Assembly: GCF_900099695.1 (NCBI RefSeq)
Contig: NZ_FNCY01000009.1
Location: 79,350-143,349, forward strand
DNA length: 64,000 bases
DNA from: Propionivibrio dicarboxylicus
GTDB taxonomy: Bacteria > Pseudomonadota > Gammaproteobacteria > Burkholderiales > Rhodocyclaceae
Reading direction: 5' to 3'
A program made the position numbers and the translations under genes. Under the pieces are notes generated by a model. It worked only from the letters and a program-made list of their open reading frames with translations. It was not told the DNA's origin and did not search any database. The stretch's first letter is position 1. The number at the start of each line of letters is the position of its first letter. Below, in pieces: positions 1 through 64,000 of the stretch.

Positions 1-68
1 AGGGGCTCGACCGAAGCCGGGCCCCTTGCGCCGGAGAGGAGACAGGCCGGCGGCCGTCTCCCGGCAGA

Positions 69-863
69 TCACTTCGGACGCGAACCCGTCGGGAACGGCC
101 AAGCGCCGGTGGGATTCAGTGCCGATTTGATTCCCGGCGTCGCCGCCGTCGAGGGCTGAGCCGAAGCCGGCGCAGCTGCTGCAGGCGCCGGAGCGGGTAC
201 CGCTGCCTTCTTGACGGGAGCCTTCTTCACCTCGGGTTTCGCCGCAGGCTTGGCTGCTTCCTTTTTCACCGCGACTTTTTTTGCAGCCGGTTTCGCGGCA
301 GGTTTGGCCTCAACCTTTTTCGCCGCCGGCTTGGCGGCAGCCTTCTTCACCGCCGGTTTGGCGGCAACCTTCTTCACCGCCGGCTTGGCGGCAGGTTTGG
401 CGGCGGGCTTGGCAACCGCTTTCTTCGCCACGACCTTCTTGGCGACGGCCTTCTTCACCGCTGGCTTGGCGGCCGGCTTGGCAGCAACCTTTTTGGCAAC
501 CGCCTTCTTCACCGCCGGCTTGGCAGCAGGCTTGGCGACGGCTTTCTTCGCCACGGCTTTCTTGGCGACGGCCTTCTTCACTGCCGGTTTGGCGGCAGGC
601 TTGGCTACCGCCTTCTTGGCAACCGCCTTCTTCACCGCCGGCTTGGCGGCAGACTTGGCGACGGCTTTCTTCGCCACGACCTTTTTCACCGCAGGCTTGG
701 CGGCCGGCTTGGCCACGACCTTCTTCGCGACGGCCTTCTTCACCGCCGGCTTCGCTACCTTGACAGCGGCTTTTTTCGCCACAGGCTTGGCGGCGGCTTT
801 CACTGCAGTTTTCTTGGCAGCAGGCTTCGCAGCCGCCGCCGGTTTCTTAGCACTTGTTGCCAT
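69..863 (-). CDS. Histone H1-like Ala/Lys/Pro-rich DNA-binding protein
   Basis: This is a 264-residue protein built almost only from Ala, Lys, Pro and Val. Degenerate repeats of the type KPAAKPAVKKAVAKK run through most of its length, followed by an acid-poor Pro/Ala tail ending near FPTGSRPK. No globular domain, signal peptide or membrane segment is visible. The composition matches the histone H1-like or AlgP-type nucleoproteins of beta- and gammaproteobacteria, which bind DNA through their basic repeats; the role in chromosome compaction or transcription is inferred from that class. AGGAGG lies five bases before the ATG, which fixes the start. The gene stands alone: ampD upstream is 480 bp away. 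The repeats are prone to unit gain and loss, so length may vary between strains. Confidence 0.85.
   Translation of the reverse strand: MATSAKKPAAAAKPAAKKTAVKAAAKPVAKKAAVKVAKPAVKKAVAKKVVAKPAAKPAVKKVVAKKAVAKSAAKPAVKKAVAKKAVAKPAAKPAVKKAVAKKAVAKKAVAKPAAKPAVKKAVAKKVAAKPAAKPAVKKAVAKKVVAKKAVAKPAAKPAAKPAVKKVAAKPAVKKAAAKPAAKKVEAKPAAKPAAKKVAVKKEAAKPAAKPEVKKAPVKKAAVPAPAPAAAAPASAQPSTAATPGIKSALNPTGAWPFPTGSRPK
300..770 (-). repeat. Degenerate in-gene repeats encoding KPAAKPAVKKAVAKK-type units
   Basis: Tandem imperfect units of roughly 45-60 bp within the histone-like gene each encode AVAKK, KPAAKP and AVKK blocks. Several units are nearly identical at the DNA level, for example the stretches encoding PAVKKAVAKKAVAK. 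This can support slipped-strand or recombinational length change. Confidence 0.7.
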
Positions 864-1341
864 CTCAACCTCCTTCTAGGAAAAAACTGATTAACCCCTC
901 GTGTAAAACGACTGCGACCCGCCCGCTTTCATTGCGGACCTTTCAACAAGCGCATCGCCGACGCGCACATTGAATCCTCGACAAAACCCGGCAAACGCCA
1001 AACCGACAGAACGCGCGCGACAATGCCATAAGCATGACGCGAAACTCGGAACGAAGCCGAGCCGGTCGGCCAGAAAAAATGGGGAACAGAAGCAGAGAGA
1101 AACGGAGACCAGGCAACACCGTACGACCCCGGTAAGCGCATCATGACAAATAGATTTTCGTGACTCAATAATCCGTTCAAATCTATCAAGGTCCGCTAAC
1201 GGAAACCAGCGCAAGCAACAAGCATCCGGATTCCAATCATTGAAGCTGGCACAAATCGCTGCCACACATCGGCTACTAGATATTGTGCCTCTCTCGTCAA
1301 TCGAGACTAATTGTAGTTTCCGAAAACACTTGACGCAAGAA
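864..1341. other. 478-bp intergenic stretch without a convincing gene
   Basis: The stretch lies between the histone-like gene and the end of ampD, both on the minus strand. It holds the ribosome binding site of the histone-like gene (AGGAGG near 870-875). A 124-codon open frame on the minus strand has no ribosome binding site and an unconvincing, Cys- and Trp-rich composition. No tRNA, classical terminator or clear promoter was recognised. Confidence 0.6.
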
Positions 1342-1932
1342 TTATTTTGTGCCCTGCATAAAAAACCGCGTTATGCGATTGCGCTCTGCCACTAGCATCG
1401 CAGGCAAACGAGTCCAATCGAAGCGCGTACCGGGGTCAGTCTTGCGCCCTGGAGAAATATCGGCATGTCCCGCCACTGCAGCAATGGGATACCGATGACT
1501 CAAACACGCGACCAGACTCGACAAGCGCCGATATTGCGCCTCTTCGAAGACGTCGTCATCACCGCCTTCAAGTTCGATGCCGATGGAAAAGTCATTGCAG
1601 CGCGAACGCCCCTGCCATGCCGACACGCCTGCATGCCACGCGCGATCGCAGCAAGAAACGAACTGCACCAACTCGCCGTCACGTCGAATAAAAAAATGCG
1701 ACGACACACGCAAGCCCTTGAGCCCGACAAAATACGGATGCGCGGAAGTATCGAGCGAATTAAGGAATAGCCGCTCAACGCAATCACCAGAGAACACCCC
1801 GGGGGGCAGACTGATGGCATGAACGACAAGCAACGATATCGCCATATCGATGGGGCGCGTATCGAAATTGGGCGACGGAACTCGCCGCGCCTCAATCAGC
1901 CATCCATCAGGGCCAAGCGTCATTTCAGCCAT
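1342..1932 (-). CDS. ampD: 1,6-anhydro-N-acetylmuramyl-L-alanine amidase AmpD
   Basis: This cytoplasmic zinc amidase (196 residues) removes the peptide from anhydro-muropeptides during peptidoglycan recycling. Its zinc ligands can be read as His38 in LLVVHAISLPPG, and His156 and Asp166 in GHADISPGRKTDPG; Glu120 in SIGIELEG is the likely catalytic acid. These are the signature motifs of amidase_2 family AmpD, and the length is normal for the family. No signal peptide is present, consistent with the cytoplasmic form rather than the secreted AmiD. The start overlaps the end of pilR by 8 bp, so the gene is probably translated from the pilSR transcript. In many Gram-negatives loss of AmpD raises AmpC beta-lactamase expression; no ampC is seen here. 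Confidence 0.95.
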   Translation of the reverse strand: MAEMTLGPDGWLIEARRVPSPNFDTRPIDMAISLLVVHAISLPPGVFSGDCVERLFLNSLDTSAHPYFVGLKGLRVSSHFFIRRDGELVQFVSCCDRAWHAGVSAWQGRSRCNDFSIGIELEGGDDDVFEEAQYRRLSSLVACLSHRYPIAAVAGHADISPGRKTDPGTRFDWTRLPAMLVAERNRITRFFMQGTK

Positions 1933-3295
1933 GGTCGATCCCTAACCGCTCAATGCGATAGCGCAAAGAGCGGAACGTCACGCCAAGCAGACGGGCCGCT
2001 GCGGTACGATTGAAACCCGTCTTTGCCAATGCATCCAGAATAAGTTGGCGCTCGAACCGGTCAAGGCTTTCATCAAGCCCGCCCGATGCTCCGGCAATGG
2101 CGACATCGACCTCGCCGAATGCCGACAACTGCAAGTCGGCGACGGAAATGCGTTCGCCGCTGCAGAGCGCCACGGCGCGCTCCAGAATATTCTCAAGTTC
2201 ACGCACATTGCCCGGGTACGAATATGCCGCAAGCGCATCCCGCGCATCCTGGGTCAACACCGGTACGCTCGTGCCGCAAAGGCGCTTCATGATCGTGTCG
2301 ATCAATTGGGAAATGTCTTCGGGACGCTCTCGCAAGGTCGGCATCTTCAATTCAATGACATTCAGGCGATAGTAAAGATCTCGCCGGAACATCCCTGCGT
2401 CGACGCGCTCCTGAAGCTTGTGATGCGTCGCCGAAATGATCCTGACATCAACTGATTCCTCGATGGCGCTGCCGACCTTGCGCACTTTCTTTTCCTGAAT
2501 CGCACGCAACAGTTTGACCTGCATCGATAGCGGCAAGTCCGCGACCTCGTCAAGAAAAAGCGTCCCACCCGCTGCTACCTGGAAGAATCCGTCACGATCC
2601 GCATCCGCCCCCGTAAAGGCGCCTTTGCGATAGCCAAAGAACTCGCTCTCCATCAGACTTTCGGGGATCGCACCGCAATTCACCGGCACGAACGGGCCGG
2701 TTCGCCGAGCGCTTTGCGAATGAATCAAGCGCGCAGCCAACTCCTTGCCCGTGCCGGACTCACCGGACACATAGACGGGCGCCTGGCTACGCGCCAACTT
2801 GACGATCATTTCGCGTACTGCCGTAACCGCAGGCGAGTCGCCGATGAACTGCCTCGCCGCCTCGCTCCCCTCGAGCGCACCTCGCACGCCGCCAACCGCC
2901 CCGGACAGATTCAGTGCCGACTTGATCAAAGCCCTTAACGACTCGAGCGCCACCGGCTTTGAAAGATAGTCGAAGGCGCCCGCCTTCAACGCTGCAACGG
3001 CGTTATCGGCACTACCGAACGCGGTAATGACGGCCACGGGGGTTTGTCCGTACTCGCTTCCGATCAGACGCACGATCTCGAGCCCATCTCCATCGGGCAG
3101 GCGCATATCGGTGAGACACAGTGCATAGCGCTCACGCTCGAGACAACTTCTCGCCTCGGCGACAGACCCTGCGCAATCGGTCGTCAGCCCCATGCGCACG
3201 AGCGTGAGATCGAGAAGCTCGCGTATATCGGCCTCATCATCGACCACCAGCACACGAACGGATTCGTCACGCCCTCGCCGCTCCTGCTTGCTCAT
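1925..3295 (-). CDS. pilR: Type IV pilus two-component response regulator PilR (sigma-54 activator)
   Basis: This 456-residue NtrC-family regulator has a receiver domain (residues 12-125, phospho-acceptor Asp63 in CLTDMRLPDG), a sigma-54 AAA+ domain (Walker A GESGTGKE 178-185, GAFTGA loop 225-230, Walker B GGTLFLDE 243-250) and a C-terminal Fis-type helix-turn-helix. With PilS it is expected to activate sigma-54 transcription of pilA. I start it at the ATG at 3295 (MSKQERRG), preceded by a G-rich Shine-Dalgarno tract. The frame stays open for a further 133 codons upstream, but that stretch overlaps pilS and codes for no known domain. pilS overlaps it by 29 bp and ampD follows with an 8-bp overlap. 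Assignment to pilR rather than another ntrC-type gene rests on the adjacent membrane kinase. Confidence 0.9.
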   Translation of the reverse strand: MSKQERRGRDESVRVLVVDDEADIRELLDLTLVRMGLTTDCAGSVAEARSCLERERYALCLTDMRLPDGDGLEIVRLIGSEYGQTPVAVITAFGSADNAVAALKAGAFDYLSKPVALESLRALIKSALNLSGAVGGVRGALEGSEAARQFIGDSPAVTAVREMIVKLARSQAPVYVSGESGTGKELAARLIHSQSARRTGPFVPVNCGAIPESLMESEFFGYRKGAFTGADADRDGFFQVAAGGTLFLDEVADLPLSMQVKLLRAIQEKKVRKVGSAIEESVDVRIISATHHKLQERVDAGMFRRDLYYRLNVIELKMPTLRERPEDISQLIDTIMKRLCGTSVPVLTQDARDALAAYSYPGNVRELENILERAVALCSGERISVADLQLSAFGEVDVAIAGASGGLDESLDRFERQLILDALAKTGFNRTAAARLLGVTFRSLRYRIERLGIDHG

Positions 3296-4880
3296 CGACA
3301 CTCCCCCCCCTTCCCGAAATGCAAAAATCTGCGCCCGCCGCGCTATCGAGCAAGACCAGTCGCGCACCGTTCGCCTCGCACAATTCGCGCGCGATATACA
3401 AACCAAGGCCGGTCCCCCGACTATGCGTCGTGAAGAACGGCTCAAAAATCTGGTCACGACAATCGACGGCCACGCCCTCCCCATCGTCGATGACATGAAT
3501 ATCAACCCAGCCCAAAGACCGGCCATCCTCGACACGCAACACGATACTACCGGCATTCTTTCGCGAATGACGCAAAGCGTTCCCCAACAGATTCCACAGC
3601 ACCTGATGCAGATGGGAACGGTCGAAGCAAAAGCTCGCACCACCCGAAATCTCGCAACGCACGACGTTCGCATCGAGTTCTTCCTTGAGCGCACATTCTT
3701 CCAGGAAGAGCGGCAGCATCTGGCGCAAGTTCACCTGTTCGCGATGGGCACTATCACGCTGCCCGATCGACAGGACGTCATTGACGATGCGCTCGACCCG
3801 CTGCGCATTGTCGATGATGATGCGCAACAAACGCGCTTCCAAGCCTTCCGCTGGCGCTTCGCTCAACAACTCGCCAGCGTGATGAATCGCCGACAACGGA
3901 TTCCTGATTTCGTGAGCGATGCTCGCGGTCAAGCGCCCGAGGGCCGCCAATTTGAGTTGCCTCGCCTGCTCCTGCAATCGCTCCATATCCTCGAGCAGCA
4001 CCAACACATCGTGATCACCGCTCTCGGTCGCGATGAAACGAACGCGCAGTTGCTTCCCGCTGACCGGCGCCCGTACCAGGATCGGCTGATCGTCCGGCTG
4101 ATCGCACCACATCAGGAAGCGACGCGACAACTCCGCAGAGCAATCGGAAAGCATAATATCGCCGGCTCCGCGCAAGCCGAGCAATTCCTCTGAGCGGGGA
4201 TTATGCTGGCGAACCGCGCCTGCGCGACTGAGGACCAGAATGCCGTCTTGCATCTCGGCGATGACACGCTGGCTCACCAATATCTGATTGTGCAAATCGA
4301 CGCCACGCCTGAAGGCCAGCGCCTCGTTGGCGATGACGCGCCGCGCCAGCAAGCGCGCCGAGATTGCCACCCCGAAGAAGCCTGCGCAAAAAAGCCCCGC
4401 CTGGAAAAACTCGTTCAGTTCGACGTAGCCATGTGTCGCGCGATACAACTGCTCGAGCAGTACCGACACGGTGGCAATCGCCGCATAGAAAAGCACAAGC
4501 CGCCCCTGACCGACGAGCCCGACGCCACCCAGCATCACCAGCAGCATGACGCCGTAGCCGCTACGCAATCCACCACCGAAGTGCATGAACAATGTCAGCG
4601 TCACGACATCGACCAGCACGCACATGCTCAACTGCTGGTTGAAGTGGCGCGAGAGAAAATGCACCACGCTGAGGGACGCCAGTGTCGCGACCAAGTAGAA
4701 GCTCGCCACGACAAGATTGAAATTGCCGACGCCGAATGAGACCGACGCATGCGGATTGAACAGGGAGGACACCACCAGCAAGGTGGCGAGACAGGCGCGG
4801 TAATAATTGAAGTAGCGCAGCGACGTCCAGTGCGCTGCCGAAAGCCGCGCTGCCGAAGCGTCAGGAGTGATCGCCATCAT
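3267..4880 (-). CDS. pilS: Type IV pilus sensor histidine kinase PilS
   Basis: This membrane-bound kinase of about 537 residues begins with six hydrophobic segments (roughly the first 190 residues, for example RACLATLLVVSSLF and GYGVMLLVMLGGVGLVG). A PAS-like linker follows, then a HisKA domain with the H-box LTASIAHEIRNPLSAI, and a HATPase domain with N-box NLLGNALRHS and G-box GTGLGLYIARELCEANG. It should phosphorylate PilR. Two adjacent ATGs at 4880 and 4877, and one at 4895, are possible starts; none has a strong ribosome binding site, and I chose 4880. The frame remains open further upstream to about 5039 but there overlaps the PP0621-like gene. The C-terminus crosses a G8 tract and overlaps pilR by 29 bp. 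Confidence 0.88.
   Translation of the reverse strand: MMAITPDASAARLSAAHWTSLRYFNYYRACLATLLVVSSLFNPHASVSFGVGNFNLVVASFYLVATLASLSVVHFLSRHFNQQLSMCVLVDVVTLTLFMHFGGGLRSGYGVMLLVMLGGVGLVGQGRLVLFYAAIATVSVLLEQLYRATHGYVELNEFFQAGLFCAGFFGVAISARLLARRVIANEALAFRRGVDLHNQILVSQRVIAEMQDGILVLSRAGAVRQHNPRSEELLGLRGAGDIMLSDCSAELSRRFLMWCDQPDDQPILVRAPVSGKQLRVRFIATESGDHDVLVLLEDMERLQEQARQLKLAALGRLTASIAHEIRNPLSAIHHAGELLSEAPAEGLEARLLRIIIDNAQRVERIVNDVLSIGQRDSAHREQVNLRQMLPLFLEECALKEELDANVVRCEISGGASFCFDRSHLHQVLWNLLGNALRHSRKNAGSIVLRVEDGRSLGWVDIHVIDDGEGVAVDCRDQIFEPFFTTHSRGTGLGLYIARELCEANGARLVLLDSAAGADFCISGRGGSVDEQAGAARA
3303..3310. repeat. Mononucleotide C8/G8 tract in the 3' end of pilS, just upstream of pilR
   Basis: Eight consecutive C residues (G on the coding strand) lie in the last codons of pilS and seven bases before the pilR ATG, where they also form the pilR Shine-Dalgarno region. 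Deleting one G moves the pilS frame into the open pilR frame. Confidence 0.8.
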
Positions 4881-5091
4881 TCCCGGCATCCGCATGCCTG
4901 TCACAGCAATAATAAGTACCCCGACGCTCGACGCTTTCACCGAGTGGCAAGTGGACCCCGCAACGCTCGCACCGAACCATGCGCTCCGTCTGTCGCGCCG
5001 ATCGTGCGCTGCGCGCAGCCTGGCGACGTCGATGCGCACGCCACAGCGAATAAGCGAAAATGCCGAGCAGGAACCACACGAAGAGTTTCAT
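4861..5091 (-). CDS. PP0621-family small membrane-anchored zinc-ribbon-like protein
   Basis: This small protein of 76 residues has an N-terminal hydrophobic segment (KLFVWFLLGIFAYSLW), a basic Arg-rich linker and a C-terminal Cys cluster (RCERCGVHLPLGES, then YYCCDRH) that looks like a zinc ribbon. It resembles the short PP0621-type proteins commonly encoded just before pilS in beta- and gammaproteobacteria. Its function is unknown. The ATG at 5091 gives the typical MKLFVWF start; an alternative at 5103 adds four residues. Its stop codon overlaps the first codons of pilS, so the two are probably translationally coupled. The family call is from sequence feel and position rather than a search. 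Confidence 0.7.
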   Translation of the reverse strand: MKLFVWFLLGIFAYSLWRAHRRRQAARSARSARQTERMVRCERCGVHLPLGESVERRGTYYCCDRHADAGNDGDHS

Positions 5092-5222
5092 GCTGACAAG
5101 CATATCAGAAGCGCCCCGGACGGTCTGCGCCAGCGGCCCCGACGCAAGGAGCGGTGCGAATTGACGCTGCATCGGCGGACACGGATACTCGCGACCATCA
5201 CTCTTCGCCGCAGGAACATCCC

Positions 5223-6341
5223 ATGCGCATTCTCTCCGTGCACGACGACCGCGTTAAGACACACCCTTCGCTCGACACCATCGACGCGATGACCGACGTT
5301 CGATTCGTCTGGATCTCCTGTACGCACGACGAGTTCGGCAGCGAGCAACGTGCGCTGCAACAACTGCTGGCGACGCGCTGCGGCGCCCAGATCGTAGACC
5401 TCCATGTTTCCGACCTGCTCAACCCCTACCTGCCGTCGCACTACGACTTTACCTACGACTATGAACTGCTGGTATTTCGGCGACTCGCAAGTTCGGCAGA
5501 ATCGCGTCAGACCGGCAGCACTGATCATGACCCCGGCGTGACGCAAGCACGCCGGCGAGGCCCGAGCATCCTCGGCCCTATCAACACCCGACCAGTCGGA
5601 TTTGTCGTTTTCGACCGTCTGCTGTTGACGCTTCACCCGAGGGAATGCCCCGCGCGCGACACGATCATCGCGCGGCTGCTCGCCGCACAATCCACTGACG
5701 CACGTGCCCGAGGCAGCCACCCGCCGAGCAGTCCCGGAGACCTGATGCTGCGCATCATCAACCTGATTGTGGACGACTATCTTGGATTGCGCCGCGAACT
5801 GACCCTGCAAATCGATCGCTGGCAAACCAGGCTACTCGATCCGAGAAGCCGCTTCAGCCAATGGAGCGCCATGCTCGAAGCAAGGCTGTCGCTACAGCAT
5901 CTGGACGAAATTTGCGAAGATCAGCGCGCTGCCATTCAGGACTGGGACGATACGCTACGCAGCCTGCCAAAACCGGCCAGCGATCGACAACGCAAGGAGC
6001 GGGAACTGCTCGAGGTACGCAGCCGCGACGTGCTGGAGCACATCGCACGCATGGTGCACCATGTGCGGCGGCTCGAACAAAGCTCGGAAGCTGCAGTACA
6101 AATGCATTTCAATGCCCAGGGCAACCGCACCAACAACATCATGCGGACGCTGACGACGCTGACCGCCATTTTTCTACCGCTCAACCTGATCGCGGCGATC
6201 TTTGGCATGAACTTCGACTCGTTGCCACTCATCCATCAGTACGCCGGTTTCTGGTGGGCGGTCGGCGCCATGGCACTCATCGCAGTGATCCTGTGCATCT
6301 TCTTCTGGCGCAAGAACTATCTGTCGCGCAGCGAACCCTGA
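5223..6341 (+). CDS. CorA-like divalent metal ion transporter
   Basis: This 372-residue member of the CorA/ZntB family has a cytoplasmic N-terminal alpha/beta domain and a long helical stalk. Two C-terminal membrane helices follow (LTTLTAIFLPLNLIAAIF and AVGAMALIAVILCIFFW), with the selectivity motif GMN in IFGMNFDSLP between them. A basic tail (RKNYLSRSEP) ends the protein, as in CorA. Such proteins form pentameric channels for Mg2+ or related cations; the actual metal cannot be told from sequence. The start at 5223 follows AGGA eight bases upstream; an in-frame start at 5154 lacks a ribosome binding site. The first 100 residues diverge from the housekeeping CorA, so it may be a paralogue. 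It is convergent with the hybrid kinase gene downstream. Confidence 0.88.
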   Translation: MRILSVHDDRVKTHPSLDTIDAMTDVRFVWISCTHDEFGSEQRALQQLLATRCGAQIVDLHVSDLLNPYLPSHYDFTYDYELLVFRRLASSAESRQTGSTDHDPGVTQARRRGPSILGPINTRPVGFVVFDRLLLTLHPRECPARDTIIARLLAAQSTDARARGSHPPSSPGDLMLRIINLIVDDYLGLRRELTLQIDRWQTRLLDPRSRFSQWSAMLEARLSLQHLDEICEDQRAAIQDWDDTLRSLPKPASDRQRKERELLEVRSRDVLEHIARMVHHVRRLEQSSEAAVQMHFNAQGNRTNNIMRTLTTLTAIFLPLNLIAAIFGMNFDSLPLIHQYAGFWWAVGAMALIAVILCIFFWRKNYLSRSEP

Positions 6342-6400
6342 GCGTATTGCCAGCCCGGCCCCTCTGCCCAAGCATCTTCACGCCGAAAGGAGTAAGCAGT

Positions 6401-9400
6401 TCAGACGCTCTCGGGCGGCGAAGACAACCAGCGCAGCACGACCGAGAAGAGGGTTTCCGGCGCAAAAGGCTTGCTCAGAAAATCGTTCATGCCAGCTTCA
6501 ATGCAGCGCTTGCGATCCTCGACGAACGCATTAGCCGTCATGGCAACAATGGGAATCCCCCGGCACTGGGGATACCAACGTATCTGGCGCGTCGCATCGA
6601 GCCCGTCGAGACCTGGCATCAGCATGTCCATCAGGATCAGCGCATAGGTCGATGACGACGCCATTGCCACTGCCTGGTGGCCGTCACTGGCCACATCCAC
6701 CAGAAGACCACCTCCCTCTAGGAAGGAGCGCGCCACTTCCAGATTGACGGGTTCGTCATCGACCAACAACACCCGCTTGCCGGCGTAATGCTCGCGAATC
6801 GTCTGCTCGGCGGCCTCGCCGGCTAAAGCGACCTCGATCGCCGATGGCGACGACGCTTTCCTCAGACACACTGAAAACCAGAACAAGCTGCCCTCGCCGA
6901 AACGACTTTCGACACCAACCTCGCCCCCCATCATCAATGCCAGGCGACGCGTGATCGCAAGTCCCAAACCGGTCCCGCCATGTCGTCGGGTCGTCGTTCC
7001 GTCTGCCTGCTCAAAGGCGCTGAATATGCGTGACAGGTCTTCCTCGCGGATGCCGACGCCTGAATCCCTGACCTCGAAACGCACAACGACGGCATCGCAC
7101 TGATCGAGCATCTTCGTCGCCCTGAGGTCGATCGTCCCGTGCTCGGTAAATTTGATGGCGTTGCTCACATAATTGAGCAAGGCTTGACGAATGCGCGTTG
7201 CATCGCCATAGAGGCAGTCGGGGAAGGTATCGGCTTCGACATTCAGGACCAGATGCTTGGCGTTGACTCGATCGGCCACCAAGGCGACAACATCGGCAAG
7301 CAGCACCTCGACGGACAGATGCTGCTCCTCAAGCATCAGCTTCCCGGCTTCGATTTTCGACAGATCGAGGATGTCGTTGATAACCTTCAGCAGGTGCTGC
7401 GTCGCCGTATCGATCTGCCCCAAACGCTCCGCCTGCTCCGCCGTCAACGGTGTCCGCCGCAGGATGTTGGTAATACCGACAATCGCATTCATCGGCGTAC
7501 GGATTTCGTGGCTCATGTTTGCCAGGAACATGCTTTTCGCCATGCTCGCCGATTCGGCAGCGCGATTCGCCTCGACCAGCGCCCGGGTTCTCTCGTCCAC
7601 CAGGTTTTCCAGCCTCTGACGATAATGCCGCAATTCCTGTTCGGTTTCCTTGAGCTTGGTAATGTCGCGCGTCACCGAAAATATGCACGCATGCCCTCGC
7701 GTCTCGATGATCGACGCCGAAACCAGGCCCCAGACCTGCCTGCCATCGCGAGTATTCAGACATGCCTCGTGATTCCAGCAACGCTGTTCCTGGCAGAGCC
7801 GGGCAACGAAAGCATCGCGCTGTTCGGTATCGGCCCAAATGTGCAAATCTTCCGAGGAATGCCCCACAACCTCGTCACGGGCATAGCCGAGCACTGACAG
7901 GTAGACGTCGTTTGCCTCAATAAAGACACCGTCATCAAGACGGACCACTGCAATGAGGTCCTGACTGGCCTCGTACATCACCCGATAATGCGCTTCGCTC
8001 TCGGTGAGGGCGATTTCTGCACGGCGCCGCTCGGTCACATCGCACAGCGAGCCATAGAGGCGATGCCCACCGCCGAGGGGATCGGCAAGTTCAGCACGCG
8101 CCACGCTATCGAAATAACGCACCGATCCGTCACGCACCTTCAGGCGCAAGGTCACCCGGCTCGACTGCCCTGGCTGCAACGCTGCGATGGCTGAATCAAA
8201 CACCGGCACATCCTCATTCAGCACCAGCGGCTTCCAGCACCCCATCGACAACATCGCTTCGATTGAGTAGCCCAGTACCTGCTCAGCATTGCCGATCATC
8301 CAATCGATTACGAACGGCCCATCCGCCTCGCGACGGCATGAATACGTCAGATCGCTCGTCAATTCGGAAATCGTCCGGAAGCGCATCTCGTTTTCGCGCA
8401 GACGTTCGTCCGCCCGCTTCCATTCGGTAGTCTCACGTGTCACCGACACGACCATCGCCTCGCCGTCGATCTGTACGAGCGAGGCCGACATCACCCCCCA
8501 CCCCAACTCACCGTTCTTGCGACGATAGCGGGCCTCCAGATTCAGACATTTTCCATCGCGCCGCAGGGCGTTCACGAGACGATCCCGATCCTCGGGATCG
8601 GCCCAGATACCCAGGTCGATCGACGTCCGCCCGATGACTTCATCGCGCCGATAGCCGGTCGAATCAAGGAAGGCCTGATTCACCTCGACGTAACAGCCAT
8701 CGCTCATCCGGGTGATGTTGATGAAATCCTGACTCGCCTGGACCGACGCCCGGTAACGCGCTTCACTGCGCCGCAAGGCGACATCCTTGGCTGAGAGGGA
8801 GTCGAGCAAGCGATTGAAGCCGGCGACCAGATGGCCGATCTCGTCATCCTGCAGGATCGGCAGACGCTTGAGCGGCGTTTTATCTTCCGACATATCGGCC
8901 AGCAAGGCCGCCGTCGACATCATGGGATTCAGACTCTGACGCAACAGAAGCCATGCTGCGACGCCCCCCAGCAGCGTCAGCAGAAGCGTCGCCCACAGCA
9001 TTCGCTCCTGCATCTCGCGAATCGGCCCGAATGCCTCCTGCGTCGGTAACGAAACCGCAAAATACCAGTCGGTTCCGGCAATCTGCTTCACCGAGGCCAG
9101 TATTTCGACATCCTTCTGGTTGGTGTAAACGAGCGCCCCTTCGTAGCCAGCGATAAACCGGTCCACCGTCGGATTGGCGCCCGGCGGCGAGGCACTTTGC
9201 ATCGTCCTGTCCTTTTCGCTCGCCGTCACGATCAGACGATTCTTGCGATCGACGAGAAGGTAGCCGCCGGTACGGCCATAACGACTCTCGGCCACATGCT
9301 GCAAGAAGTTGGGACGACTGAGATCGGTCACGCCGGCCAGGACGCCGATAACGCGCCCGGTGCGATCACGAATCGGCACGGAAATACCGATCAGCGGTGC

Positions 9401-9865
9401 CTTCAGCGCGCGCCCGACGACTGGACTGCCTATCGCCTTGCGACCACGTAACGCCGCTGCGATATGATCGCGATCGCTGAAATCATGACCTATCCGTTCG
9501 AGGCTCTTCGGCGTCGAGGCAATAACGACACCATCATGCCCGGTAATCATCACTCCGCCGTTGAATTGCTGATGCAGCACAAAACGCTGGTCGAGAAAGT
9601 CCTGCAAGGCCGGTGTTTTTTCGAACAACTTGGGCGGGATCGCGGCGGCGATCAACTCGAGCGCAGCGACACGCGCACTGACGTTATTCTCGATCTCGGC
9701 GGCGATATAACTGGCCGTGGCAAATTGTTGATTGCCGAGCACCGACTCCATATCCAGCCGCAGCGAGCGCGAACCGAACCAACTCAGCACCCAGAGCGCG
9801 AGCACCATAACCGACAGCATGGCCACCGTGATGCGTACCTTGAGCGAAATCGGTTGGCCGAACAT
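6401..9865 (-). CDS. Membrane-bound hybrid sensor histidine kinase (dCache-HAMP-3xPAS-HisKA-HATPase-REC)
   Basis: This 1154-residue kinase has a membrane helix at about 12-30, a large periplasmic dCache sensor (35-285), a second helix (about 288-308) and a HAMP region (310-360). Three PAS domains follow (about 370-480, 495-610, 625-740), each with a PAC-like end such as VSVTRETTEWKR. After a short coiled coil comes HisKA, with the phospho-acceptor His786 in ANMSHEIRTPMNAIVG. The HATPase domain (G-box RHGGTGLGLA) is followed by a receiver with Asp1080 and Lys1132. ATG 9865 is chosen because GGAGG lies seven bases upstream; ATG 9871 is too close to it. No output domain or partner gene is adjacent, so the ligand and target are unknown. 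The architecture resembles BarA/ArcB-like phosphorelay kinases but lacks an Hpt domain. Confidence 0.92.
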   Translation of the reverse strand: MFGQPISLKVRITVAMLSVMVLALWVLSWFGSRSLRLDMESVLGNQQFATASYIAAEIENNVSARVAALELIAAAIPPKLFEKTPALQDFLDQRFVLHQQFNGGVMITGHDGVVIASTPKSLERIGHDFSDRDHIAAALRGRKAIGSPVVGRALKAPLIGISVPIRDRTGRVIGVLAGVTDLSRPNFLQHVAESRYGRTGGYLLVDRKNRLIVTASEKDRTMQSASPPGANPTVDRFIAGYEGALVYTNQKDVEILASVKQIAGTDWYFAVSLPTQEAFGPIREMQERMLWATLLLTLLGGVAAWLLLRQSLNPMMSTAALLADMSEDKTPLKRLPILQDDEIGHLVAGFNRLLDSLSAKDVALRRSEARYRASVQASQDFINITRMSDGCYVEVNQAFLDSTGYRRDEVIGRTSIDLGIWADPEDRDRLVNALRRDGKCLNLEARYRRKNGELGWGVMSASLVQIDGEAMVVSVTRETTEWKRADERLRENEMRFRTISELTSDLTYSCRREADGPFVIDWMIGNAEQVLGYSIEAMLSMGCWKPLVLNEDVPVFDSAIAALQPGQSSRVTLRLKVRDGSVRYFDSVARAELADPLGGGHRLYGSLCDVTERRRAEIALTESEAHYRVMYEASQDLIAVVRLDDGVFIEANDVYLSVLGYARDEVVGHSSEDLHIWADTEQRDAFVARLCQEQRCWNHEACLNTRDGRQVWGLVSASIIETRGHACIFSVTRDITKLKETEQELRHYRQRLENLVDERTRALVEANRAAESASMAKSMFLANMSHEIRTPMNAIVGITNILRRTPLTAEQAERLGQIDTATQHLLKVINDILDLSKIEAGKLMLEEQHLSVEVLLADVVALVADRVNAKHLVLNVEADTFPDCLYGDATRIRQALLNYVSNAIKFTEHGTIDLRATKMLDQCDAVVVRFEVRDSGVGIREEDLSRIFSAFEQADGTTTRRHGGTGLGLAITRRLALMMGGEVGVESRFGEGSLFWFSVCLRKASSPSAIEVALAGEAAEQTIREHYAGKRVLLVDDEPVNLEVARSFLEGGGLLVDVASDGHQAVAMASSSTYALILMDMLMPGLDGLDATRQIRWYPQCRGIPIVAMTANAFVEDRKRCIEAGMNDFLSKPFAPETLFSVVLRWLSSPPESV

Positions 9866-9902
9866 GCCCATTCCTCCGGACGCCGTAAGAGCGAGAAATT
9901 CG

Positions 9903-9911
9903 CTTATACCA
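9903..9911 (-). promoter_or_regulatory. Possible extended -10 promoter of the hybrid kinase gene
   Basis: On the minus strand TGGTATAAG fits an extended -10 (TGn plus TATAAG), about 40 bases before the chosen start codon. No good -35 hexamer is seen at the usual distance. Confidence 0.35.
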
Positions 9912-9990
9912 CAACCATAAGTGCAATGAATAGCGAGGAAAAAGGCAGGGCTGACACACCCACGGTGACGAAGTCGGCACCGCGCGCCAA

Positions 9991-10009
9991 CGGACGTCAG
10001 AGACGTCCG
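9991..10009. other. 19-bp perfect inverted repeat CGGACGTC-AGA-GACGTCCG
   Basis: Two perfect 8-bp arms around a 3-bp centre lie between the tRNA-Pro terminator and the kinase gene, about 80 bp upstream of the kinase -10 candidate. It could be an operator or an RNA hairpin; there is no following T-run, so it is not an intrinsic terminator. Confidence 0.5.
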
Positions 10010-10021
10010 CAAGACATCCGG

Positions 10022-10062
10022 AAAAAACAAAACCCTCGCAATCAGAACGATTGGCGAGGGTT
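10022..10062 (-). terminator. Intrinsic terminator of the tRNA-Pro transcript
   Basis: On the minus strand a long stem (AACCCTCGC paired with GCGAGGGTT, extended by AATC/GATT) is followed by TTTTGTTTTTTC. It lies 15 bases downstream of the tRNA 3' end. Confidence 0.85.
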
Positions 10063-10077
10063 TATGTTTTGTATAAC

Positions 10078-10154
<77 letters not shown>

Positions 10155-10165
10155 ACGAAGCTGCG

Positions 10166-11137
10166 CTAATAAGACCGTGCAACAGCAAAGGCTGACAATT
10201 CTAACAAAGAATCCTTGTATTGGGAAGCGGGCAACAACAAATCGATCGATTTTCTTGCCAACTCGGCCTCGACCGCTGCCTGACGCAAGGTATAGTCGAG
10301 CGCACCGGTCGCGCGGATCGCCGCCAGCACTGCTTGAAAATCGTCGCGTCCGCCGCTTTCGATCGCATGCCGAACGCAATCCGCCTGCTCGGCGGAACCG
10401 TTCTGCATAACGTAGATCAGCGGCAGAGTCGGCTTGCCCTCGGCCAGGTCGTCGCCGAGGTGCTTTCCGGTCTCGGCTTCCGCCCCGGAATAATCGAGCA
10501 CATCGTCGACGAGTTGGAACGCCGTACCCAGATGCATGCCATAGGCCGCAAGTGCCTGCTCGACTTCGGCGGACCCGCCACCCAGAAGCGCACCAAGACG
10601 CGCGGCCGCCTCGAAAAGTTTTGCCGTCTTGAAATGAATGACCTGCAGATACCTCGCCTCATCGACATTGGCATCATGGCAGTTCATGAGTTGCAGCACT
10701 TCGCCCTCGGCAATGACATTGGTCGCATCGGCAAGCACCTGCATGATGCGCATGTTGCCGACCTCCACCATCATCTGGAAGGCGCGTGAATAGAGAAAAT
10801 CGCCGACAAGCACGCTGGCTGCGTTGCCAAAGAGCGCGTTGGCCGTGTCCCGACCGCGCCGCAAGCTCGATTCATCGACAACATCGTCGTGCAACAGGGT
10901 CGCCGTATGGATGAACTCGATGACGGCCGCCAACTCATGGTGATGTGTGCCGCGATACCCCAGGGCGCCGGCCGTGAGCAACACCAGCGCAGGCCGCAGG
11001 CGTTTTCCGCCACTCTGAATGATGTACTCGGCGACCTGCCGCACCAGAACGACATCGGAATGCAGACGCGACCGAATGACGGCATCGACCGCTTGCATAT
11101 CCTGGCCGATGAGGCTGTAGAGGTGCTCGAGTTTCAA
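10166..11137 (-). CDS. ispB: Octaprenyl (polyprenyl) diphosphate synthase IspB
   Basis: This trans-isoprenyl diphosphate synthase elongates farnesyl diphosphate to make the side chain of ubiquinone or menaquinone. Both Asp-rich motifs are present: [15 protein letters not shown] (first, DDxxD) and [10 protein letters not shown] (second). [12 protein letters not shown] is the N-terminal substrate-binding motif. Chain length cannot be read reliably. The ATG at 11098 would cut off a conserved stretch ([17 protein letters not shown]), so I use the TTG at 11137, which gives 323 residues, the size of E. coli IspB; no clear ribosome binding site precedes it. It is divergent from rplU, the usual arrangement in proteobacteria. 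Confidence 0.92.
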
Positions 11138-11238
11138 TTGACGGTACCGGGAGGGAAACCGGCGAATCTTAGGGGTCCAGCGCGACGGCGTCAAGAAGAG
11201 CGGCCGACCGGACCGCCTTTGCAAGCGTCCTTGGCGAC

Positions 11239-11255
11239 GGAAGTCTTTGACTTCC
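11239..11255. other. 17-bp perfect inverted repeat overlapping the rplU -35 box
   Basis: GGAAGTC-TTT-GACTTCC has two perfect 7-bp arms, and its right half overlaps the -35 hexamer TTGACT of the rplU promoter. It could be an operator or a chance dyad. Confidence 0.45.
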
Positions 11256-11274
11256 ATGAGAAAGCCCGTATAAT
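11247..11274 (+). promoter_or_regulatory. Sigma-70 promoter of rplU-rpmA
   Basis: TTGACT (11247-11252), a 16-bp spacer and a consensus TATAAT (11269-11274) lie about 45 bases before the rplU start codon, giving a leader of about 40 nt. The strength fits a ribosomal protein operon. Confidence 0.85.
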
Positions 11275-11320
11275 GCACGGTTCTTTGCAGTACTTTTTCA
11301 CCGTTCTTTTGGAGTCCAAC

Positions 11321-11632
11321 ATGTACGCGGTCATAAAAACCGGTGGCAAGCAATATCGTGTTGCTGCTGGCGAAAAACTTAAGATAGAACAGATACCGGC
11401 AGAGGTTGGCGCAGAAATTACCCTTGACCAGATTCTCATGGTCGGCGAAGGCGAGTCCGTGAAAATCGGTGCGCCGCTCGTCGCTGGAGCTGCGGTCAAG
11501 GCGACTGTGCTTTCGCAAGGCCGTCACGACAAGGTCAAGATCTTCAAAATGCGTCGTCGCAAGCATTACCAGAAGCATCAAGGCCACCGTCAAAACTACA
11601 CTGAAATCCGTATTGACGGTATTTCGGCCTAA
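11321..11632 (+). CDS. rplU: 50S ribosomal protein L21
   Basis: This 103-residue protein starts [20 protein letters not shown] and ends with the basic tail [20 protein letters not shown], the characteristic L21 signature. L21 binds 23S rRNA domain II and helps assemble the large subunit. The ATG at 11321 follows TTGGAG eight bases upstream. It is the first gene of the rplU-rpmA unit and sits 18 bp before rpmA, behind a strong sigma-70 promoter. The divergent neighbour is ispB, as in most proteobacteria. Confidence 0.98.
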
Positions 11633-11650
11633 CGGAAAGGAATCTGAACC

Positions 11651-11911
11651 ATGGCACACAAAAAAGCAGGCGGCAGTTCCCGTAACGGCCGCGACTCAGA
11701 ATCGAAACGCCTTGGCGTCAAGCGCTACGGCGGCGAGCAAGTGCTCGCGGGCAACATCATCGTTCGCCAGCGCGGCACCGAATTCCACCCGGGCGTCAAT
11801 GTCGGCCTCGGCAAGGATCACACGCTCTTCGCGCTGATCGACGGGCAAGTGGAATTCACGCTGAAGGGGCCGAAGCAACGGCGCACCGTCAACATCGTTG
11901 CCGCTGCCTGA
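11651..11911 (+). CDS. rpmA: 50S ribosomal protein L27
   Basis: This 86-residue protein starts [20 protein letters not shown], the typical L27 N-terminus that reaches the peptidyl transferase centre. It has no N-terminal Firmicutes-type leader needing proteolysis. GGAAAGGAATCT precedes the ATG. It is followed by a perfect hairpin terminator before obgE, so ribosomal protein output can be set apart from that of the GTPase. Confidence 0.98.
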
Positions 11912-11933
11912 TCCGGTTTCTCCGGTAAAATCC

Positions 11934-11962
11934 AAAGCCCTATCGTTGCGATAGGGCTTTTT
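11934..11962 (+). terminator. Intrinsic terminator after rpmA
   Basis: A perfect 12-bp stem (AAAGCCCTATCG / CGATAGGGCTTT) with a TTG loop runs into a T5 tract, between rpmA and obgE. Read-through would serve obgE-proB. Confidence 0.85.
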
Positions 11963-11976
11963 CGTTTATACGCTAG

Positions 11977-14189
<2,213 letters not shown>

Positions 14190-14207
14190 GCGAGCTTACG
14201 GATTTGT

Positions 14208-16484
14208 TCAAACGAAGATGTGTTCGGGCGCCAATCCGGCCCGTTGGCGCTCAGTCATCTTGAGGAAGGCGGCCTCGATATTCCGGGTGAAGGCTGCGGT
14301 ATCGAACAAGGGCGCCGTTGGCAGATTCGCTGCAAGTTTGTCGCGAAGCGCGGCCAACGCCGTTGGGACGTGCCCAAGACGCACGGCCATCGCTTCATAG
14401 TCCTCGACCGACTCCGTAATCAACTCCGGCATCCCGACGGCATTCAGCAAACTCGCGCCATAGCGACTGGCAAAGGATTCCCCGCAGCGGGTCAACACCG
14501 GCAAGCCCATGCGCAACGCATTGCTTGCCGTCGCGCCGGCGTTATAGGGAAAGGTATCCAAAAACAGATCGGCTGCCCGCTGCCGCACCAGATGCTGCTT
14601 CAGTGGCATGCGTTCGGCAAAGATCAGCCGCGCATCATCAACGTCGCACCCCCGTGCCTCCTTGCGCAAATTGCCGACAGCGGCCTCGTTGGCTGCGAAC
14701 AACCACAAAACACTACCTGGCACCTGCTTGAGTATGCGCATCCAGCAATCAAAGACTTCGGGCGTAATCTTGTAATTATTGTTGAACGAGGCATACACCA
14801 TGCCTTGCTCGGGCAGACCCAACTCAGTCCGCGAGAAGCTTCGGGCGAACACTTCTGTCTTATCGTCGTTGCTCTGATACCACGGCAGATAGGCGATTTT
14901 TTCCTGGTAGAACTCGCGCTTGTCCTCGGGCACGAGGAGCGGATCGGCGATCAGGTAGTCGACATACGGGGCGCCCATGGTCCCGAGAAAACCAATGTAA
15001 CTCGCCTGAATCGGCGCGACACGCTCGGCGAAGATACCGGTCCTCGCCTTGAACGTGTGCCCATTCAGATCGACGGCAATATCCAGGGAAAATTCGGCTA
15101 CCGCCTGCGCGATCTCCGCATCCGATTTCCCGACGCTGCCGAATTCAATGAAATGATCGAAGCCCGCCTCGATGCGTGTGCGCCATTCGTCCCGGCGTTC
15201 CGACAAGGAAAAACCGAAGATCTCGAAACGCGCCCGGTCGTGATGCTCAAACACCCCCGCCAGAAGATGGCTCACCGGATGATCGCCAAAATCCGACGAA
15301 AAATAGCCCACCCGGATCCTGCAACCAGCACTGCGCGCGACCGAGTTGAGCGCCGCCTCTCTGGCAGGGAACAGGCGATCCGAGAAATTTTTCGCACACG
15401 AGCACAACACGCGCGGCGCGTCCAGCAGCACCTGCGCGTGAAACGGCGGCGACAGCGCGTCGTCCATCCCATCCGTGCGCAATAAAGCCCTCAGCGCCTC
15501 AAGCCCGTCCCAATCGCTAAGCGTCAACTTGGCCAACCCTAGCGAGCCCAGAAGAAATTCACCCGAAGAATTCAGACGAAACGCCGCTTGATAGGCTGCG
15601 AGAGCGTCCGCATCTGCCTTCAATTCCTGAAACACGTCGCCTCTTCCTGTATGAGCCAGCACGTTATCGGCATCGATTTCAAGGGCCTGATCAAAGCATC
15701 TCAGCGCCTCGTCGTGACGCATCAGCGCCTTCAGCGCATAGCCAATCTTGGCGTAGGTCTCGGCACATTTGGGTTGCAGAGAACGCGCCTGCGTAAGGCA
15801 GTCCAGCGCCTCAGCAAATCGTGACAATTTGAACAGCACGCCACCCAAATTGCTGTACGCGTCTGCGAAGGACGGCATCGCCGCGACCGCTCTTTTGTAA
15901 GCCGCCAGCGCTTCGCACAAGCGCCCGTCTTTCTCCTGCAGGCAGCCAAGATTTAAATGCGCATCGGCAAAACCGGCATCGATACGCGCCGCCTCCATGA
16001 AACAGGCCTCGGCTTCGGCATGGCGATTAAGCTGCTGCAGGACGACGCCACGATTATTGTGCGCCGGGGCAAAATCCGGCCGAACATCGATCGCCCGGTC
16101 AAAACAAGGCAGAGCCTCTTGCCAGCGCTTCAGTTCGATCAACAGCGCGCCTTTGTTACAACAGGCTTCGACATTCTTCGCGTCGCAGCGCAGCGCCGTA
16201 TCGAAACTCTCCAGCGCCTCGGTGTTCCGATTCAATCGGACAAGCGTGTTGCCCTTGAGATTATGCGCCATGGGAACCGAAGCATCCAGCCGGATCGCTT
16301 TATTGACGATCGTCAGCGCCTCGCCTGCCCGCCCCAGTCGCAACTCGGCATCGGCCCAGACGATTAGTACCTGCTGGTTGTTCGAATAGCACTCATGGAG
16401 CCATCGGTAAATTCCAATGGCTTTGTCGACTTCGCCGCCAAAATGCAAGGCGAGCGCCTGCTGAAAAAGCCCATTGGGATCCAT
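14208..16484 (-). CDS. TPR repeat protein with SPINDLY/OGT-type GT41 glycosyltransferase domain
   Basis: This 758-residue protein has about ten N-terminal tetratricopeptide repeats (roughly 5-340, units such as ALECFDQALEIDADNVLAHT) and a C-terminal O-GlcNAc transferase-like domain (about 375-750). The latter shows the family signatures RVGYFSSDFGDHPVSHLL, DLNGHTF, QASYIGFLGTMG and DTFPYNAGATASNALRMGLP. Bacterial GT41 proteins transfer sugars to proteins such as adhesins, flagellin or elongation factors; the target here is unknown. I start at the ATG at 16484; the upstream in-frame start at 16544 lies inside the porin terminator hairpin. The gene is convergent with proB and lies downstream of the porin, from which it is separated by a strong terminator. 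Confidence 0.88.
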   Translation of the reverse strand: MDPNGLFQQALALHFGGEVDKAIGIYRWLHECYSNNQQVLIVWADAELRLGRAGEALTIVNKAIRLDASVPMAHNLKGNTLVRLNRNTEALESFDTALRCDAKNVEACCNKGALLIELKRWQEALPCFDRAIDVRPDFAPAHNNRGVVLQQLNRHAEAEACFMEAARIDAGFADAHLNLGCLQEKDGRLCEALAAYKRAVAAMPSFADAYSNLGGVLFKLSRFAEALDCLTQARSLQPKCAETYAKIGYALKALMRHDEALRCFDQALEIDADNVLAHTGRGDVFQELKADADALAAYQAAFRLNSSGEFLLGSLGLAKLTLSDWDGLEALRALLRTDGMDDALSPPFHAQVLLDAPRVLCSCAKNFSDRLFPAREAALNSVARSAGCRIRVGYFSSDFGDHPVSHLLAGVFEHHDRARFEIFGFSLSERRDEWRTRIEAGFDHFIEFGSVGKSDAEIAQAVAEFSLDIAVDLNGHTFKARTGIFAERVAPIQASYIGFLGTMGAPYVDYLIADPLLVPEDKREFYQEKIAYLPWYQSNDDKTEVFARSFSRTELGLPEQGMVYASFNNNYKITPEVFDCWMRILKQVPGSVLWLFAANEAAVGNLRKEARGCDVDDARLIFAERMPLKQHLVRQRAADLFLDTFPYNAGATASNALRMGLPVLTRCGESFASRYGASLLNAVGMPELITESVEDYEAMAVRLGHVPTALAALRDKLAANLPTAPLFDTAAFTRNIEAAFLKMTERQRAGLAPEHIFV

Positions 16485-16529
16485 GAAACGATGGTCGACC
16501 ACGACACCCTGCCCGATTGCTAACGCGTT

Positions 16530-16557
16530 AAAAAAAACGGCCACCCGAAGGTGACCG
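16530..16557 (-). terminator. Intrinsic terminator of the porin gene
   Basis: On the minus strand the 8-bp stem CGGTCACC / GGTGGCCG (one G-U pair) closes a stable TTCG tetraloop and is followed by eight T residues. It lies about 30 bases after the porin stop. Confidence 0.92.
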
Positions 16558-16586
16558 TTGATGTACTACCTGCCTGAAAGGGCAGA

Positions 16587-17744
16587 TTAGAACGTGTGCA
16601 GGATGCCGGCCATGACGCCCGTCATACGCTTGCCAGCTTCGATGCCGGTCGAGCCATACGAGCCAAGGTTGGTCACCGAAGCGTTCTCTTGGTTCATCTT
16701 CATGTAGCCAGCTTGCGCATAGACGCTGGTACGCTTCGAGAACAGGTACTGGCCGTTGACCATGTAGCCATAGCCGCCCTGGGTGCGATCGCCATTCGAC
16801 TTGGCGGCTTCGAGGGTCGCCAGGAACTTGGCGCCGAACGGAACCGTCACAAAACCGCCGTACATGTAGCCGGTCTTGTAATCGCCGCCGTTGATGGTGA
16901 TCGCATCTTTCAGCTGCTGACGCTGATACACAGCACCGACCTTGGCAACGCCGAAGTCATAGGCACCGCGCAGGCCGTATTCTTGCTTGGCACGCTGAGC
17001 AGCGGTCGGAGCGGCACCGGCGAGGTCAGCCGGGACAGCCACGTGACGGTACATCGCCATCGCGCTGATCGGGCCTTGATCGTAGTTGGCGCCCAACAGA
17101 TAGATCTGCTGACGGCCAACAGCCGTGCCGTTAACGTAGGTCTGGTCGTTGGTGTTCTGCTCGGAGGTATTGGCACGCGCGTCAGCCGTGTACTGGCCCG
17201 TCACCTTGAAGCCGGCATACGTCGGCGAGACGTACTGGATAGCGTTGCTGATACGGTCGCTGGTGTTGGAGCTGATGCCCTGCACGTTGGTCATCGTGCG
17301 GATCGGGTCAATACCACCCCAAGGACGCGAACCGGCCTGGAAGACCCAGCCCAGCGCGTGGAAGCGACCCATCGAGATTTGGCCGAAGTCATTGCTCGTC
17401 AGGCCAACCCAGGCGGTGCGGGTGCTGAGGTTGTTCAGCGTGGCGCCAGCAGCAGCGGTCGTGCCAACTTGGTTGATGTTGTTGGTCGGGGCGATGCCGA
17501 GCTCGTAGTTGAACTCAGCCTTCAGGCCACCGCCGAGGTCTTCCAGACCCTTGAAGCCGATACGCGAACCGACGGCGCCGTCATCGAAACCGCGCTGGTT
17601 CTTCAGGTTGCCGGCAACGGCGTTGTTCGTGTTGAACGACGTGCCAACAACGTCAGCGATACCGTAAACGGTGATGTTCGACTGCGCCATCGCGACGCCG
17701 GAGGCCAGAGCGGCAACTGCCAGAGCAATTACTTTCTTTTGCAT
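16587..17744 (-). CDS. Outer membrane porin of the betaproteobacterial general porin family
   Basis: This 385-residue precursor has a typical signal peptide (MQKKVIALAVAALASGVAMA, then QSNITVYGIADVVG) and 16-strand beta-barrel character: alternating hydrophobic strands, Gly/Asn/Thr-rich turns, and the constriction-loop region around GRFHALGWVFQAGSRPWGG. It ends with a terminal Phe (AGILHTF) recognised by the Bam machinery. It should form trimeric diffusion channels for small solutes. AGGAG lies nine bases before the ATG, and the gene ends in a strong terminator, in line with high expression. The 190-bp upstream gap after trpC probably carries its own promoter; TTGGTG-17-TATTCT is a possible but weak match. 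Confidence 0.93.
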   Translation of the reverse strand: MQKKVIALAVAALASGVAMAQSNITVYGIADVVGTSFNTNNAVAGNLKNQRGFDDGAVGSRIGFKGLEDLGGGLKAEFNYELGIAPTNNINQVGTTAAAGATLNNLSTRTAWVGLTSNDFGQISMGRFHALGWVFQAGSRPWGGIDPIRTMTNVQGISSNTSDRISNAIQYVSPTYAGFKVTGQYTADARANTSEQNTNDQTYVNGTAVGRQQIYLLGANYDQGPISAMAMYRHVAVPADLAGAAPTAAQRAKQEYGLRGAYDFGVAKVGAVYQRQQLKDAITINGGDYKTGYMYGGFVTVPFGAKFLATLEAAKSNGDRTQGGYGYMVNGQYLFSKRTSVYAQAGYMKMNQENASVTNLGSYGSTGIEAGKRMTGVMAGILHTF

Positions 17745-17934
17745 TGTGAATCTCCTCTAGGGTTAAGGTCGGCGGCCCGTGGGTCAGAATAAAACAGAGA
17801 CACCCGGCCACCAAACTGGACCTCTCATTGATGAGAAGCTGAGCGAATCATCGCAAACCGCAAGCGGGTGGACAAGCACGAAGCCCCGATTCAAGGCATT
17901 CCCACCCGCCGTCTGTTGTGCCGTTGCAACACAT

Positions 17935-18744
17935 TCAGCCGATTTCGTCCGATGCGAACAACTGTGTCAATGCCACGCCAGGATTTGGCGCGCGCATGAA
18001 AGCTTCGCCGACGAGGAATGCATTGACGCCGTGACAACGCAGCAATTCGACATCGCAGGCCGCCAGTACGCCGCTCTCAGCGACGACGATGCGCCCATCC
18101 GGAATACGCGGCTGCAGCCCGAGCGTCGTTTGCAGGCTGACCTCGAAGGTCCGCAGATTGCGATTATTAATCCCGATCAGCGGCGTCCTGAGCTGCAAAG
18201 CGAGTTCAAGCTCGTCAGCATCATGCACCTCCACCAGCACGGCCATACCCAACTCGCTCGCGACCGCCTCGAATTCCTGCATGGTCGGCAAATCAAGCGC
18301 CGCCGCAATCAGCAGGATCGCATCGGCACCCATCGCCCGCGCTTCGAATACCTGATAGGCATCGACGAGAAAATCCTTGCGCAATACCGGCAAAGCGCAG
18401 GCCGCGCGTGCCGCCTGAAGATATTCCGGCGCCCCCTGAAAAAATTGCCGATCGGTCAGCACCGACAGACAGGCGGCCCCGTGCGCCGCGTAATCCGCCG
18501 CAATCTCGGCCGGGCGAAAGTCGGCACGAATCACTCCTTTCGACGGGCTGGCCTTCTTGACTTCGGCGATCACCGCCGGCAGACCCGCTGCAGTTTTGGC
18601 GCGCAAGGCGCCAACGAAGTCACGGGCCGGCGCCTGCACATTCGCCTCAGCCCGAATCACCGCCAGAGGCCTGGCCACCAGCGCCTGCCGGACCTCCTCG
18701 CGCTTGACGGCGAGGATCCGTTCAAGAATATCCGGCACGCTCAT
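17935..18744 (-). CDS. trpC: Indole-3-glycerol-phosphate synthase
   Basis: This 269-residue TIM-barrel enzyme closes the indole ring from CdRP, the fourth step of tryptophan synthesis. Visible signatures are [64 protein letters not shown] and VAESGV. It is monofunctional: there is no fused phosphoribosylanthranilate isomerase. The ATG at 18744 overlaps the trpD stop in an ATGA; the longer open frame upstream lies inside trpD. It is the last gene of the trpEGDC cluster; trpF, trpB and trpA are not in the window, the usual split in betaproteobacteria. Confidence 0.97.
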
Positions 18745-19769
18745 GCCGACAACCCTTGCGTAAAGCGGACGAACTCGTCGAGTTTGGCACGCGCGGCGCC
18801 GCTCGCGACCGCTTCCCGCGCCAGCGCGATGCCGTCGGCGATCGACTCGGCACGGTTGGCGACATAGAGCGCAGTCCCCGCGTTGAGCAACACGATTTCG
18901 CGCGCGGCCCCCTCGGTATTGGCGAGCACGGAATACAACATTTCCTTCGACTCGTCGGCACTGCCGACCCGCAGACTGCGGTTGGACACCATCTGCAAGC
19001 CAAAGTCTTCGGGGTGGATTTCGCACTCGCGCACGACACCATCCTTGAGCTCGCCGACCATCGTCGCGGCGCCAAGCGAGATTTCGTCCATGCCGTCCTT
19101 GCCGTACACCACCAGCACATGCTGCGCCCCCAAACGCTCCATGACGCGCACAAGAATGCCAACCAGATCCGGATGGAAAACGCCGAGCAAGGTATTCGGC
19201 GCACCGGCGGGATTGGTGAGCGGCCCGAGAATATTGAAAATCGTGCGTACGCCCATCTCGCGGCGGACCGGCGCGACGTTCTTCATCGCCGTATGGTGCG
19301 TCGGCGCGAACATGAAGCCGATGCCGGTGGCAGCCAAACACTCGCCCACCTGGGCCGGCGTCAACTGGATATTGACGCCGAGCGACTCGAGCACATCGGC
19401 GGCCCCGGACTTCGAAGAAACGCCGCGATTACCGTGCTTGGCAACCTTGGCGCCGGCAGCGGCGGTAACGAACATCGAAGTCGTCGAGATATTGAAGGTG
19501 TGTGCGCCGTCCCCGCCCGTCCCGACGATATCAACCAGATTGGCCTTGTCGGCGACCTCGATGCGCGTCGCCATCTCGCGCATCACCTGCGCTGCAGCGG
19601 TAATCTCGCCGACCGTTTCCTTCTTGACACGCAAACCAGTCAGGATGGCCGCCGTCATCAGCGGCGAGAGTTCGCCGCGCATGATCTGACGCATCAGATC
19701 GAGCATTTCGTCGTAAAAAATTTCGCGATGTTCAATGGTGCGCTGTAGCGCCTCTTGTGGCGTGATCAT
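18741..19769 (-). CDS. trpD: Anthranilate phosphoribosyltransferase
   Basis: This 342-residue enzyme joins anthranilate to PRPP. The PRPP-binding signatures are read as [17 protein letters not shown] and [21 protein letters not shown], and the dinucleotide-independent fold continues to HEDFG-like and LNAGTALYV motifs. The N-terminal helical domain ([17 protein letters not shown]) is typical. It is separate from trpG rather than fused as in enterics. It begins 3 bp after the trpG stop and overlaps trpC by 4 bp, so trpG, trpD and trpC are tightly coupled. Confidence 0.97.
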
Positions 19770-19772
19770 GGC

Positions 19773-20336
19773 CTACCTCGTCAGAAAGTTTTTCAGCATG
19801 TCGTGACCGTGTTCGGTCAGGATCGATTCGGGATGGAACTGCACGCCTTCGACCGCGAGGGTCTTGTGGCGCAGCCCCATGATTTCGCCATCCTCGGTCC
19901 AAGCAGTGATTTCCAGGCAATCGGGCAGCGACTCGCGCTCGACGGCGAGCGAGTGATAACGCGTACACACCACCGGATTCGGCAGGCCGCGGAAAATACC
20001 GACATCATTGTGAAAGACCGGCGACACTTTGCCGTGCATCAGTCGCTTGGCATGGACGACCTTGCCGCCAAAGGCTTCACCGATCGACTGGTGGCCAAGA
20101 CAGACGCCGAGCAGCGGAATCTTGCCGGCAAATTCGCGGATCGCCCCGAGCGAGACGCCGGCCTGCGACGGATTGCCCGGCCCCGGCGAAATGACGATGC
20201 GATCGGGCGCAAGACGGGCGATTTCGGCCAGCGTGATCGCGTCGTTGCGATAGACGCGGACGTCCTCGCCAAGTTCGCCGAAATACTGAACGAGGTTGTA
20301 GGTAAAGGAATCGTAGTTGTCGATCATCAGCAGCAT
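19773..20336 (-). CDS. trpG: Anthranilate synthase component II (glutamine amidotransferase)
   Basis: This 187-residue class I glutaminase supplies ammonia to TrpE. The catalytic Cys lies in [17 protein letters not shown], and the His-Glu pair in [14 protein letters not shown]. The oxyanion motif [11 protein letters not shown] is present. In many bacteria the same subunit also serves PabB in folate synthesis. The ATG at 20336 follows GAGG seven bases upstream and matches the family start [20 protein letters not shown]; the longer frame upstream lies in trpE. It is separated from trpE by only 10 bp. Confidence 0.97.
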
Positions 20337-20346
20337 GGCAGACCTC

Positions 20347-21822
20347 TCATTCAAAACGGGTATCGAGGCCGTTCTCGGCCAGTTCCGCCGCCCGCAGGAC
20401 GGCGCGCGCCTTGTTCTGAGTTTCCTGCCATTCCGACGCCGGATCCGAATCCGCGACGATGCCGGCACCCGCCTGGACATGCAGCTTGCCATCCTTGACA
20501 AGCGCGGTGCGGATGGCGATCGCCAGATCCATGTCGCCATGGAAGCCGAGATAGCCGACCGCGCCGGCGTAGATGCCGCGCTTCACGGGTTCGAGCGAGT
20601 CGATGATTTCCATCGCCCGTACCTTGGGCGCTCCCGAAACCGTGCCGGCCGGGAAAGTCGCCTTGAGCACGTCAAGCGCGTTGAGCCCCGGCTGCAGCTT
20701 GCCCTCGACGTTGGAAACGATGTGCATGACGTGAGAGTAGCGCTCGATCGTCATGTTCTCGGTCAGCTTGACGCTGCCGATCTTGGCCACGCGTCCGGCA
20801 TCGTTGCGCCCGAGGTCGAGCAACTGGACGTGTTCTGCCCGCTCTTTCTCGTCGGCAAGGAGTTCCGCTGCGAGCGCCTGGTCTTCCTCGAAAGAGGCGC
20901 CACGACGCCGTGTGCCGGCGATCGGCCGCACCGTCACCGTATCGCCTTCGAGCCGGACGAGAATTTCCGGTGATGCGCCGACGACATGAAAATCCTCGAA
21001 GTCGAAATAGAACATGTAGGGCGACGGGTTGAGCGAACGCAGGGAGCGGTAGAGCGCCAGCGGACTCGCAGCAAAGGGCTTGCTCATGCGTTGCGAGAGG
21101 ACGACCTGCATGATGTCGCCCTCGGTAATGTGGTGCTTGGCCTTCACGACCGCCTGCTTGAACAAGGCCTCGCCGAAGGACGACACCGCCGGCGCCGACG
21201 GCCGGGTCGTTTCGGCGGGAATCTCGGCCGGTTCGCGCAGCCGCGCGAGCAGCGCCTTGAGCCGCGCCTGCGCCTTCTGATAGGCACCGGGCACGCCCGG
21301 CTCGGCGTAGACGACCAGTGTCAGCTTGCCCGACAGGTTATCGACGACGGCGATTTCCTCGGACAACAGGAGCACGATATCCGGTGTACCAAGCTCATCC
21401 TCCTTGGTCGTGCGCGTCAGCTTTTTCTCGATGTAGCGGACCGTGTCGTAACCGAAACAGCCGACCAGCCCACCGCAGAAACGCGGCAACCCGGCCGACG
21501 GCGCGGCGCGAAAGCGCTTCATGTAGCCTTCGATGAAATCGAGCGGGTTGGTATCGTCTTCGCGCTCGGCGATGCGGTTGCCGGTCAGCACCAGCACCTG
21601 ATGACCATGCACGACGATGCGCGTCGGGCTCGCCAGGCCGATGATCGAGTAGCGGCCGAAACGCTCGCCGCCCTGCACCGATTCGAGCAGATAGGTGTAG
21701 GGGCCGTTGGCCAGTTTCAGATAGATCGACAGCGGCGTGTCGAGGTCGGCGAAAGTTTCGAGGGTGACAGGAATCCGGTTGTAGCCTTCAGCGGCCAACC
21801 GGTTGAAAACCGATTCAGACAT
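20347..21822 (-). CDS. trpE: Anthranilate synthase component I
   Basis: This 491-residue chorismate-using enzyme makes anthranilate with TrpG. The tryptophan-binding motif [15 protein letters not shown] near residue 50 indicates feedback inhibition. The catalytic domain shows [76 protein letters not shown] and [11 protein letters not shown]-like motifs. The ATG at 21822 is chosen because GGAG lies six to seven bases upstream; an earlier ATG at 21834 has none. The 156 bp between gph and trpE hold a leader peptide and an attenuator-like structure annotated separately, so expression probably responds to charged tRNA-Trp. Confidence 0.97.
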
Positions 21823-21856
21823 GGGGTACTCCATTCACGCATGCAGCAAGAGAACG

Positions 21857-21901
21857 ACTGGCACGCGTCAACGCGCCAGTACGGGACAGCGGTCTACTGA
21901 C
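21857..21901 (-). promoter_or_regulatory. Putative trp attenuator: mutually exclusive antiterminator and terminator-like stems
   Basis: On the minus strand, segment 2 (GTCAGTA, 21901-21895, overlapping the leader stop codon) can pair with segment 3 (TACTGGC, 21881-21875) in a 7-bp stem with one G-U pair. Segment 3 can instead pair through ACTGGC (21880-21875) with segment 4 GCCAGT (21862-21857), extended by GCG/CGC. The shared ACTGGC makes the two folds exclusive. The following CGTTCTCTTGCT is only moderately T-rich, so the 3:4 stem is a weaker terminator than the enteric one. Confidence 0.7.
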
Positions 21902-21968
21902 AGGATCGCCAGGGCCACGCCTCCGCCCAGAATGCGGGCTCCAGATGCAGTTGGTGAACGGAATTCAT
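21894..21968 (-). CDS. trpL: trp operon leader peptide (TrpL-like), three Trp codons
   Basis: This 24-codon open frame between gph and trpE starts MNSVHQLHLEPA and ends FWAEAWPWRSCQ, with Trp at positions 14, 18 and 20. Three Trp in seven codons is the hallmark of a trp attenuation leader. A ribosome halted at the Trp codons would leave segment 2 of the downstream structure free to form the antiterminator, whereas one reaching the TAG (which lies inside segment 2) would favour the 3:4 stem. The ATG lies 10 bases after the gph stop and has no clear ribosome binding site, so it may be translated by reinitiation from gph. It is too short for standard gene callers. Not tested experimentally; the inference rests on codon content, position and folding. 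Confidence 0.75.
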   Translation of the reverse strand: MNSVHQLHLEPAFWAEAWPWRSCQ

Positions 21969-21978
21969 TCGGTTTATT

Positions 21979-22671
21979 TCAATGCGTCACAGGGGTTTTG
22001 ACCATATCCGCGATATCACGGATGGATTCGACTATAGCATCACAGTCAAGTTCCTGTACATCCTTGTCCTCGTTGTAGCCATACGGCAGAAGGAAGACAG
22101 GACAACCGGCCGCACGCGCGGCGAGCACGTCGTTGATCGAGTCGCCGACGAACAACGTATCACCCGGCACCACGCCAAGACGGCCGCAAGCCCAGACGAG
22201 CGGCATCGGATCCGGCTTGACGCGCGGCAGCAGATCGCCGCCGACGAGCACGTCGAAATACGAGGCCAACCCAGTCTGTTCGAGCAAGGGCGCAATGAAG
22301 GCATCGCCCTTGTTGGTCACCACGCCCATTGGCAGCCCCATCGCACGAAACGCCGCCAGGCCTTCGATGACACCCGGATAGGCGCGGGCATTGCGTCCGT
22401 TCTCACGCGCATAGTGGCGCCGAAAACTCGCCACGGCCGCTGGAGGCGGTGGCGTCAGATCTTCGGCCACGCTCAGCGAATTGGCGAGCACGCGCTTGAC
22501 CAGATTGGCAATCCCACGGCCAACGTAGGCCCGGATCGACTCGAGCGGCAAGGGCGGCCGCCCCAGATCTTCCAGCATCGCACAGGCTGCAGCGTGCAAG
22601 TCCGGAATCGTATCGATCAGCGTGCCGTCGAGATCGAACAGCACCGCCCGCACCGTCAGCACCGGACTCAT
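21979..22671 (-). CDS. gph: Phosphoglycolate phosphatase (HAD family)
   Basis: This 230-residue HAD hydrolase dephosphorylates 2-phosphoglycolate, a by-product of DNA repair or Rubisco. Motif I is [14 protein letters not shown] (nucleophile and acid Asp), motif II is VVTNKG, and the motif III/IV acidic pair is [17 protein letters not shown] helical cap lies between. It overlaps rpe by 4 bp (ATGA) and is followed after 10 bases by the trp leader, giving the common betaproteobacterial order rpe-gph-trpE. The substrate follows from this context; HAD specificity is otherwise hard to read. Confidence 0.93.
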
Positions 22672-23360
22672 GCAACCTCCGCCAGCGCTGCGCGGAAAGC
22701 GCCCACCACCGTGTCGTAGCCGTGCGCATCCTCGGCGCGTCGGGCGCCGTAAATGGCCGAACCGGCCACGAAGGTATCGGCACCGGCACGGGCGATGGTG
22801 GCAATATTGTCGGGCTTGACGCCGCCGTCGATCTGCAAGCGGATCGTCCGGCCGGTCTCGCGCGCATGGGCGTCGATACGGACCCGCGCCTCGCGCAGTT
22901 TGCCGAGCGTCGCCGGGATGAAGGCCTGCCCGCCAAAACCGGGATTGACACCCATCAACAGGATCAGATCGACCTTGTCCATGACATAGTCAAGATACGA
23001 CAAAGGCGTCGCCGGATTGAACACCAATCCAGCCTGGCAGCCCTGCTCGCGAATCAGCGACAGACTGCGATCGACGTGGTCGGTGGCTTCCGGGTGAAAA
23101 CTGATGAGATTCGCCCCGGCCTTGCCGAATTCGGGAATCAGGCGATCGACCGGCTTGACCATCAGATGTACGTCGATCGTCGCCTCGGTCAGCGGCCGCA
23201 GCGCTGCACAGACCATCGGACCCACCGTCAGGTTGGGCACGTAGTGGTTGTCCATGACATCGAAGTGAATCCAGTCGGCACCCGAAGCGATCACATCGGT
23301 CACTTCGGCGCCGAGACGGGTGAAATCGGCAGAGAGAATACTGGGCGCGAGGAGGAACAT
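22668..23360 (-). CDS. rpe: Ribulose-phosphate 3-epimerase
   Basis: This 230-residue TIM-barrel enzyme interconverts ribulose 5-phosphate and xylulose 5-phosphate. Signatures are [67 protein letters not shown] and FVAGSAIYG. The metal ligands (His, Asp, His, Asp) are all present. The product is cytoplasmic and acts in the pentose phosphate (and, if present, Calvin) pathway. It is first in the rpe-gph-trp unit, and the 90-bp upstream gap after the HD-GYP gene may carry a promoter. Confidence 0.97.
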
Positions 23361-23450
23361 GGCAGACGGTCCGGCAGAAAAATAAACGCGATTCTACCGC
23401 GTTTGCCTTGCCGGCTCGCCTGCCGATCACTCCGACCGCCCTCTCGCCGA

Positions 23451-25040
23451 TCAGCCCGGAGGTGGCGGCGCATCCTCGAGGAATTGCTGCGCATAGCGCT
23501 CATGGACCTTCTCGCGCCGGAAGACCTCGAACAATGCCGGATCAATATGCCCGGTTGCCGCCATGTTCTCCATGATGCGCATGGCTTTGTCGACGCTCAT
23601 CGCCGGCTTGTACGGGCGATCTCGCGCCGTCAGCGCTTCGAAGATATCGGCGATACCCATGATCCGCGCCTGCACCGACATCTGGTCGCCGCGCAAGCCC
23701 TTGGGATAGCCCTTGCCATCAACGCGCTCGTGGTGCCCCCCCGCGTATTCGGGCACATGGCGCAGATGCTTCGGCCAGGGCAACGAATCGAGCATGCGGA
23801 TGCTCGCCACAACATGGTGGTTGATGACTTCGCGCTCTTCCGCCGTAAGCGTTCCGGCGCGAATCGACAGATTCTCGATCTCGTTGTCGCTGAGAAAGTC
23901 GGCCCGCTCGCCGGCCGGATTGACCCAGGAATAGCGCTTCGATATTTCCCGCACACGCGCCTGCTCTTCAGGACTCATCGCCTCACCGCCGATGTTGGCG
24001 CGGCGCAGGAAAGCACGGTCTTCGTCCATGCGAGCCGACTGGTCAAGGAAGGACTGCTCGGCCGCAACCGGATCGCAGCCTTCGGCGACCGCGCGCCAGC
24101 GCGCGATTTCGGCATCGCGCCGGACAATTTCAAAGCGCTGATCGATCAGGCCGATGCGGTCGAAAATCGCCTCGAGCTTGGTCGCCTTGTCGACGACATG
24201 CACCGGTGTCGTCACCTTGCCGCAATCGTGCAACATCGCCGCGATCTTCAACTCATATCGATCCTGCTCGCTCAGCGAGAAATCGGCCAGCGGCCCGTCA
24301 AGCACGGCGTCGGCAGCATCAGCGAGCATCATCGTCAAGCTCGGCACGCGCTGGCAATGACCGCCGGTATAAGGCGATTTTTCGTCGATCGCCAGGTTGA
24401 TCAGGTTGATGAAGGATTCGAACAGCACCTCAAGCTGAGCCAGCAGCAAACGGTTCGTCAACGCCACTGCAGCCTGGGACGCCAAAGACTCGGCCAGGTG
24501 CTGGTCGGCCAGTGAAAACTCGTGGACCGCGCCGGTCCTGGGGTCGATCGCATTGATCAGCTGGAGCACGCCGATGATCTCGTGCTCATGGTTCTTCATT
24601 GGCACGGTCAGGAAAGACTTCGAGCGATAGCCGGTCGACGCATCGAAACGGCGGGTGCCCGAAAAATCGAAGCCCGCCTCGGTATAGGCATCGGCAATAT
24701 TGACGGTAGCACCGTGCACCGCCGAATACGCCGCCACCAGTGAACTGTTTTCCGAGCCGTCCTCGCGATACAGCGCCAGATCCTGGAACTGGGCAGAGAT
24801 CGGTTGCCCGGTGGTGCCGCCGAAAGCGATGCCAAGCGAATCGGTACGCAGAATCGCGAAACGCAGCGCGCGGCCGTCCTCGCGCATGCGATAGAGCGTT
24901 CCGCCGTCGGCGTGGGTGATCGTCTTGGCCGCCAAGAGAATGTTTTCGAGCAGACGATCGATATTCCGCTCGCTCGACAGTGACGCGCCGATCGCATTGA
25001 GATGCTCGAAGCGCTCGAGCAGGTTGTCCTGGCTATCCAC
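23451..25040 (-). CDS. GAF domain-containing HD-GYP cyclic-di-GMP phosphodiesterase
   Basis: This 529-residue protein has an N-terminal GAF domain (about 20-200) and a C-terminal HD-GYP domain. The latter shows TGGHCQRV (His228), HDCGK (271-275), NHH (407-409) and HHERVDGKGYPKGL with the GYP motif at 444-446. HD-GYP enzymes hydrolyse c-di-GMP to GMP. An insertion of about 100 residues (295-395) between HDCGKxxxP and the later part is unusual. The GAF domain ends LQLINAIDPRTGAVHEFSLAD, close to the NKx(n)FxxxDE signature of cyclic-nucleotide-binding GAFs, but with Ala for Lys. The GTG at 25040 is chosen since AGGAGG lies seven bases upstream. It overlaps no gene and follows the GAF-ATPase gene by 11 bp. 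Confidence 0.88.
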   Translation of the reverse strand: MDSQDNLLERFEHLNAIGASLSSERNIDRLLENILLAAKTITHADGGTLYRMREDGRALRFAILRTDSLGIAFGGTTGQPISAQFQDLALYREDGSENSSLVAAYSAVHGATVNIADAYTEAGFDFSGTRRFDASTGYRSKSFLTVPMKNHEHEIIGVLQLINAIDPRTGAVHEFSLADQHLAESLASQAAVALTNRLLLAQLEVLFESFINLINLAIDEKSPYTGGHCQRVPSLTMMLADAADAVLDGPLADFSLSEQDRYELKIAAMLHDCGKVTTPVHVVDKATKLEAIFDRIGLIDQRFEIVRRDAEIARWRAVAEGCDPVAAEQSFLDQSARMDEDRAFLRRANIGGEAMSPEEQARVREISKRYSWVNPAGERADFLSDNEIENLSIRAGTLTAEEREVINHHVVASIRMLDSLPWPKHLRHVPEYAGGHHERVDGKGYPKGLRGDQMSVQARIMGIADIFEALTARDRPYKPAMSVDKAMRIMENMAATGHIDPALFEVFRREKVHERYAQQFLEDAPPPPG

Positions 25041-25051
25041 GCAATCGCCTC

Positions 25052-27400
25052 CTATTTGATGCAAACCGCGCGCACCTGCTTGATGTCGGTGATACCGGCG
25101 AGTATTTTTTCGATCCCGTCCATTTTCAGCGTGCGCATACCTTCACTGACCGCGGTGGTCACAAGCTCGGCGACACGCGCATGCTCCTGGATCTGTTTCT
25201 TGAGCGCATCGGTCCCGATCAGCAGTTCGTGCAAACCGATACGCCCCTTGTAACCCGAACCGCCACACACATCGCAGCCCTTGGCGCGTTGCAGCGTAAA
25301 GTGCCCATTCTTGCCGAAGTGCTGCGTCCACTCTTCATAGACCGCATCTGCCGCCGCCTTGGGATCGGCCCGCCAGCGTTCGGCGGCGGAGAGCTCCTCG
25401 CAATACTCGTGCAACAGCTGGCGAACTTCTTCGTCCGTCGGTTCGTATGCCTCTTTGCACGCGGAACACAGCCGCTTGGCCAGGCGCTGGGCAAGGATTC
25501 CGAGCAAGGCATCGGCGAAGTTGAAGGGATCCATGCCCATGTCAAGCAGCCGGTTGATCGATTCCGGCGCGCTGTTGGTATGCAGCGTGGCGAACACCAG
25601 GTGGCCAGTCAGCGAGGCTTCGATACCGATCGAGACCGTTTCCTTGTCGCGCATTTCGCCGACCATGATGACATCCGGATCGGCACGAAGAAAAGCTCGC
25701 ATGACGGTTGCAAAATCGAGGCCGGCCTTCTTGTTCACCTGCACCTGGCGCAAGCCCTTCTGGGTAATTTCAACGGGATCCTCCGCCGTCCATATCTTGG
25801 TTTCAGGCGTATTGATGTGATGCAGGATCGAATGCAGCGTCGTCGTCTTGCCCGACCCCGTCGGTCCGCAAACGAAAAAGAGGCCGTAAGGTTTGCTCAC
25901 CGTCTCCTTGAGCCGTTCCAGGTTCCTGGCAGCGACACCAAGCTTTTCAAGCGGAATCGGTTCGCCGGCAGCCAGGATGCGCATGACGATATCCTCGACG
26001 CCCCCCGCCGACGGGATCGTCGCGACACGCAACTCAATGTCGAGCGGGCCGAACTTCTTGAACTTGATCTTGCCATCCTGCGGCTTGCGCTTTTCCGAAA
26101 TATCGAGGTCGCACATGATCTTGATGCGCGCCACCAGCGCGTTGCGATAGGACGCGGGAATCTCGATATAGACCCCGAGCGTGCCATCCTTGCGGAACCG
26201 GATCTGCGTTTTTTCCTTGCCCGGCCGCGGCTCGATGTGAATATCCGAAGCGCCCTGCTGGTAGGCATCAACGATGATCTTGTTGACGAGGCGAACCAGT
26301 TCGTTGTCGGCGGCGGCCGAAAGTTCGTCCGAGCCACCGCCTCCGGCTTCGGCGTCCTCGTCGTCGAGACCCGAGAGCATCTCGCCGACCGACCCCATGT
26401 CCGACAAGGCCCCGAAGAACTGTTCGATCGCCTTGATGAACTCAACACAGGTGGTGACGCGATAACTGATCCGACTCTTGGGAAACACGTTGTTGGCAAT
26501 GCGAGAACTGCGGATGCGTTCAGGATCGAGCGCCAGCACGACGATGCCTTCGGAATTCTCCTCGATCGGCAGCCAGGCATTGGCCTCGACATAGTCGCGC
26601 TTGAGATTCTTGAGCAACTCCATCGGCTTGATGCGGTCCGTTTTGAACGGCTCGTAGGGCACGCCGAAAAACCGCGAAAGCGCATCGCCGATGGCCGCCG
26701 GCCGCACCTGAAACTCGGCGATGAGAACCTCCTCGAGATCAACCCCCTTGCGTCGTGCCGAACGCTGAGCAAGATCGAGTTCGGCTGCCGAAATAACACC
26801 GTCTGATACCAACGCGTCATACTTGGACTGCACGAAAGGCCGCGGCTTGAGGCGCTGGGTCAGCGCCACGGCCAACGTTTGCGCCAAACCGTCGATCCCC
26901 TCCTCTGCCTCGGGCGGGAAGGGCGAATCCGACAGCCGGTTGATCAGTTGGATGACGCCAAGCAGTTCGTGGCGACCGGCATCGACGATCGGCGCCACCA
27001 ACATCTGCTTCGAGCGATAACCGGTACGACGATCGACCTCCTTGAGGAAGTGCATGCCGGCGCTGTACTGGCGAAGTTCGCCTTCGTCATAGACGTCACG
27101 CAAATTCACCCGCCGCTGCATCGTCGCCACATACCCGGCAACGCTCTGCTCGGTAATCGGCAAACGGAGATCCTTGAACGAATTGAGCCCGGTCTTGATC
27201 TTGGAAACGATGCTCTGCCGATCCTCGCCAACGACATACAAGGTCAGCCGATCGCATTCGAACAGCCGGCAGATGTCCGGCGACATCTCCAGCATGATTT
27301 CATCGACGTTGTTGGTCGCATGAATTTTGTTGGTAACGACCTGCAGCGCCTTCAGAAAGGCCAGCCGACGATCAATTTCCACTGCGCCTGGAATTCCCAT
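25052..27400 (-). CDS. GAF domain fused to GspE/PilB-type secretion or pilus ATPase
   Basis: This 782-residue protein combines a GAF domain (about 15-185), an MshEN/GspE N-terminal domain (about 190-330) and a GspE/PilB ATPase. Walker A is GPTGSGKT (512-519), the Asp box DPVEITQKGLRQVQVN follows, Walker B is IMVGEMRD (578-585), and the His box includes GHLVFATLHTNSA. A zinc-binding tetracysteine is present (Cys645, 648, 709, 712). All catalytic parts are intact, so it should hydrolyse ATP. No other type II secretion or type IV pilus genes are adjacent, so it may be a dedicated or alternative motor controlled by its GAF domain. That domain ends IQLINRLSDSPFPPEAEE, a degenerate form of the NKx(n)FxxxDE motif. 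It is in line with the cyclase and HD-GYP genes on the same strand. Confidence 0.88.
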   Translation of the reverse strand: MGIPGAVEIDRRLAFLKALQVVTNKIHATNNVDEIMLEMSPDICRLFECDRLTLYVVGEDRQSIVSKIKTGLNSFKDLRLPITEQSVAGYVATMQRRVNLRDVYDEGELRQYSAGMHFLKEVDRRTGYRSKQMLVAPIVDAGRHELLGVIQLINRLSDSPFPPEAEEGIDGLAQTLAVALTQRLKPRPFVQSKYDALVSDGVISAAELDLAQRSARRKGVDLEEVLIAEFQVRPAAIGDALSRFFGVPYEPFKTDRIKPMELLKNLKRDYVEANAWLPIEENSEGIVVLALDPERIRSSRIANNVFPKSRISYRVTTCVEFIKAIEQFFGALSDMGSVGEMLSGLDDEDAEAGGGGSDELSAAADNELVRLVNKIIVDAYQQGASDIHIEPRPGKEKTQIRFRKDGTLGVYIEIPASYRNALVARIKIMCDLDISEKRKPQDGKIKFKKFGPLDIELRVATIPSAGGVEDIVMRILAAGEPIPLEKLGVAARNLERLKETVSKPYGLFFVCGPTGSGKTTTLHSILHHINTPETKIWTAEDPVEITQKGLRQVQVNKKAGLDFATVMRAFLRADPDVIMVGEMRDKETVSIGIEASLTGHLVFATLHTNSAPESINRLLDMGMDPFNFADALLGILAQRLAKRLCSACKEAYEPTDEEVRQLLHEYCEELSAAERWRADPKAAADAVYEEWTQHFGKNGHFTLQRAKGCDVCGGSGYKGRIGLHELLIGTDALKKQIQEHARVAELVTTAVSEGMRTLKMDGIEKILAGITDIKQVRAVCIK

Positions 27401-27491
27401 GGTTCACATCAGTTTAAATAAGTTGTTTTTATAAGGAGCGGTCGCGCGTCCCGCCCCGTCGCTACGCAAACTCTCCGGACTTCCCGCGGGG

Positions 27492-28259
27492 CTAGAACTC
27501 GAAAACATGATTGTTCTGTAGCATCTGTGGGCAAACACAACCGGCACAATCGGCGATCTCGCTCATGATCAGGTCGATCTGCCCGGGCTTGAGATGCGAG
27601 ACATACACTTCCGGCGACACCGTCATCCGGGCAAGTTCCTCAGCCAGCATGCTCGGACACAGATGCATGGACACCACCGCCAGATTACGCTCGCGATTCG
27701 AAAATGCCGTTTCGATCAACAGATAACGCAGATTTTCGATCTGGTTAAGCAGCGGCCAGAAAGCGTCGTTGACCGTCGTATCCCCCGTAAAAACCAGGCT
27801 CGCCGCGCCCGAATAGAGATGGTAACCGACCGCCGGCACAGTATGCAGCGCGGGCATCGCGGTAATTGTGCGCGATCCGAAATGCAGCGTCTCGCCGACG
27901 CCGATCGTCTGGTACTGCATCACCGGCTTGTCACGAATCGAGATTTCGCTGAAATCCGGCCAGATCGCCCAATTGAAGACATGGTTACGCAGAATTTCCA
28001 GCGTCGGCGCGATCGCATACACCGTGACCGGCGTTTCGCGTAAATCGGCAATCGAGTCGATCATCAGCGGCAACGCGGCAATATGATCGAGGTGCGAATG
28101 GGTGATGAAGACATGATCGATCTTCGCAAGTTCGGCCAGCGTCAGGTCGTCCACGCCCGTACCGGCATCGATCAGGATGTCGTCGTCGACCAGCATCGAC
28201 GTCGTGCGCAGATGCTTCCCGCCAATACCGCCATTGCAGCCTAGAATCCTGACTTTCAT
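27492..28259 (-). CDS. MBL-fold hydrolase related to class II 3',5'-cyclic-nucleotide phosphodiesterases
   Basis: This 255-residue metallo-beta-lactamase-fold protein has metal ligands in FITHSHLDHIAALP (His54, His56, Asp58, His59), ALHTVPAVGYH, VFTGDTT and VSHLKPG. The N-terminus ILGCNGGIGG and the HSHLDHIAALP motif resemble the class II cyclic-nucleotide phosphodiesterases (yeast PDE1, Vibrio CpdP). It lies 25 bp after the adenylate cyclase gene in the same direction, which supports a cAMP-degrading role. That role is inferred; other MBL hydrolases share the fold. No signal peptide is present, so it should act in the cytoplasm. The 91-bp AT-rich gap after it precedes the GAF-ATPase gene. 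Confidence 0.75.
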   Translation of the reverse strand: MKVRILGCNGGIGGKHLRTTSMLVDDDILIDAGTGVDDLTLAELAKIDHVFITHSHLDHIAALPLMIDSIADLRETPVTVYAIAPTLEILRNHVFNWAIWPDFSEISIRDKPVMQYQTIGVGETLHFGSRTITAMPALHTVPAVGYHLYSGAASLVFTGDTTVNDAFWPLLNQIENLRYLLIETAFSNRERNLAVVSMHLCPSMLAEELARMTVSPEVYVSHLKPGQIDLIMSEIADCAGCVCPQMLQNNHVFEF

Positions 28260-28284
28260 AGCACTTCCTTTCTTGCGCTCCCGA

Positions 28285-30513
28285 TCACTTTGTCTCGAAA
28301 GTCGTCACGCCATCCCAAGCGGCACCGGGAGGCTCCAACCGGTAACGTGCGATACGATCGACGTAAAGACGATAGAGAGAACACTCGGGACTCTGCCGCA
28401 CCAGGAATTCGAGTTGCACGCCGGCAGCATCCCAGTCCTGACGGCGATAATCGTCCAGCGCCTGAGTCCATCGTGACAGCATATCAACAACCGTCGCATC
28501 GACGTCGCCAACCAGTCCCAGTGGCTCGAAAATCGCCACCGGCTCGTCCTTGCCTTTGACGCGAACCCGGTCGAGCTCGCGATACACAGCCCCGTCGAAC
28601 TGCGCCCGCGTCGTTTCGCTAACGATGATACCAACACCATATTGCTTTGTAATGCCCTCGAGACGGGAGCCGAGATTGACCGCATCTCCCATCACGGTAT
28701 AGGACTTGCGCACGATCGAGCCCATGTCGCCGACCGTCATCGAGCCGGTATTGATGCCGACGCCAATATGCAGGACAGGCCATCCGCGTGCCTGGAATGG
28801 AGCATCGAGCGACCGTAGCGCCTTCTGCATTTCAAGCGCCGTCAGAACGGCACGGCGCGCATGCTCCGGATCAGCGACCGGCGCCCCCCAGAAGGCCATG
28901 ATGGCATCGCCGATGTACTTGTCGAGCGTCCCGCGATTCTTCTGGACAATCTGCGTCATTGCACCGAGATATTCGTTCATCAGCAGGGCCAGATCCTTCG
29001 AGTCGAGGCCTTCCGAAATGCTTGTAAAACCACGCACGTCGGAAAAGAGCACGGTCAACTCCTCCTTCTTGCCTTCCATGCTGTAGCGTTCCGGGTCGCG
29101 CGCCATCTCATCGACCAGTTCGGGCGGCACGTATTGGCCGAACAACTCGGTGAACTGACGCTTGCTGCGCGACTCGACAAAATAGCCCCAGGACATGTTG
29201 AGCGCATAGAGCGACAGAATCAGCACGATCTGGGCCGCCAGTGGCAACACCACCCCCGATGACCAAAGCATCACGTTGAGCGTTGTCACACCGGCTAGGA
29301 CGGCGAACGCCAGCAAGCTCGCCCGTAACGGCGACAGGATCGGCAACAACAGACTCAAAAGCAGCGCAGTGACGGCCACCAACACCGTATCGACGCCGAT
29401 TGCATACGGCGGCTTCTGCGACAGCGCCCCGTCAAGCATGCCGGCGACCAGATTGGCATGGATCTCGACGCCCGGATAGGTATTGCCGACGGGCGTCGAG
29501 CGCAAGTCCATGAGTCCTGGTGCGGTCGTGCCGATCAACACTACCCTGCCGCGCAACTGATCGGGCGACAGTCGCCCGCGCAGCGCATCGACCGCTGACA
29601 GGTACGGGAAGCTCCCCTGCCGGCCGCGGAATGGAATCAAGGCTGCCACATTCTCGTCGACGGGAATGCGTAGCGCCCCCTTCGCCGTCGGCAGGTCGAG
29701 CCATTCGAGCCCGCCGTAATCGCCGCCGGCGCTGGGCCCGTCTTCGGGAAAACCCGGCCAGATCGGCGGCTTGCCGAGCAAGCTGCGTACTACTGCCAAG
29801 GACAAGGACTCGTAGTACTGGCCATTGTGCTCGACCAGCATCGGCACTCGCCGCGACACACCATCGAAGTCGATCAAGGGATTGAAATGTCCGGCAGCGC
29901 CCGCGCTTTTCTGGAATTCGGCGAGATTGGCACCGAAACCATTCCAGTGTGTGAAGGCAATCGGTCGTCCGGCGAAAGCATCGGCAGGCAACGCGGGCGC
30001 CGGTAAGACGCCGCTCTTGCGCGCATCGTCGGCATTGCTGAAATAGTAGCCCAGCACATTCGCATGTCCGCGCAACGATTCGGCGAATTGCCGGTCATAG
30101 TCGAGCGAATCGCGCAAGCGCCCGACCGCTGACTTGAAGGCCGGATCCCCGCGCAATTCCCCGCCAGCGAGCGCGTCGAGCGAACGCAAGCCGGAACTAT
30201 TGTCGGGCTCCGCGAATACCACGTCGAAGCCCAGCACGGCGATGCCATACTCATCGAACAGGCGATCGACCAGCGCCGCCATGGTGTTGCGACTCCATGG
30301 CCAGCGCCCGACTTCCGCCAGGCTGCGCTCGTCGAGGTCGATAATGACGACGCGATCGTCAACACCGCCCTCGGCCGTCAAGCGCAAACGGGCATCGTAA
30401 ATAAAAGCGTCAAGCGTATTGAGCAACGGAATCTGTACGACCTTCGCCGCATGAACCAGAAGTACCACCCCGAAAAGCAAACCGAGGACGATACGGACCA
30501 GATTTCTTTTCAC
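28285..30513 (-). CDS. CHASE2-domain membrane adenylate cyclase (class III)
   Basis: This 742-residue membrane protein has a first helix (about 5-25), a large extracytoplasmic CHASE2 domain (about 30-365), three membrane helices (about 372-445) and a cytoplasmic class III cyclase domain (480-665). Catalytic residues are visible: metal-binding Asp492 (FSDVRGFTS) and Asp536, substrate-selecting Lys532 (LDKYIGDAIMAFWGAP) and Thr606 (KSYTVMGDAVNLGSRLEG), and transition-state Asn613 and Arg617. Lys plus Thr predicts ATP, hence cAMP. A TPR-like helical tail ends the protein. The GTG at 30513 follows AGGGG by seven bases; a TTG at 30531 is an alternative. It lies between the PP2C gene and the phosphodiesterase-like gene. 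Confidence 0.92.
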   Translation of the reverse strand: MKRNLVRIVLGLLFGVVLLVHAAKVVQIPLLNTLDAFIYDARLRLTAEGGVDDRVVIIDLDERSLAEVGRWPWSRNTMAALVDRLFDEYGIAVLGFDVVFAEPDNSSGLRSLDALAGGELRGDPAFKSAVGRLRDSLDYDRQFAESLRGHANVLGYYFSNADDARKSGVLPAPALPADAFAGRPIAFTHWNGFGANLAEFQKSAGAAGHFNPLIDFDGVSRRVPMLVEHNGQYYESLSLAVVRSLLGKPPIWPGFPEDGPSAGGDYGGLEWLDLPTAKGALRIPVDENVAALIPFRGRQGSFPYLSAVDALRGRLSPDQLRGRVVLIGTTAPGLMDLRSTPVGNTYPGVEIHANLVAGMLDGALSQKPPYAIGVDTVLVAVTALLLSLLLPILSPLRASLLAFAVLAGVTTLNVMLWSSGVVLPLAAQIVLILSLYALNMSWGYFVESRSKRQFTELFGQYVPPELVDEMARDPERYSMEGKKEELTVLFSDVRGFTSISEGLDSKDLALLMNEYLGAMTQIVQKNRGTLDKYIGDAIMAFWGAPVADPEHARRAVLTALEMQKALRSLDAPFQARGWPVLHIGVGINTGSMTVGDMGSIVRKSYTVMGDAVNLGSRLEGITKQYGVGIIVSETTRAQFDGAVYRELDRVRVKGKDEPVAIFEPLGLVGDVDATVVDMLSRWTQALDDYRRQDWDAAGVQLEFLVRQSPECSLYRLYVDRIARYRLEPPGAAWDGVTTFETK

Positions 30514-30531
30514 CAGGATCCCCTGACACAA

Positions 30532-31554
30532 TTAGGCATCACCGCGCCGAACACTCCTCGCGCTCGCTTGCGCCACCGAACCGACGCCCCCACCGCACCA
30601 TTCGCGCGAATCATTTCCGCCCCCCCCCCATCCCAGATGCCGGAAAAAGCTCGCCCACCCGCGACGGGCTACCGCGTTCTCTCCGGCAACGCGGACAAGC
30701 ACCACCGAGACATTGTCATGCCCCCCGTGCGCATTGGCGAGGCGCACGAGTTCCGTCGCCGCCGCCTCGACATCGTTCGCCCACCGAATCAGCGTCGCCT
30801 CGATCTCGACGTCTTCAAGCATGTCAGTCAGTCCGTCCGAGCACAGCAGATAGACGTCTCCGGAGACCACGCCATGCGCGGCGATCTCGGCTTGCACCCC
30901 GGAATCAACGCCCAAGGCCCGGGTAATGACATGGCGATGCCGGGCCTGGCGCGCCATGTGCGGCATCAGCAGTCCCTGATCAATCTGTTCCTGCCGCAGA
31001 GAATGATCGCGAGTCAACGAGGAAAGCGCTCCCTCGCGCAAACGATACAGCCTGGAGTCGCCGAGATGCGCGACGATCACTCGATCGTCATGAAAAACGG
31101 CTGCCACCAGCGTCGTTCCCATGCCCGCGTACTGCGGCGTGCGCTGGGCAGCCGCCAGGATCGCTTCGTTCGCCTCATGAATCCGCTGTGCCATCCGGTT
31201 GCGCAAGAATCGTTCGTCGCTTTCCGGACCTTGGCGCCGCACGCGCAAACGCGCCACATCCTCGCGCAGACCTGCCGACAAGCACGTCACCGCCATCGCG
31301 CTGGCGATCTCCCCGGCACTGCGACCGCCAATACCATCCGCAACGAGCGCAAGGCCCTGCGCAGCGTCGGAAAAAACGGCGTCTTCGTTGTGATCGCGTC
31401 GGAGACCGGTGTCGGAACACTCCACCATTTCGAGCGATACGCTCAACGTGCAAAGCCCGGCCGCATCGGCGCTGCCCAGCCCCGGCACGGCGGCGACACT
31501 GCCGTGCTGGCTGGCAATTGAAGCGCCCTCGATGGCGAACCCCGTTGCACGCAT
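30532..31554 (-). CDS. PP2C-type Ser/Thr protein phosphatase
   Basis: This 340-residue phosphatase has a PP2C (PPM) domain at about residues 40-292, with metal-binding motifs TGLRRDHNEDAVF, LVADGIGGRSAGEIAS, HLGDSRLYRLREG, LLCSDGLTDML and GGHDNVSVVLVRV. The catalytic metal centre is complete. It should remove phosphate from Ser/Thr residues, but no kinase or FHA gene is in the window. The last 45 residues form a Gly/Arg-rich tail that crosses a G10 tract and looks poorly constrained. The ATG at 31554 follows GAGGA; a TTG at 31584 is an alternative. It heads the cyclase-phosphodiesterase-ATPase-HD-GYP series. Confidence 0.9.
   Translation of the reverse strand: MRATGFAIEGASIASQHGSVAAVPGLGSADAAGLCTLSVSLEMVECSDTGLRRDHNEDAVFSDAAQGLALVADGIGGRSAGEIASAMAVTCLSAGLREDVARLRVRRQGPESDERFLRNRMAQRIHEANEAILAAAQRTPQYAGMGTTLVAAVFHDDRVIVAHLGDSRLYRLREGALSSLTRDHSLRQEQIDQGLLMPHMARQARHRHVITRALGVDSGVQAEIAAHGVVSGDVYLLCSDGLTDMLEDVEIEATLIRWANDVEAAATELVRLANAHGGHDNVSVVLVRVAGENAVARRGWASFFRHLGWGGGGNDSREWCGGGVGSVAQASARSVRRGDA
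30620..30629. repeat. Mononucleotide C10/G10 tract near the 3' end of the PP2C gene
   Basis: Ten consecutive C residues on the plus strand encode the Gly run in HLGWGGGGNDSREW, just beyond the catalytic domain. One added G gives a stop three codons after the glycines (GRK then TGA); one lost G opens a different 36-residue tail ending at the cyclase start. Confidence 0.85.
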
Positions 31555-31708
31555 GCTGTCCTCGCTCGGACCGTTATCTCCCAAAACACCCTCCGCTACG
31601 ACTGGGCCGGAGAGTCATCCGTCTATTCTGCATGCTTATCCACAGGAAAGATAGCATCCGCTCAGGCGCCGCCGCCTTCCACAGATGCTCGCTGAAGTGC
31701 GACCAGTG

Positions 31709-31738
31709 CTGACACGAACGATCATTTGTCATTAGAAT
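31709..31738 (+). promoter_or_regulatory. Probable sigma-70 promoter of the carbonic anhydrase gene
   Basis: CTGACA (31709-31714) and TAGAAT (31733-31738), each 5/6 to consensus, are separated by 18 bp. They would start transcription about 20 bases before the ATG at 31766. Confidence 0.55.
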
Positions 31739-31765
31739 CGGCGCACGATGTCACCGGAGTTTCCC

Positions 31766-32947
31766 ATGACCACCCCACGCGCGCTGTTTCTGCTGGCGGC
31801 GCTCACAATTTCGTCGACCACGTTCGCCGCCAAGTGGACGCCCATTGGCGGCGGCAAGGACGGCGCACGAATCGAAATCGACACGGCCAGCGTACTGCGC
31901 CCCGAAGAAGGGAAGGTTCGTCTCTGGTACCGCGAAAGCTATGCAGCCCCAAGACGCCCGGAATCGGAAGCGTACTCCTACACGCGACTGACGACGCTCG
32001 GCGAGTTCCAATGCGACAAACGACTCGCTGCAATCGTGCAGCAAAGCTATACGGCGCTCGATGGCTCGGAAGTGAAGGCCGAAGGTTTCGACCCCCGAGA
32101 GGTACGTCCGGTCACACCCGATTCCAGTCTCGAAACGGTCTTCGCCTACGCCTGCCGGCCCAAGACCAAACCGGTCGTCGCCGCGCCGCCGCCACCGCCA
32201 CCGCCGCCCCCCCCCGAGCCCGTCAAGAAAAAGGGCGGCAAGAAAGGGCAAGAGGAACCGGCCCCGCATCCGCACTGGAGTTACGGCGGCGCCACCGGCC
32301 CGGAGAACTGGGGCGTACTTAACCCGGAATACGCGCTCTGCCGGCAAGGCCTGCGCCAGTCACCGATCGACATCCGCAAGACCATCAAGGCCGACCTGCC
32401 GCCGATCCAGTTCGCTTACAAGAGCATTCCGCTCTCGATCGTCGATAACGGCCATAGCATCAAAGTCGACACACCCGACGCCGGCACGATCACCGTTGAC
32501 GGCCAGGTCTATTCGCTCGTGCAGTTCCACTTCCACAAGCCGAGCGAAGAAAAGATCAATGGCAAGACCTACGACATGGTCGCCCACCTCGTTCATCAAT
32601 CGAAGGAAGGCAAACTGGCCGTCGTCGCGGTGCTGTTCGAGGCCGGCAAGAAGGAACATCCGCTGATCCGGGGCCTATGGACCTACCTGCCGCTTGAACA
32701 GGAAAAACCTGTCGTCCGCAAGGATGTCCGCTTCGACCCGACCGACCTTCTACCGGCCAAACGGGCTTATTACACCTTCCTCGGTTCGCTGACGACTCCG
32801 CCTTGCACCGAAGGCGTGCTCTGGCTGGTGCTCAAGACACCGGTTTCGGTCTCGAAGGAACAGTTGGCCGGATTCGCGACGATCTACAAGAACAATGTCC
32901 GGCCGATCCAGCCGGTCAATGAACGCGTCATCAAGGAAGGTCGCTAA
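31766..32947 (+). CDS. Secreted alpha-carbonic anhydrase with N-terminal adhesin-E-like domain
   Basis: This 393-residue precursor has a signal peptide (TTPRALFLLAALTISSTTFA). An N-terminal domain of about 115 residues with two Cys (FQCDKR, FAYACRP) resembles the surface-adhesin E-type domain common in betaproteobacterial exported proteins. A poly-Pro linker and a Lys/Gly patch follow, then an alpha-class carbonic anhydrase (from HWSYGGATGPENWG). Zn ligands are His-x-His in VQFHFHKPSEE and His in MVAHLVHQSKEGK; the TTPPCTEGVLWLVL motif is also intact. It should interconvert CO2 and bicarbonate in the periplasm. The ATG at 31766 follows GGAG by seven bases. A C9 tract lies in the linker. The gene stands alone, divergent from the PP2C gene. 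Confidence 0.9.
   Translation: MTTPRALFLLAALTISSTTFAAKWTPIGGGKDGARIEIDTASVLRPEEGKVRLWYRESYAAPRRPESEAYSYTRLTTLGEFQCDKRLAAIVQQSYTALDGSEVKAEGFDPREVRPVTPDSSLETVFAYACRPKTKPVVAAPPPPPPPPPPEPVKKKGGKKGQEEPAPHPHWSYGGATGPENWGVLNPEYALCRQGLRQSPIDIRKTIKADLPPIQFAYKSIPLSIVDNGHSIKVDTPDAGTITVDGQVYSLVQFHFHKPSEEKINGKTYDMVAHLVHQSKEGKLAVVAVLFEAGKKEHPLIRGLWTYLPLEQEKPVVRKDVRFDPTDLLPAKRAYYTFLGSLTTPPCTEGVLWLVLKTPVSVSKEQLAGFATIYKNNVRPIQPVNERVIKEGR
32207..32215. repeat. Mononucleotide C9 tract in the poly-Pro linker of the carbonic anhydrase gene
   Basis: Nine C residues lie within a CCG/CCA/CCC proline codon run. Slippage here would separate the adhesin-like domain from the catalytic domain. Confidence 0.75.
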
Positions 32948-32958
32948 ACGACGGCAAC

Positions 32959-32980
32959 GATGCCGGCACGGGCCGGCATC
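32959..32980. other. Perfect 9-bp hairpin between convergent genes
   Basis: GATGCCGGC and GCCGGCATC flank a 4-base ACGG loop, between the ends of the carbonic anhydrase gene and tctA. There is no T-run on either strand, so it is at most a weak or factor-assisted bidirectional terminator. Confidence 0.5.
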
Positions 32981-32988
32981 GCCTGCAC

Positions 32989-34500
32989 TCAGTCCTCCTC
33001 ATGGAAGGCTTCTTCGCGCGTCTTGCGGAAGGCCGGTAAGACGACCAGCGCCAGCGCCGCCGCCGACAAGGCCAACAGGGTAGCACTGATCGGACGCGTC
33101 AGAAAAACGGTGAAATCGCCGCGCGAGAGCAACATGGCGCGCCGCAGATATTCCTCCATCATCGGCCCGAGGATGAAGCCTAGCAAGAGCGGCGCCGGTT
33201 CGCATTCGAGCTTGAAGAAGACATAACCGAGGACGCCGAAGGCCGCCATCAGGTGGATGTCGAAGACACTATTGCTAACCGAAAAGGCCCCGATTCCGCA
33301 GATCACGATGATGACCGGGAAGAGCAGGTGATACGGCACGGCCAGCAGGCGGACCCAAATGCCGATCAGCGGCAGGTTGAGAATGACGAGCATGATGTTG
33401 CCGATCCACATCGACGTCACCATGCCCCAGAACAGCGCCGGCTGCTCGACCATCACCGACGGCCCCGGCTGGATCCCCTGCATGATCATCGCACCGGCCA
33501 TCAGCGCCATGACGGCGTTCGACGGAATACCGAGCGTCAGCATCGGGATGAACGACGTCTGCGCGCCTGCGTTGTTTGCCGACTCCGGACCGGCGACGCC
33601 TTCGATGGCGCCGTTACCGAACGTTTCCGGATGCGGTGACAGCTTTTTCTCGAGCGAATACGAGGCGAATGAAGCCAGCATGGCACCGCCGCCGGGCAGG
33701 ATGCCGAGGATTGAACCCAGCGCTGTCCCACGAAAGATCGGGGCGATGATGCGCCGGATCTCGTCACGCGTCGGCATCAGGCTACCGACGCGGGGAATAC
33801 CGGCGGTACGCGCCCCGCCCGCCTCGTGCTCGAGGTTGCGGACGATTTCGCCGATACCGAAGAGGCCCATGGCGACGGCGACGAAGCTGATGCCTTCGGC
33901 GATTTGCGGCTGCTCGAAAGTGAAGCGCGACAGGCCGGAATTGACGTCGGTGCCAACGAGGCCAAGCAAGAGGCCGAGGATGATCATGCAGATTGCCTTG
34001 AGCAGCGAACCGTGTGCGAGAACGACGGAGGCGACAAGGCCGAGCACCATCAGCGAGAAGTATTCGGGCGGACCGAAAGCCAGCGCAAAGGCCGACAGCG
34101 GCGTCGCGAACATCGCGATCAGCAAGGTCGCGAGCGACCCGGCGACGAAGGAACCGACCGCCGAGGTCGTCAAAGCCGCGCCGGCGCGTCCCTGGCAGGC
34201 CATCTTGTAGCCATCAAGCGCGGTCACCACCGACGACGATTCACCGGGCAGATTGACGAGAATCGCGGTCGTCGACCCGCCGTACTGGGCGCCGTAGTAA
34301 ATCCCGGCCAGCATGATCAGCGAGGACACCGGCGGCAGGCTGAAAGTCGCCGGCAGCAACATCGCGATCGTCGCCACGGCACCGAGACCGGGCAACACGC
34401 CGATCAGCGTGCCGAGCAGGACGCCGAAGAAACAGTAAAGCAGATTGGTCATCGACAGTGCGGTCGAAAAACCAATGGCCAGATTATTCAGGAGTTCCAT
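32989..34500 (-). CDS. tctA: Tripartite tricarboxylate transporter large membrane subunit TctA
   Basis: This 503-residue inner membrane protein has about 11-12 hydrophobic helices. It shows the TctA signatures GTLIGVLPGLGAVATIAMLLP, YYGAQYGGSTTAILVNLPGE and LGILPGGGAMLASFASY, the last two being the repeated family motifs. It uses the ion gradient to import the solute brought by the binding protein. It begins 10 bp after tctB and is the last gene of the tctC - hydrolase - tctB - tctA unit. The tail is charged (FRKTREEAFHEED). Substrate is not readable from the permease. Confidence 0.95.
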   Translation of the reverse strand: MELLNNLAIGFSTALSMTNLLYCFFGVLLGTLIGVLPGLGAVATIAMLLPATFSLPPVSSLIMLAGIYYGAQYGGSTTAILVNLPGESSSVVTALDGYKMACQGRAGAALTTSAVGSFVAGSLATLLIAMFATPLSAFALAFGPPEYFSLMVLGLVASVVLAHGSLLKAICMIILGLLLGLVGTDVNSGLSRFTFEQPQIAEGISFVAVAMGLFGIGEIVRNLEHEAGGARTAGIPRVGSLMPTRDEIRRIIAPIFRGTALGSILGILPGGGAMLASFASYSLEKKLSPHPETFGNGAIEGVAGPESANNAGAQTSFIPMLTLGIPSNAVMALMAGAMIMQGIQPGPSVMVEQPALFWGMVTSMWIGNIMLVILNLPLIGIWVRLLAVPYHLLFPVIIVICGIGAFSVSNSVFDIHLMAAFGVLGYVFFKLECEPAPLLLGFILGPMMEEYLRRAMLLSRGDFTVFLTRPISATLLALSAAALALVVLPAFRKTREEAFHEED

Positions 34501-34510
34501 GTGCCGCCCC

Positions 34511-34963
34511 CTATTTCAGCCACGCACCGAGGCTCGACAACGGCAGGCCGAGTCCCTGGATGAAGATCAGGAAGCAGCACAGCGTCGTTCCGGCAGCCAG
34601 CGCCAATTGCGCGGCGACGCTGCCATTCCGGCTGGCGCGCGCCGCCACCAGTACGCTCGCAAAAGTCACGGCGATGAAGCCCGCGTCCTCGACCAGCGCC
34701 CCATAGAGCACCGTCGCCGCAATCACCAGCAGCAGGGGCTTGAGCGCAACGCCGGTAATTCGGTCACGGCGCTTGGCGAGGCAGGCGCGAACGATCAGGA
34801 TGACGCCGAAGACGGCCAGCACCGCCGCCAGCACCATCGGAAAAAATCCCGGCCCCATGCGCGTCGTCGTACCGAACGGATAGTGACGGGCAATAGCGAG
34901 GACAGCGAGGCCGAAGGCGGCGAACATCACCCCCGACCAGAAATCCTTCTCGTTCTTGATCAT
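34511..34963 (-). CDS. tctB: Tripartite tricarboxylate transporter small membrane subunit TctB
   Basis: This 150-residue protein has four hydrophobic helices (around DFWSGVMFAAFGLAVLAI, FFPMVLAAVLAVFGVILIV, LKPLLLVIAATVLYGALV and LALAAGTTLCCFLIFI) and the family motif MGPGFFPM. It partners TctA. The ATG at 34963 (MIKNEKDFWSG) follows GGGAGG eight bases upstream; the open frame further upstream is inside the hydrolase gene. It lies 17 bp after that gene and 10 bp before tctA. Confidence 0.92.
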   Translation of the reverse strand: MIKNEKDFWSGVMFAAFGLAVLAIARHYPFGTTTRMGPGFFPMVLAAVLAVFGVILIVRACLAKRRDRITGVALKPLLLVIAATVLYGALVEDAGFIAVTFASVLVAARASRNGSVAAQLALAAGTTLCCFLIFIQGLGLPLSSLGAWLK

Positions 34964-34980
34964 CTGAACAGCCTCCCGAC

Positions 34981-35904
34981 TCAATCGACACGACGGCCGA
35001 GCCGCACCGCCGTCATGCCGGCAAGCATGTAGCGCTCCGGCGCCGGCATCACGATCACGCAATCGTCATAGGGCGTGCGAACCTCTTCGTTGCCGTCGAG
35101 CGCGATCAGTGTTCCGGCCTTGGCAATCACCTGCATCGAGTCGATGGTTTCGGCAAACCGGAAAGCATCGCTGCGAATGGTAATGGCATCGGTAATGCGC
35201 ACCGTCATCTGCGGCGCGGTCACCACCGAAACGGCCAACCCTGGACAGACGCCGGTCAGGTCAAGGAAGCGCCGCGACACCTGATGTGCAACCTCGACGC
35301 TGGCGCGTTCGAAATGGAAGCCGCATTCGACGAGATAGCCCTGGCGCGGACTCGCTTCGTCGCTGAAATCGGCGAAGTCGCGCAAGCGGCGCCCGGCGCT
35401 ATGGCCGGCGTCGATCACCACATACCCCGGCAGGCCGAGGCGGTGGGCAAAATCGAGACCGCCCCGGGTCGGACCGCTCAGCCCCATCGCCGGCCCCGGC
35501 GTATGCATCGAATGCAGGTCAAGCAAATAGTCGACCGTGGCAAAAAAGCCGCGCAGGGCCCGCGCCCGCGTCAGCTCGGCCGATTGACGCGGACCGTCGA
35601 GCGTCGAGACATCCCAGAGACGGTTGAAATCCTCGTCGATCCAGCGCGAGGCTTCGGGATGCGCGGGATCGAAGCTGGCGAAGGCGCCGACGTTGGCGAA
35701 CGACAGGCTGAGCTTGCCGCGCACCGGCCGCACCGCTTCGCGCAGCAGCGCGTCGACGGCCCAGGCGCCACAGATTTCATTGCCGTGCGTCAGCGCATTG
35801 ATGCAGACATGCGGACCGGCAATGCCGCTATCAAACGTGTGGACGTAATCGATACCGGTATTGCCGGCGCGGTAAATGGACAGGTCGGGCGTCTCAAGAA
35901 ACAT
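34981..35904 (-). CDS. Succinylglutamate desuccinylase/aspartoacylase-family hydrolase (M14-like)
   Basis: This 307-residue zinc hydrolase shows the AstE/AspA active-site set: HGNEICGAWAV (zinc His and Glu), DEDFNRLW (substrate-binding Asn-Arg), YLLDLHSMHTPGP (zinc His) and LVECGFHFE (catalytic Glu). Such enzymes cut N-acyl groups from amino acids or similar amide links. Lying inside a tripartite tricarboxylate transporter operon, between tctC and tctB, it probably acts on the imported compound. The ATG at 35904 (MFLETPDLS) is preferred over a TTG nine bases upstream. No signal peptide is present, so it is cytoplasmic. The true substrate is unknown; N-acetyl- or N-succinyl-amino acids are the best guesses. 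Confidence 0.85.
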   Translation of the reverse strand: MFLETPDLSIYRAGNTGIDYVHTFDSGIAGPHVCINALTHGNEICGAWAVDALLREAVRPVRGKLSLSFANVGAFASFDPAHPEASRWIDEDFNRLWDVSTLDGPRQSAELTRARALRGFFATVDYLLDLHSMHTPGPAMGLSGPTRGGLDFAHRLGLPGYVVIDAGHSAGRRLRDFADFSDEASPRQGYLVECGFHFERASVEVAHQVSRRFLDLTGVCPGLAVSVVTAPQMTVRITDAITIRSDAFRFAETIDSMQVIAKAGTLIALDGNEEVRTPYDDCVIVMPAPERYMLAGMTAVRLGRRVD

Positions 35905-35974
35905 GGCGATCAAATGAAAAACTGAACCGCCGCGACCGAATCATTACGGCCATCGGCGGCAGGATTGAGCGAAA

Positions 35975-36005
35975 GTCGCCGTGCGCCGGGATGGCACACG
36001 GCGAC
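35975..36005 (-). other. Perfect 9-bp inverted repeat between tctC and the hydrolase gene
   Basis: GTCGCCGTG and CACGGCGAC surround a 13-base centre just after the tctC stop. Such a hairpin could stabilise the tctC message or partly stop transcription, giving more binding protein than permease. There is no T-run. Confidence 0.5.
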
Positions 36006-36011
36006 GGCACA

Positions 36012-36986
36012 TTATTCAGTGCGGATATTGGCAGCCTGGACGATCTGACGGTACTTGCTGGTCTCGCCGTCGACGAACTTGGCGAAATCCTTCGGCCCGC
36101 GCACCGAGAGCACCACCCCCGACTCGGTCAATTTCTGCACGACCGACGGCGTCTTCAGCACCTCGACCAGTTCCTTGTTGAGCCGCTGGACAATCGCGTC
36201 CGGCGTCTTGAGCGGCGCGAAGAAGCCCCACCAGATGCTCATATCCAGCCCTTCCAGGCCCTTGGTCTCGGCCAACGCCGGCACATCGGGCAGCACTGCC
36301 GCACGACGCGGTTCGGTCACGCCGTAGGCCTTGAGCTTGCCGGCCTTGACGTGCTGCAGCGACGACGACAAAACAGTGATCGCCAGCGGGATCTGGTTAC
36401 CGAGCAAATCGGTCAGCATCGGCCCCGCGCCCTTGTACGGAACGTGTTCCATGCTGATCTTGGCCTTCTGCTTGATCAGTTCGCCCGACAGATGCAGCGG
36501 CGTGCCGACACCGGACGAGGCGAACGATAGCTTGTCCGGATTGGCCTTGGCATAGGCGAGAAGCTCAGCGGTATTCTTCGGCGCCGTGCCGGGTGCGCCG
36601 ACGAGAATCATCGGCTGCGTGCCGATCATCGTGATCGGCGCCAGGTCCTTCTGTCCGTCATATTTGACCGACGGCGTCGTCAGCTTGGCGATCGAGATTT
36701 CGCTGCCCGAACCGAGCAGAAGCGTGTAGCCGTCGGCCGGCGAACGGATCGCCTTGGCAGCGCCGATGGTGCCGGCGGCACCCGCCGCATTCTCGACCAT
36801 CACCGGTTGGCCGAGGCGCTTGCTCAGTTCCTCGGACACCGTGCGCGCGATCATGTCGTTACTGCCGCCGGGGCTGTAGCAAACGATGACGGTGATCGGC
36901 TTGCTCGGATAGACATCGGCCTGGGCCGCAACGGAAAAGGCCGCCGTCAGCAGGACTACGGAAGTGCGGAAAAATGGCAGTTTCAT
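36012..36986 (-). CDS. tctC: Tripartite tricarboxylate transporter substrate-binding protein (Bug/TctC family)
   Basis: This 324-residue periplasmic binding protein has a signal peptide (MKLPFFRTSVVLLTAAFSVA, cleaved near AQA-DVYPSK) and Bug-family motifs: YPSKPITVIVCYSPGGSNDMIAR, MVENAAGAAGTIG and SSGVGTPLHLSGELIKQ. It would bind a carboxylate in the Bug cleft and deliver it to TctAB. It is first in its operon, behind tandem dyad operators and a TATAAT box. Betaproteobacteria carry many such proteins, and the ligand cannot be read from sequence. Confidence 0.94.
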   Translation of the reverse strand: MKLPFFRTSVVLLTAAFSVAAQADVYPSKPITVIVCYSPGGSNDMIARTVSEELSKRLGQPVMVENAAGAAGTIGAAKAIRSPADGYTLLLGSGSEISIAKLTTPSVKYDGQKDLAPITMIGTQPMILVGAPGTAPKNTAELLAYAKANPDKLSFASSGVGTPLHLSGELIKQKAKISMEHVPYKGAGPMLTDLLGNQIPLAITVLSSSLQHVKAGKLKAYGVTEPRRAAVLPDVPALAETKGLEGLDMSIWWGFFAPLKTPDAIVQRLNKELVEVLKTPSVVQKLTESGVVLSVRGPKDFAKFVDGETSKYRQIVQAANIRTE

Positions 36987-37044
36987 GGGCTTCTCTCGCG
37001 AACAAAAATGACGTTAGGGAAAGCAACTATTAAGCCAGTCTCGG

Positions 37045-37073
37045 ATTATAGAATGAGCGCGTCATGGCGTGAC
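37045..37073 (-). promoter_or_regulatory. Promoter of the tctC operon (strong -10, weak -35)
   Basis: On the minus strand a perfect TATAAT (37050-37045) lies about 60 bases before the tctC ATG. The hexamer 17 bp upstream (GTCACG) is a poor -35, as expected for an activator-dependent promoter. Predicted transcription start is near 37038. Confidence 0.65.
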
Positions 37074-37086
37074 TGCCAGAATGGCA
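37074..37086. promoter_or_regulatory. LysR-type operator 1 (TGCCAGAATGGCA), promoter-proximal
   Basis: TGCC-N5-GGCA fits the T-N11-A LysR-family box. It extends to a 17-bp perfect dyad ACTGCCAGAATGGCAGT. Its centre lies near -42, abutting the weak -35 of the tctC promoter. Confidence 0.65.
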
Positions 37087-37094
37087 GTCCGAAT

Positions 37095-37107
37095 TGCCAA
37101 AACGGCA
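37095..37107. promoter_or_regulatory. LysR-type operator 2 (TGCCAAAACGGCA), promoter-distal
   Basis: This is a second TGCC-N5-GGCA box (TTGCC/GGCAA arms) whose centre is 21 bp, two helical turns, from operator 1 and near -63, the usual place of the LysR recognition site. Confidence 0.65.
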
Positions 37108-37123
37108 ACATGGGACGCAGCAT

Positions 37124-38056
37124 CTAGGCACCAGCTTCCAACGTCAATGGCGGCAAGGGACGTTCAGCCAGGCACTGCCAGAACTGCTCGACCAGCCCCT
37201 TGGCGGGATGGCGATGACGGAAACAGCGCACTTCGAGCGGGATCTCGTCGTCGACGCCGCCGGCATGGACCAGGCGCCCCGCGGCAAGTGCTGCGACGAC
37301 CAGTCGCTGCGGCAACCAGGCAAGACCGACGCCCTGTTGCACCGGTTCCAGCAACGCCTCGGCAAAATCGGCGAGGAAGACGCGGTGAAAGCGTGTCACG
37401 TCGTTGCGCCGGGCAAGATGCCAATCGAGCACATTGCCCATCATCAGATTGCGATGGTAGGCGAGCAAGGGCAAGACACGCGCGGCCCCCGACGCCAACG
37501 GAAACAGCGGCCGTCCGGCTGCATCCGGCTTGCATACCGGAATCAACCCTTCGCGCGCGACAACCAGAAATTCGAAGCTGCGCGCATCGAGACTGAGACC
37601 GATCGCCGGGTGGAAAAAACTGATCAGCACATCGGCGCCGCCTTCCTCGAGCAGTAAGGCCATGTCATGCACCGAACCGGTGCTGATGCGCACATGAATC
37701 GCGCCGACGCGCTGGCGCACCTGATCGAGCATCGCCGGAATCGAGGTGTGCGCCAAAGTGCGACCGGTGGCGATGCTCAGCGTTTCCTCGCCGGCCATGG
37801 CGCGCGCGCGCAGGCTGGCGCGGCTATCTTCAAGTCGCGCCACCACCTCTTGGGCGGTCTTGAGAAACAGCCGTCCCTCCTCGGTCAGCGTCGCCGGATA
37901 GGTGCCCCGATTCACGAGCGGCACCCCAACCCAGGACTCGAGCGCCTTGATCCGCCGCCCGAAGGCCGGCAGAGTCACCTCACGCTCGTCGGCGGCGCGG
38001 GAAAAACTGCAGGTCTTGGCGAAGGCGACAAAGTCGTCCAGCCATTTGATTTGCAT
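37124..38056 (-). CDS. LysR-family transcriptional regulator
   Basis: This 310-residue regulator has an N-terminal winged helix-turn-helix (about 1-62, WLDDFVAFAKTCSFSRAADE and LPAFGRRIKALESWVGVPLV), a linker helix and a C-terminal inducer-binding domain (about 90-300). It lies immediately upstream of tctC and on the same strand, with the paired operators in the gap between them, so it is the likely activator of the tctC operon, responding to the imported compound or a product. Its own start is followed upstream by the sucCD terminator, so it has an independent promoter. The recognition helix has Phe-Gly (AFGRR) rather than the common VS-R pattern, so its binding site may be distinct. Confidence 0.9.
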   Translation of the reverse strand: MQIKWLDDFVAFAKTCSFSRAADEREVTLPAFGRRIKALESWVGVPLVNRGTYPATLTEEGRLFLKTAQEVVARLEDSRASLRARAMAGEETLSIATGRTLAHTSIPAMLDQVRQRVGAIHVRISTGSVHDMALLLEEGGADVLISFFHPAIGLSLDARSFEFLVVAREGLIPVCKPDAAGRPLFPLASGAARVLPLLAYHRNLMMGNVLDWHLARRNDVTRFHRVFLADFAEALLEPVQQGVGLAWLPQRLVVAALAAGRLVHAGGVDDEIPLEVRCFRHRHPAKGLVEQFWQCLAERPLPPLTLEAGA

Positions 38057-38127
38057 CGATCGGCTCCCCGTCCATCACGGCGCGGCAACGACCGCGCGCA
38101 AGGCGACTAGCATACCCCGGATGCAAC

Positions 38128-38159
38128 AAAAAAGAGCCGCCGCATGCCTGCGACGGCTC
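38128..38159 (-). terminator. Intrinsic terminator after sucD
   Basis: On the minus strand an imperfect 10-bp stem (GAGCCG/CGGCTC and TGCG/CGCA arms with one bulged base on each side) is followed by TTTTTTG, 18 bases after the sucD stop. Confidence 0.85.
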
Positions 38160-38176
38160 GGGGACCGACCGCGTCC

Positions 38177-39070
38177 CTAGAGGAGCGACTTGACCATGCG
38201 TCCCAGTTCCGAGGGATTGCGCGTCACCTTGAAACCACAGGACGCCATGATCTCGAGCTTGGCCTCGGCCGTATCTGCACCGCCCGAAATCAGCGCACCG
38301 GCATGGCCCATCCGCTTGCCCGGTGGCGCGGTGACACCGGCGATGAAGCCGACGACCGGCTTCTTCATGTGCTCCTTGCACCAGAGCGCTGCGTCCGCCT
38401 CGTCGGGACCGCCGATCTCGCCGATCATGATGACCGCATCAGTCTCGGGATCGTCGTTGAACATGCGCATGACATCGATGTGCTTGAGGCCGTTGATCGG
38501 ATCACCACCGATGCCGACCGCCGACGACTGACCAAGACCCAATTCCGTCAGCATCGCCACGGCTTCGTAGGTCAGCGTCCCCGAGCGCGACACCACGCCG
38601 ACGCGGCCGCGCCGGTGGATGTGTCCCGGCATGATGCCGATCTTGATTTCGTCCGGCGTGATCAGTCCGGGACAGTTCGGCCCCAGCAGCAAGGTTTCCT
38701 TGCCTCCGGCGGCGACCTTGCGCTTCATGCGATTGCGCACCTCGAGCATGTCACGCACCGGGATACCCTCGGTGATGCAGATCGCCATGTCGAGATCGGC
38801 TTCGACTGCCTCCCAGATCGCCGCAGCGGCACCGGCCGGCGGCACGTAAATGACCGACACCGTGGCACTGGTGGCAGCCGACGCCTCCTTCACCGACGCA
38901 TAGATCGGAATATCGAAGATCGACTCGCCGGCCTTCTTGGGATTGACACCGGCGACGAAACAGTTTTTCCCGTTGGCATACTCCTGACACTTCTCGGTAT
39001 GGAACTGCCCGACCTTGCCAGTGATGCCCTGGGTGATGACTTTGGTATCCTTGTTGATGAGAATCGACAT
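38177..39070 (-). CDS. sucD: Succinyl-CoA synthetase alpha subunit (ADP-forming)
   Basis: This 297-residue subunit binds CoA and carries the phosphohistidine. Signatures are [20 protein letters not shown] (CoA-binding), [14 protein letters not shown] and [11 protein letters not shown], the last containing the phosphorylated His. It makes succinate, CoA and ATP from succinyl-CoA in the TCA cycle with SucC. It begins 13 bp after sucC and ends in a clear terminator. The sequence and length are typical. Confidence 0.98.
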
Positions 39071-39083
39071 ATTGTTGGCCCCC

Positions 39084-40244
39084 TTATCTGACTGCCGCGA
39101 CGATCTTTTCGGCCGCTTCGGCCATCGTGTCCGCCGGAATGATCGGCAGCCCGGAATCCCGCAACAACTGCTTGCCGAGCTCCTCGTTCGTCCCCTTCAT
39201 GCGCACCACCAGCGGCACCTTGAGCTGGGTCTGCCGCACCGCCGCCATGACGCCGTTGGCAATCGTGTCGCACTTCATGATGCCGCCGAAGATATTCACC
39301 AGGATGCCCTTGACGTTGTCGTTCTTGAGCATGATCTTGAATGCTTCGGTCACCTTTTCGGCCGAGGCGCCGCCGCCGACGTCGAGGAAGTTGGCTGGCT
39401 CGCCGCCGTACAGCTTGATCACGTCCATCGTCGCCATCGCCAGCCCGGCGCCGTTCACCAGACAGCCGATGTTGCCGTCCAGAGAAATGTACGCCAGCCC
39501 GAATTTCGACGCCTCAATCTCGTTGGCATCTTCTTCGTCGATGTCGCGGTAAGCGAAGATGTCGGGGATGCGATACAGCGCGTTGTCGTCGAAGTTGAAC
39601 TTGGCGTCCAGCGCTTTGATCGTGCCATCGCCTTCGAGGATCAGCGGGTTGATCTCGGCCAGCGACGCATCGGTTTCCATGTAACAGGCATACAGCCCCT
39701 TGAGCGCTACCACCGCCCGCGCCACTGACCCGGCCGGGATGCCGATGCCGGTCGCCAGTTCGGTCGCCTGGGCATCGCTGAGCCCGTCGATCGGATCGAC
39801 ATAGGCCGTGAGAATTTTCTCGGGCGAATGCTGGGCAACTTCCTCGATCTCCATGCCGCCCTCGGACGACGCCATCACTGCAACCTTCTGCGTCTTCCGG
39901 TCGGTCAGCACGGCAAGGTAGTACTCCTTGCGGATATCGGCGCCTTCCTCGACCAGCAGGCGCCTTACCTTCTGTCCGTCCGGCCCGGTCTGGTGCGTCA
40001 CCAGCTGCATGCCAAGGATCTGGCCGGCATACTGGCGCACTTCGTCGAGCGAGCGCGCCAGCTTGACGCCGCCACCCTTGCCGCGCCCGCCGGCGTGGAT
40101 CTGGGCCTTGACCACCCAGACCTTGCCGCCGAGGGATTCAGCCGCCTTGACGGCCTCATCGACCGACTGGCAGAACACCCCGCGCGGCACCACGACGCCA
40201 AACTTGCGCAGCAGCTCCTTCCCCTGATATTCGTGAATCTTCAT
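39084..40244 (-). CDS. sucC: Succinyl-CoA synthetase beta subunit (ADP-forming)
   Basis: This 386-residue subunit has an ATP-grasp domain (from [20 protein letters not shown], with [20 protein letters not shown]) and the C-terminal CoA-ligase domain ([40 protein letters not shown]). It works as a heterotetramer with SucD in the TCA cycle. It lies only 30 bp after the DUF2889 gene, so the transcript may begin there. sucC-sucD order and spacing are standard; odhAB or sucAB are not adjacent. Confidence 0.98.
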
Positions 40245-40274
40245 GCGTCACCCTTATGGAATTGAGATGTCAGG

Positions 40275-40859
40275 CTACGACGTTACGGGCAGGGTTCCCT
40301 CCTGCCCATCCTTCTGAGCGCGGTACCAGCGCGGATAACTGCGCTGCACCACGTCGGAATCCAGACTCAAGGCGTGGCAACGGTCGAGGTGGAAAGGCAC
40401 CTGATTGCCATCCACACGATCCTCGTGCTTCACCTGTCCAGCGAACGCCTGGAAGGCGGCCGTCGGCATCGCCATCAGGAGTTCGCTCACATGCGTACAT
40501 CCCTGCGTTCCGCCGTAGCGGTTCTTGACTTCCTTGACGAAGCCCTTGAACAGGTTCAGTCCGACAACCTCCCGATAGTCAGGCATTTGCGCCGCACACG
40601 TTCCCGGAAACGGCGTTGCGTCGGCACAGACGGCAACATCGAGCACATTCATGCGATGATCGATCGTCACTCGCACGCTGATGTCATGAACCGCGTCGCC
40701 CGGCATGCGCAGATCGCCCTGAATGTCGAAAGGCTGGTCCTTGGTATCGACGAGTCGCCCCTCGATGTCCCAGAGATCGTCCGTCCGGCGGAATCCCTGG
40801 AATGTCATCGAGCGCTGATGAATACGCGTCCGTTCGTTGGTTGGAGGAGGCAACGGCAT
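40275..40859 (-). CDS. DUF2889 domain-containing protein
   Basis: This is a 194-residue soluble protein starting MPLPPPTNERTRIHQRSMTF, with the family motifs GFRRTDDLWDIEGRLVDTK, GDAVHDISVRVTIDHRMNV and GGTQGCTHVSELL. DUF2889 proteins are widespread in betaproteobacteria; their function is not established. Cys and His residues (PGTCAAQMPDY, QGCTHV) are conserved-looking and could bind metal or take part in catalysis. It lies 30 bp upstream of sucC on the same strand and may be co-transcribed with sucCD. The start codon at 40859 lacks a strong ribosome binding site but gives the usual family N-terminus. Confidence 0.85.
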   Translation of the reverse strand: MPLPPPTNERTRIHQRSMTFQGFRRTDDLWDIEGRLVDTKDQPFDIQGDLRMPGDAVHDISVRVTIDHRMNVLDVAVCADATPFPGTCAAQMPDYREVVGLNLFKGFVKEVKNRYGGTQGCTHVSELLMAMPTAAFQAFAGQVKHEDRVDGNQVPFHLDRCHALSLDSDVVQRSYPRWYRAQKDGQEGTLPVTS

Positions 40860-41060
40860 CGAAAAAACTCACACATCATGGAGGTTATCGGCCAGTCAGA
40901 CAGCACCGTAAAAACACGGGACCAGACCGCCGGTGAAAAAACGACGGTTAAAAACACATCCGTCGCAGGGTTTTGAGCACGATATTGCGAAAACGTTCAA
41001 CGCCGGGCTTGCGCGATTTTCAGATAAGTACCGCGCCGACCGACGACAGGTCCGCGCAAG

Positions 41061-41086
41061 AAAAACCCGCCGGGCAGGCGGGTTTT
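41061..41086 (-). terminator. Intrinsic terminator downstream of the chemoreceptor gene
   Basis: A 10-bp stem AAAACCCGCC / GGCGGGTTTT with a 5-base loop lies 29 bp after the chemoreceptor stop and gives GGCGGGTTTTTC on the minus strand. It can also act on the plus strand. Confidence 0.85.
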
Positions 41087-41114
41087 CCGGAAGGCCGGCA
41101 AGGGTGCCGCCGGT

Positions 41115-42746
41115 TCAAATGCTGAACTGATTAACCGACTTGTTCATGCGATCGACCAGCCCCGCCAACTTCATCGTCATCGACTCGGTCTGATTGACGA
41201 CCGATACGTTCTGCTCGGTCATCATCGCCACCTGCTCGACGTTCTGGGCCAGTTGCGTCATCGCCACCTGCTGCTCGGAAGATGCATGCGAGATTTCGTT
41301 GACGCGCTGGATCGTACCCTCCATCTCGCTCTTGATCCGCTCCAGCGCTTCCTGTGCCGAATGGACAAGATTGACGCCCTCTTCGACCTGCGACGCCCCG
41401 GCTCGCATGCCTTGCACCGCCTGGTTGGTCTCGTTCTGGATCAACTCGATCATGCTGCTGATTTCCTGGGTCGCCTTGGCGGTCCGTTCAGCCAGCTTGC
41501 GCACTTCGTCGGCGACGACGGCAAAGCCACGACCCTGTTCCCCCGCCCGCGCCGCCTCGATCGCCGCGTTGAGCGCCAGCAGGTTGGTCTGGTCGGCGAT
41601 CTCCTTGATGACGCCGGCGATCTGGCTGATCTCGGCCGAACGCTGCCCAAGCGACTCGACCTGTCCCGCCGACGATTTGACCGTATCGGCCAGCGAGGTG
41701 ATCGTCTCGCAGGCTTCGCCCGAACGCATCGCGCCTTCATTCGAGACGCTCCCGGCGCTCTCGGCCACATCCTTGGTCGAACGCGCGTGCTCGGCGACCT
41801 CGCCGATCGACACCGTCACCTCCTCGACCGCCGCTGCTGCCGCCGATGTCGCCTCGCTCTGCTTCTTGGCCGACTCATAGGCGACGTGCATGCCACTCTT
41901 GACTTCGCTCGTTGCCGTACTGACATGCTTGGCTGTGTCGGCCATGCCCTGCACCGTCGCCTGAACGGAAGAAACAAAGGTATCCATCTGGTTGATCATG
42001 TCGCCGATCAGGCCAGGACGATCCGACGTTATCCGTTTCTTGAGATTGCCGGAACACAGCAATTCTTCCTGCCAATTCACCACCAACTGGATATCACGCA
42101 CCAGGCCCGGCACGTAGAAAAGGAGGAAATACAGGGCAAAAAGTACGTTTGCCGCCATGACGGCTTCATGCAATCCAATCAGGTCGACCTTGAAAAAAGA
42201 CTCCGACAGATCGATACCCGCCAGCACCAGCGTCAGGACGGCCAGCACCCGCATCTGGGTGCGCAACGAGAGCAACCCGGTCACGGCAGCGGAACGATTC
42301 TTCACTGCCTTGCCATGCTTGATGACAAGGCTCTTGTCTCCAGCATTAATCTTCCGGTACGCCGCGTCAGCGGCGGCGATCTCCGCCGGTGCCGGCCGGC
42401 TGCGCACCGACTGGTAACCGACGACCTGCCCGTTTTCCCGCACCGGCGACGCATTCGCGACGACCCAGTAAAAGCCGCCGTCCTTGCGCCGGTTCTTGAC
42501 GATGCCGCGCCACGGGCGCCCAGCTTTAAGGTCGCGCCACATGTCGGCAAACGCGGCTTCGGGCATATCGGGATGACGCACCATGTTGTGCGGCTCACCG
42601 ATCATTTCCTCGCGGGTAAAGCCGCTGACGGCGCAAAACGCCTCGTTGGCCTCGGTGATCTGCCCCTTCAAATCCGTACGCGAGTAAATGAACTCGTTCT
42701 CCGGCAGCAGGGTCTCGACGTTGGTGACGGGAAGATTTTTTTTCAT
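41115..42746 (-). CDS. Aer-like methyl-accepting chemotaxis protein with N-terminal PAS domain
   Basis: This 543-residue receptor has a cytoplasmic PAS domain (about 15-120, [20 protein letters not shown] and [16 protein letters not shown]). Two close membrane helices follow (about 165-212) with no periplasmic domain, then a HAMP-like stretch and the signalling domain with the conserved tip [20 protein letters not shown] and [18 protein letters not shown]. The PAS motif RHPDMP is typical of the Aer group, which senses redox state through FAD. It should control CheA/CheW, whose genes are not here. The last residues (NKSVNQFSI) lack a CheR-docking pentapeptide. AGGA precedes the ATG; the gene is divergent from the M61 peptidase. 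Confidence 0.92.
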
Positions 42747-42891
42747 TTATTCCTCGACAGGTTCTGAATCACAAGTTGTAACCGAACATACCCCGGCGTT
42801 CGGAGCGCACGTACGGGATTTCCATTGGGCATACCGCGCTGAAGCGTAGAATGCCATTTGATCTGCATCAATTCAATCCCGATTTAGAAAA

Positions 42892-44682
42892 ATGCAAGCA
42901 AAAAGACAACCTGCGATCCGCTATACGATCACACCGACCGACCCAAAAGCGCACCGTTTTACTGTCCGCTGCGATATCCCGCAACCGGCCCCCAACGGGC
43001 AGCGACTCGCCCTGCCGGCCTGGATTCCCGGCAGTTACCTGATCCGCGACTTCGCCCGGCACATCGTCGAAATCCATGCCGAATCGGCGGGAAAGGCGGT
43101 CGCGCTGACGCAACTCGACAAACACAGCTGGCACGCGGCCCCCATCGGCGCAGGCGCGACGCTGAGCGTGATTTGCGAAATCCATGCCTGGGACCTGTCG
43201 GTGCGCGGCGCGCATCTCGACGAAACACACGGCTTTTTCAACGGCACCAGCGTCTTTTTGCGCGTTCTTGGGCAGGAAGACGCACCACTCTGGGTCGATA
43301 TCCGCCCGCCGCAGCATGCCACCGATTGGCGCGTCGCCACCGGCCTCGAACCGGCACGCGGCGAACCCGGCAGCGCCCGGCACCATGGTTTCGGTCTCTA
43401 TCGCGCCGACAACTACGATGAGTTAATTGACCACCCGGTCGAAATGGGCCGATTCACGCTCGCGACCTTCGACGCCGGCGGCGTCCCACATGAAATCGCC
43501 ATCACCGGGCAGCACGACGCCGACATCGACCGACTGACCGCCGACCTGACGCGCATCTGCAACTGGCAGATCGGCTTCTTCGGCCAACCGGCGCCGATGC
43601 AGCGTTACACCTTCCTGGTCACCGCCGTCGGCGAAGGCTATGGCGGACTTGAGCATCGCGCCTCGACCGCGCTGCTCTGCTCGCGACGCGACCTGCCGTT
43701 CCGCGGCATGACGACCATGACGGAGGGCTACCGCAGCTTCCTCGGACTCTGCAGCCACGAGTACTTCCACACCTGGAACGTCAAGCGCATCCGTCCGGCG
43801 GCATTCATGCCCTACGACCTCGAGCGCGAGAACTACACCCGCTTGCTCTGGGCCTTCGAAGGGATCACCTCGTACTATGACGACCTCGCCCTGCTGCGCA
43901 GCGGCGTCATCACGCTCGACGACTGGCTGACGCTGCTCGGAAAAACGATCGGCAATGTCGCGCGCACGCCAGGACGCCTGCGCCAGTCGCTCGCCGATTC
44001 GAGCTTCAATGCCTGGAGCAAGTTCTACCGCCCCGACGACAACACGCCCAACGCTGTCGTCAGCTACTACGCAAAGGGCGCGCTCGTCGCCCTGGCGCTC
44101 GATCTGACGCTGCGCCGGAAGACCGCTGGCCGCGTCTCGCTTGACGACGTCATGCGCGCGCTTTGGACGCGCCACGGATTGACGGGCGTCGGCGTCGAAG
44201 AAGACGGCATCCGGCGGCTGGCCGAAGAACTCTCAGGTCACAGCCTCCGCCGCTTCTTTGCCGATTTCGTCGATGGCACTGTCGAACTGCCGCTCGCGCG
44301 CCTGCTTGCCGGGCACGGCATCCGACTCGACTGGACCGCGGCCAGGACGCCCTCGCTCGGCGTCAAGACGACGGCCGAAGGCGAGCTTCTGCGCCTCACG
44401 CATGTCTATGACGGGGGTGCGGCCCAGGCTGCCGGACTCGCCGCCGGCGACCTGCTGGTGGCGATCGACGGCCTGCGCGTCACGCCGACGACGCTGGAAG
44501 CGATGCTTGCCCGGCGCCAGGCAGGGGAAATGCTGCGCGTACACACGTTCCGACGCGACGAACTGCGGGAGGTCTCGGTCAAACTCGACGCCCCCGACAA
44601 AACCGATGCCCGCCTGAGCGTGGGCAAAACGGGCGAAGCACGTGTCTGGCCGCACAAGGAGTCTGGTCAGCGCCGCGCCTGA
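42892..44682 (+). CDS. M61-family glycyl aminopeptidase-like metallopeptidase with PDZ domain
   Basis: This 596-residue protein has an N-terminal beta domain (about 1-180) and the peptidase core with zinc motif HEYFH (289-293) and the downstream Glu323 in AFEGITSYYDD. GGLEH (251-255) is the substrate-binding motif of the family. A C-terminal PDZ domain (about 490-575, YDGGAAQAAGLAAGDLLVAIDG) is also present. Relatives in Sphingomonas and Pseudomonas cleave Gly or Ala from peptide N-termini. There is no signal peptide, so it is probably cytoplasmic. Its 3' end overlaps the convergent MATE gene by 16 bp. Confidence 0.92.
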   Translation: MQAKRQPAIRYTITPTDPKAHRFTVRCDIPQPAPNGQRLALPAWIPGSYLIRDFARHIVEIHAESAGKAVALTQLDKHSWHAAPIGAGATLSVICEIHAWDLSVRGAHLDETHGFFNGTSVFLRVLGQEDAPLWVDIRPPQHATDWRVATGLEPARGEPGSARHHGFGLYRADNYDELIDHPVEMGRFTLATFDAGGVPHEIAITGQHDADIDRLTADLTRICNWQIGFFGQPAPMQRYTFLVTAVGEGYGGLEHRASTALLCSRRDLPFRGMTTMTEGYRSFLGLCSHEYFHTWNVKRIRPAAFMPYDLERENYTRLLWAFEGITSYYDDLALLRSGVITLDDWLTLLGKTIGNVARTPGRLRQSLADSSFNAWSKFYRPDDNTPNAVVSYYAKGALVALALDLTLRRKTAGRVSLDDVMRALWTRHGLTGVGVEEDGIRRLAEELSGHSLRRFFADFVDGTVELPLARLLAGHGIRLDWTAARTPSLGVKTTAEGELLRLTHVYDGGAAQAAGLAAGDLLVAIDGLRVTPTTLEAMLARRQAGEMLRVHTFRRDELREVSVKLDAPDKTDARLSVGKTGEARVWPHKESGQRRA

Positions 44683-45986
44683 ACGGCGCGCCACAGCATC
44701 CCGCCAAGCAGGAGCGCGGCAAGGACGAGACTGACGAGCGATGCTGCCCAGAAGCCGGCAACGCCCATCGGCGCCGGCTGGCGGAAGGCCAACCACCACC
44801 CCCCGAACAGACCGACGCCCCAGAAACAGAAAAGGTGCACGAACATCGGCAGGAAGGTGATCTTGTAGCCACGCAGCGCGAACGCCGCCACGGTCTGGAC
44901 AGCGTCGAACAACTGATAGACGACGACATAGCCGATCAGCGAAAGCGCCACGGCGCGTACCGCCGGATCACTGGTATACGCCGTCACCAGCGGACGCTCG
45001 GCCAGCCACAAGGCACCGCCGAGCAGCGTCGCGAGGACGCTGGCCAAGACCAAACCGGCCGAGATCGACACGCGGGCACGACGCCAATCGTGTGCGCCGG
45101 CGGCGAGCCCGACCTGCGCCAGCGTCGCGATCGACACAGCCAGCGGCAGCATGTAGCAGATCGCCGCCAGGTTGGCGACGACCCGGTGCCCGGCCACCAC
45201 CGGCGCACCGAGTTGCGCGACGAACAGCGAGGTCAGGGTGAAAGCCGATATCTCGACAAAATTGGAAAAACCCATCGGCAGGCCGAGGCGGACGAGTTCG
45301 CCCATCGCCGGCAAGCGCGGCGGCTGCCAGTCCTGCACCAGCCGATACACCGCGAAGGCTTTTCCGCGCAGCATGAAGATGGCCGCGCAGGCTAGTGAGA
45401 ACCAGCCGACCATCACGTTCGAAATGCCGCAGCCGATGACGCCGAGACCGGCCTGCGTGGCCAGCCACCACGCCACCCCGCCGTGCAGCAGCGTGCCGCC
45501 GAGCGAGATCAGCATCAGCGGACGCGGATGGCCGAGCGCATTGCTGAACGCATAGAAGGTGCGATAGAAGAGTGCCGCCGGCATGCCCCAGGCGAGCAGC
45601 GCCAGATAGGCTCTCGTCTTCGCCTCGACGCCGGACTCAATCGCCGAAAGCTGTAGCAGGGCGTCCGGATGCTGAAGGAAGACGACGCCCGGCACGGTCA
45701 GGATCAAGGCCAACCAGAAGCACTGCTGCAGCGCCCCGGCGATCTCGTCATCGCGCCCCGCCCCCTTGAGATGCGACACCGTCGGCGAAACTGCCTGCAG
45801 GACACCGGTCAGCGCGAACACGACGGCGACATAGATGCCGCTGCCGACCGCCGCGGCGGCAAGATCCTCGGTGCCATGATGCCCAAGCAGCACGGTGTCG
45901 ATGATCATCATGCCCATCGACGCAAGTTGCGCGATCAGCATCGGGGCCGCATGCAAAAGGATTTCTCGCGATTGTTTCAGGAACAT
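44667..45986 (-). CDS. MATE-family multidrug/cation efflux transporter
   Basis: This 439-residue membrane protein has about 12 hydrophobic helices and two similar halves, each starting with a MATE-type helix (REILLHAAPMLIAQLASMGM in the first and LVRLGLPMGFSNFVEISAF in the second). The motif MIIDTVLLGHHGTEDLAAAA is characteristic of the NorM-like branch. It should expel cationic drugs or metabolites in exchange for Na+ or H+. The ATG at 45986 (MFLKQSREIL) begins the conserved domain; the open frame extends upstream by 31 codons of Arg-rich, unconserved-looking sequence. Convergent with the M61 gene. Confidence 0.9.
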   Translation of the reverse strand: MFLKQSREILLHAAPMLIAQLASMGMMIIDTVLLGHHGTEDLAAAAVGSGIYVAVVFALTGVLQAVSPTVSHLKGAGRDDEIAGALQQCFWLALILTVPGVVFLQHPDALLQLSAIESGVEAKTRAYLALLAWGMPAALFYRTFYAFSNALGHPRPLMLISLGGTLLHGGVAWWLATQAGLGVIGCGISNVMVGWFSLACAAIFMLRGKAFAVYRLVQDWQPPRLPAMGELVRLGLPMGFSNFVEISAFTLTSLFVAQLGAPVVAGHRVVANLAAICYMLPLAVSIATLAQVGLAAGAHDWRRARVSISAGLVLASVLATLLGGALWLAERPLVTAYTSDPAVRAVALSLIGYVVVYQLFDAVQTVAAFALRGYKITFLPMFVHLFCFWGVGLFGGWWLAFRQPAPMGVAGFWAASLVSLVLAALLLGGMLWRAVQARR

Positions 45987-46153
45987 CGATCTACGGCTCC
46001 GCCGCCGCATCAGAACTGGGAGTGCTTGCGGCGCACCGGCAATACCGGAAGCATCACGAAGCGTTACAAACGCGCGCAAAGTCGGAACAGACCCGCCGCC
46101 GCCATTTTTTTATACTCGGAACCATCGATTTTCAATCCTTCAATGGTTCAGCC

Positions 46154-46354
46154 ATGCAATCCTCGTATCTTATCAATCATTCCCTCGAACTTCGCGTTGC
46201 ACTCTCCATCGCCACTGCCGTCGTGCTGTTTGCCATCGTCCGACTGGCGTTCTTCATCGATGAAACACTGACGAAGCGGCAAAGCACCGATACGAAGCGC
46301 GAAACGCGCAACCAACAGCCAGTGCTGACGACCGCCTGCGCCGCCGCACGCTAA
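46154..46354 (+). CDS. Possible small single-pass membrane protein
   Basis: A 66-codon open frame starts MQSSYLINHSLELRVALSIA and contains one strong hydrophobic helix (VALSIATAVVLFAIVRLAFF) followed by a charged, Thr/Arg-rich tail. A TATACT box lies at 46111-46116, 38 bases before the ATG, but no clear ribosome binding site is present. It ends in a convergent overlap with the cupin gene (stop codons share CTAA). I do not recognise a family. The frame is open further upstream, but that part is Arg-rich and unlike a protein. It may be a genuine short ORF or chance. Confidence 0.4.
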   Translation: MQSSYLINHSLELRVALSIATAVVLFAIVRLAFFIDETLTKRQSTDTKRETRNQQPVLTTACAAAR

Positions 46355-46707
46355 AGCAAGACCGTATCCTCGTGCCGGTAGGCCGGGCTGCAGCAGCATA
46401 AGAGACGTAGCGGCCCGGACGCTGCCGCCTCGACGCAATGCGTCGTGCCAGGCGGAATCAGCACCGTGTCACCGGGCGCGATCGCGAATCGCGTCTCGCC
46501 CAGCGTCATCCAGCCCTCGCCTGCCGTCACGTGATACAGCTCTTCGCTGCACCGGTGGTAATGGCGCAGCGTCGTCGCCCCCGGCCCGACCAAAGCTTCG
46601 GCCAAGCTCTGCCGGACGTTACCGTGCACGGCCGGGTGCATCAGTTCGCGGATTTCCGATCCGTCGAGCGTCTTGTACGCCGGAATATCCTCGTACCGGG
46701 TCAGCAT
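46351..46707 (-). CDS. Cupin-fold protein
   Basis: This 118-residue single-domain cupin shows the metal-binding motif pattern in TTLRHYHRCSEELYHVTAGEGWMTLG (motif 1 with His, His, Glu, His-like positions) and IPPGTTHCVEA (motif 2). Small cupins act as isomerases, dioxygenases or epimerases, so a specific reaction cannot be given. It starts one base after the FAH-family gene and is surely co-transcribed with it, which hints at a role in the same aromatic or keto-acid pathway. Confidence 0.85.
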   Translation of the reverse strand: MLTRYEDIPAYKTLDGSEIRELMHPAVHGNVRQSLAEALVGPGATTLRHYHRCSEELYHVTAGEGWMTLGETRFAIAPGDTVLIPPGTTHCVEAAASGPLRLLCCCSPAYRHEDTVLL

Positions 46708-46708
46708 C

Positions 46709-47392
46709 CTAGATCAGGCGTACCGCCAGTTCGCCGAGACCGTCAATACCGCCTTCGAGCACATCGCCACGCACGACCGCCGACACGCCGGACGGTGTTC
46801 CCGTGAAAATCAGGTCACCGGGCTTCAGCACGATGTAGCTCGACAGGTTGGCGATGACTTCCGGCACTTTCCAGGTCATCTGAGCAAGATCGCCGCGCTG
46901 GCGAAAATCGCCGTTGACCTTCATCCAGATGGCGCCTGCCGCCGGATGGCCGCATTTCGCCACCGGGGTAATCGCGCCGATCGGTCCGCCCTGATCCATC
47001 CCCTTGCCCATCTCCCACGGCTGCCCCTTCTGCTTGGCCAGGGCCTGCAGATCGCGACGCGTCAGATCGAAGCCGACGGCATAACCGAAGACATGGTCGA
47101 GCGCCTTGTCGACGGGAATGTCGCGCCCACCGACACCGATTGCCACGACGAGCTCGATTTCGTGCTGGTAATTCTCCGTCTTGGGCGGATACGCGACATC
47201 GCCGCCGCCCGGCACCAGCGCATCCACCGGCTTGCTGAAGAAAAACGGCGGATTGCGCCCATCGCCGCCCATTTCGGCGACGTGATCGGCATAGTTCTGC
47301 CCAACGCAATACACCCGACGCACAGGAAATACGGCCTCGCCGCCTACCACCGGAACCGCGATCTGCGCAGACGGCGTAAAAACGAATGTCAT
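46709..47392 (-). CDS. Fumarylacetoacetate hydrolase-family protein (fumarylpyruvate hydrolase-like)
   Basis: This 227-residue protein has the FAH fold with metal ligands in YQHEIELVVAIG (Glu-x-Glu) and the downstream Asp in GYAVGFDLTRRDLQ. The N-terminal motif VYCVGQNYADHVAEMG and the C-terminal GDLIFTGTPSGVSAV are typical of fumarylpyruvate hydrolases and acylpyruvases. It cleaves C-C bonds in beta-diketo acids such as fumarylpyruvate or acylpyruvates, or decarboxylates oxaloacetate; which one is not decided by sequence. GGAGG lies before the ATG at 47392. It sits between the Nif3 and cupin genes on the same strand. Confidence 0.9.
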   Translation of the reverse strand: MTFVFTPSAQIAVPVVGGEAVFPVRRVYCVGQNYADHVAEMGGDGRNPPFFFSKPVDALVPGGGDVAYPPKTENYQHEIELVVAIGVGGRDIPVDKALDHVFGYAVGFDLTRRDLQALAKQKGQPWEMGKGMDQGGPIGAITPVAKCGHPAAGAIWMKVNGDFRQRGDLAQMTWKVPEVIANLSSYIVLKPGDLIFTGTPSGVSAVVRGDVLEGGIDGLGELAVRLI

Positions 47393-47410
47393 AGCACCTC
47401 CAAAAATTGG

Positions 47411-48157
47411 TCAAACCGGATTGTCGATATCGACAAGCTCACACGCCAAACCGCACGCCGCCCCGAGATGATCGGCCAAGGCCTGAACGCCAAAACGCTC
47501 GGTCGCGTGGTGACCGGCAGCAAGATACGCGACGCCGGACTCACGCGCCAGCAGAACCTGCGGCTCGGAGATTTCTCCTGAGAGGAAGGCGTCGACCCCG
47601 AGCGCAAGCGCCGGTTCAAAAAATCCCTGTGCGCCGCCGGAACACCAGGCGATGCGGCGCAGCGGCCGCGCCGAATCGCCAATCACGAGCGGTGCACGAC
47701 CGAGCTCGGTCGCGATTCGTGCAGCGAAATCATTCACTGTCACTGTCGCCGGCAATTGCCCGATCCAGCCCAGATCCTGATCACCAAAGCGGCCCTCGGC
47801 CACCATGCCAAGGCGCGCCGCCAGTTGCGCGTTGTTGCCAAGTTCGGGATGCGCATCGAGCGGCAGATGGTAGCCGAACAAGCTGATGTCATGGCGCAGC
47901 AGCGACTGCAGGCGCGTCTTGCGCACGCCGGTCACGCGCCCGTCCTCGCCGCGCCAGAACCAGCCATGATGCACGATGATCGCATCGGCATCGCGAGCAA
48001 TGGCGGCGTCGATCAGCGCCTGGCTGGCCGAAACCCCGAGCACGACGCGACGCACCTCGGCGCGTCCTTCCACTTGCAAGCCGTTTGGGCAATAATCCCG
48101 ATAGCGCGCCGGCTCCAGCAAGCCATCAAGATAGCGGGTCAGTTCGTCACGTCTCAT
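47411..48157 (-). CDS. Nif3-like dinuclear metal centre protein (YbgI family)
   Basis: This 248-residue protein shows the NIF3/YbgI motifs: [14 protein letters not shown] near the start, [12 protein letters not shown] (metal-binding His-His), [48 protein letters not shown] and a C-terminal Glu. The hexameric toroid binds two metal ions per subunit; it is sometimes annotated as GTP cyclohydrolase I type 2, but its role is not settled. The ATG at 48157 follows AAGGA seven bases upstream. It starts only 14 bp from the divergent DegS/HtrA-like gene, an arrangement common in betaproteobacteria. Confidence 0.92.
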
Positions 48158-48171
48158 TTTGTCGTCCTTCG

Positions 48172-49343
<1,172 letters not shown>

Positions 49344-49347
<4 letters not shown>

Positions 49348-50111
49348 TCGGTCGTGCGTTCCGACTCGGCCGGCAGGGCGGGAAGCTCCCTGGCTGGCGG
49401 CTGGCTGACGAAGCGCGCAAGAAAGAGCCCGAGTTCGAACAGCAGGCAAAGCGGCACCGCCAGCAGCAACTGCGAGACCACATCGGGCGGCGTGAAGATC
49501 GCCCCGATGACGAAGGCGCCGACGATGACGTAGGGCCGCCACTCCTTGAGCGTCTTGATTTCGACGACCCCCATCTTGACGAGCACAATGACCACCACCG
49601 GCACTTCGAACGTAATGCCGAAGGCGATGAAGGTGCTCATGACGAATGAGAGATACTTCTCGATGTCGGTCATCCAGGCGACGCCGTCCGGCGCGATCTT
49701 GGCCATGAAGCCGAACACCGTCGGAAACACCAGCAGATAGGCGAACGCCATACCGACGAAAAAGAGGAAGACGCTGGCCGCGACGAGCGGCAGCGCCAGC
49801 CGCTTCTCGTGGGCATACAGACCGGGGGCGACGAAGGCCCAGGCCTGGTACAGCACGTAGGGCAAGGCAATCAGGAAGGCGACCATCAGCGCGACCTTCA
49901 TCGGCACGAGGAAGACCCCGACGACATCGGTCGCGATCATCTGCCCGCCTTTGGGCAGGGAGGCCAGCAAAGGCTGGGCGAGCACGGCGTACAACTCCTT
50001 GGCCCAGGGGAACAGGCAGAGGAAGATGATCAGGATCGACAACAGCGCCCGGATCAGCCGGTCGCGCAGCTCGATCAGGTGCGACATGAAGGATTCTTCG
50101 GGCGCGTTCAT
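49344..50111 (-). CDS. tatC: Twin-arginine translocase subunit TatC
   Basis: This 255-residue polytopic protein has six membrane helices and TatC motifs: ESFMSHLIELRDRLIRALLS (N-terminal twin-arginine-binding region), LFPWAKELYAVLAQPLLASLP, YQAWAFVAPGLYAHEK, FGITFEVPVVVIVLVKMGVV and FTPPDVVSQLLLAVPLCLLFE. With TatB it forms the receptor for folded twin-arginine precursors. It overlaps tatB by 4 bp and ends sharing its stop with the convergent protease gene. Confidence 0.97.
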
Positions 50112-50533
50112 GCTTTCGGCGTCGTTTCGCTCGGCACCGTCGGATCGGTCGCAGCAACCTGAATCGCCGGCGGTGTCTCGGCAGGCGCTTCGGGCGCCGC
50201 TTCAGACGGCTGCTCAACGCTGGACTGGAGTTCGCCGAGTCCGGTCCGTGCCGTGTCGACGACCTCGCCGACCGACTGCTCAACCGACTGGATGCCCTCT
50301 TTCATGCTGCGCTCGAAGGCATGCGCCGAGGCCTGCATATCGGCCTGCAAGCGCTTGAGTTCGTCAAGCTGGATCTCGCGACTGATGTCCGACTTGACGT
50401 CATTGACATAGCGCTGCAAACGCCCGAACAGGAGCCCGGCCGTGCGCGCCACCTTGGGCAGGCGCTCGGGGCCGATCACCACGAGGGCGACGATGGCAAT
50501 CACCATCAGTTCGGAAAAGCCGACGTCAAACAT
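50108..50533 (-). CDS. tatB: Twin-arginine translocase subunit TatB
   Basis: This 141-residue protein starts MFDVGFSELMVIAIVALVVI, one membrane helix with the conserved Glu of TatB. An amphipathic helix (GPERLPKVARTAGLLFGRLQ) and a long charged coil and Pro/Ala-rich tail follow, as is usual. It binds TatC to form the receptor complex. The ATG at 50533 gives the canonical start; the frame continues upstream over unlikely sequence. It lies 66 bp after tatA and overlaps tatC by 4 bp. Confidence 0.95.
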   Translation of the reverse strand: MFDVGFSELMVIAIVALVVIGPERLPKVARTAGLLFGRLQRYVNDVKSDISREIQLDELKRLQADMQASAHAFERSMKEGIQSVEQSVGEVVDTARTGLGELQSSVEQPSEAAPEAPAETPPAIQVAATDPTVPSETTPKA

Positions 50534-50599
50534 GTTCTTGGCTGATTTTTTCGCGAAGTCTTCGCCGGCGGGCAAGCACCCGTCGGCTACGAACGACGA

Positions 50600-50827
50600 T
50601 TACGACTTGGTCTTTTCGCGGACCTCGCCCTCGATCGTCTGGCCGCCCGTCACTTGCTGCGGCGGCGCCGTTTCGGCCGGCTTGTCCTCGGCCGACTTCA
50701 TGCCTTCCTTGAAGCCCTTCACCGCGCCGCCGAGATCTTCGCCAATATTGCGCAGCTTCTTGGTACCGAACACCAAAAGAACGATAAGCAGAACGATAAG
50801 CCAATGCCAGATGCTGAATGAACCCAT
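50600..50827 (-). CDS. tatA: Twin-arginine translocase subunit TatA
   Basis: This 75-residue protein starts [20 protein letters not shown], followed by [20 protein letters not shown], the standard TatA amphipathic helix with the FGTKKLR hinge. TatA oligomers form the passage for folded proteins. AAGGAG lies six bases before the ATG at 50827. It is the first of three tat genes, 10 bp after the HIT gene, giving the betaproteobacterial his-HIT-tat series. Confidence 0.96.
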
Positions 50828-50837
50828 GACTGTCTCC

Positions 50838-51188
50838 TTAATTCCGTTTGAGCATCGGACCGACCGGATCCGACCCGCCGACGACGTGCGCATGCAAATG
50901 CGGCACTTCCTGCTGACCGATCCGGCCCGAATTGATGATGACCCGGCAGCCGTCCGGACTACCGTTCTCGCTTGCCAGGCGATGCGCCACGGCAAGCACG
51001 CGACCCAGCGCCGGCTCGTCGGCGACACCGACTTCAGCCAGCGACGCGATATGATGCTTGGGAATCACCAGAATATGCACCGGACGCGCCGGATTGATGT
51101 CGTGAAAGGCATAGACGAGATCGTCCTCGTACACCTTGCGCGAGGGGATCTCGCCGCGCACGATCCTGCAGAAAAGGCAATTATCCAT
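50838..51188 (-). CDS. hinT: HIT-family purine nucleoside phosphoramidase (HinT)
   Basis: This 116-residue protein has the HIT motif HLHAHVVGG (His-x-His-x-His) near the end and the N-terminal [19 protein letters not shown], typical of HinT. It hydrolyses adenosine phosphoramidates and aminoacyl-AMP. It lies 6 bp after hisE and 10 bp before tatA, a conserved position in betaproteobacterial his operons. The link to histidine synthesis is positional only. Confidence 0.95.
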
Positions 51189-51194
51189 GATTGC

Positions 51195-51521
51195 TCACTT
51201 GGCCGTTCTGGAATTCTTCTCGGCGATTCCCGAGGTACCCTCGCGACGCCGGAGTTCGTTGAGCACGTCGTCGATGCTCAGATCGCAGAAAGTCAGCAGC
51301 GCCATCACGTGATAGATGAGGTCTGCCGATTCATAAACGATACTACCCGCCACGCCGTCTTTGGCGGCCATGATCAGCTCCGCACTTTCCTCGCCGATTT
51401 TCTTGAGGATCGAATCGGGGCCCTTGGCGAACAGCTTGGCCGTATAGGACGTCGAGGGATCGGCGCCACGCCGCGACACCAGCGTTTCTTCGAGTCGGGC
51501 CAGAATGTCTTGATCAGTCAT
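51195..51521 (-). CDS. hisE: Phosphoribosyl-ATP pyrophosphatase
   Basis: This 108-residue all-alpha NTP pyrophosphohydrolase of the MazG-like fold acts at step two of histidine synthesis, making PR-AMP. Signatures are [33 protein letters not shown] (metal-binding EExxE/ExxD) and [13 protein letters not shown]. It is separate from hisI, which it overlaps by 4 bp. The product is cytoplasmic. Confidence 0.96.
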
Positions 51522-51922
51522 TTCGCGTAAATATCCTTCGGGTCTTTCAGCACCGGATCGACCGGCACCCAGCGATCGCCTTGCAATTCGAGGAAGAAGC
51601 AGCTTTCCCGGCCGGTATGACAGGCGATGCCGCCAATCTGTTCGACCGCCAGCAACAGCACGTCGCCGTCGCAGTCGGTGCGCACCGATTTCAGTTTCTG
51701 GACATGCCCGGATTCCTCACCCTTGCGCCAAAGACGCTGGCGCGAGCGCGACCAGTATACCGCGTTGCCGCAACGCAACGACTCCTGCAAGGATTCGCGG
51801 TTCATCCAGGCGAACATCACGACCCGCCCGCTGGCTTCGTCCTGCGCAATCGCCGGCATCATGCCTGCGGCATCCCACTTGAGGGCGTCGAGCCAGGGCA
51901 AACTCGGATCGAGATCGCTCAT
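51518..51922 (-). CDS. hisI: Phosphoribosyl-AMP cyclohydrolase
   Basis: This 134-residue enzyme opens the purine ring of PR-AMP (step three). Signatures are [52 protein letters not shown] and [11 protein letters not shown], carrying the Mg (DxDxD-like) and Zn (Cys) ligands. It overlaps hisE and is separated from hisF by a structured 79-bp spacer. Confidence 0.96.
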
Positions 51923-51936
51923 CGGCGGACCCTCCA

Positions 51937-51986
51937 GTCACTGCGTGACATCCTCCCCGAGGGAGGGGGAGCGCCCTCTTCGGGCG
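51937..51986. repeat. REP-like cluster of three hairpins between hisF and hisI
   Basis: Three adjacent dyads are GTCAC-TGC-GTGAC, CCTCCC-CGA-GGGAGG and CGCCC-TCTTC-GGGCG. They fill the only sizeable gap among the hisF-hisI-hisE genes. Their GC-rich, palindromic layout is what one expects of a dispersed intergenic repeat, but no second copy is in this window. Confidence 0.5.
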
Positions 51987-52001
51987 GCCGGGCGACGGCG
52001 C

Positions 52002-52763
52002 TCACAAGCGTACCTCGATGCCCTGCTCGCGCATGAAGGTCTTGGCCTGACGCACGGTGTATTCGCCGAAATGGAAGATGCTGGCGGCCAGCACCGCGTC
52101 GGCGCCGCCGATCGAGACGCCCTCGGCCAGATGCTGCAGATTGCCGACGCCGCCGCTGGCGATCACCGGAATATCGACGGCGTCGGAAACAGCACGCGTC
52201 AGCGGCAAGTCGAAGCCGTTCTTGGTGCCGTCGCGGTCCATGCTGGTCAGCAGGATTTCGCCGGCGCCGAGTTCCTGCGCACGCCGCGCCCAAACCACGG
52301 CATCGATGCCGGTCGGCTTGCGCCCGCCATGGGTGAAGACTTCCCAACGCCCCGGCGCCACCTGTTTGGCATCAATGGCGACAACGATGCACTGGTTGCC
52401 GACCTTGGCCGAGGCTTCGGCGACGAGGTCCGGATTGTTGATCGCTGCGGTGTTCATGCTGACCTTGTCGGCACCGGCATTGAGCAGGCGACGCACATCG
52501 GCGACGCAACGCACGCCGCCACCGACGGTCAGCGGGATGAAGACCTGCGACGCACAGGCTTCGACGATGTTCAGGATGATGTCACGCTGATCGCTCGACG
52601 CCGTGATGTCGAGGAAGGTGACCTCGTCGGCCCCCTGCTCGTCATAACGTCGGGCGATCTCGACCGGATCGCCGGCATCGCGCAAATCGACAAAGTTGGT
52701 GCCCTTGACGACCCGACCGGCGGTCACATCAAGGCAAGGAATGATACGTTTGGCCAGACCCAA
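52002..52763 (-). CDS. hisF: Imidazole glycerol phosphate synthase cyclase subunit
   Basis: This 253-residue TIM-barrel subunit takes ammonia from HisH to form imidazole glycerol phosphate and AICAR. Signatures are [20 protein letters not shown] (catalytic Asp), [52 protein letters not shown] (second Asp) and VIASGGVGN. No ATG fits: I use TTG at 52763 ([10 protein letters not shown] in effect), which gives a family-typical length; it has no strong ribosome binding site. It lies 43 bp after hisA. Confidence 0.93.
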
Positions 52764-52806
52764 GGCGTTAACCGCGCTTTCTTCCGATGCAGGAATGCTA
52801 GAGAAA

Positions 52807-53550
52807 TCAGGATTGCGACAAGCGATCCGCCTCGACCTGTGCCGCAGCGAAATCCAGCGTGCCGTCATAGATGGCGCGCCCGGCAATAGTCGCCTGGATG
52901 CCCTCGCTCTCGACCTCGCACAGCTTGCGGATGTCATCGAGACTGGAGAAACCGCCGCTGGCGATCACCGGCACGCGCAAGGCCTGCGCCAGCTTGACCG
53001 TCGCTTCGATATTGATGCCGGTAAGCATGCCGTCGCGCCCGATGTCGGTATAAATAATGCCCTCGACGCCATAGTCCTCGCACTTCTTCGCCAGGTCGAT
53101 GACGTCATGGCCGGTCAGCTTCGACCAGCCATCGACCGCAACCTTGCCGTCCTTGGCATCGAGCCCGACAATGATCTGCCCGGGGAAAGCGCTGCACGCA
53201 TCGTGCAGGAAGCCCGGATTCTTGACCGCCGCAGTACCGATGATGACGTAGCTGATCCCGTTGTCGAGGATCCGCTCGATCGTGTCGAGGTCGCGGATGC
53301 CACCGCCCAACTGGATCGGGATCTCGTCGCCGATTGCCTCGACGATTTCGCGGATGGCCCGCTCATTTTTCTGCTTGCCGGCAAAAGCGCCATTGAGATC
53401 GACCACGTGCAAGCGCCGTGCGCCCTGCTCGAGCCAATGTGCCGCCTGCTCGCCAGGAGAGGTCGAAAAAACCGTGGCATCGTCCATGAGACCCTGCTTG
53501 AGGCGGACGCACTGTCCGTCCTTCAGGTCAATCGCGGGAATGATCAGCAT
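52807..53550 (-). CDS. hisA: ProFAR isomerase
   Basis: This 247-residue TIM-barrel enzyme does the Amadori isomerisation in histidine synthesis. Signatures are [17 protein letters not shown] (catalytic Asp), LQ-type [56 protein letters not shown] (second Asp) and [10 protein letters not shown]. It lies 57 bp after hisH, a slightly longer gap than the rest of the cluster. The two-fold repeat of half-barrels is evident from the paired GGG and SGG motifs. Confidence 0.97.
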
Positions 53551-53607
53551 GTTTTAAAACAGATGGTTGAGGAAAAAGGGTGGGGAAAGCGCTTCGCGCA
53601 CTCCGGA

Positions 53608-54255
53608 TCAGGGCTGCCAACGGACGAAGTTGGACAACAGGGTGAGGCCGGCGTGGGCGCTTTTCTCCGGATGACATTGAATGGCGAAGATATTATCCCG
53701 CGCCACCGCGCTGGTAAAGGGGATGCCATAGCCGGTCTGCCCAGCCACGCAGGCCGGATCGACGGGATCGACATAGTAACTATGCACAAAATAGAAGCGC
53801 GCACCGTCGTCAATGCCGGACCACAAAGGGTGCGGCCGGACCTGCGCGACCTCGTTCCAGCCCATGTGCGGCACCTTGAGCTTCTCGCCAGCAGGGCCTT
53901 TCATGCGATCGGCCGGGAAGCGGCGCACCGGCCCGGCAAAGACGCCAAGCCCATCGACATCGCCTTCTTCGCTATGGTCGAAAAGCATCTGCAAGCCAAT
54001 GCAAATGCCGAGAAAGGGCTTGCTCCGTGCCGCCTCAATGACAACGTCACGGAGACCGCGGGCTTCGAGTTCGCGCATGCAGTCGGGCATCGCACCCTGC
54101 CCGGGAAAAACGACGCGTTCAGCCGCTGCGACGACAGCAGGATCGGCGGACACGACCACGTCGCGCCCCTCCGCCACCTTCGCAATCGCCTGCCAGACCG
54201 AACGCAGATTCCCCATGCCGTAATCGATAACGGCAATCGTTGCAGCCCCCATCAA
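53608..54255 (-). CDS. hisH: Imidazole glycerol phosphate synthase glutaminase subunit
   Basis: This 215-residue class I glutamine amidotransferase partners HisF. The catalytic Cys is in [13 protein letters not shown] and the His-Glu pair is in [14 protein letters not shown]; the oxyanion motif [12 protein letters not shown] is also present. It overlaps hisB by 4 bp. Length and motifs are normal. Confidence 0.97.
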
Positions 54256-54839
54256 AGCGCTCCCTTGGTCGAAGGAACGCTGCCGGCAGCCCGCTCGTCG
54301 GCCTCGACAGCCATGCGCAGGGCACGCCCGAAGGCCTTGAAAACGGTCTCGGCCTGATGGTGGGCGTTGTCGCCACGCAGGTTGTCGATATGCACGGTCA
54401 TCAAGGCGTGATTAACGAGCCCCTGGAAAAATTCGCGGACGAGATCGACATCGAAGGCACCGACCAGCGCACGCGTAAAGTCGACCGAGAACACCAACCC
54501 CGGCCGCCCCGACAGATCGATAACGACGCGCGACAGCGCCTCGTCGAGCGGCACGTAGGCGTGTCCATAGCGACGAATGCCCTTCTTGTCGCCCAGCGCC
54601 TTGGCCAATGCCTGGCCGAGTGTGATGCCGATGTCTTCAACCGTGTGGTGCGCGTCGATATGCAGATCGCCCCGGGCCTCGACCTCAAGATCGATCATGC
54701 CGTGACGCGCCACCTGATCGAGCATGTGATCGAGAAAGGGTACGCCGGTGGCAAAACGCCCACGTCCGCTCCCTTCAAGATCAAGGCGAACCGTCACTTG
54801 GGTTTCCAGGGTATTTCTGCTGATTTCAGCCTGCCGCAT
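54252..54839 (-). CDS. hisB: Imidazoleglycerol-phosphate dehydratase (monofunctional)
   Basis: This 195-residue manganese enzyme forms imidazole acetol phosphate. Signatures are [35 protein letters not shown] (metal His residues), [21 protein letters not shown] and [18 protein letters not shown]. It lacks the histidinol phosphatase half found in enteric HisB. The ATG at 54839 follows GAGG by five bases. It is divergent from hisC, 149 bp away, and must start its own transcript because the usual upstream hisC is reversed. Confidence 0.97.
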
Positions 54840-54988
54840 GCGCACCTCGACGCCAGAGTCACACAACCCGAACCGACAGCCACGACAGGCGCCCGCCGGT
54901 TCGCATCAATTCATTGAGTCCGCATGATACCATTTCATGCTTGCAAAGCACCGAAACCGCCGTAAACACCGCCATTTCACGGATCGCC

Positions 54989-56077
54989 ATGAGCCAATTC
55001 TGGAGCCCTCTCGTTCATCGCCTGACGCCGTACGTTCCCGGCGAGCAGCCCAAGCTCACCGACCTCGTCAAGCTCAATACCAACGAAAACCCGTACCCGC
55101 CGTCGCCGCGCGTCGTCGAAGCGATCCAGGCCGAGCTTGGCGGTGACGCCGCCCGCCTGCGCCTGTATCCCGACCCCAACGCCGATCAGTTGCGCGCCGC
55201 CGTCGCCGCCCATTTCTCGGCTTATGACATCGCGCCGGCGCAGGTGTTCGTCGGCAACGGTTCCGACGAGGTGCTCGCCCACGTATTCATGGGTCTGCTC
55301 TGCCATGGCCGTCCGGTGCTGATGCCGGACATCAGCTACAGTTTCTACCCGGTCTATTGCGGTCTGTACGGCATCGAACACCGGGCCGTCCCGCTCGGCG
55401 AAGCCTTCGACATCCGCGTTGATGACTACCGTCAGGACGCCGGCGGCATCGTCATCGCCAACCCGAACGCGCCGACCGGACAGCTGCTGCCGCTCGCCGA
55501 CATCGAACGCCTGGCGACGGAACATCCGGAGTCGCCGGTGGTGATCGACGAAGCCTATATCGACTTCGCCGACGACCCGATGCCGACCGCGATCGCCCTC
55601 GTCAACCGGCATCCCAACCTGCTCGTCGTGCGTACGCTGTCGAAGTCACACGCCCTCGCCGGTTTGCGTGTCGGCTATGCGATCGGACAAGCGGTGCTAA
55701 TCGAGGCGCTCGAACGCATCAAAAACAGCTTCAACTCCTACCCGCTCGACCGTCTCGCGCTCGTCGCCGCCACCGCTGCGATGACCGACAGCGCGCACCT
55801 CGACGCCACCCGTCGCGCCGTCATGGCCAGCCGGCAGTGGCTGACAGACGCGATGACGGAGATGGGCTTCGAGGTCCTTCCTTCGGCCGCCAATTTCATC
55901 TTCGCCCGTCACCCGCAGCACGATGCGGCGCAACTGGCGGCGTCATTGCGCGAGCAACGCATCATCGTCCGCCACTTCAAGGCGGCGCGCATCGACCAGC
56001 ATCTGCGCATCAGCATCGGCACCGATCTGCAGTGCCGCGCCCTTGTTGACGCGCTGAAATCGATCCTTAATCCCTGA
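54989..56077 (+). CDS. hisC: Histidinol-phosphate aminotransferase
   Basis: This 362-residue fold-type I PLP enzyme transfers an amino group from glutamate to imidazole acetol phosphate. Signatures are [80 protein letters not shown] (PLP Lys in [10 protein letters not shown]) and LRISIGT. It resembles the betaproteobacterial MSxFWSPLV type. The ATG at 54989 gives this N-terminus; an upstream TTG frame is not needed. It is transcribed opposite to all other his genes here, followed by a nitroreductase gene 25 bp later. Confidence 0.95.
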
Positions 56078-56102
56078 ACTTTTCACAGAAGGTACTGGCA
56101 TC

Positions 56103-56792
56103 ATGACAACTGACAACATCCAAGCGGTTGACGCGGCGATCCGCTCGCGTCACTCAATCCGCCGTTTCCTCCCGACTCCGGTGCCCCGCGAGGCCTTGCG
56201 CGAACTGCTCGAACTCGCCTCCTGCGCGCCGTCCGGCACGAACATCCAACCCTGGCGCGTGTATGCACTGGCCGGCAAGGAAAAAGAAGCGCTGTCGACG
56301 GCCATCATGGAACGCTTCACCCGCGGCGAAACCGACGGCGGCCGCGAACTCGATTACTACCCGAAAGAGTGGGTCGAGCCCTGGTTGTCGCGCCGTCGCA
56401 AGTGCGGCCTCGGCCTCTACAGCTTGCTCGGCATCACCAAGGGCGATACCGACCGCATGAAAGTGCAGACGGGACGCAACTTCCAGTTCTTCGATGCGCC
56501 GGTTGGCATGATCTTCACGCTCGACAACCGGCTCGGCAAGGGCATGCTCGTCGACTGCGGCATGTTCATGGGCAACCTGATGGTCGCCGCCCGGGCGCGC
56601 GGCATCGACACCTGCGTGCAAGCGTTCTTTGCCGACTACCACAAGACGATTCGGGCGACGCTGAACATTCCCGACAATGAAATCGTGTACTGCGGCATGG
56701 CCCTCGGCTATGCCGACCCGAACGCCCCGGAAAACACGCTGATCACCGAACGCGAGCCGGTCGAAGGCTTCACCGACTTCCGCGGTTTCTGA
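56103..56792 (+). CDS. Nitroreductase-family flavoprotein
   Basis: This 229-residue protein has the NfsB-like FMN fold: RSRHSIRRFLPTPVPREALR, LASCAPSGTNIQPWRVYAL, MLVDCGMFMGNLMVAARARG and MALGYADP. It should reduce nitro or quinone compounds with NAD(P)H; the physiological substrate is unknown. It lies 25 bp after hisC and ends at a bidirectional terminator shared with hemG. Relatives are often annotated simply as nitroreductase; there is no evidence that it acts in histidine synthesis. Confidence 0.9.
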   Translation: MTTDNIQAVDAAIRSRHSIRRFLPTPVPREALRELLELASCAPSGTNIQPWRVYALAGKEKEALSTAIMERFTRGETDGGRELDYYPKEWVEPWLSRRRKCGLGLYSLLGITKGDTDRMKVQTGRNFQFFDAPVGMIFTLDNRLGKGMLVDCGMFMGNLMVAARARGIDTCVQAFFADYHKTIRATLNIPDNEIVYCGMALGYADPNAPENTLITEREPVEGFTDFRGF

Positions 56793-56807
56793 TCCCTCGC
56801 ATCAACG

Positions 56808-56834
56808 AAAAAGGGGCGCTTCGGCGCCCCTTTT
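56808..56834. terminator. Bidirectional intrinsic terminator between nitroreductase and hemG
   Basis: A perfect GGGGCGC / GCGCCCC stem closes a TTCG tetraloop and is flanked by A5 on the left and T4 on the right, so it can stop both convergent transcripts. Confidence 0.9.
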
Positions 56835-56854
56835 CCTTTGTCTGCGGCCGTTTC

Positions 56855-57382
56855 TCAGAGCGCGCAGACTTGTTCTGCAAAAGCCTCCACCCGTGACCAA
56901 TCGGTAAATTCAACGACCGCCGTCGGATCGGTCGGTCCCTTGGTCATCAGCATGATGAAGCGGATCATCAGGCGATCGAAGAAGCGGTAGCGCGGATAAT
57001 CGAGCTTCCCGGCGAACACATCGACAAGCCCCGGCGTCCATGGCGTGCGCTTGAAAAACTTGCGCACGTAAGGATTGGTATCGGGACGATTCTTTTCCGG
57101 CTTGCGGGCGACAATATTCACCGAGAAGAACGCCGTCGGCATCGACTGCAAACGGTCGAGATGCTTGCGAATGAACGCGAATACCTGTGGCTGATGCTTG
57201 CCGTAGCGAATGCGCGCACCGATCACCACTTTGTCGAACCGATCGAGCGACACGCTTGCCGCATCGTCGATCGAGACCAGCGCCGCCTCCTGCCCTGCGG
57301 CGACGATCCGCTGCTGCACGCGTTGGCAGATCCGCAGCGTCTGCCCGTCAGTCGTCGAATACAGGATCAGGACACTGGCCAC
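56855..57382 (-). CDS. hemG: Flavodoxin-fold protoporphyrinogen IX dehydrogenase (quinone) HemG
   Basis: This 175-residue flavodoxin-like protein closely matches the enteric HemG pattern: LILYSTTDGQTLRIC (FMN phosphate loop), VVIGARIRYGKHQPQVFAFI, MPTAFFSVNIVARKPEKNRP, YVRKFFKRTPW and the membrane-associating stretch YPRYRFFDRLMIRFIMLM. It would oxidise protoporphyrinogen IX to protoporphyrin IX with electrons passed to quinone. It starts 3 bp after the hisD stop in the same direction, so it is co-transcribed with hisG-hisD, filling the place usually held by hisC. A role in heme synthesis rather than in histidine synthesis follows from the family. Confidence 0.9.
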   Translation of the reverse strand: MASVLILYSTTDGQTLRICQRVQQRIVAAGQEAALVSIDDAASVSLDRFDKVVIGARIRYGKHQPQVFAFIRKHLDRLQSMPTAFFSVNIVARKPEKNRPDTNPYVRKFFKRTPWTPGLVDVFAGKLDYPRYRFFDRLMIRFIMLMTKGPTDPTAVVEFTDWSRVEAFAEQVCAL

Positions 57383-57385
57383 CGC

Positions 57386-58696
57386 CTAGTCTCCCAGCGC
57401 GTCCGTCAGACGGTATTCGGCCGAGCGCGCATGCGCCGGCAAGCCTTCGCCATGCGCCAGCGTCGAGGCAATGCGACCGAGTTTCTGCGCCGCCTGCGCC
57501 GACACGCGGATCAGGCTGCTGCGCTTCTGAAAATCGTAAACACCGAGCGGCGACGAGAACCGAGCACTCCCGGACGTCGGCAGCACATGATTCGGCCCGG
57601 CACAGTAATCGCCGAGCGACTCGGACGTGTACGGACCGATGAAAATGGCGCCGGCATGACGAATGCGATCCACCCATGCAGCCGCATCGGCAAGCGACAA
57701 TTCCAGATGCTCGGGCGCGATGCGATTGGCGATCATGCAGGCCTCATCAAGATCACGCACGGCAATCAGCGCACCGCGCGCCGCCAGCGAGGCCCGAATC
57801 ACCGCCTGACGCGGCATCGTCGGCAGCAGCCGATCGATCGCCGCCGCGACTTGGTCGAGATAGCCGGCATCCGGACAGAGCAGGATCGACTGGGCCATTT
57901 CGTCGTGTTCGGCCTGTGAGAACAGATCCATCGCCACCCACTCGGGGGCGGTCGAGCCGTCGCAAATCACCAGAATCTCGGATGGGCCGGCCACCATGTC
58001 GATGCCGACGATGCCAAAAACCCGGCGCTTGGCCGCCGCCACATAGGCATTGCCGGGTCCGACAATCTTGTCCACGCGCGGAATCGTCTGCGTACCATAG
58101 GCAAGCGCTGCAACCGCTTGCGCGCCGCCGATACAGAAGACCCGATCGACGCCGGCCAGCGCGGCGGCCGCCAGCACCAGCGGATTGCGTTCACCGCCGG
58201 GTGTCGGCACGACCATGACGAGTTCGCCGACACCGGCCACTTTGGCGGGAATCGCGTTCATCAGCACCGACGAAGGATAGGAGGCCTTGCCGCCGGGGAC
58301 GTAGAGACCGACACGATCAAGCGGTGTTACCTTCTGGCCGAGAAGTGAGCCATCGGCGTCTTCGTAGTGCCAACTTTGCAGGGGCTGGTGTTCGTGATAG
58401 CTGCGCACGCGTGCCGCCGCCGCCTCAAGGGCCTCGCGCTGAACGGCCGACAAGCTGTCGAGAGCCTGTTGCAAGGCTTCGCGCGACAGTTCGAGATCAC
58501 TCACGGACGTCGCGTCGAGGCGGTCAAAGCGGCACGTGTAGTCGACCACCGCCGCGTCGCCACGCGCCTTGACGTCGGCAAGAATCGCCGTCACAGCGGC
58601 ATCGACGTCGGCATTTTGCGCCGTCTCGAAAGCCAGCAAGGCCTCGAGTTGCGCCTCGAAGTCGGCATCGCGACTGGAGAGACGCCTGATCGTCAT
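57386..58696 (-). CDS. hisD: Histidinol dehydrogenase
   Basis: This 436-residue zinc enzyme oxidises histidinol to histidine in two NAD-dependent steps. Signatures are [73 protein letters not shown] (zinc Gln, His) and the C-terminal [10 protein letters not shown]. It overlaps hisG by one base (TGATG), so the two are coupled, and is followed by hemG at 3 bp. Length and motifs are typical. Confidence 0.97.
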
Positions 58697-59340
58697 CAGG
58701 CCCCCACGACGCCGGCGATCGCGTCCAGAATCGGGACGATGCGCTCGCGCTTGAGCTTGAGTGCCGCCTGATTGACGATCAGGCGCGACGAAATATCGAT
58801 GATGTGTTCAACCGCGACCAGATTGTTGGCCTTCAGCGTACCGCCGGTCGAGACGAGGTCGACGATGGCGTCGGCGAGACCGGCCAGCGGCGCCAGTTCC
58901 ATCGAACCGTAGAGTTTGATCAGATCGACGTGCACACCCTTGGCGGCAAAGTGATCGCGGGCGATGTTGATGTACTTTGTTGCGATCTTCAGGCGTGCGC
59001 CCTGGCGCACGGCACGCTCGTAATCGAACCCGGCGGGGATCGCCACCATCATCCGGCACTTGGCGATCTTGAGGTCGAGCGGTTGATACAGCCCCTCGCC
59101 GCCGTGCTCGATGAGCACGTCCTTGCCGGCGACACCGATATCGGCTGCGCCATATTGCACATAGGTCGGCGCATCGGTGGCGCGCACGATGACGACTCGG
59201 ACGTCCGGGCGATTGGTCGGAATGATCAGTTTGCGCGAGGTTTCCGGATTCTCGAGCGGTTCGATGCCGGCAGCCGCGAGCAGCGGCAGGGTTTCCTCAA
59301 AAATGCGGCCCTTCGACAGGGCAATCGTTATGCCATCCAC
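58696..59340 (-). CDS. hisG: ATP phosphoribosyltransferase, short form
   Basis: This 214-residue enzyme does the first committed step of histidine synthesis from ATP and PRPP. Signatures are [34 protein letters not shown] and the PRPP-binding loop in [19 protein letters not shown]. The C-terminal ACT-like regulatory domain of the long form is absent, so this short form should need HisZ, which is not in the window. It begins 40 bp after murA. Confidence 0.97.
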
Positions 59341-59379
59341 GGCAATGTCCTCTTAGCGAAATTCTGTCAATCGGCGATT

Positions 59380-60868
<1,489 letters not shown>

Positions 60869-60873
60869 GGACC

Positions 60874-61626
60874 TCAATACCTCAATTTGTAACCGCGACG
60901 CAGCATAGTGTACGTTCCCCATGCCACGGCGCACAGGCAAGCAAGCGCGACTGCCAGGCACTTCTCTGGCGCCGCGTCGGAAACGCCGAAGAAACCGTAA
61001 CGAAACCCGTCGATCAGATAGAACACCGGATTGAAGTGCGACACCTGCTGCCAAAACCACGGCAGGGAATGAATCGAATAGAAAACACCGGACAGCATGG
61101 TCAGCGGCATGATCAGGAAATTCTGGAAACTCGCGAGCTGATCGAACTTGTCGGCCCAAATGCCGGCGACGATCCCGAGCGAGCCCATGAGCGCACCGCC
61201 CACGACTGCGAAGACGAGGATCCAAAGCGGTGCAGCCAGTGTCAACGGCGCGAACCAGACCGTCACCGTCAGCACGCCGACACCGACCATCAGACCACGC
61301 AATACCGCTGCAAACATGTAGGCCAGAAAGAATTCGGCGTGCGAAATCGGCGGCAACAAGACGAAGACGATATTGCCAGTCACTTTCGACTGGATCAGGC
61401 TCGACGAACTATTGGCAAAGGCGTTCTGCAGTACCGACATCATGACCAGGCCGGGAATCAGGAAGGCGGTGTAGCGCACGCCATTGACCTGCACCTGTGC
61501 ATCGAGCACGTGCGAGAAAATCAGAAGATAAAGCAGCGCCGTCAGCACCGGCGCAGCGATCGTCTGGAAACTGACTTTCCAGAAACGCAGCACTTCCTTG
61601 ATCAGCAGTGTGCGAAACCCGGTCAT
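60874..61626 (-). CDS. ABC-2 type transporter permease (YadH-like)
   Basis: This 250-residue membrane protein has six predicted helices and ABC-2 motifs: PVLTALLYLLIFSHVL, LIPGLVMMSVLQNAFANSSS, PISHAEFFLAYMFAAVLRG and LTMLSGVFYSIHSLPWFWQQ. It overlaps the ATPase gene by 4 bp, so the two form one exporter. The substrate is unknown; relatives are annotated YadGH-type or polysaccharide/drug exporters. It sits between the mla genes and ibaG, as in many betaproteobacteria. Confidence 0.92.
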   Translation of the reverse strand: MTGFRTLLIKEVLRFWKVSFQTIAAPVLTALLYLLIFSHVLDAQVQVNGVRYTAFLIPGLVMMSVLQNAFANSSSSLIQSKVTGNIVFVLLPPISHAEFFLAYMFAAVLRGLMVGVGVLTVTVWFAPLTLAAPLWILVFAVVGGALMGSLGIVAGIWADKFDQLASFQNFLIMPLTMLSGVFYSIHSLPWFWQQVSHFNPVFYLIDGFRYGFFGVSDAAPEKCLAVALACLCAVAWGTYTMLRRGYKLRY

Positions 61627-62549
61627 CGCATCACCCCGGCCACGTCCGATTTACCGTCCTGCATGACGCTGACAAACACATCCTCGAGATCGGTCTGCGC
61701 CAACTGCATGTCTTCGATGACGCCCCCGGCGGCGCGAACGCCGGCCAGCACGGCCTCGACCTCGGCAAGATTCCCGAGCCGAATCGTCCAGCGACCCTCG
61801 GCACCCGTCGCCTTGCCCGCGAACGGCGCCGGCAAGCCAGCCTTGCCGCCAAGTCGCAGCGTCAGCGTATGACCGGAATAGCGCGCCAGCAGGTTATGCG
61901 TCGAGTCGAGCGCAACCAACCGACCCTGCTTGAGCATGGCGATGCGGCCGCACAGTGCCTCGGCTTCCTCGAGGTAATGCGTTGTCAGGATGACGGTATG
62001 CCCGTCCTGATTCAGGCGCCGGATGAACTGCCAAAGACTCTGGCGCAGCTCGACATCAACGCCCGCGGTCGGCTCGTCGAGCACGATGACCGGCGGACGA
62101 TGGACGAGCGCCTGGGCAACCAGCACCCGCCGTTTCATGCCGCCCGACAGGCGGCGCATATTGGTCTCCGCCTTGGCGGTTAGATCGAGCGCATCGAGAA
62201 TCTCGTCAATCCAGTCGTCGTTGTTCCGGATGCCGTAGTAGCCCGACTGGAAGCGCAAGGTTTCGCGCACGCTGAAAAAGGGATCGAACACCAGTTCCTG
62301 CGGGACGACGCCCAACTGTCGCCGTGCCTGGCGATAGTCGCCAATGACATCATGTCCGAGAATTGACAAACGCCCGGCAGTCGGCCGGACAAGACCGGCA
62401 AGACAGGAAATCAGCGTCGTCTTGCCAGCACCGTTCGGTCCGAGCAAGCCGAAAAACTCGCCTTCGGCAATCTCCAGCGAAACGCCGTCAAGCGCGCGCA
62501 GGCCGGGAAAATCCTTGACGACCTGTTCGATGGAAACGGCGATGCCCAT
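61623..62549 (-). CDS. ABC transporter ATP-binding protein (YadG-like)
   Basis: This 308-residue ATPase has Walker A GPNGAGKTT, the signature RRLSGGMKRRVLVAQALVH, Walker B VIVLDEPTAGVDVELRQ and an H-loop in ILTTHYLEEAEALCG. The C-terminal extension (about 225-308) is typical of ABC-2 exporters of the YadG/NatA type. It pairs with the following permease, which it overlaps by 4 bp. It begins 26 bp after mlaB. Confidence 0.94.
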   Translation of the reverse strand: MGIAVSIEQVVKDFPGLRALDGVSLEIAEGEFFGLLGPNGAGKTTLISCLAGLVRPTAGRLSILGHDVIGDYRQARRQLGVVPQELVFDPFFSVRETLRFQSGYYGIRNNDDWIDEILDALDLTAKAETNMRRLSGGMKRRVLVAQALVHRPPVIVLDEPTAGVDVELRQSLWQFIRRLNQDGHTVILTTHYLEEAEALCGRIAMLKQGRLVALDSTHNLLARYSGHTLTLRLGGKAGLPAPFAGKATGAEGRWTIRLGNLAEVEAVLAGVRAAGGVIEDMQLAQTDLEDVFVSVMQDGKSDVAGVMR

Positions 62550-62575
62550 GCTGACCGACGACTGGCGTCCGCCGC

Positions 62576-62869
62576 TCAGGCGAGCGGCAAGGTTTCGAAA
62601 ACGCCGTACAACTTGGCCTGGCTGACCATGCTGGCCGGCAGACTGGCAATGCGCAACTCGATGCCGGCCTGCTGGGCTGTCCGTAGCCAGGCGAAAACGA
62701 CGGCCAACGCAGACGCATCGGTTTCCGTCACTGCCGACAGATCGATCTGCAACGCCGCCGTCTTTTCCGCCGCGCGCAAAAGACCACGCCCTGCTTCAAG
62801 CAGGGCGGTCGCATTCCCGTTCAACATGGCCCCCGAGACCTCTAGGGCATTGCCGTTTCGTTCAATCAT
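62576..62869 (-). CDS. mlaB: STAS-domain protein MlaB
   Basis: This 97-residue STAS-domain protein has the core pattern LQIDLSAVTETDASALAVVF, in which a Thr replaces or neighbours the usual Ser. MlaB binds the MlaF ATPase and stabilises the inner membrane MlaFEDB complex for phospholipid transport. It overlaps mlaC by 4 bp. The mla genes on the far side (mlaF, mlaE, mlaD) would lie outside the window. Confidence 0.87.
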   Translation of the reverse strand: MIERNGNALEVSGAMLNGNATALLEAGRGLLRAAEKTAALQIDLSAVTETDASALAVVFAWLRTAQQAGIELRIASLPASMVSQAKLYGVFETLPLA

Positions 62870-63480
62870 TTTTTGCCGGATTCCAACTGCTTGTTCTTGT
62901 TGACCAGCATCTGGATCAGACCATCGACCCCGTTGGCACGCACCTCCTGATTGAAGGTATCGCGATAATTACTGACCAGACTGACGCCGGCGACGACCAC
63001 GTCATAGATTTTCCAGCCGTTGTTATCCTGACGCTCCACCGAGTAATCAAGCTGGATCGGTTTGCTGCCCGGCTGGACGATTTCGGTCTTGACGATGACA
63101 TCGGTATCACCGGCCTGCATCTTCGTCGGCTTGTAACGCACCGTCTGATCGCGATAGCTCGTCAACGCATTTGAATAGGTTCGCACGAGCAGGGCCTTGA
63201 ACTCCTCGGTCAGGCGCTTCTTCTGGTCCGGATTGGCCTTGTTCCAATCACGCCCCATCGCCAGCGCGGTCATGCGCTGGAAATTGAAGCTCGGCAAGAC
63301 CTTGGCTTCGACGAGTTCGATAGCCTTCTTGGTGTTCCCGTTCTGGATGTCCTTGTCCTGACGGACGATGGTGAGCACCTCGTCGGTGATCTTCTTGACC
63401 ATCGCATCCGGCGATTCTTCCTGAGCAAACGCCGTCACCGAAATCAGCGCAGCGAACAAAAACGAAACCAGCGACTTCAT
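62866..63480 (-). CDS. mlaC: Periplasmic phospholipid-shuttle protein MlaC
   Basis: This 204-residue precursor has a signal peptide (MKSLVSFLFAALISVTAFAQ) and the Tol_Tol_Ttg2/MlaC domain: VLPSFNFQRMTALAMGRDWN, LLVRTYSNALTSYRDQTVRY and GWKIYDVVVAGVSLVSNYRD. It carries lipids between the outer membrane MlaA complex and inner membrane MlaFEDB. AAGGA lies before the ATG at 63480. It overlaps mlaB by 4 bp and follows mlaA. Confidence 0.95.
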   Translation of the reverse strand: MKSLVSFLFAALISVTAFAQEESPDAMVKKITDEVLTIVRQDKDIQNGNTKKAIELVEAKVLPSFNFQRMTALAMGRDWNKANPDQKKRLTEEFKALLVRTYSNALTSYRDQTVRYKPTKMQAGDTDVIVKTEIVQPGSKPIQLDYSVERQDNNGWKIYDVVVAGVSLVSNYRDTFNQEVRANGVDGLIQMLVNKNKQLESGKK

Positions 63481-63548
63481 CACATTCCTTATGTTACGCA
63501 ACAGACCGCGCGGCGGCCATTTTTGATAAATAGGCAAAACAACCCGCT

Positions 63549-64000
63549 TTACTGACCGACATCGCGGCGGCGCTTCTGCAAATACGCGTCGCGAATATAC
63601 GTATATTTATCGAATGCCGCCTGATCGACCACTTTTTCAGCTGGTAGCAGGCTGGCACGCAAATCGATCAGACGAATACCGGCCAGGGAATTGCGCAACG
63701 CCACATCGTCGACCTGACGCACTGGGTCCACAGCCCAGTCAACGCCCCAACCGAAGGTGTCGCGCGTCGTTCTCGGGCCAATGATCGGCCAGTAGAAATA
63801 CGGCCCTTCGCCAACGCCCCAAACCGCGAGCGTCTGGCCAAAATCCTCGGAACGCTTGTCCAACCCCATTTCGCTGGCGACATCGAAAACGCCACCGATA
63901 CCGATGGTCGTATTGATCAGGAAGCGTCCGGCATCGGACAGTCCGTCGCCGCCCTTTCCTTGCAGGAAACTGTTGATCGAGGTCCAGAAGTCCGACAGAT
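63549..64000 (-). CDS. mlaA: Outer membrane lipoprotein MlaA (VacJ), 5' end beyond the window
   Basis: About 150 C-terminal codons are present; the gene runs off the right edge. Signatures are GRFLINTTIGIGGVFDVASE, MGLDKRSEDFGQTLAVWGVG and YFYWPIIGPRTTRDTFGWGV, all of the VacJ/MlaA family. It would remove mislocalised phospholipids from the outer leaflet of the outer membrane together with porins. The N-terminal lipobox is outside the window. mlaC follows 68 bp later on the same strand. Confidence 0.95.
   Translation of the reverse strand, partial: LSDFWTSINSFLQGKGGDGLSDAGRFLINTTIGIGGVFDVASEMGLDKRSEDFGQTLAVWGVGEGPYFYWPIIGPRTTRDTFGWGVDWAVDPVRQVDDVALRNSLAGIRLIDLRASLLPAEKVVDQAAFDKYTYIRDAYLQKRRRDVGQ

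Follow-up and report, generated by a model that had tools for sequence, protein, structure and literature searches.

Layout of the gph-trpE interval

Does the short interval between gph and trpE of Propionivibrio dicarboxylicus encode a trp leader peptide and an attenuator, as a preliminary description of this DNA had proposed? In the window (the whole stretch of 64,000 nucleotides that was analysed), the genes on the minus strand follow the order rpe, gph, a short frame, trpE, trpG, trpD, and trpC, the families being assigned by NCBIfam. The upstream gene gph (phosphoglycolate phosphatase; 21979..22671), the 3' end of which carries the predicted promoter considered below, scored above cut-off with NF009695 and TIGR01449. 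The trpE gene (20347..21822) scored above cut-off with TIGR00564 and has relatives in the PDB. Its start was taken to be the ATG at 21822, which is preceded by TGGAGT; the first ATG of the ORF is at 21834. The genes trpG, trpD, and trpC lie 3' of trpE (17935..20345, minus strand; TIGR00566, TIGR01245, and NF001373, all above cut-off), with approximate starts for trpG and trpC. TrpE does have the LLES motif attributed to it, as do the aligned solved homologues; we take this motif to have a role in Trp binding.

The short frame was found where it had been described, between gph and trpE on the minus strand (21968..21894). It comprises 24 codons followed by a stop, and the peptide is MNSVHQLHLEPAFWAEAWPWRSCQ (24 aa). 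Trp codons are present at positions 14 (21929-27), 18 (21917-15), and 20 (21911-09). The gph frame ends at 21979, the leader ATG lies 10 bases further on, and no Shine-Dalgarno sequence could be seen by eye ahead of this ATG; the preliminary description was right on both counts.

Downstream of codon 18, four pairing regions could be delimited on the minus strand. Region 1 (CTGGCG, 21907..21912) contains Trp codon 20. Region 2 (TGTCAGTA, 21895..21902) overlaps the leader stop codon and can be the partner of region 1 or of region 3. Region 3 (TACTGGCGCGT, 21871..21881) was examined in alignment tests of both 2:3 and 3:4. Region 4 (GCGTGCCAGT, 21857..21866) is the terminator arm. Two mutually exclusive stems had been reported, and both are present. 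In the 2:3 stem, GTCAGTA (21901-21895) can pair with TACTGGC (21881-21875); as GTCAGTA includes the first two bases of the stop codon TAG, the stop lies inside this stem, as had been pointed out. The 3:4 stem, ACTGGCGCGT/GCGTGCCAGT (21880-21871 with 21866-21857), has 10 pairs and is longer than had been claimed, its hairpin having an energy of -15.9 kcal/mol. It is followed by a U-rich tail, CGTTCTCTTG (21847..21856), with 4 T among the first 8 bases, so the T-run is weak, as previously remarked. A 1:2 hairpin, in which CTGGCG of codon 20 pairs with TGTCAG (21912-21907 with 21902-21897), had been overlooked.

Chance expectation and conservation in relatives

When the 320 bases upstream of trpE were subjected to dinucleotide shuffling, frames with at least three Trp in the last 14 residues appeared in 51 of 5000 shuffles, i.e., p ~0.01 for the leader frame alone. 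Minimum-energy folding, which had been recommended as a check, gave ordinary energies: the single window sequence showed no excess fold stability (z of -0.13 and -0.25), and folding is not counted here as support. Within 1.5 kb, one terminator-like site was seen for 1.1 expected from shuffles, with a strong stem and a weak tail. A search of Rfam at the leader returned no match at E<=10, the Trp_leader covariance model RF00513 included; over the window the single Rfam match was a tRNA away from the leader. It is the conservation of the leader in relatives, and not the frame or the fold energy alone, that places it above chance.

The trpE loci collected (at least 80 from named genomes and 30 from other relatives) gave 98 distinct upstream regions. 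The last 14 residues of the frame contained at least two Trp in 82 of these and at least three in 70, counts that are biased upward since the most Trp-rich frame was picked for each region. The type found in the window (AWPW) accounted for 29 of the 98 loci, and a WRxWR type, mostly from Azonexus/Dechloromonas relatives, for 46.

Alignment A1 consisted of 18 sequences, including the window (17 of the 29 AWPW-type loci together with locus L100; Accumulibacter-type and more distant loci were excluded). The relatives do keep the Trp codons: Trp18 and Trp20 were retained in 18/18 sequences and Trp14 in 17/18. The entropies of the three codon positions were 0.264, 0.244, and 0.597 bits, and the third positions thus vary most, as expected of a translated frame. 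For the 3:4 stem, 87.9% of the cells were paired and 5 of 8 pairs showed changes on both sides. The covariation score was reached by none of 500 shuffles, and slid alignments paired at 25-50%. For 2:3, 81.7% of the cells were paired and the covariation was slightly above that of shuffles, with the score reached by 14 of 500 and the count of pairs changed on both sides by 373 of 500. The 1:2 hairpin was paired in 98.1% of the cells and showed no covariation. Hence, the covariation that had been looked for in the stems was found for 3:4, whereas 1:2 and 2:3 are kept with little informative covariation. The main claim of the preliminary description, a trp leader peptide with an attenuator, is supported by the conservation of the Trp codons and the covariation of 3:4. 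A chance Trp-rich frame within ordinary intergenic sequence, for which the shuffling value of the frame alone and the ordinary single-sequence fold energies might speak, is refuted by this conservation (the frame is kept in 18 aligned sequences and is present in many other families) and is extremely improbable.

Relatives lacking the Trp codons or either stem had been named as a finding that would count against the leader; some Accumulibacter relatives lack the leader as a whole, a case for which that rule made no provision. The gph-trpE gap was nearly absent in three of them (L014, L021, and L033), and no Trp-rich frame was present at the expected place in five others (L017, L019, L022, L024, and L026). 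We read these several cases as loss of the leader within one genus. Another Accumulibacter-related locus, L028, was counted in the group with leader loss or decay, and a remnant may persist there. In L100, EAWPWR is kept, and the usual stop CTAG is replaced by CCAG so that the frame continues; this open-ended frame is possibly due to decay or to an assembly error.

Ribosome position and the proposed attenuation switch

RNA folding was carried out with the ribosome masked, using assumed ribosome footprints. For RNA extending to region 3, P(1:2) and P(2:3) were 0.63 and 0.32 with no ribosome, and 0.62 and 0.32 with Trp14 in the A site. A ribosome at Trp14, the first Trp codon met, therefore does not favour 2:3, the value of 0.32 being equal to that of the ribosome-free RNA. 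With the ribosome stalled at Trp18 the values became 0 and 0.99, and with the ribosome at Trp20 or at the stop codon both were 0. As a stall at Trp18 alone gives a dominant 2:3 stem, the invariant Trp18 would, in these folds, correspond to the antiterminating state. Once region 4 was present, 3:4 dominated under every mask (P 0.89-0.98), so the decision would have to be kinetic, in keeping with the classical model. The exclusive 2:3 and 3:4 stems thus came with a switch by ribosome position in silico, footprints being assumed, and a short multi-Trp ORF stands ahead of a trp gene. When antiterminator partners of the terminator arm were searched for automatically, no signal emerged for the window type (median z -0.05; 8/28 below -1) and some did for the WRxWR type (34/54 below -1); the hairpin chosen in this search did not always coincide with the 3:4 stem of the alignment.

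The anatomy, the conservation, the covariation of 3:4, and the promoter motif described in the next section form the basis of the attenuator model, and we put the probability that the leader of the trpEGDC operon is a ribosome-mediated attenuator at about 0.8. According to this model, RNA polymerase would start at the promoter inside gph and make the leader, which a ribosome would translate. When charged tRNA-Trp is plentiful, the ribosome would proceed to the stop codon and cover region 2, the 3:4 hairpin would form, and transcription would end before trpE. During Trp shortage the ribosome would wait at Trp18 with region 1 covered, so that 2:3 would form ahead of region 4 and RNA polymerase would continue into trpE.

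A predicted promoter inside gph

A consensus scan, which gave one match against 0.2 expected, predicted a promoter for the leader within gph (22031..22060, minus strand): TGTACA, 18 bases, and the extended -10 TGC-TATAGT (22039-22031). The transcript start would, at a guess, be near 22024. The sequence TGYGATGSTATAGT or its variants GATGSGCTAGTAT and GACGGGTTAGTAT occurred in 87 of the 98 distinct upstream regions, comprising 76 of the 82 that have a Trp frame and 11 of the 16 that lack one. As these 11 frameless regions keep the motif, its loss does not always accompany loss of the leader. In loci of the Ile type, the Ile codon in the motif is ATA, which makes up 81 of the 3147 Ile codons (2.6%) in these genes, the site included. 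In loci of the Leu type the motif contains CTA GTA, and CTA represents 1.4% of the Leu codons, again including the site. The motif, together with the rarity of its codons, leads us to predict that it is the leader's own promoter. Between the -10 and the leader start lie 62 bases in the window; in 29 loci this spacing is 39-66 bases.

It had been suggested that, starting 10 bases after the gph stop, the leader might depend on reinitiation. This is not needed, because a promoter-like extended -10 is conserved inside gph, 62 bases before the ATG. It may be noted that, of the 39 WRxWR-type loci with a gph match, 18 have a four-base overlap between the leader ATG and the gph stop.

Five of the 11 regions without the motif were of the Azonexus/Dechloromonas type, with no upstream gph detected (L051, L053, L059, L060, and L061); L108 was likewise without a gph match. 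Leader and trpE are retained in these five loci despite the missing gph and usual motif, and another promoter must serve them. Two of the Accumulibacter relatives, L014 and L033, have also lost the ATA codon of the promoter-like motif in gph.

Trp-rich frames across the order

Among 200 genomes of the order, which we take to be the classical Betaproteobacteria, 183 had a trpE match, and 80 upstream regions of trpE with 45 family labels were fetched. Frames with at least three Trp in the last 14 residues were present in 28/80 regions, covering 16/45 family labels, as compared to 0.6/80 for shuffles and 0/80 for the reverse strand; two of the 28 (L144 and L177), with frames more than 200 bases before trpE, are doubtful. 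At least two Trp were present in 53/80, against 7.7 for shuffles and 2 for the reverse strand. SWRWWR, EWRWRRW, and EAWLWRRWQF recurred among the leader peptides.

In the WRxWR type, the post-leader hairpin is almost devoid of a T-tail (median of 1 T in 8 bases). Codons 4-7, which include the first Trp codon, pair with a trpE-proximal segment at rank <=0.05 in 26 of 39 loci (median z -2.46). This long-range helix shows compensating changes, its covariation score being reached in 2 of 500 shuffles, and it looks like an attenuator architecture unlike that of the window.

Alignment A2 was made from 23 loci of the WRxWR type. In nearly all of its rows, the Arg codon is CGC in one of the two WR motifs and CGT in the other. 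Owing to this split GGCGCC is present once, and a second copy seems to be avoided in the leader RNA. AATGAC at the leader start (columns 25-30) is complementary to a near-invariant GTCATT just before the trpE Shine-Dalgarno sequence (columns 149-154); this pairing shows no covariation because it is too conserved. Separately, in locus L107 about 27 bases at the leader start recur, inverted and nearly perfect, in the trpE-proximal region (duplex of -63.2 kcal/mol, z -9.7), which is like a pair of repeat elements recruited into the leader.

Complementarity of the leader start and the trpE ribosome-binding site

A helix between the leader and the trpE ribosome-binding site was absent from the preliminary description, the account of which is incomplete to that extent. 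Leader bases +5 to +14 (ATTCCGTTCA, 21955..21964, minus strand), which we term the anti-RBS, are complementary to the trpE ribosome-binding site (TGAATGGAGT, 21828..21837, minus strand; z -2.8 and -3.2, p 0.01). The helix of 21964-21955 with 21837-21828 was predicted at P 0.97-0.99, and the unpaired probability of the Shine-Dalgarno sequence was 0.02-0.03.

Complementarity between leader bases -22 to +35 and the trpE ribosome-binding site (-38 to +4) was judged against dinucleotide-shuffled leader segments in 75 loci: 18 of the window type, 20 of the WRxWR type (every second locus), and 37 others. Loci without a detectable Shine-Dalgarno sequence or start were dropped. The 46 order-level leaders were 43 hand-picked from the 80 for plausible peptides after the frame results were available, together with L107, L108, and L110. 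In this test, which was widened after the data had been seen and whose leader segment was later shifted again, from -15 to -22, complementarity reached p<=0.05 in 41/75 loci (9/18 window type, 12/20 WRxWR, 20/37 others), and the helix was not significant in the remaining 34/75. With the shorter leader segment (-15 to +35), 37/75 loci were at p<=0.05 (11 window type, 6 WRxWR, 20 others). The first long-range pairing tests in the window clade were negative (median z 0.05 over 29 loci, mean swap rank 0.459), and another early test there gave 4/20 at p<=0.05; this was because the 3' segment ended before the Shine-Dalgarno sequence, and a signal appeared with the full ribosome-binding site.

As controls, 34 gene starts were tested in the -15 to +35 layout, and 2 were significant; these were ORFs of at least 200 codons with a Shine-Dalgarno sequence in the window, and not all of them need be genes. 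The leaderless loci and E. coli were tested in the -22 to +35 layout. For the loci set apart as leaderless, 1/14 was significant, the match being L106; within this set, L025 does contain a Trp-rich frame and remnants may persist in L028 and L106, and without these three the count is 0/11. The E. coli leader gave p 0.77 against its trpE ribosome-binding site.

Partition-function folding gave an unpaired probability of 0.02 for the window Shine-Dalgarno sequence with the whole leader, compared with 0.34 when the leader start was shuffled (0/20 as low). Occlusion exceeded that of a locus's own shuffles at rank <=0.05 in 10/19 loci of the window clade, 9/19 of the WRxWR type, and 14/38 others. The pairing of the window Shine-Dalgarno sequence with the leader start was 0.98, against 0.25 for swapped leaders (0/25). 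At rank <=0.05, such pairing beat swapped leaders in 31/75 loci (6/18 window type, 14/20 WRxWR, 11/37 others). Of the 18 window-type folds, 13 have a helix that extends across both start codons, with some bases unpaired; the helix of the window itself stops short of both.

In alignment A3 (16 sequences), 78.9% of the cells of the helix were paired, and 5/17 pairs had changes on both sides. Among 500 shuffles, the paired percentage was reached by 0, the covariation score by 7, and the count of changed pairs by 21. Sliding the helix by +3 columns gave 4 pairs with both-side changes, and 6 cells versus 5. The covariation is thus modest; the register of the window's helix is shifted relative to the alignment.

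The unpaired probability of the Shine-Dalgarno sequence rose from 0.02-0.03 to 0.37-0.44 when the leader start to codon 14 was covered, as by a stalled and an initiating ribosome. It was 0.02-0.04 with a ribosome at Trp14 or Trp20 alone and 0.02-0.19 with one at the stop, and the leader ATG was about half open (0.52-0.66). Since freeing the Shine-Dalgarno sequence requires coverage of the leader start as well, a translational tier would need ribosomes to queue. In transcripts that reach trpE, the first codons of the leader are predicted to pair with the trpE Shine-Dalgarno sequence, and the helix would keep basal transcripts silent or prevent renewed initiation at the leader, except when ribosomes queue in Trp shortage. 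These folds suggest that the helix may act as a translational tier or as a shut-off of leader re-initiation.

In the E. coli trp leader, repeated leader translation is switched off after the decision; Das reportedly wrote on this leader in 1983. The helix described here might likewise do nothing other than end repeated leader translation once the decision has been made, leaving trpE uncontrolled by it. It does include the leader start region, and the 5' part of the E. coli leader can be seen to pair with a distal segment (GGGTATC/GATACCC), a pairing that did not reach significance (r 0.15). However, the E. coli partner adjoins the terminator and not the trpE ribosome-binding site (p 0.77, as above), whereas the partner in the window includes the Shine-Dalgarno sequence, and the leader ATG of the window is about half open. 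We consider this explanation rather unlikely.

In a further alternative, translational attenuation would be the main switch: occlusion of the trpE ribosome-binding site by the leader start would be lifted by ribosomes queued in shortage, and the 3:4 stem would do no more than stabilise the fold. The helix is common across the order; some families lack a good local hairpin, none being reported after the leader for five loci (L113, L116, L135, L173, and L180) and the best one being weak in L161-L163 (-0.5 to -3.4 kcal/mol), and T-tails were poor, with a median of 1 T in 8 over the scored loci. Against this, the 3:4 stem of the window clade is strong and covaries, the tail of the AWPW type has a median of 2.5 T in 8 compared with 1 in WRxWR, and the Shine-Dalgarno sequence stays paired when a single ribosome stands at Trp14 or Trp20. 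As a description of the main switch, it appears improbable, and transcription attenuation remains our reading for the window. For the wider group we put forward, tentatively and at somewhat less than even odds, that Betaproteobacteria share an old dual-level trp leader, in which the trpL initiation region is the anti-RBS of trpE, ribosome traffic would set both termination and trpE translation, and the helix would be the sole switch in families without a local terminator.

Comparison with known systems

The ribosome-mediated trp attenuator is a known kind of element. What is new here beyond the preliminary description is the promoter motif in gph, the order-wide Trp-rich frames, and the complementarity of the leader to the trpE ribosome-binding site. 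A genome scan with Rfam models that included Burkholderia and Ralstonia led to the view that gamma-proteobacteria may be where amino acid attenuators arose (accessible part of PMC3766115), and PMC5343134, in the part available, names trp attenuation for gamma-proteobacteria and states that TrpR is found only there. The order-wide frames would escape an Rfam scan, so the spread and the age of trp attenuation may have to be reconsidered. In organisms without TrpR, Trp-rich leaders could be a principal means of trp control. If the leader/RBS helix works as proposed, one leader sensed by the ribosome would act on both transcription and translation; the family variants would, if so, form a natural series in which to test how the one level gives way to the other.

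In E. coli trpL, alternative 1:2, 2:3, and 3:4 stems are formed and the stop codon lies by region 2. The window has the same alternative stems and stop position, and, like E. coli trpL (RF00513), a short leader ORF with Trp codons before trpE. It differs from E. coli trpL in that the Trp codons are spaced (14, 18, and 20) and not in tandem, the T-run is weak, and the predicted promoter is within the upstream gph. Moreover, its leader start matches the trpE ribosome-binding site in complementary sense, a feature that the same test did not show in E. coli.

Trp attenuators are described in Corynebacterium and Streptomyces (PMC1262725), and the trpLE(G) attenuator in Sinorhizobium (PMC7298713). 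Like these, the leader in the window would be a case of ribosome-mediated trp attenuation outside gamma-proteobacteria; unlike it, they are given without mention of an RBS-occluding leader start in the portions of the two papers that were available. Neither a betaproteobacterial trp attenuator nor an RBS-occluding trp leader was found in the open-access literature that the searches covered. In the LEU element of Actinobacteria, a run of leucine codons pairs with the leuA Shine-Dalgarno sequence, according to the available part of PMC1262725. The window resembles it in having a leader ORF of regulatory codons and an RNA pairing with the Shine-Dalgarno sequence of the first biosynthetic gene. 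It differs in that the Shine-Dalgarno sequence pairs with leader codons 2-5 and the Trp codons are outside the helix, so the regulatory codons themselves are not the ones paired. As far as the accessible text of that paper goes, the LEU element is the nearest printed idea to the leader/RBS helix.
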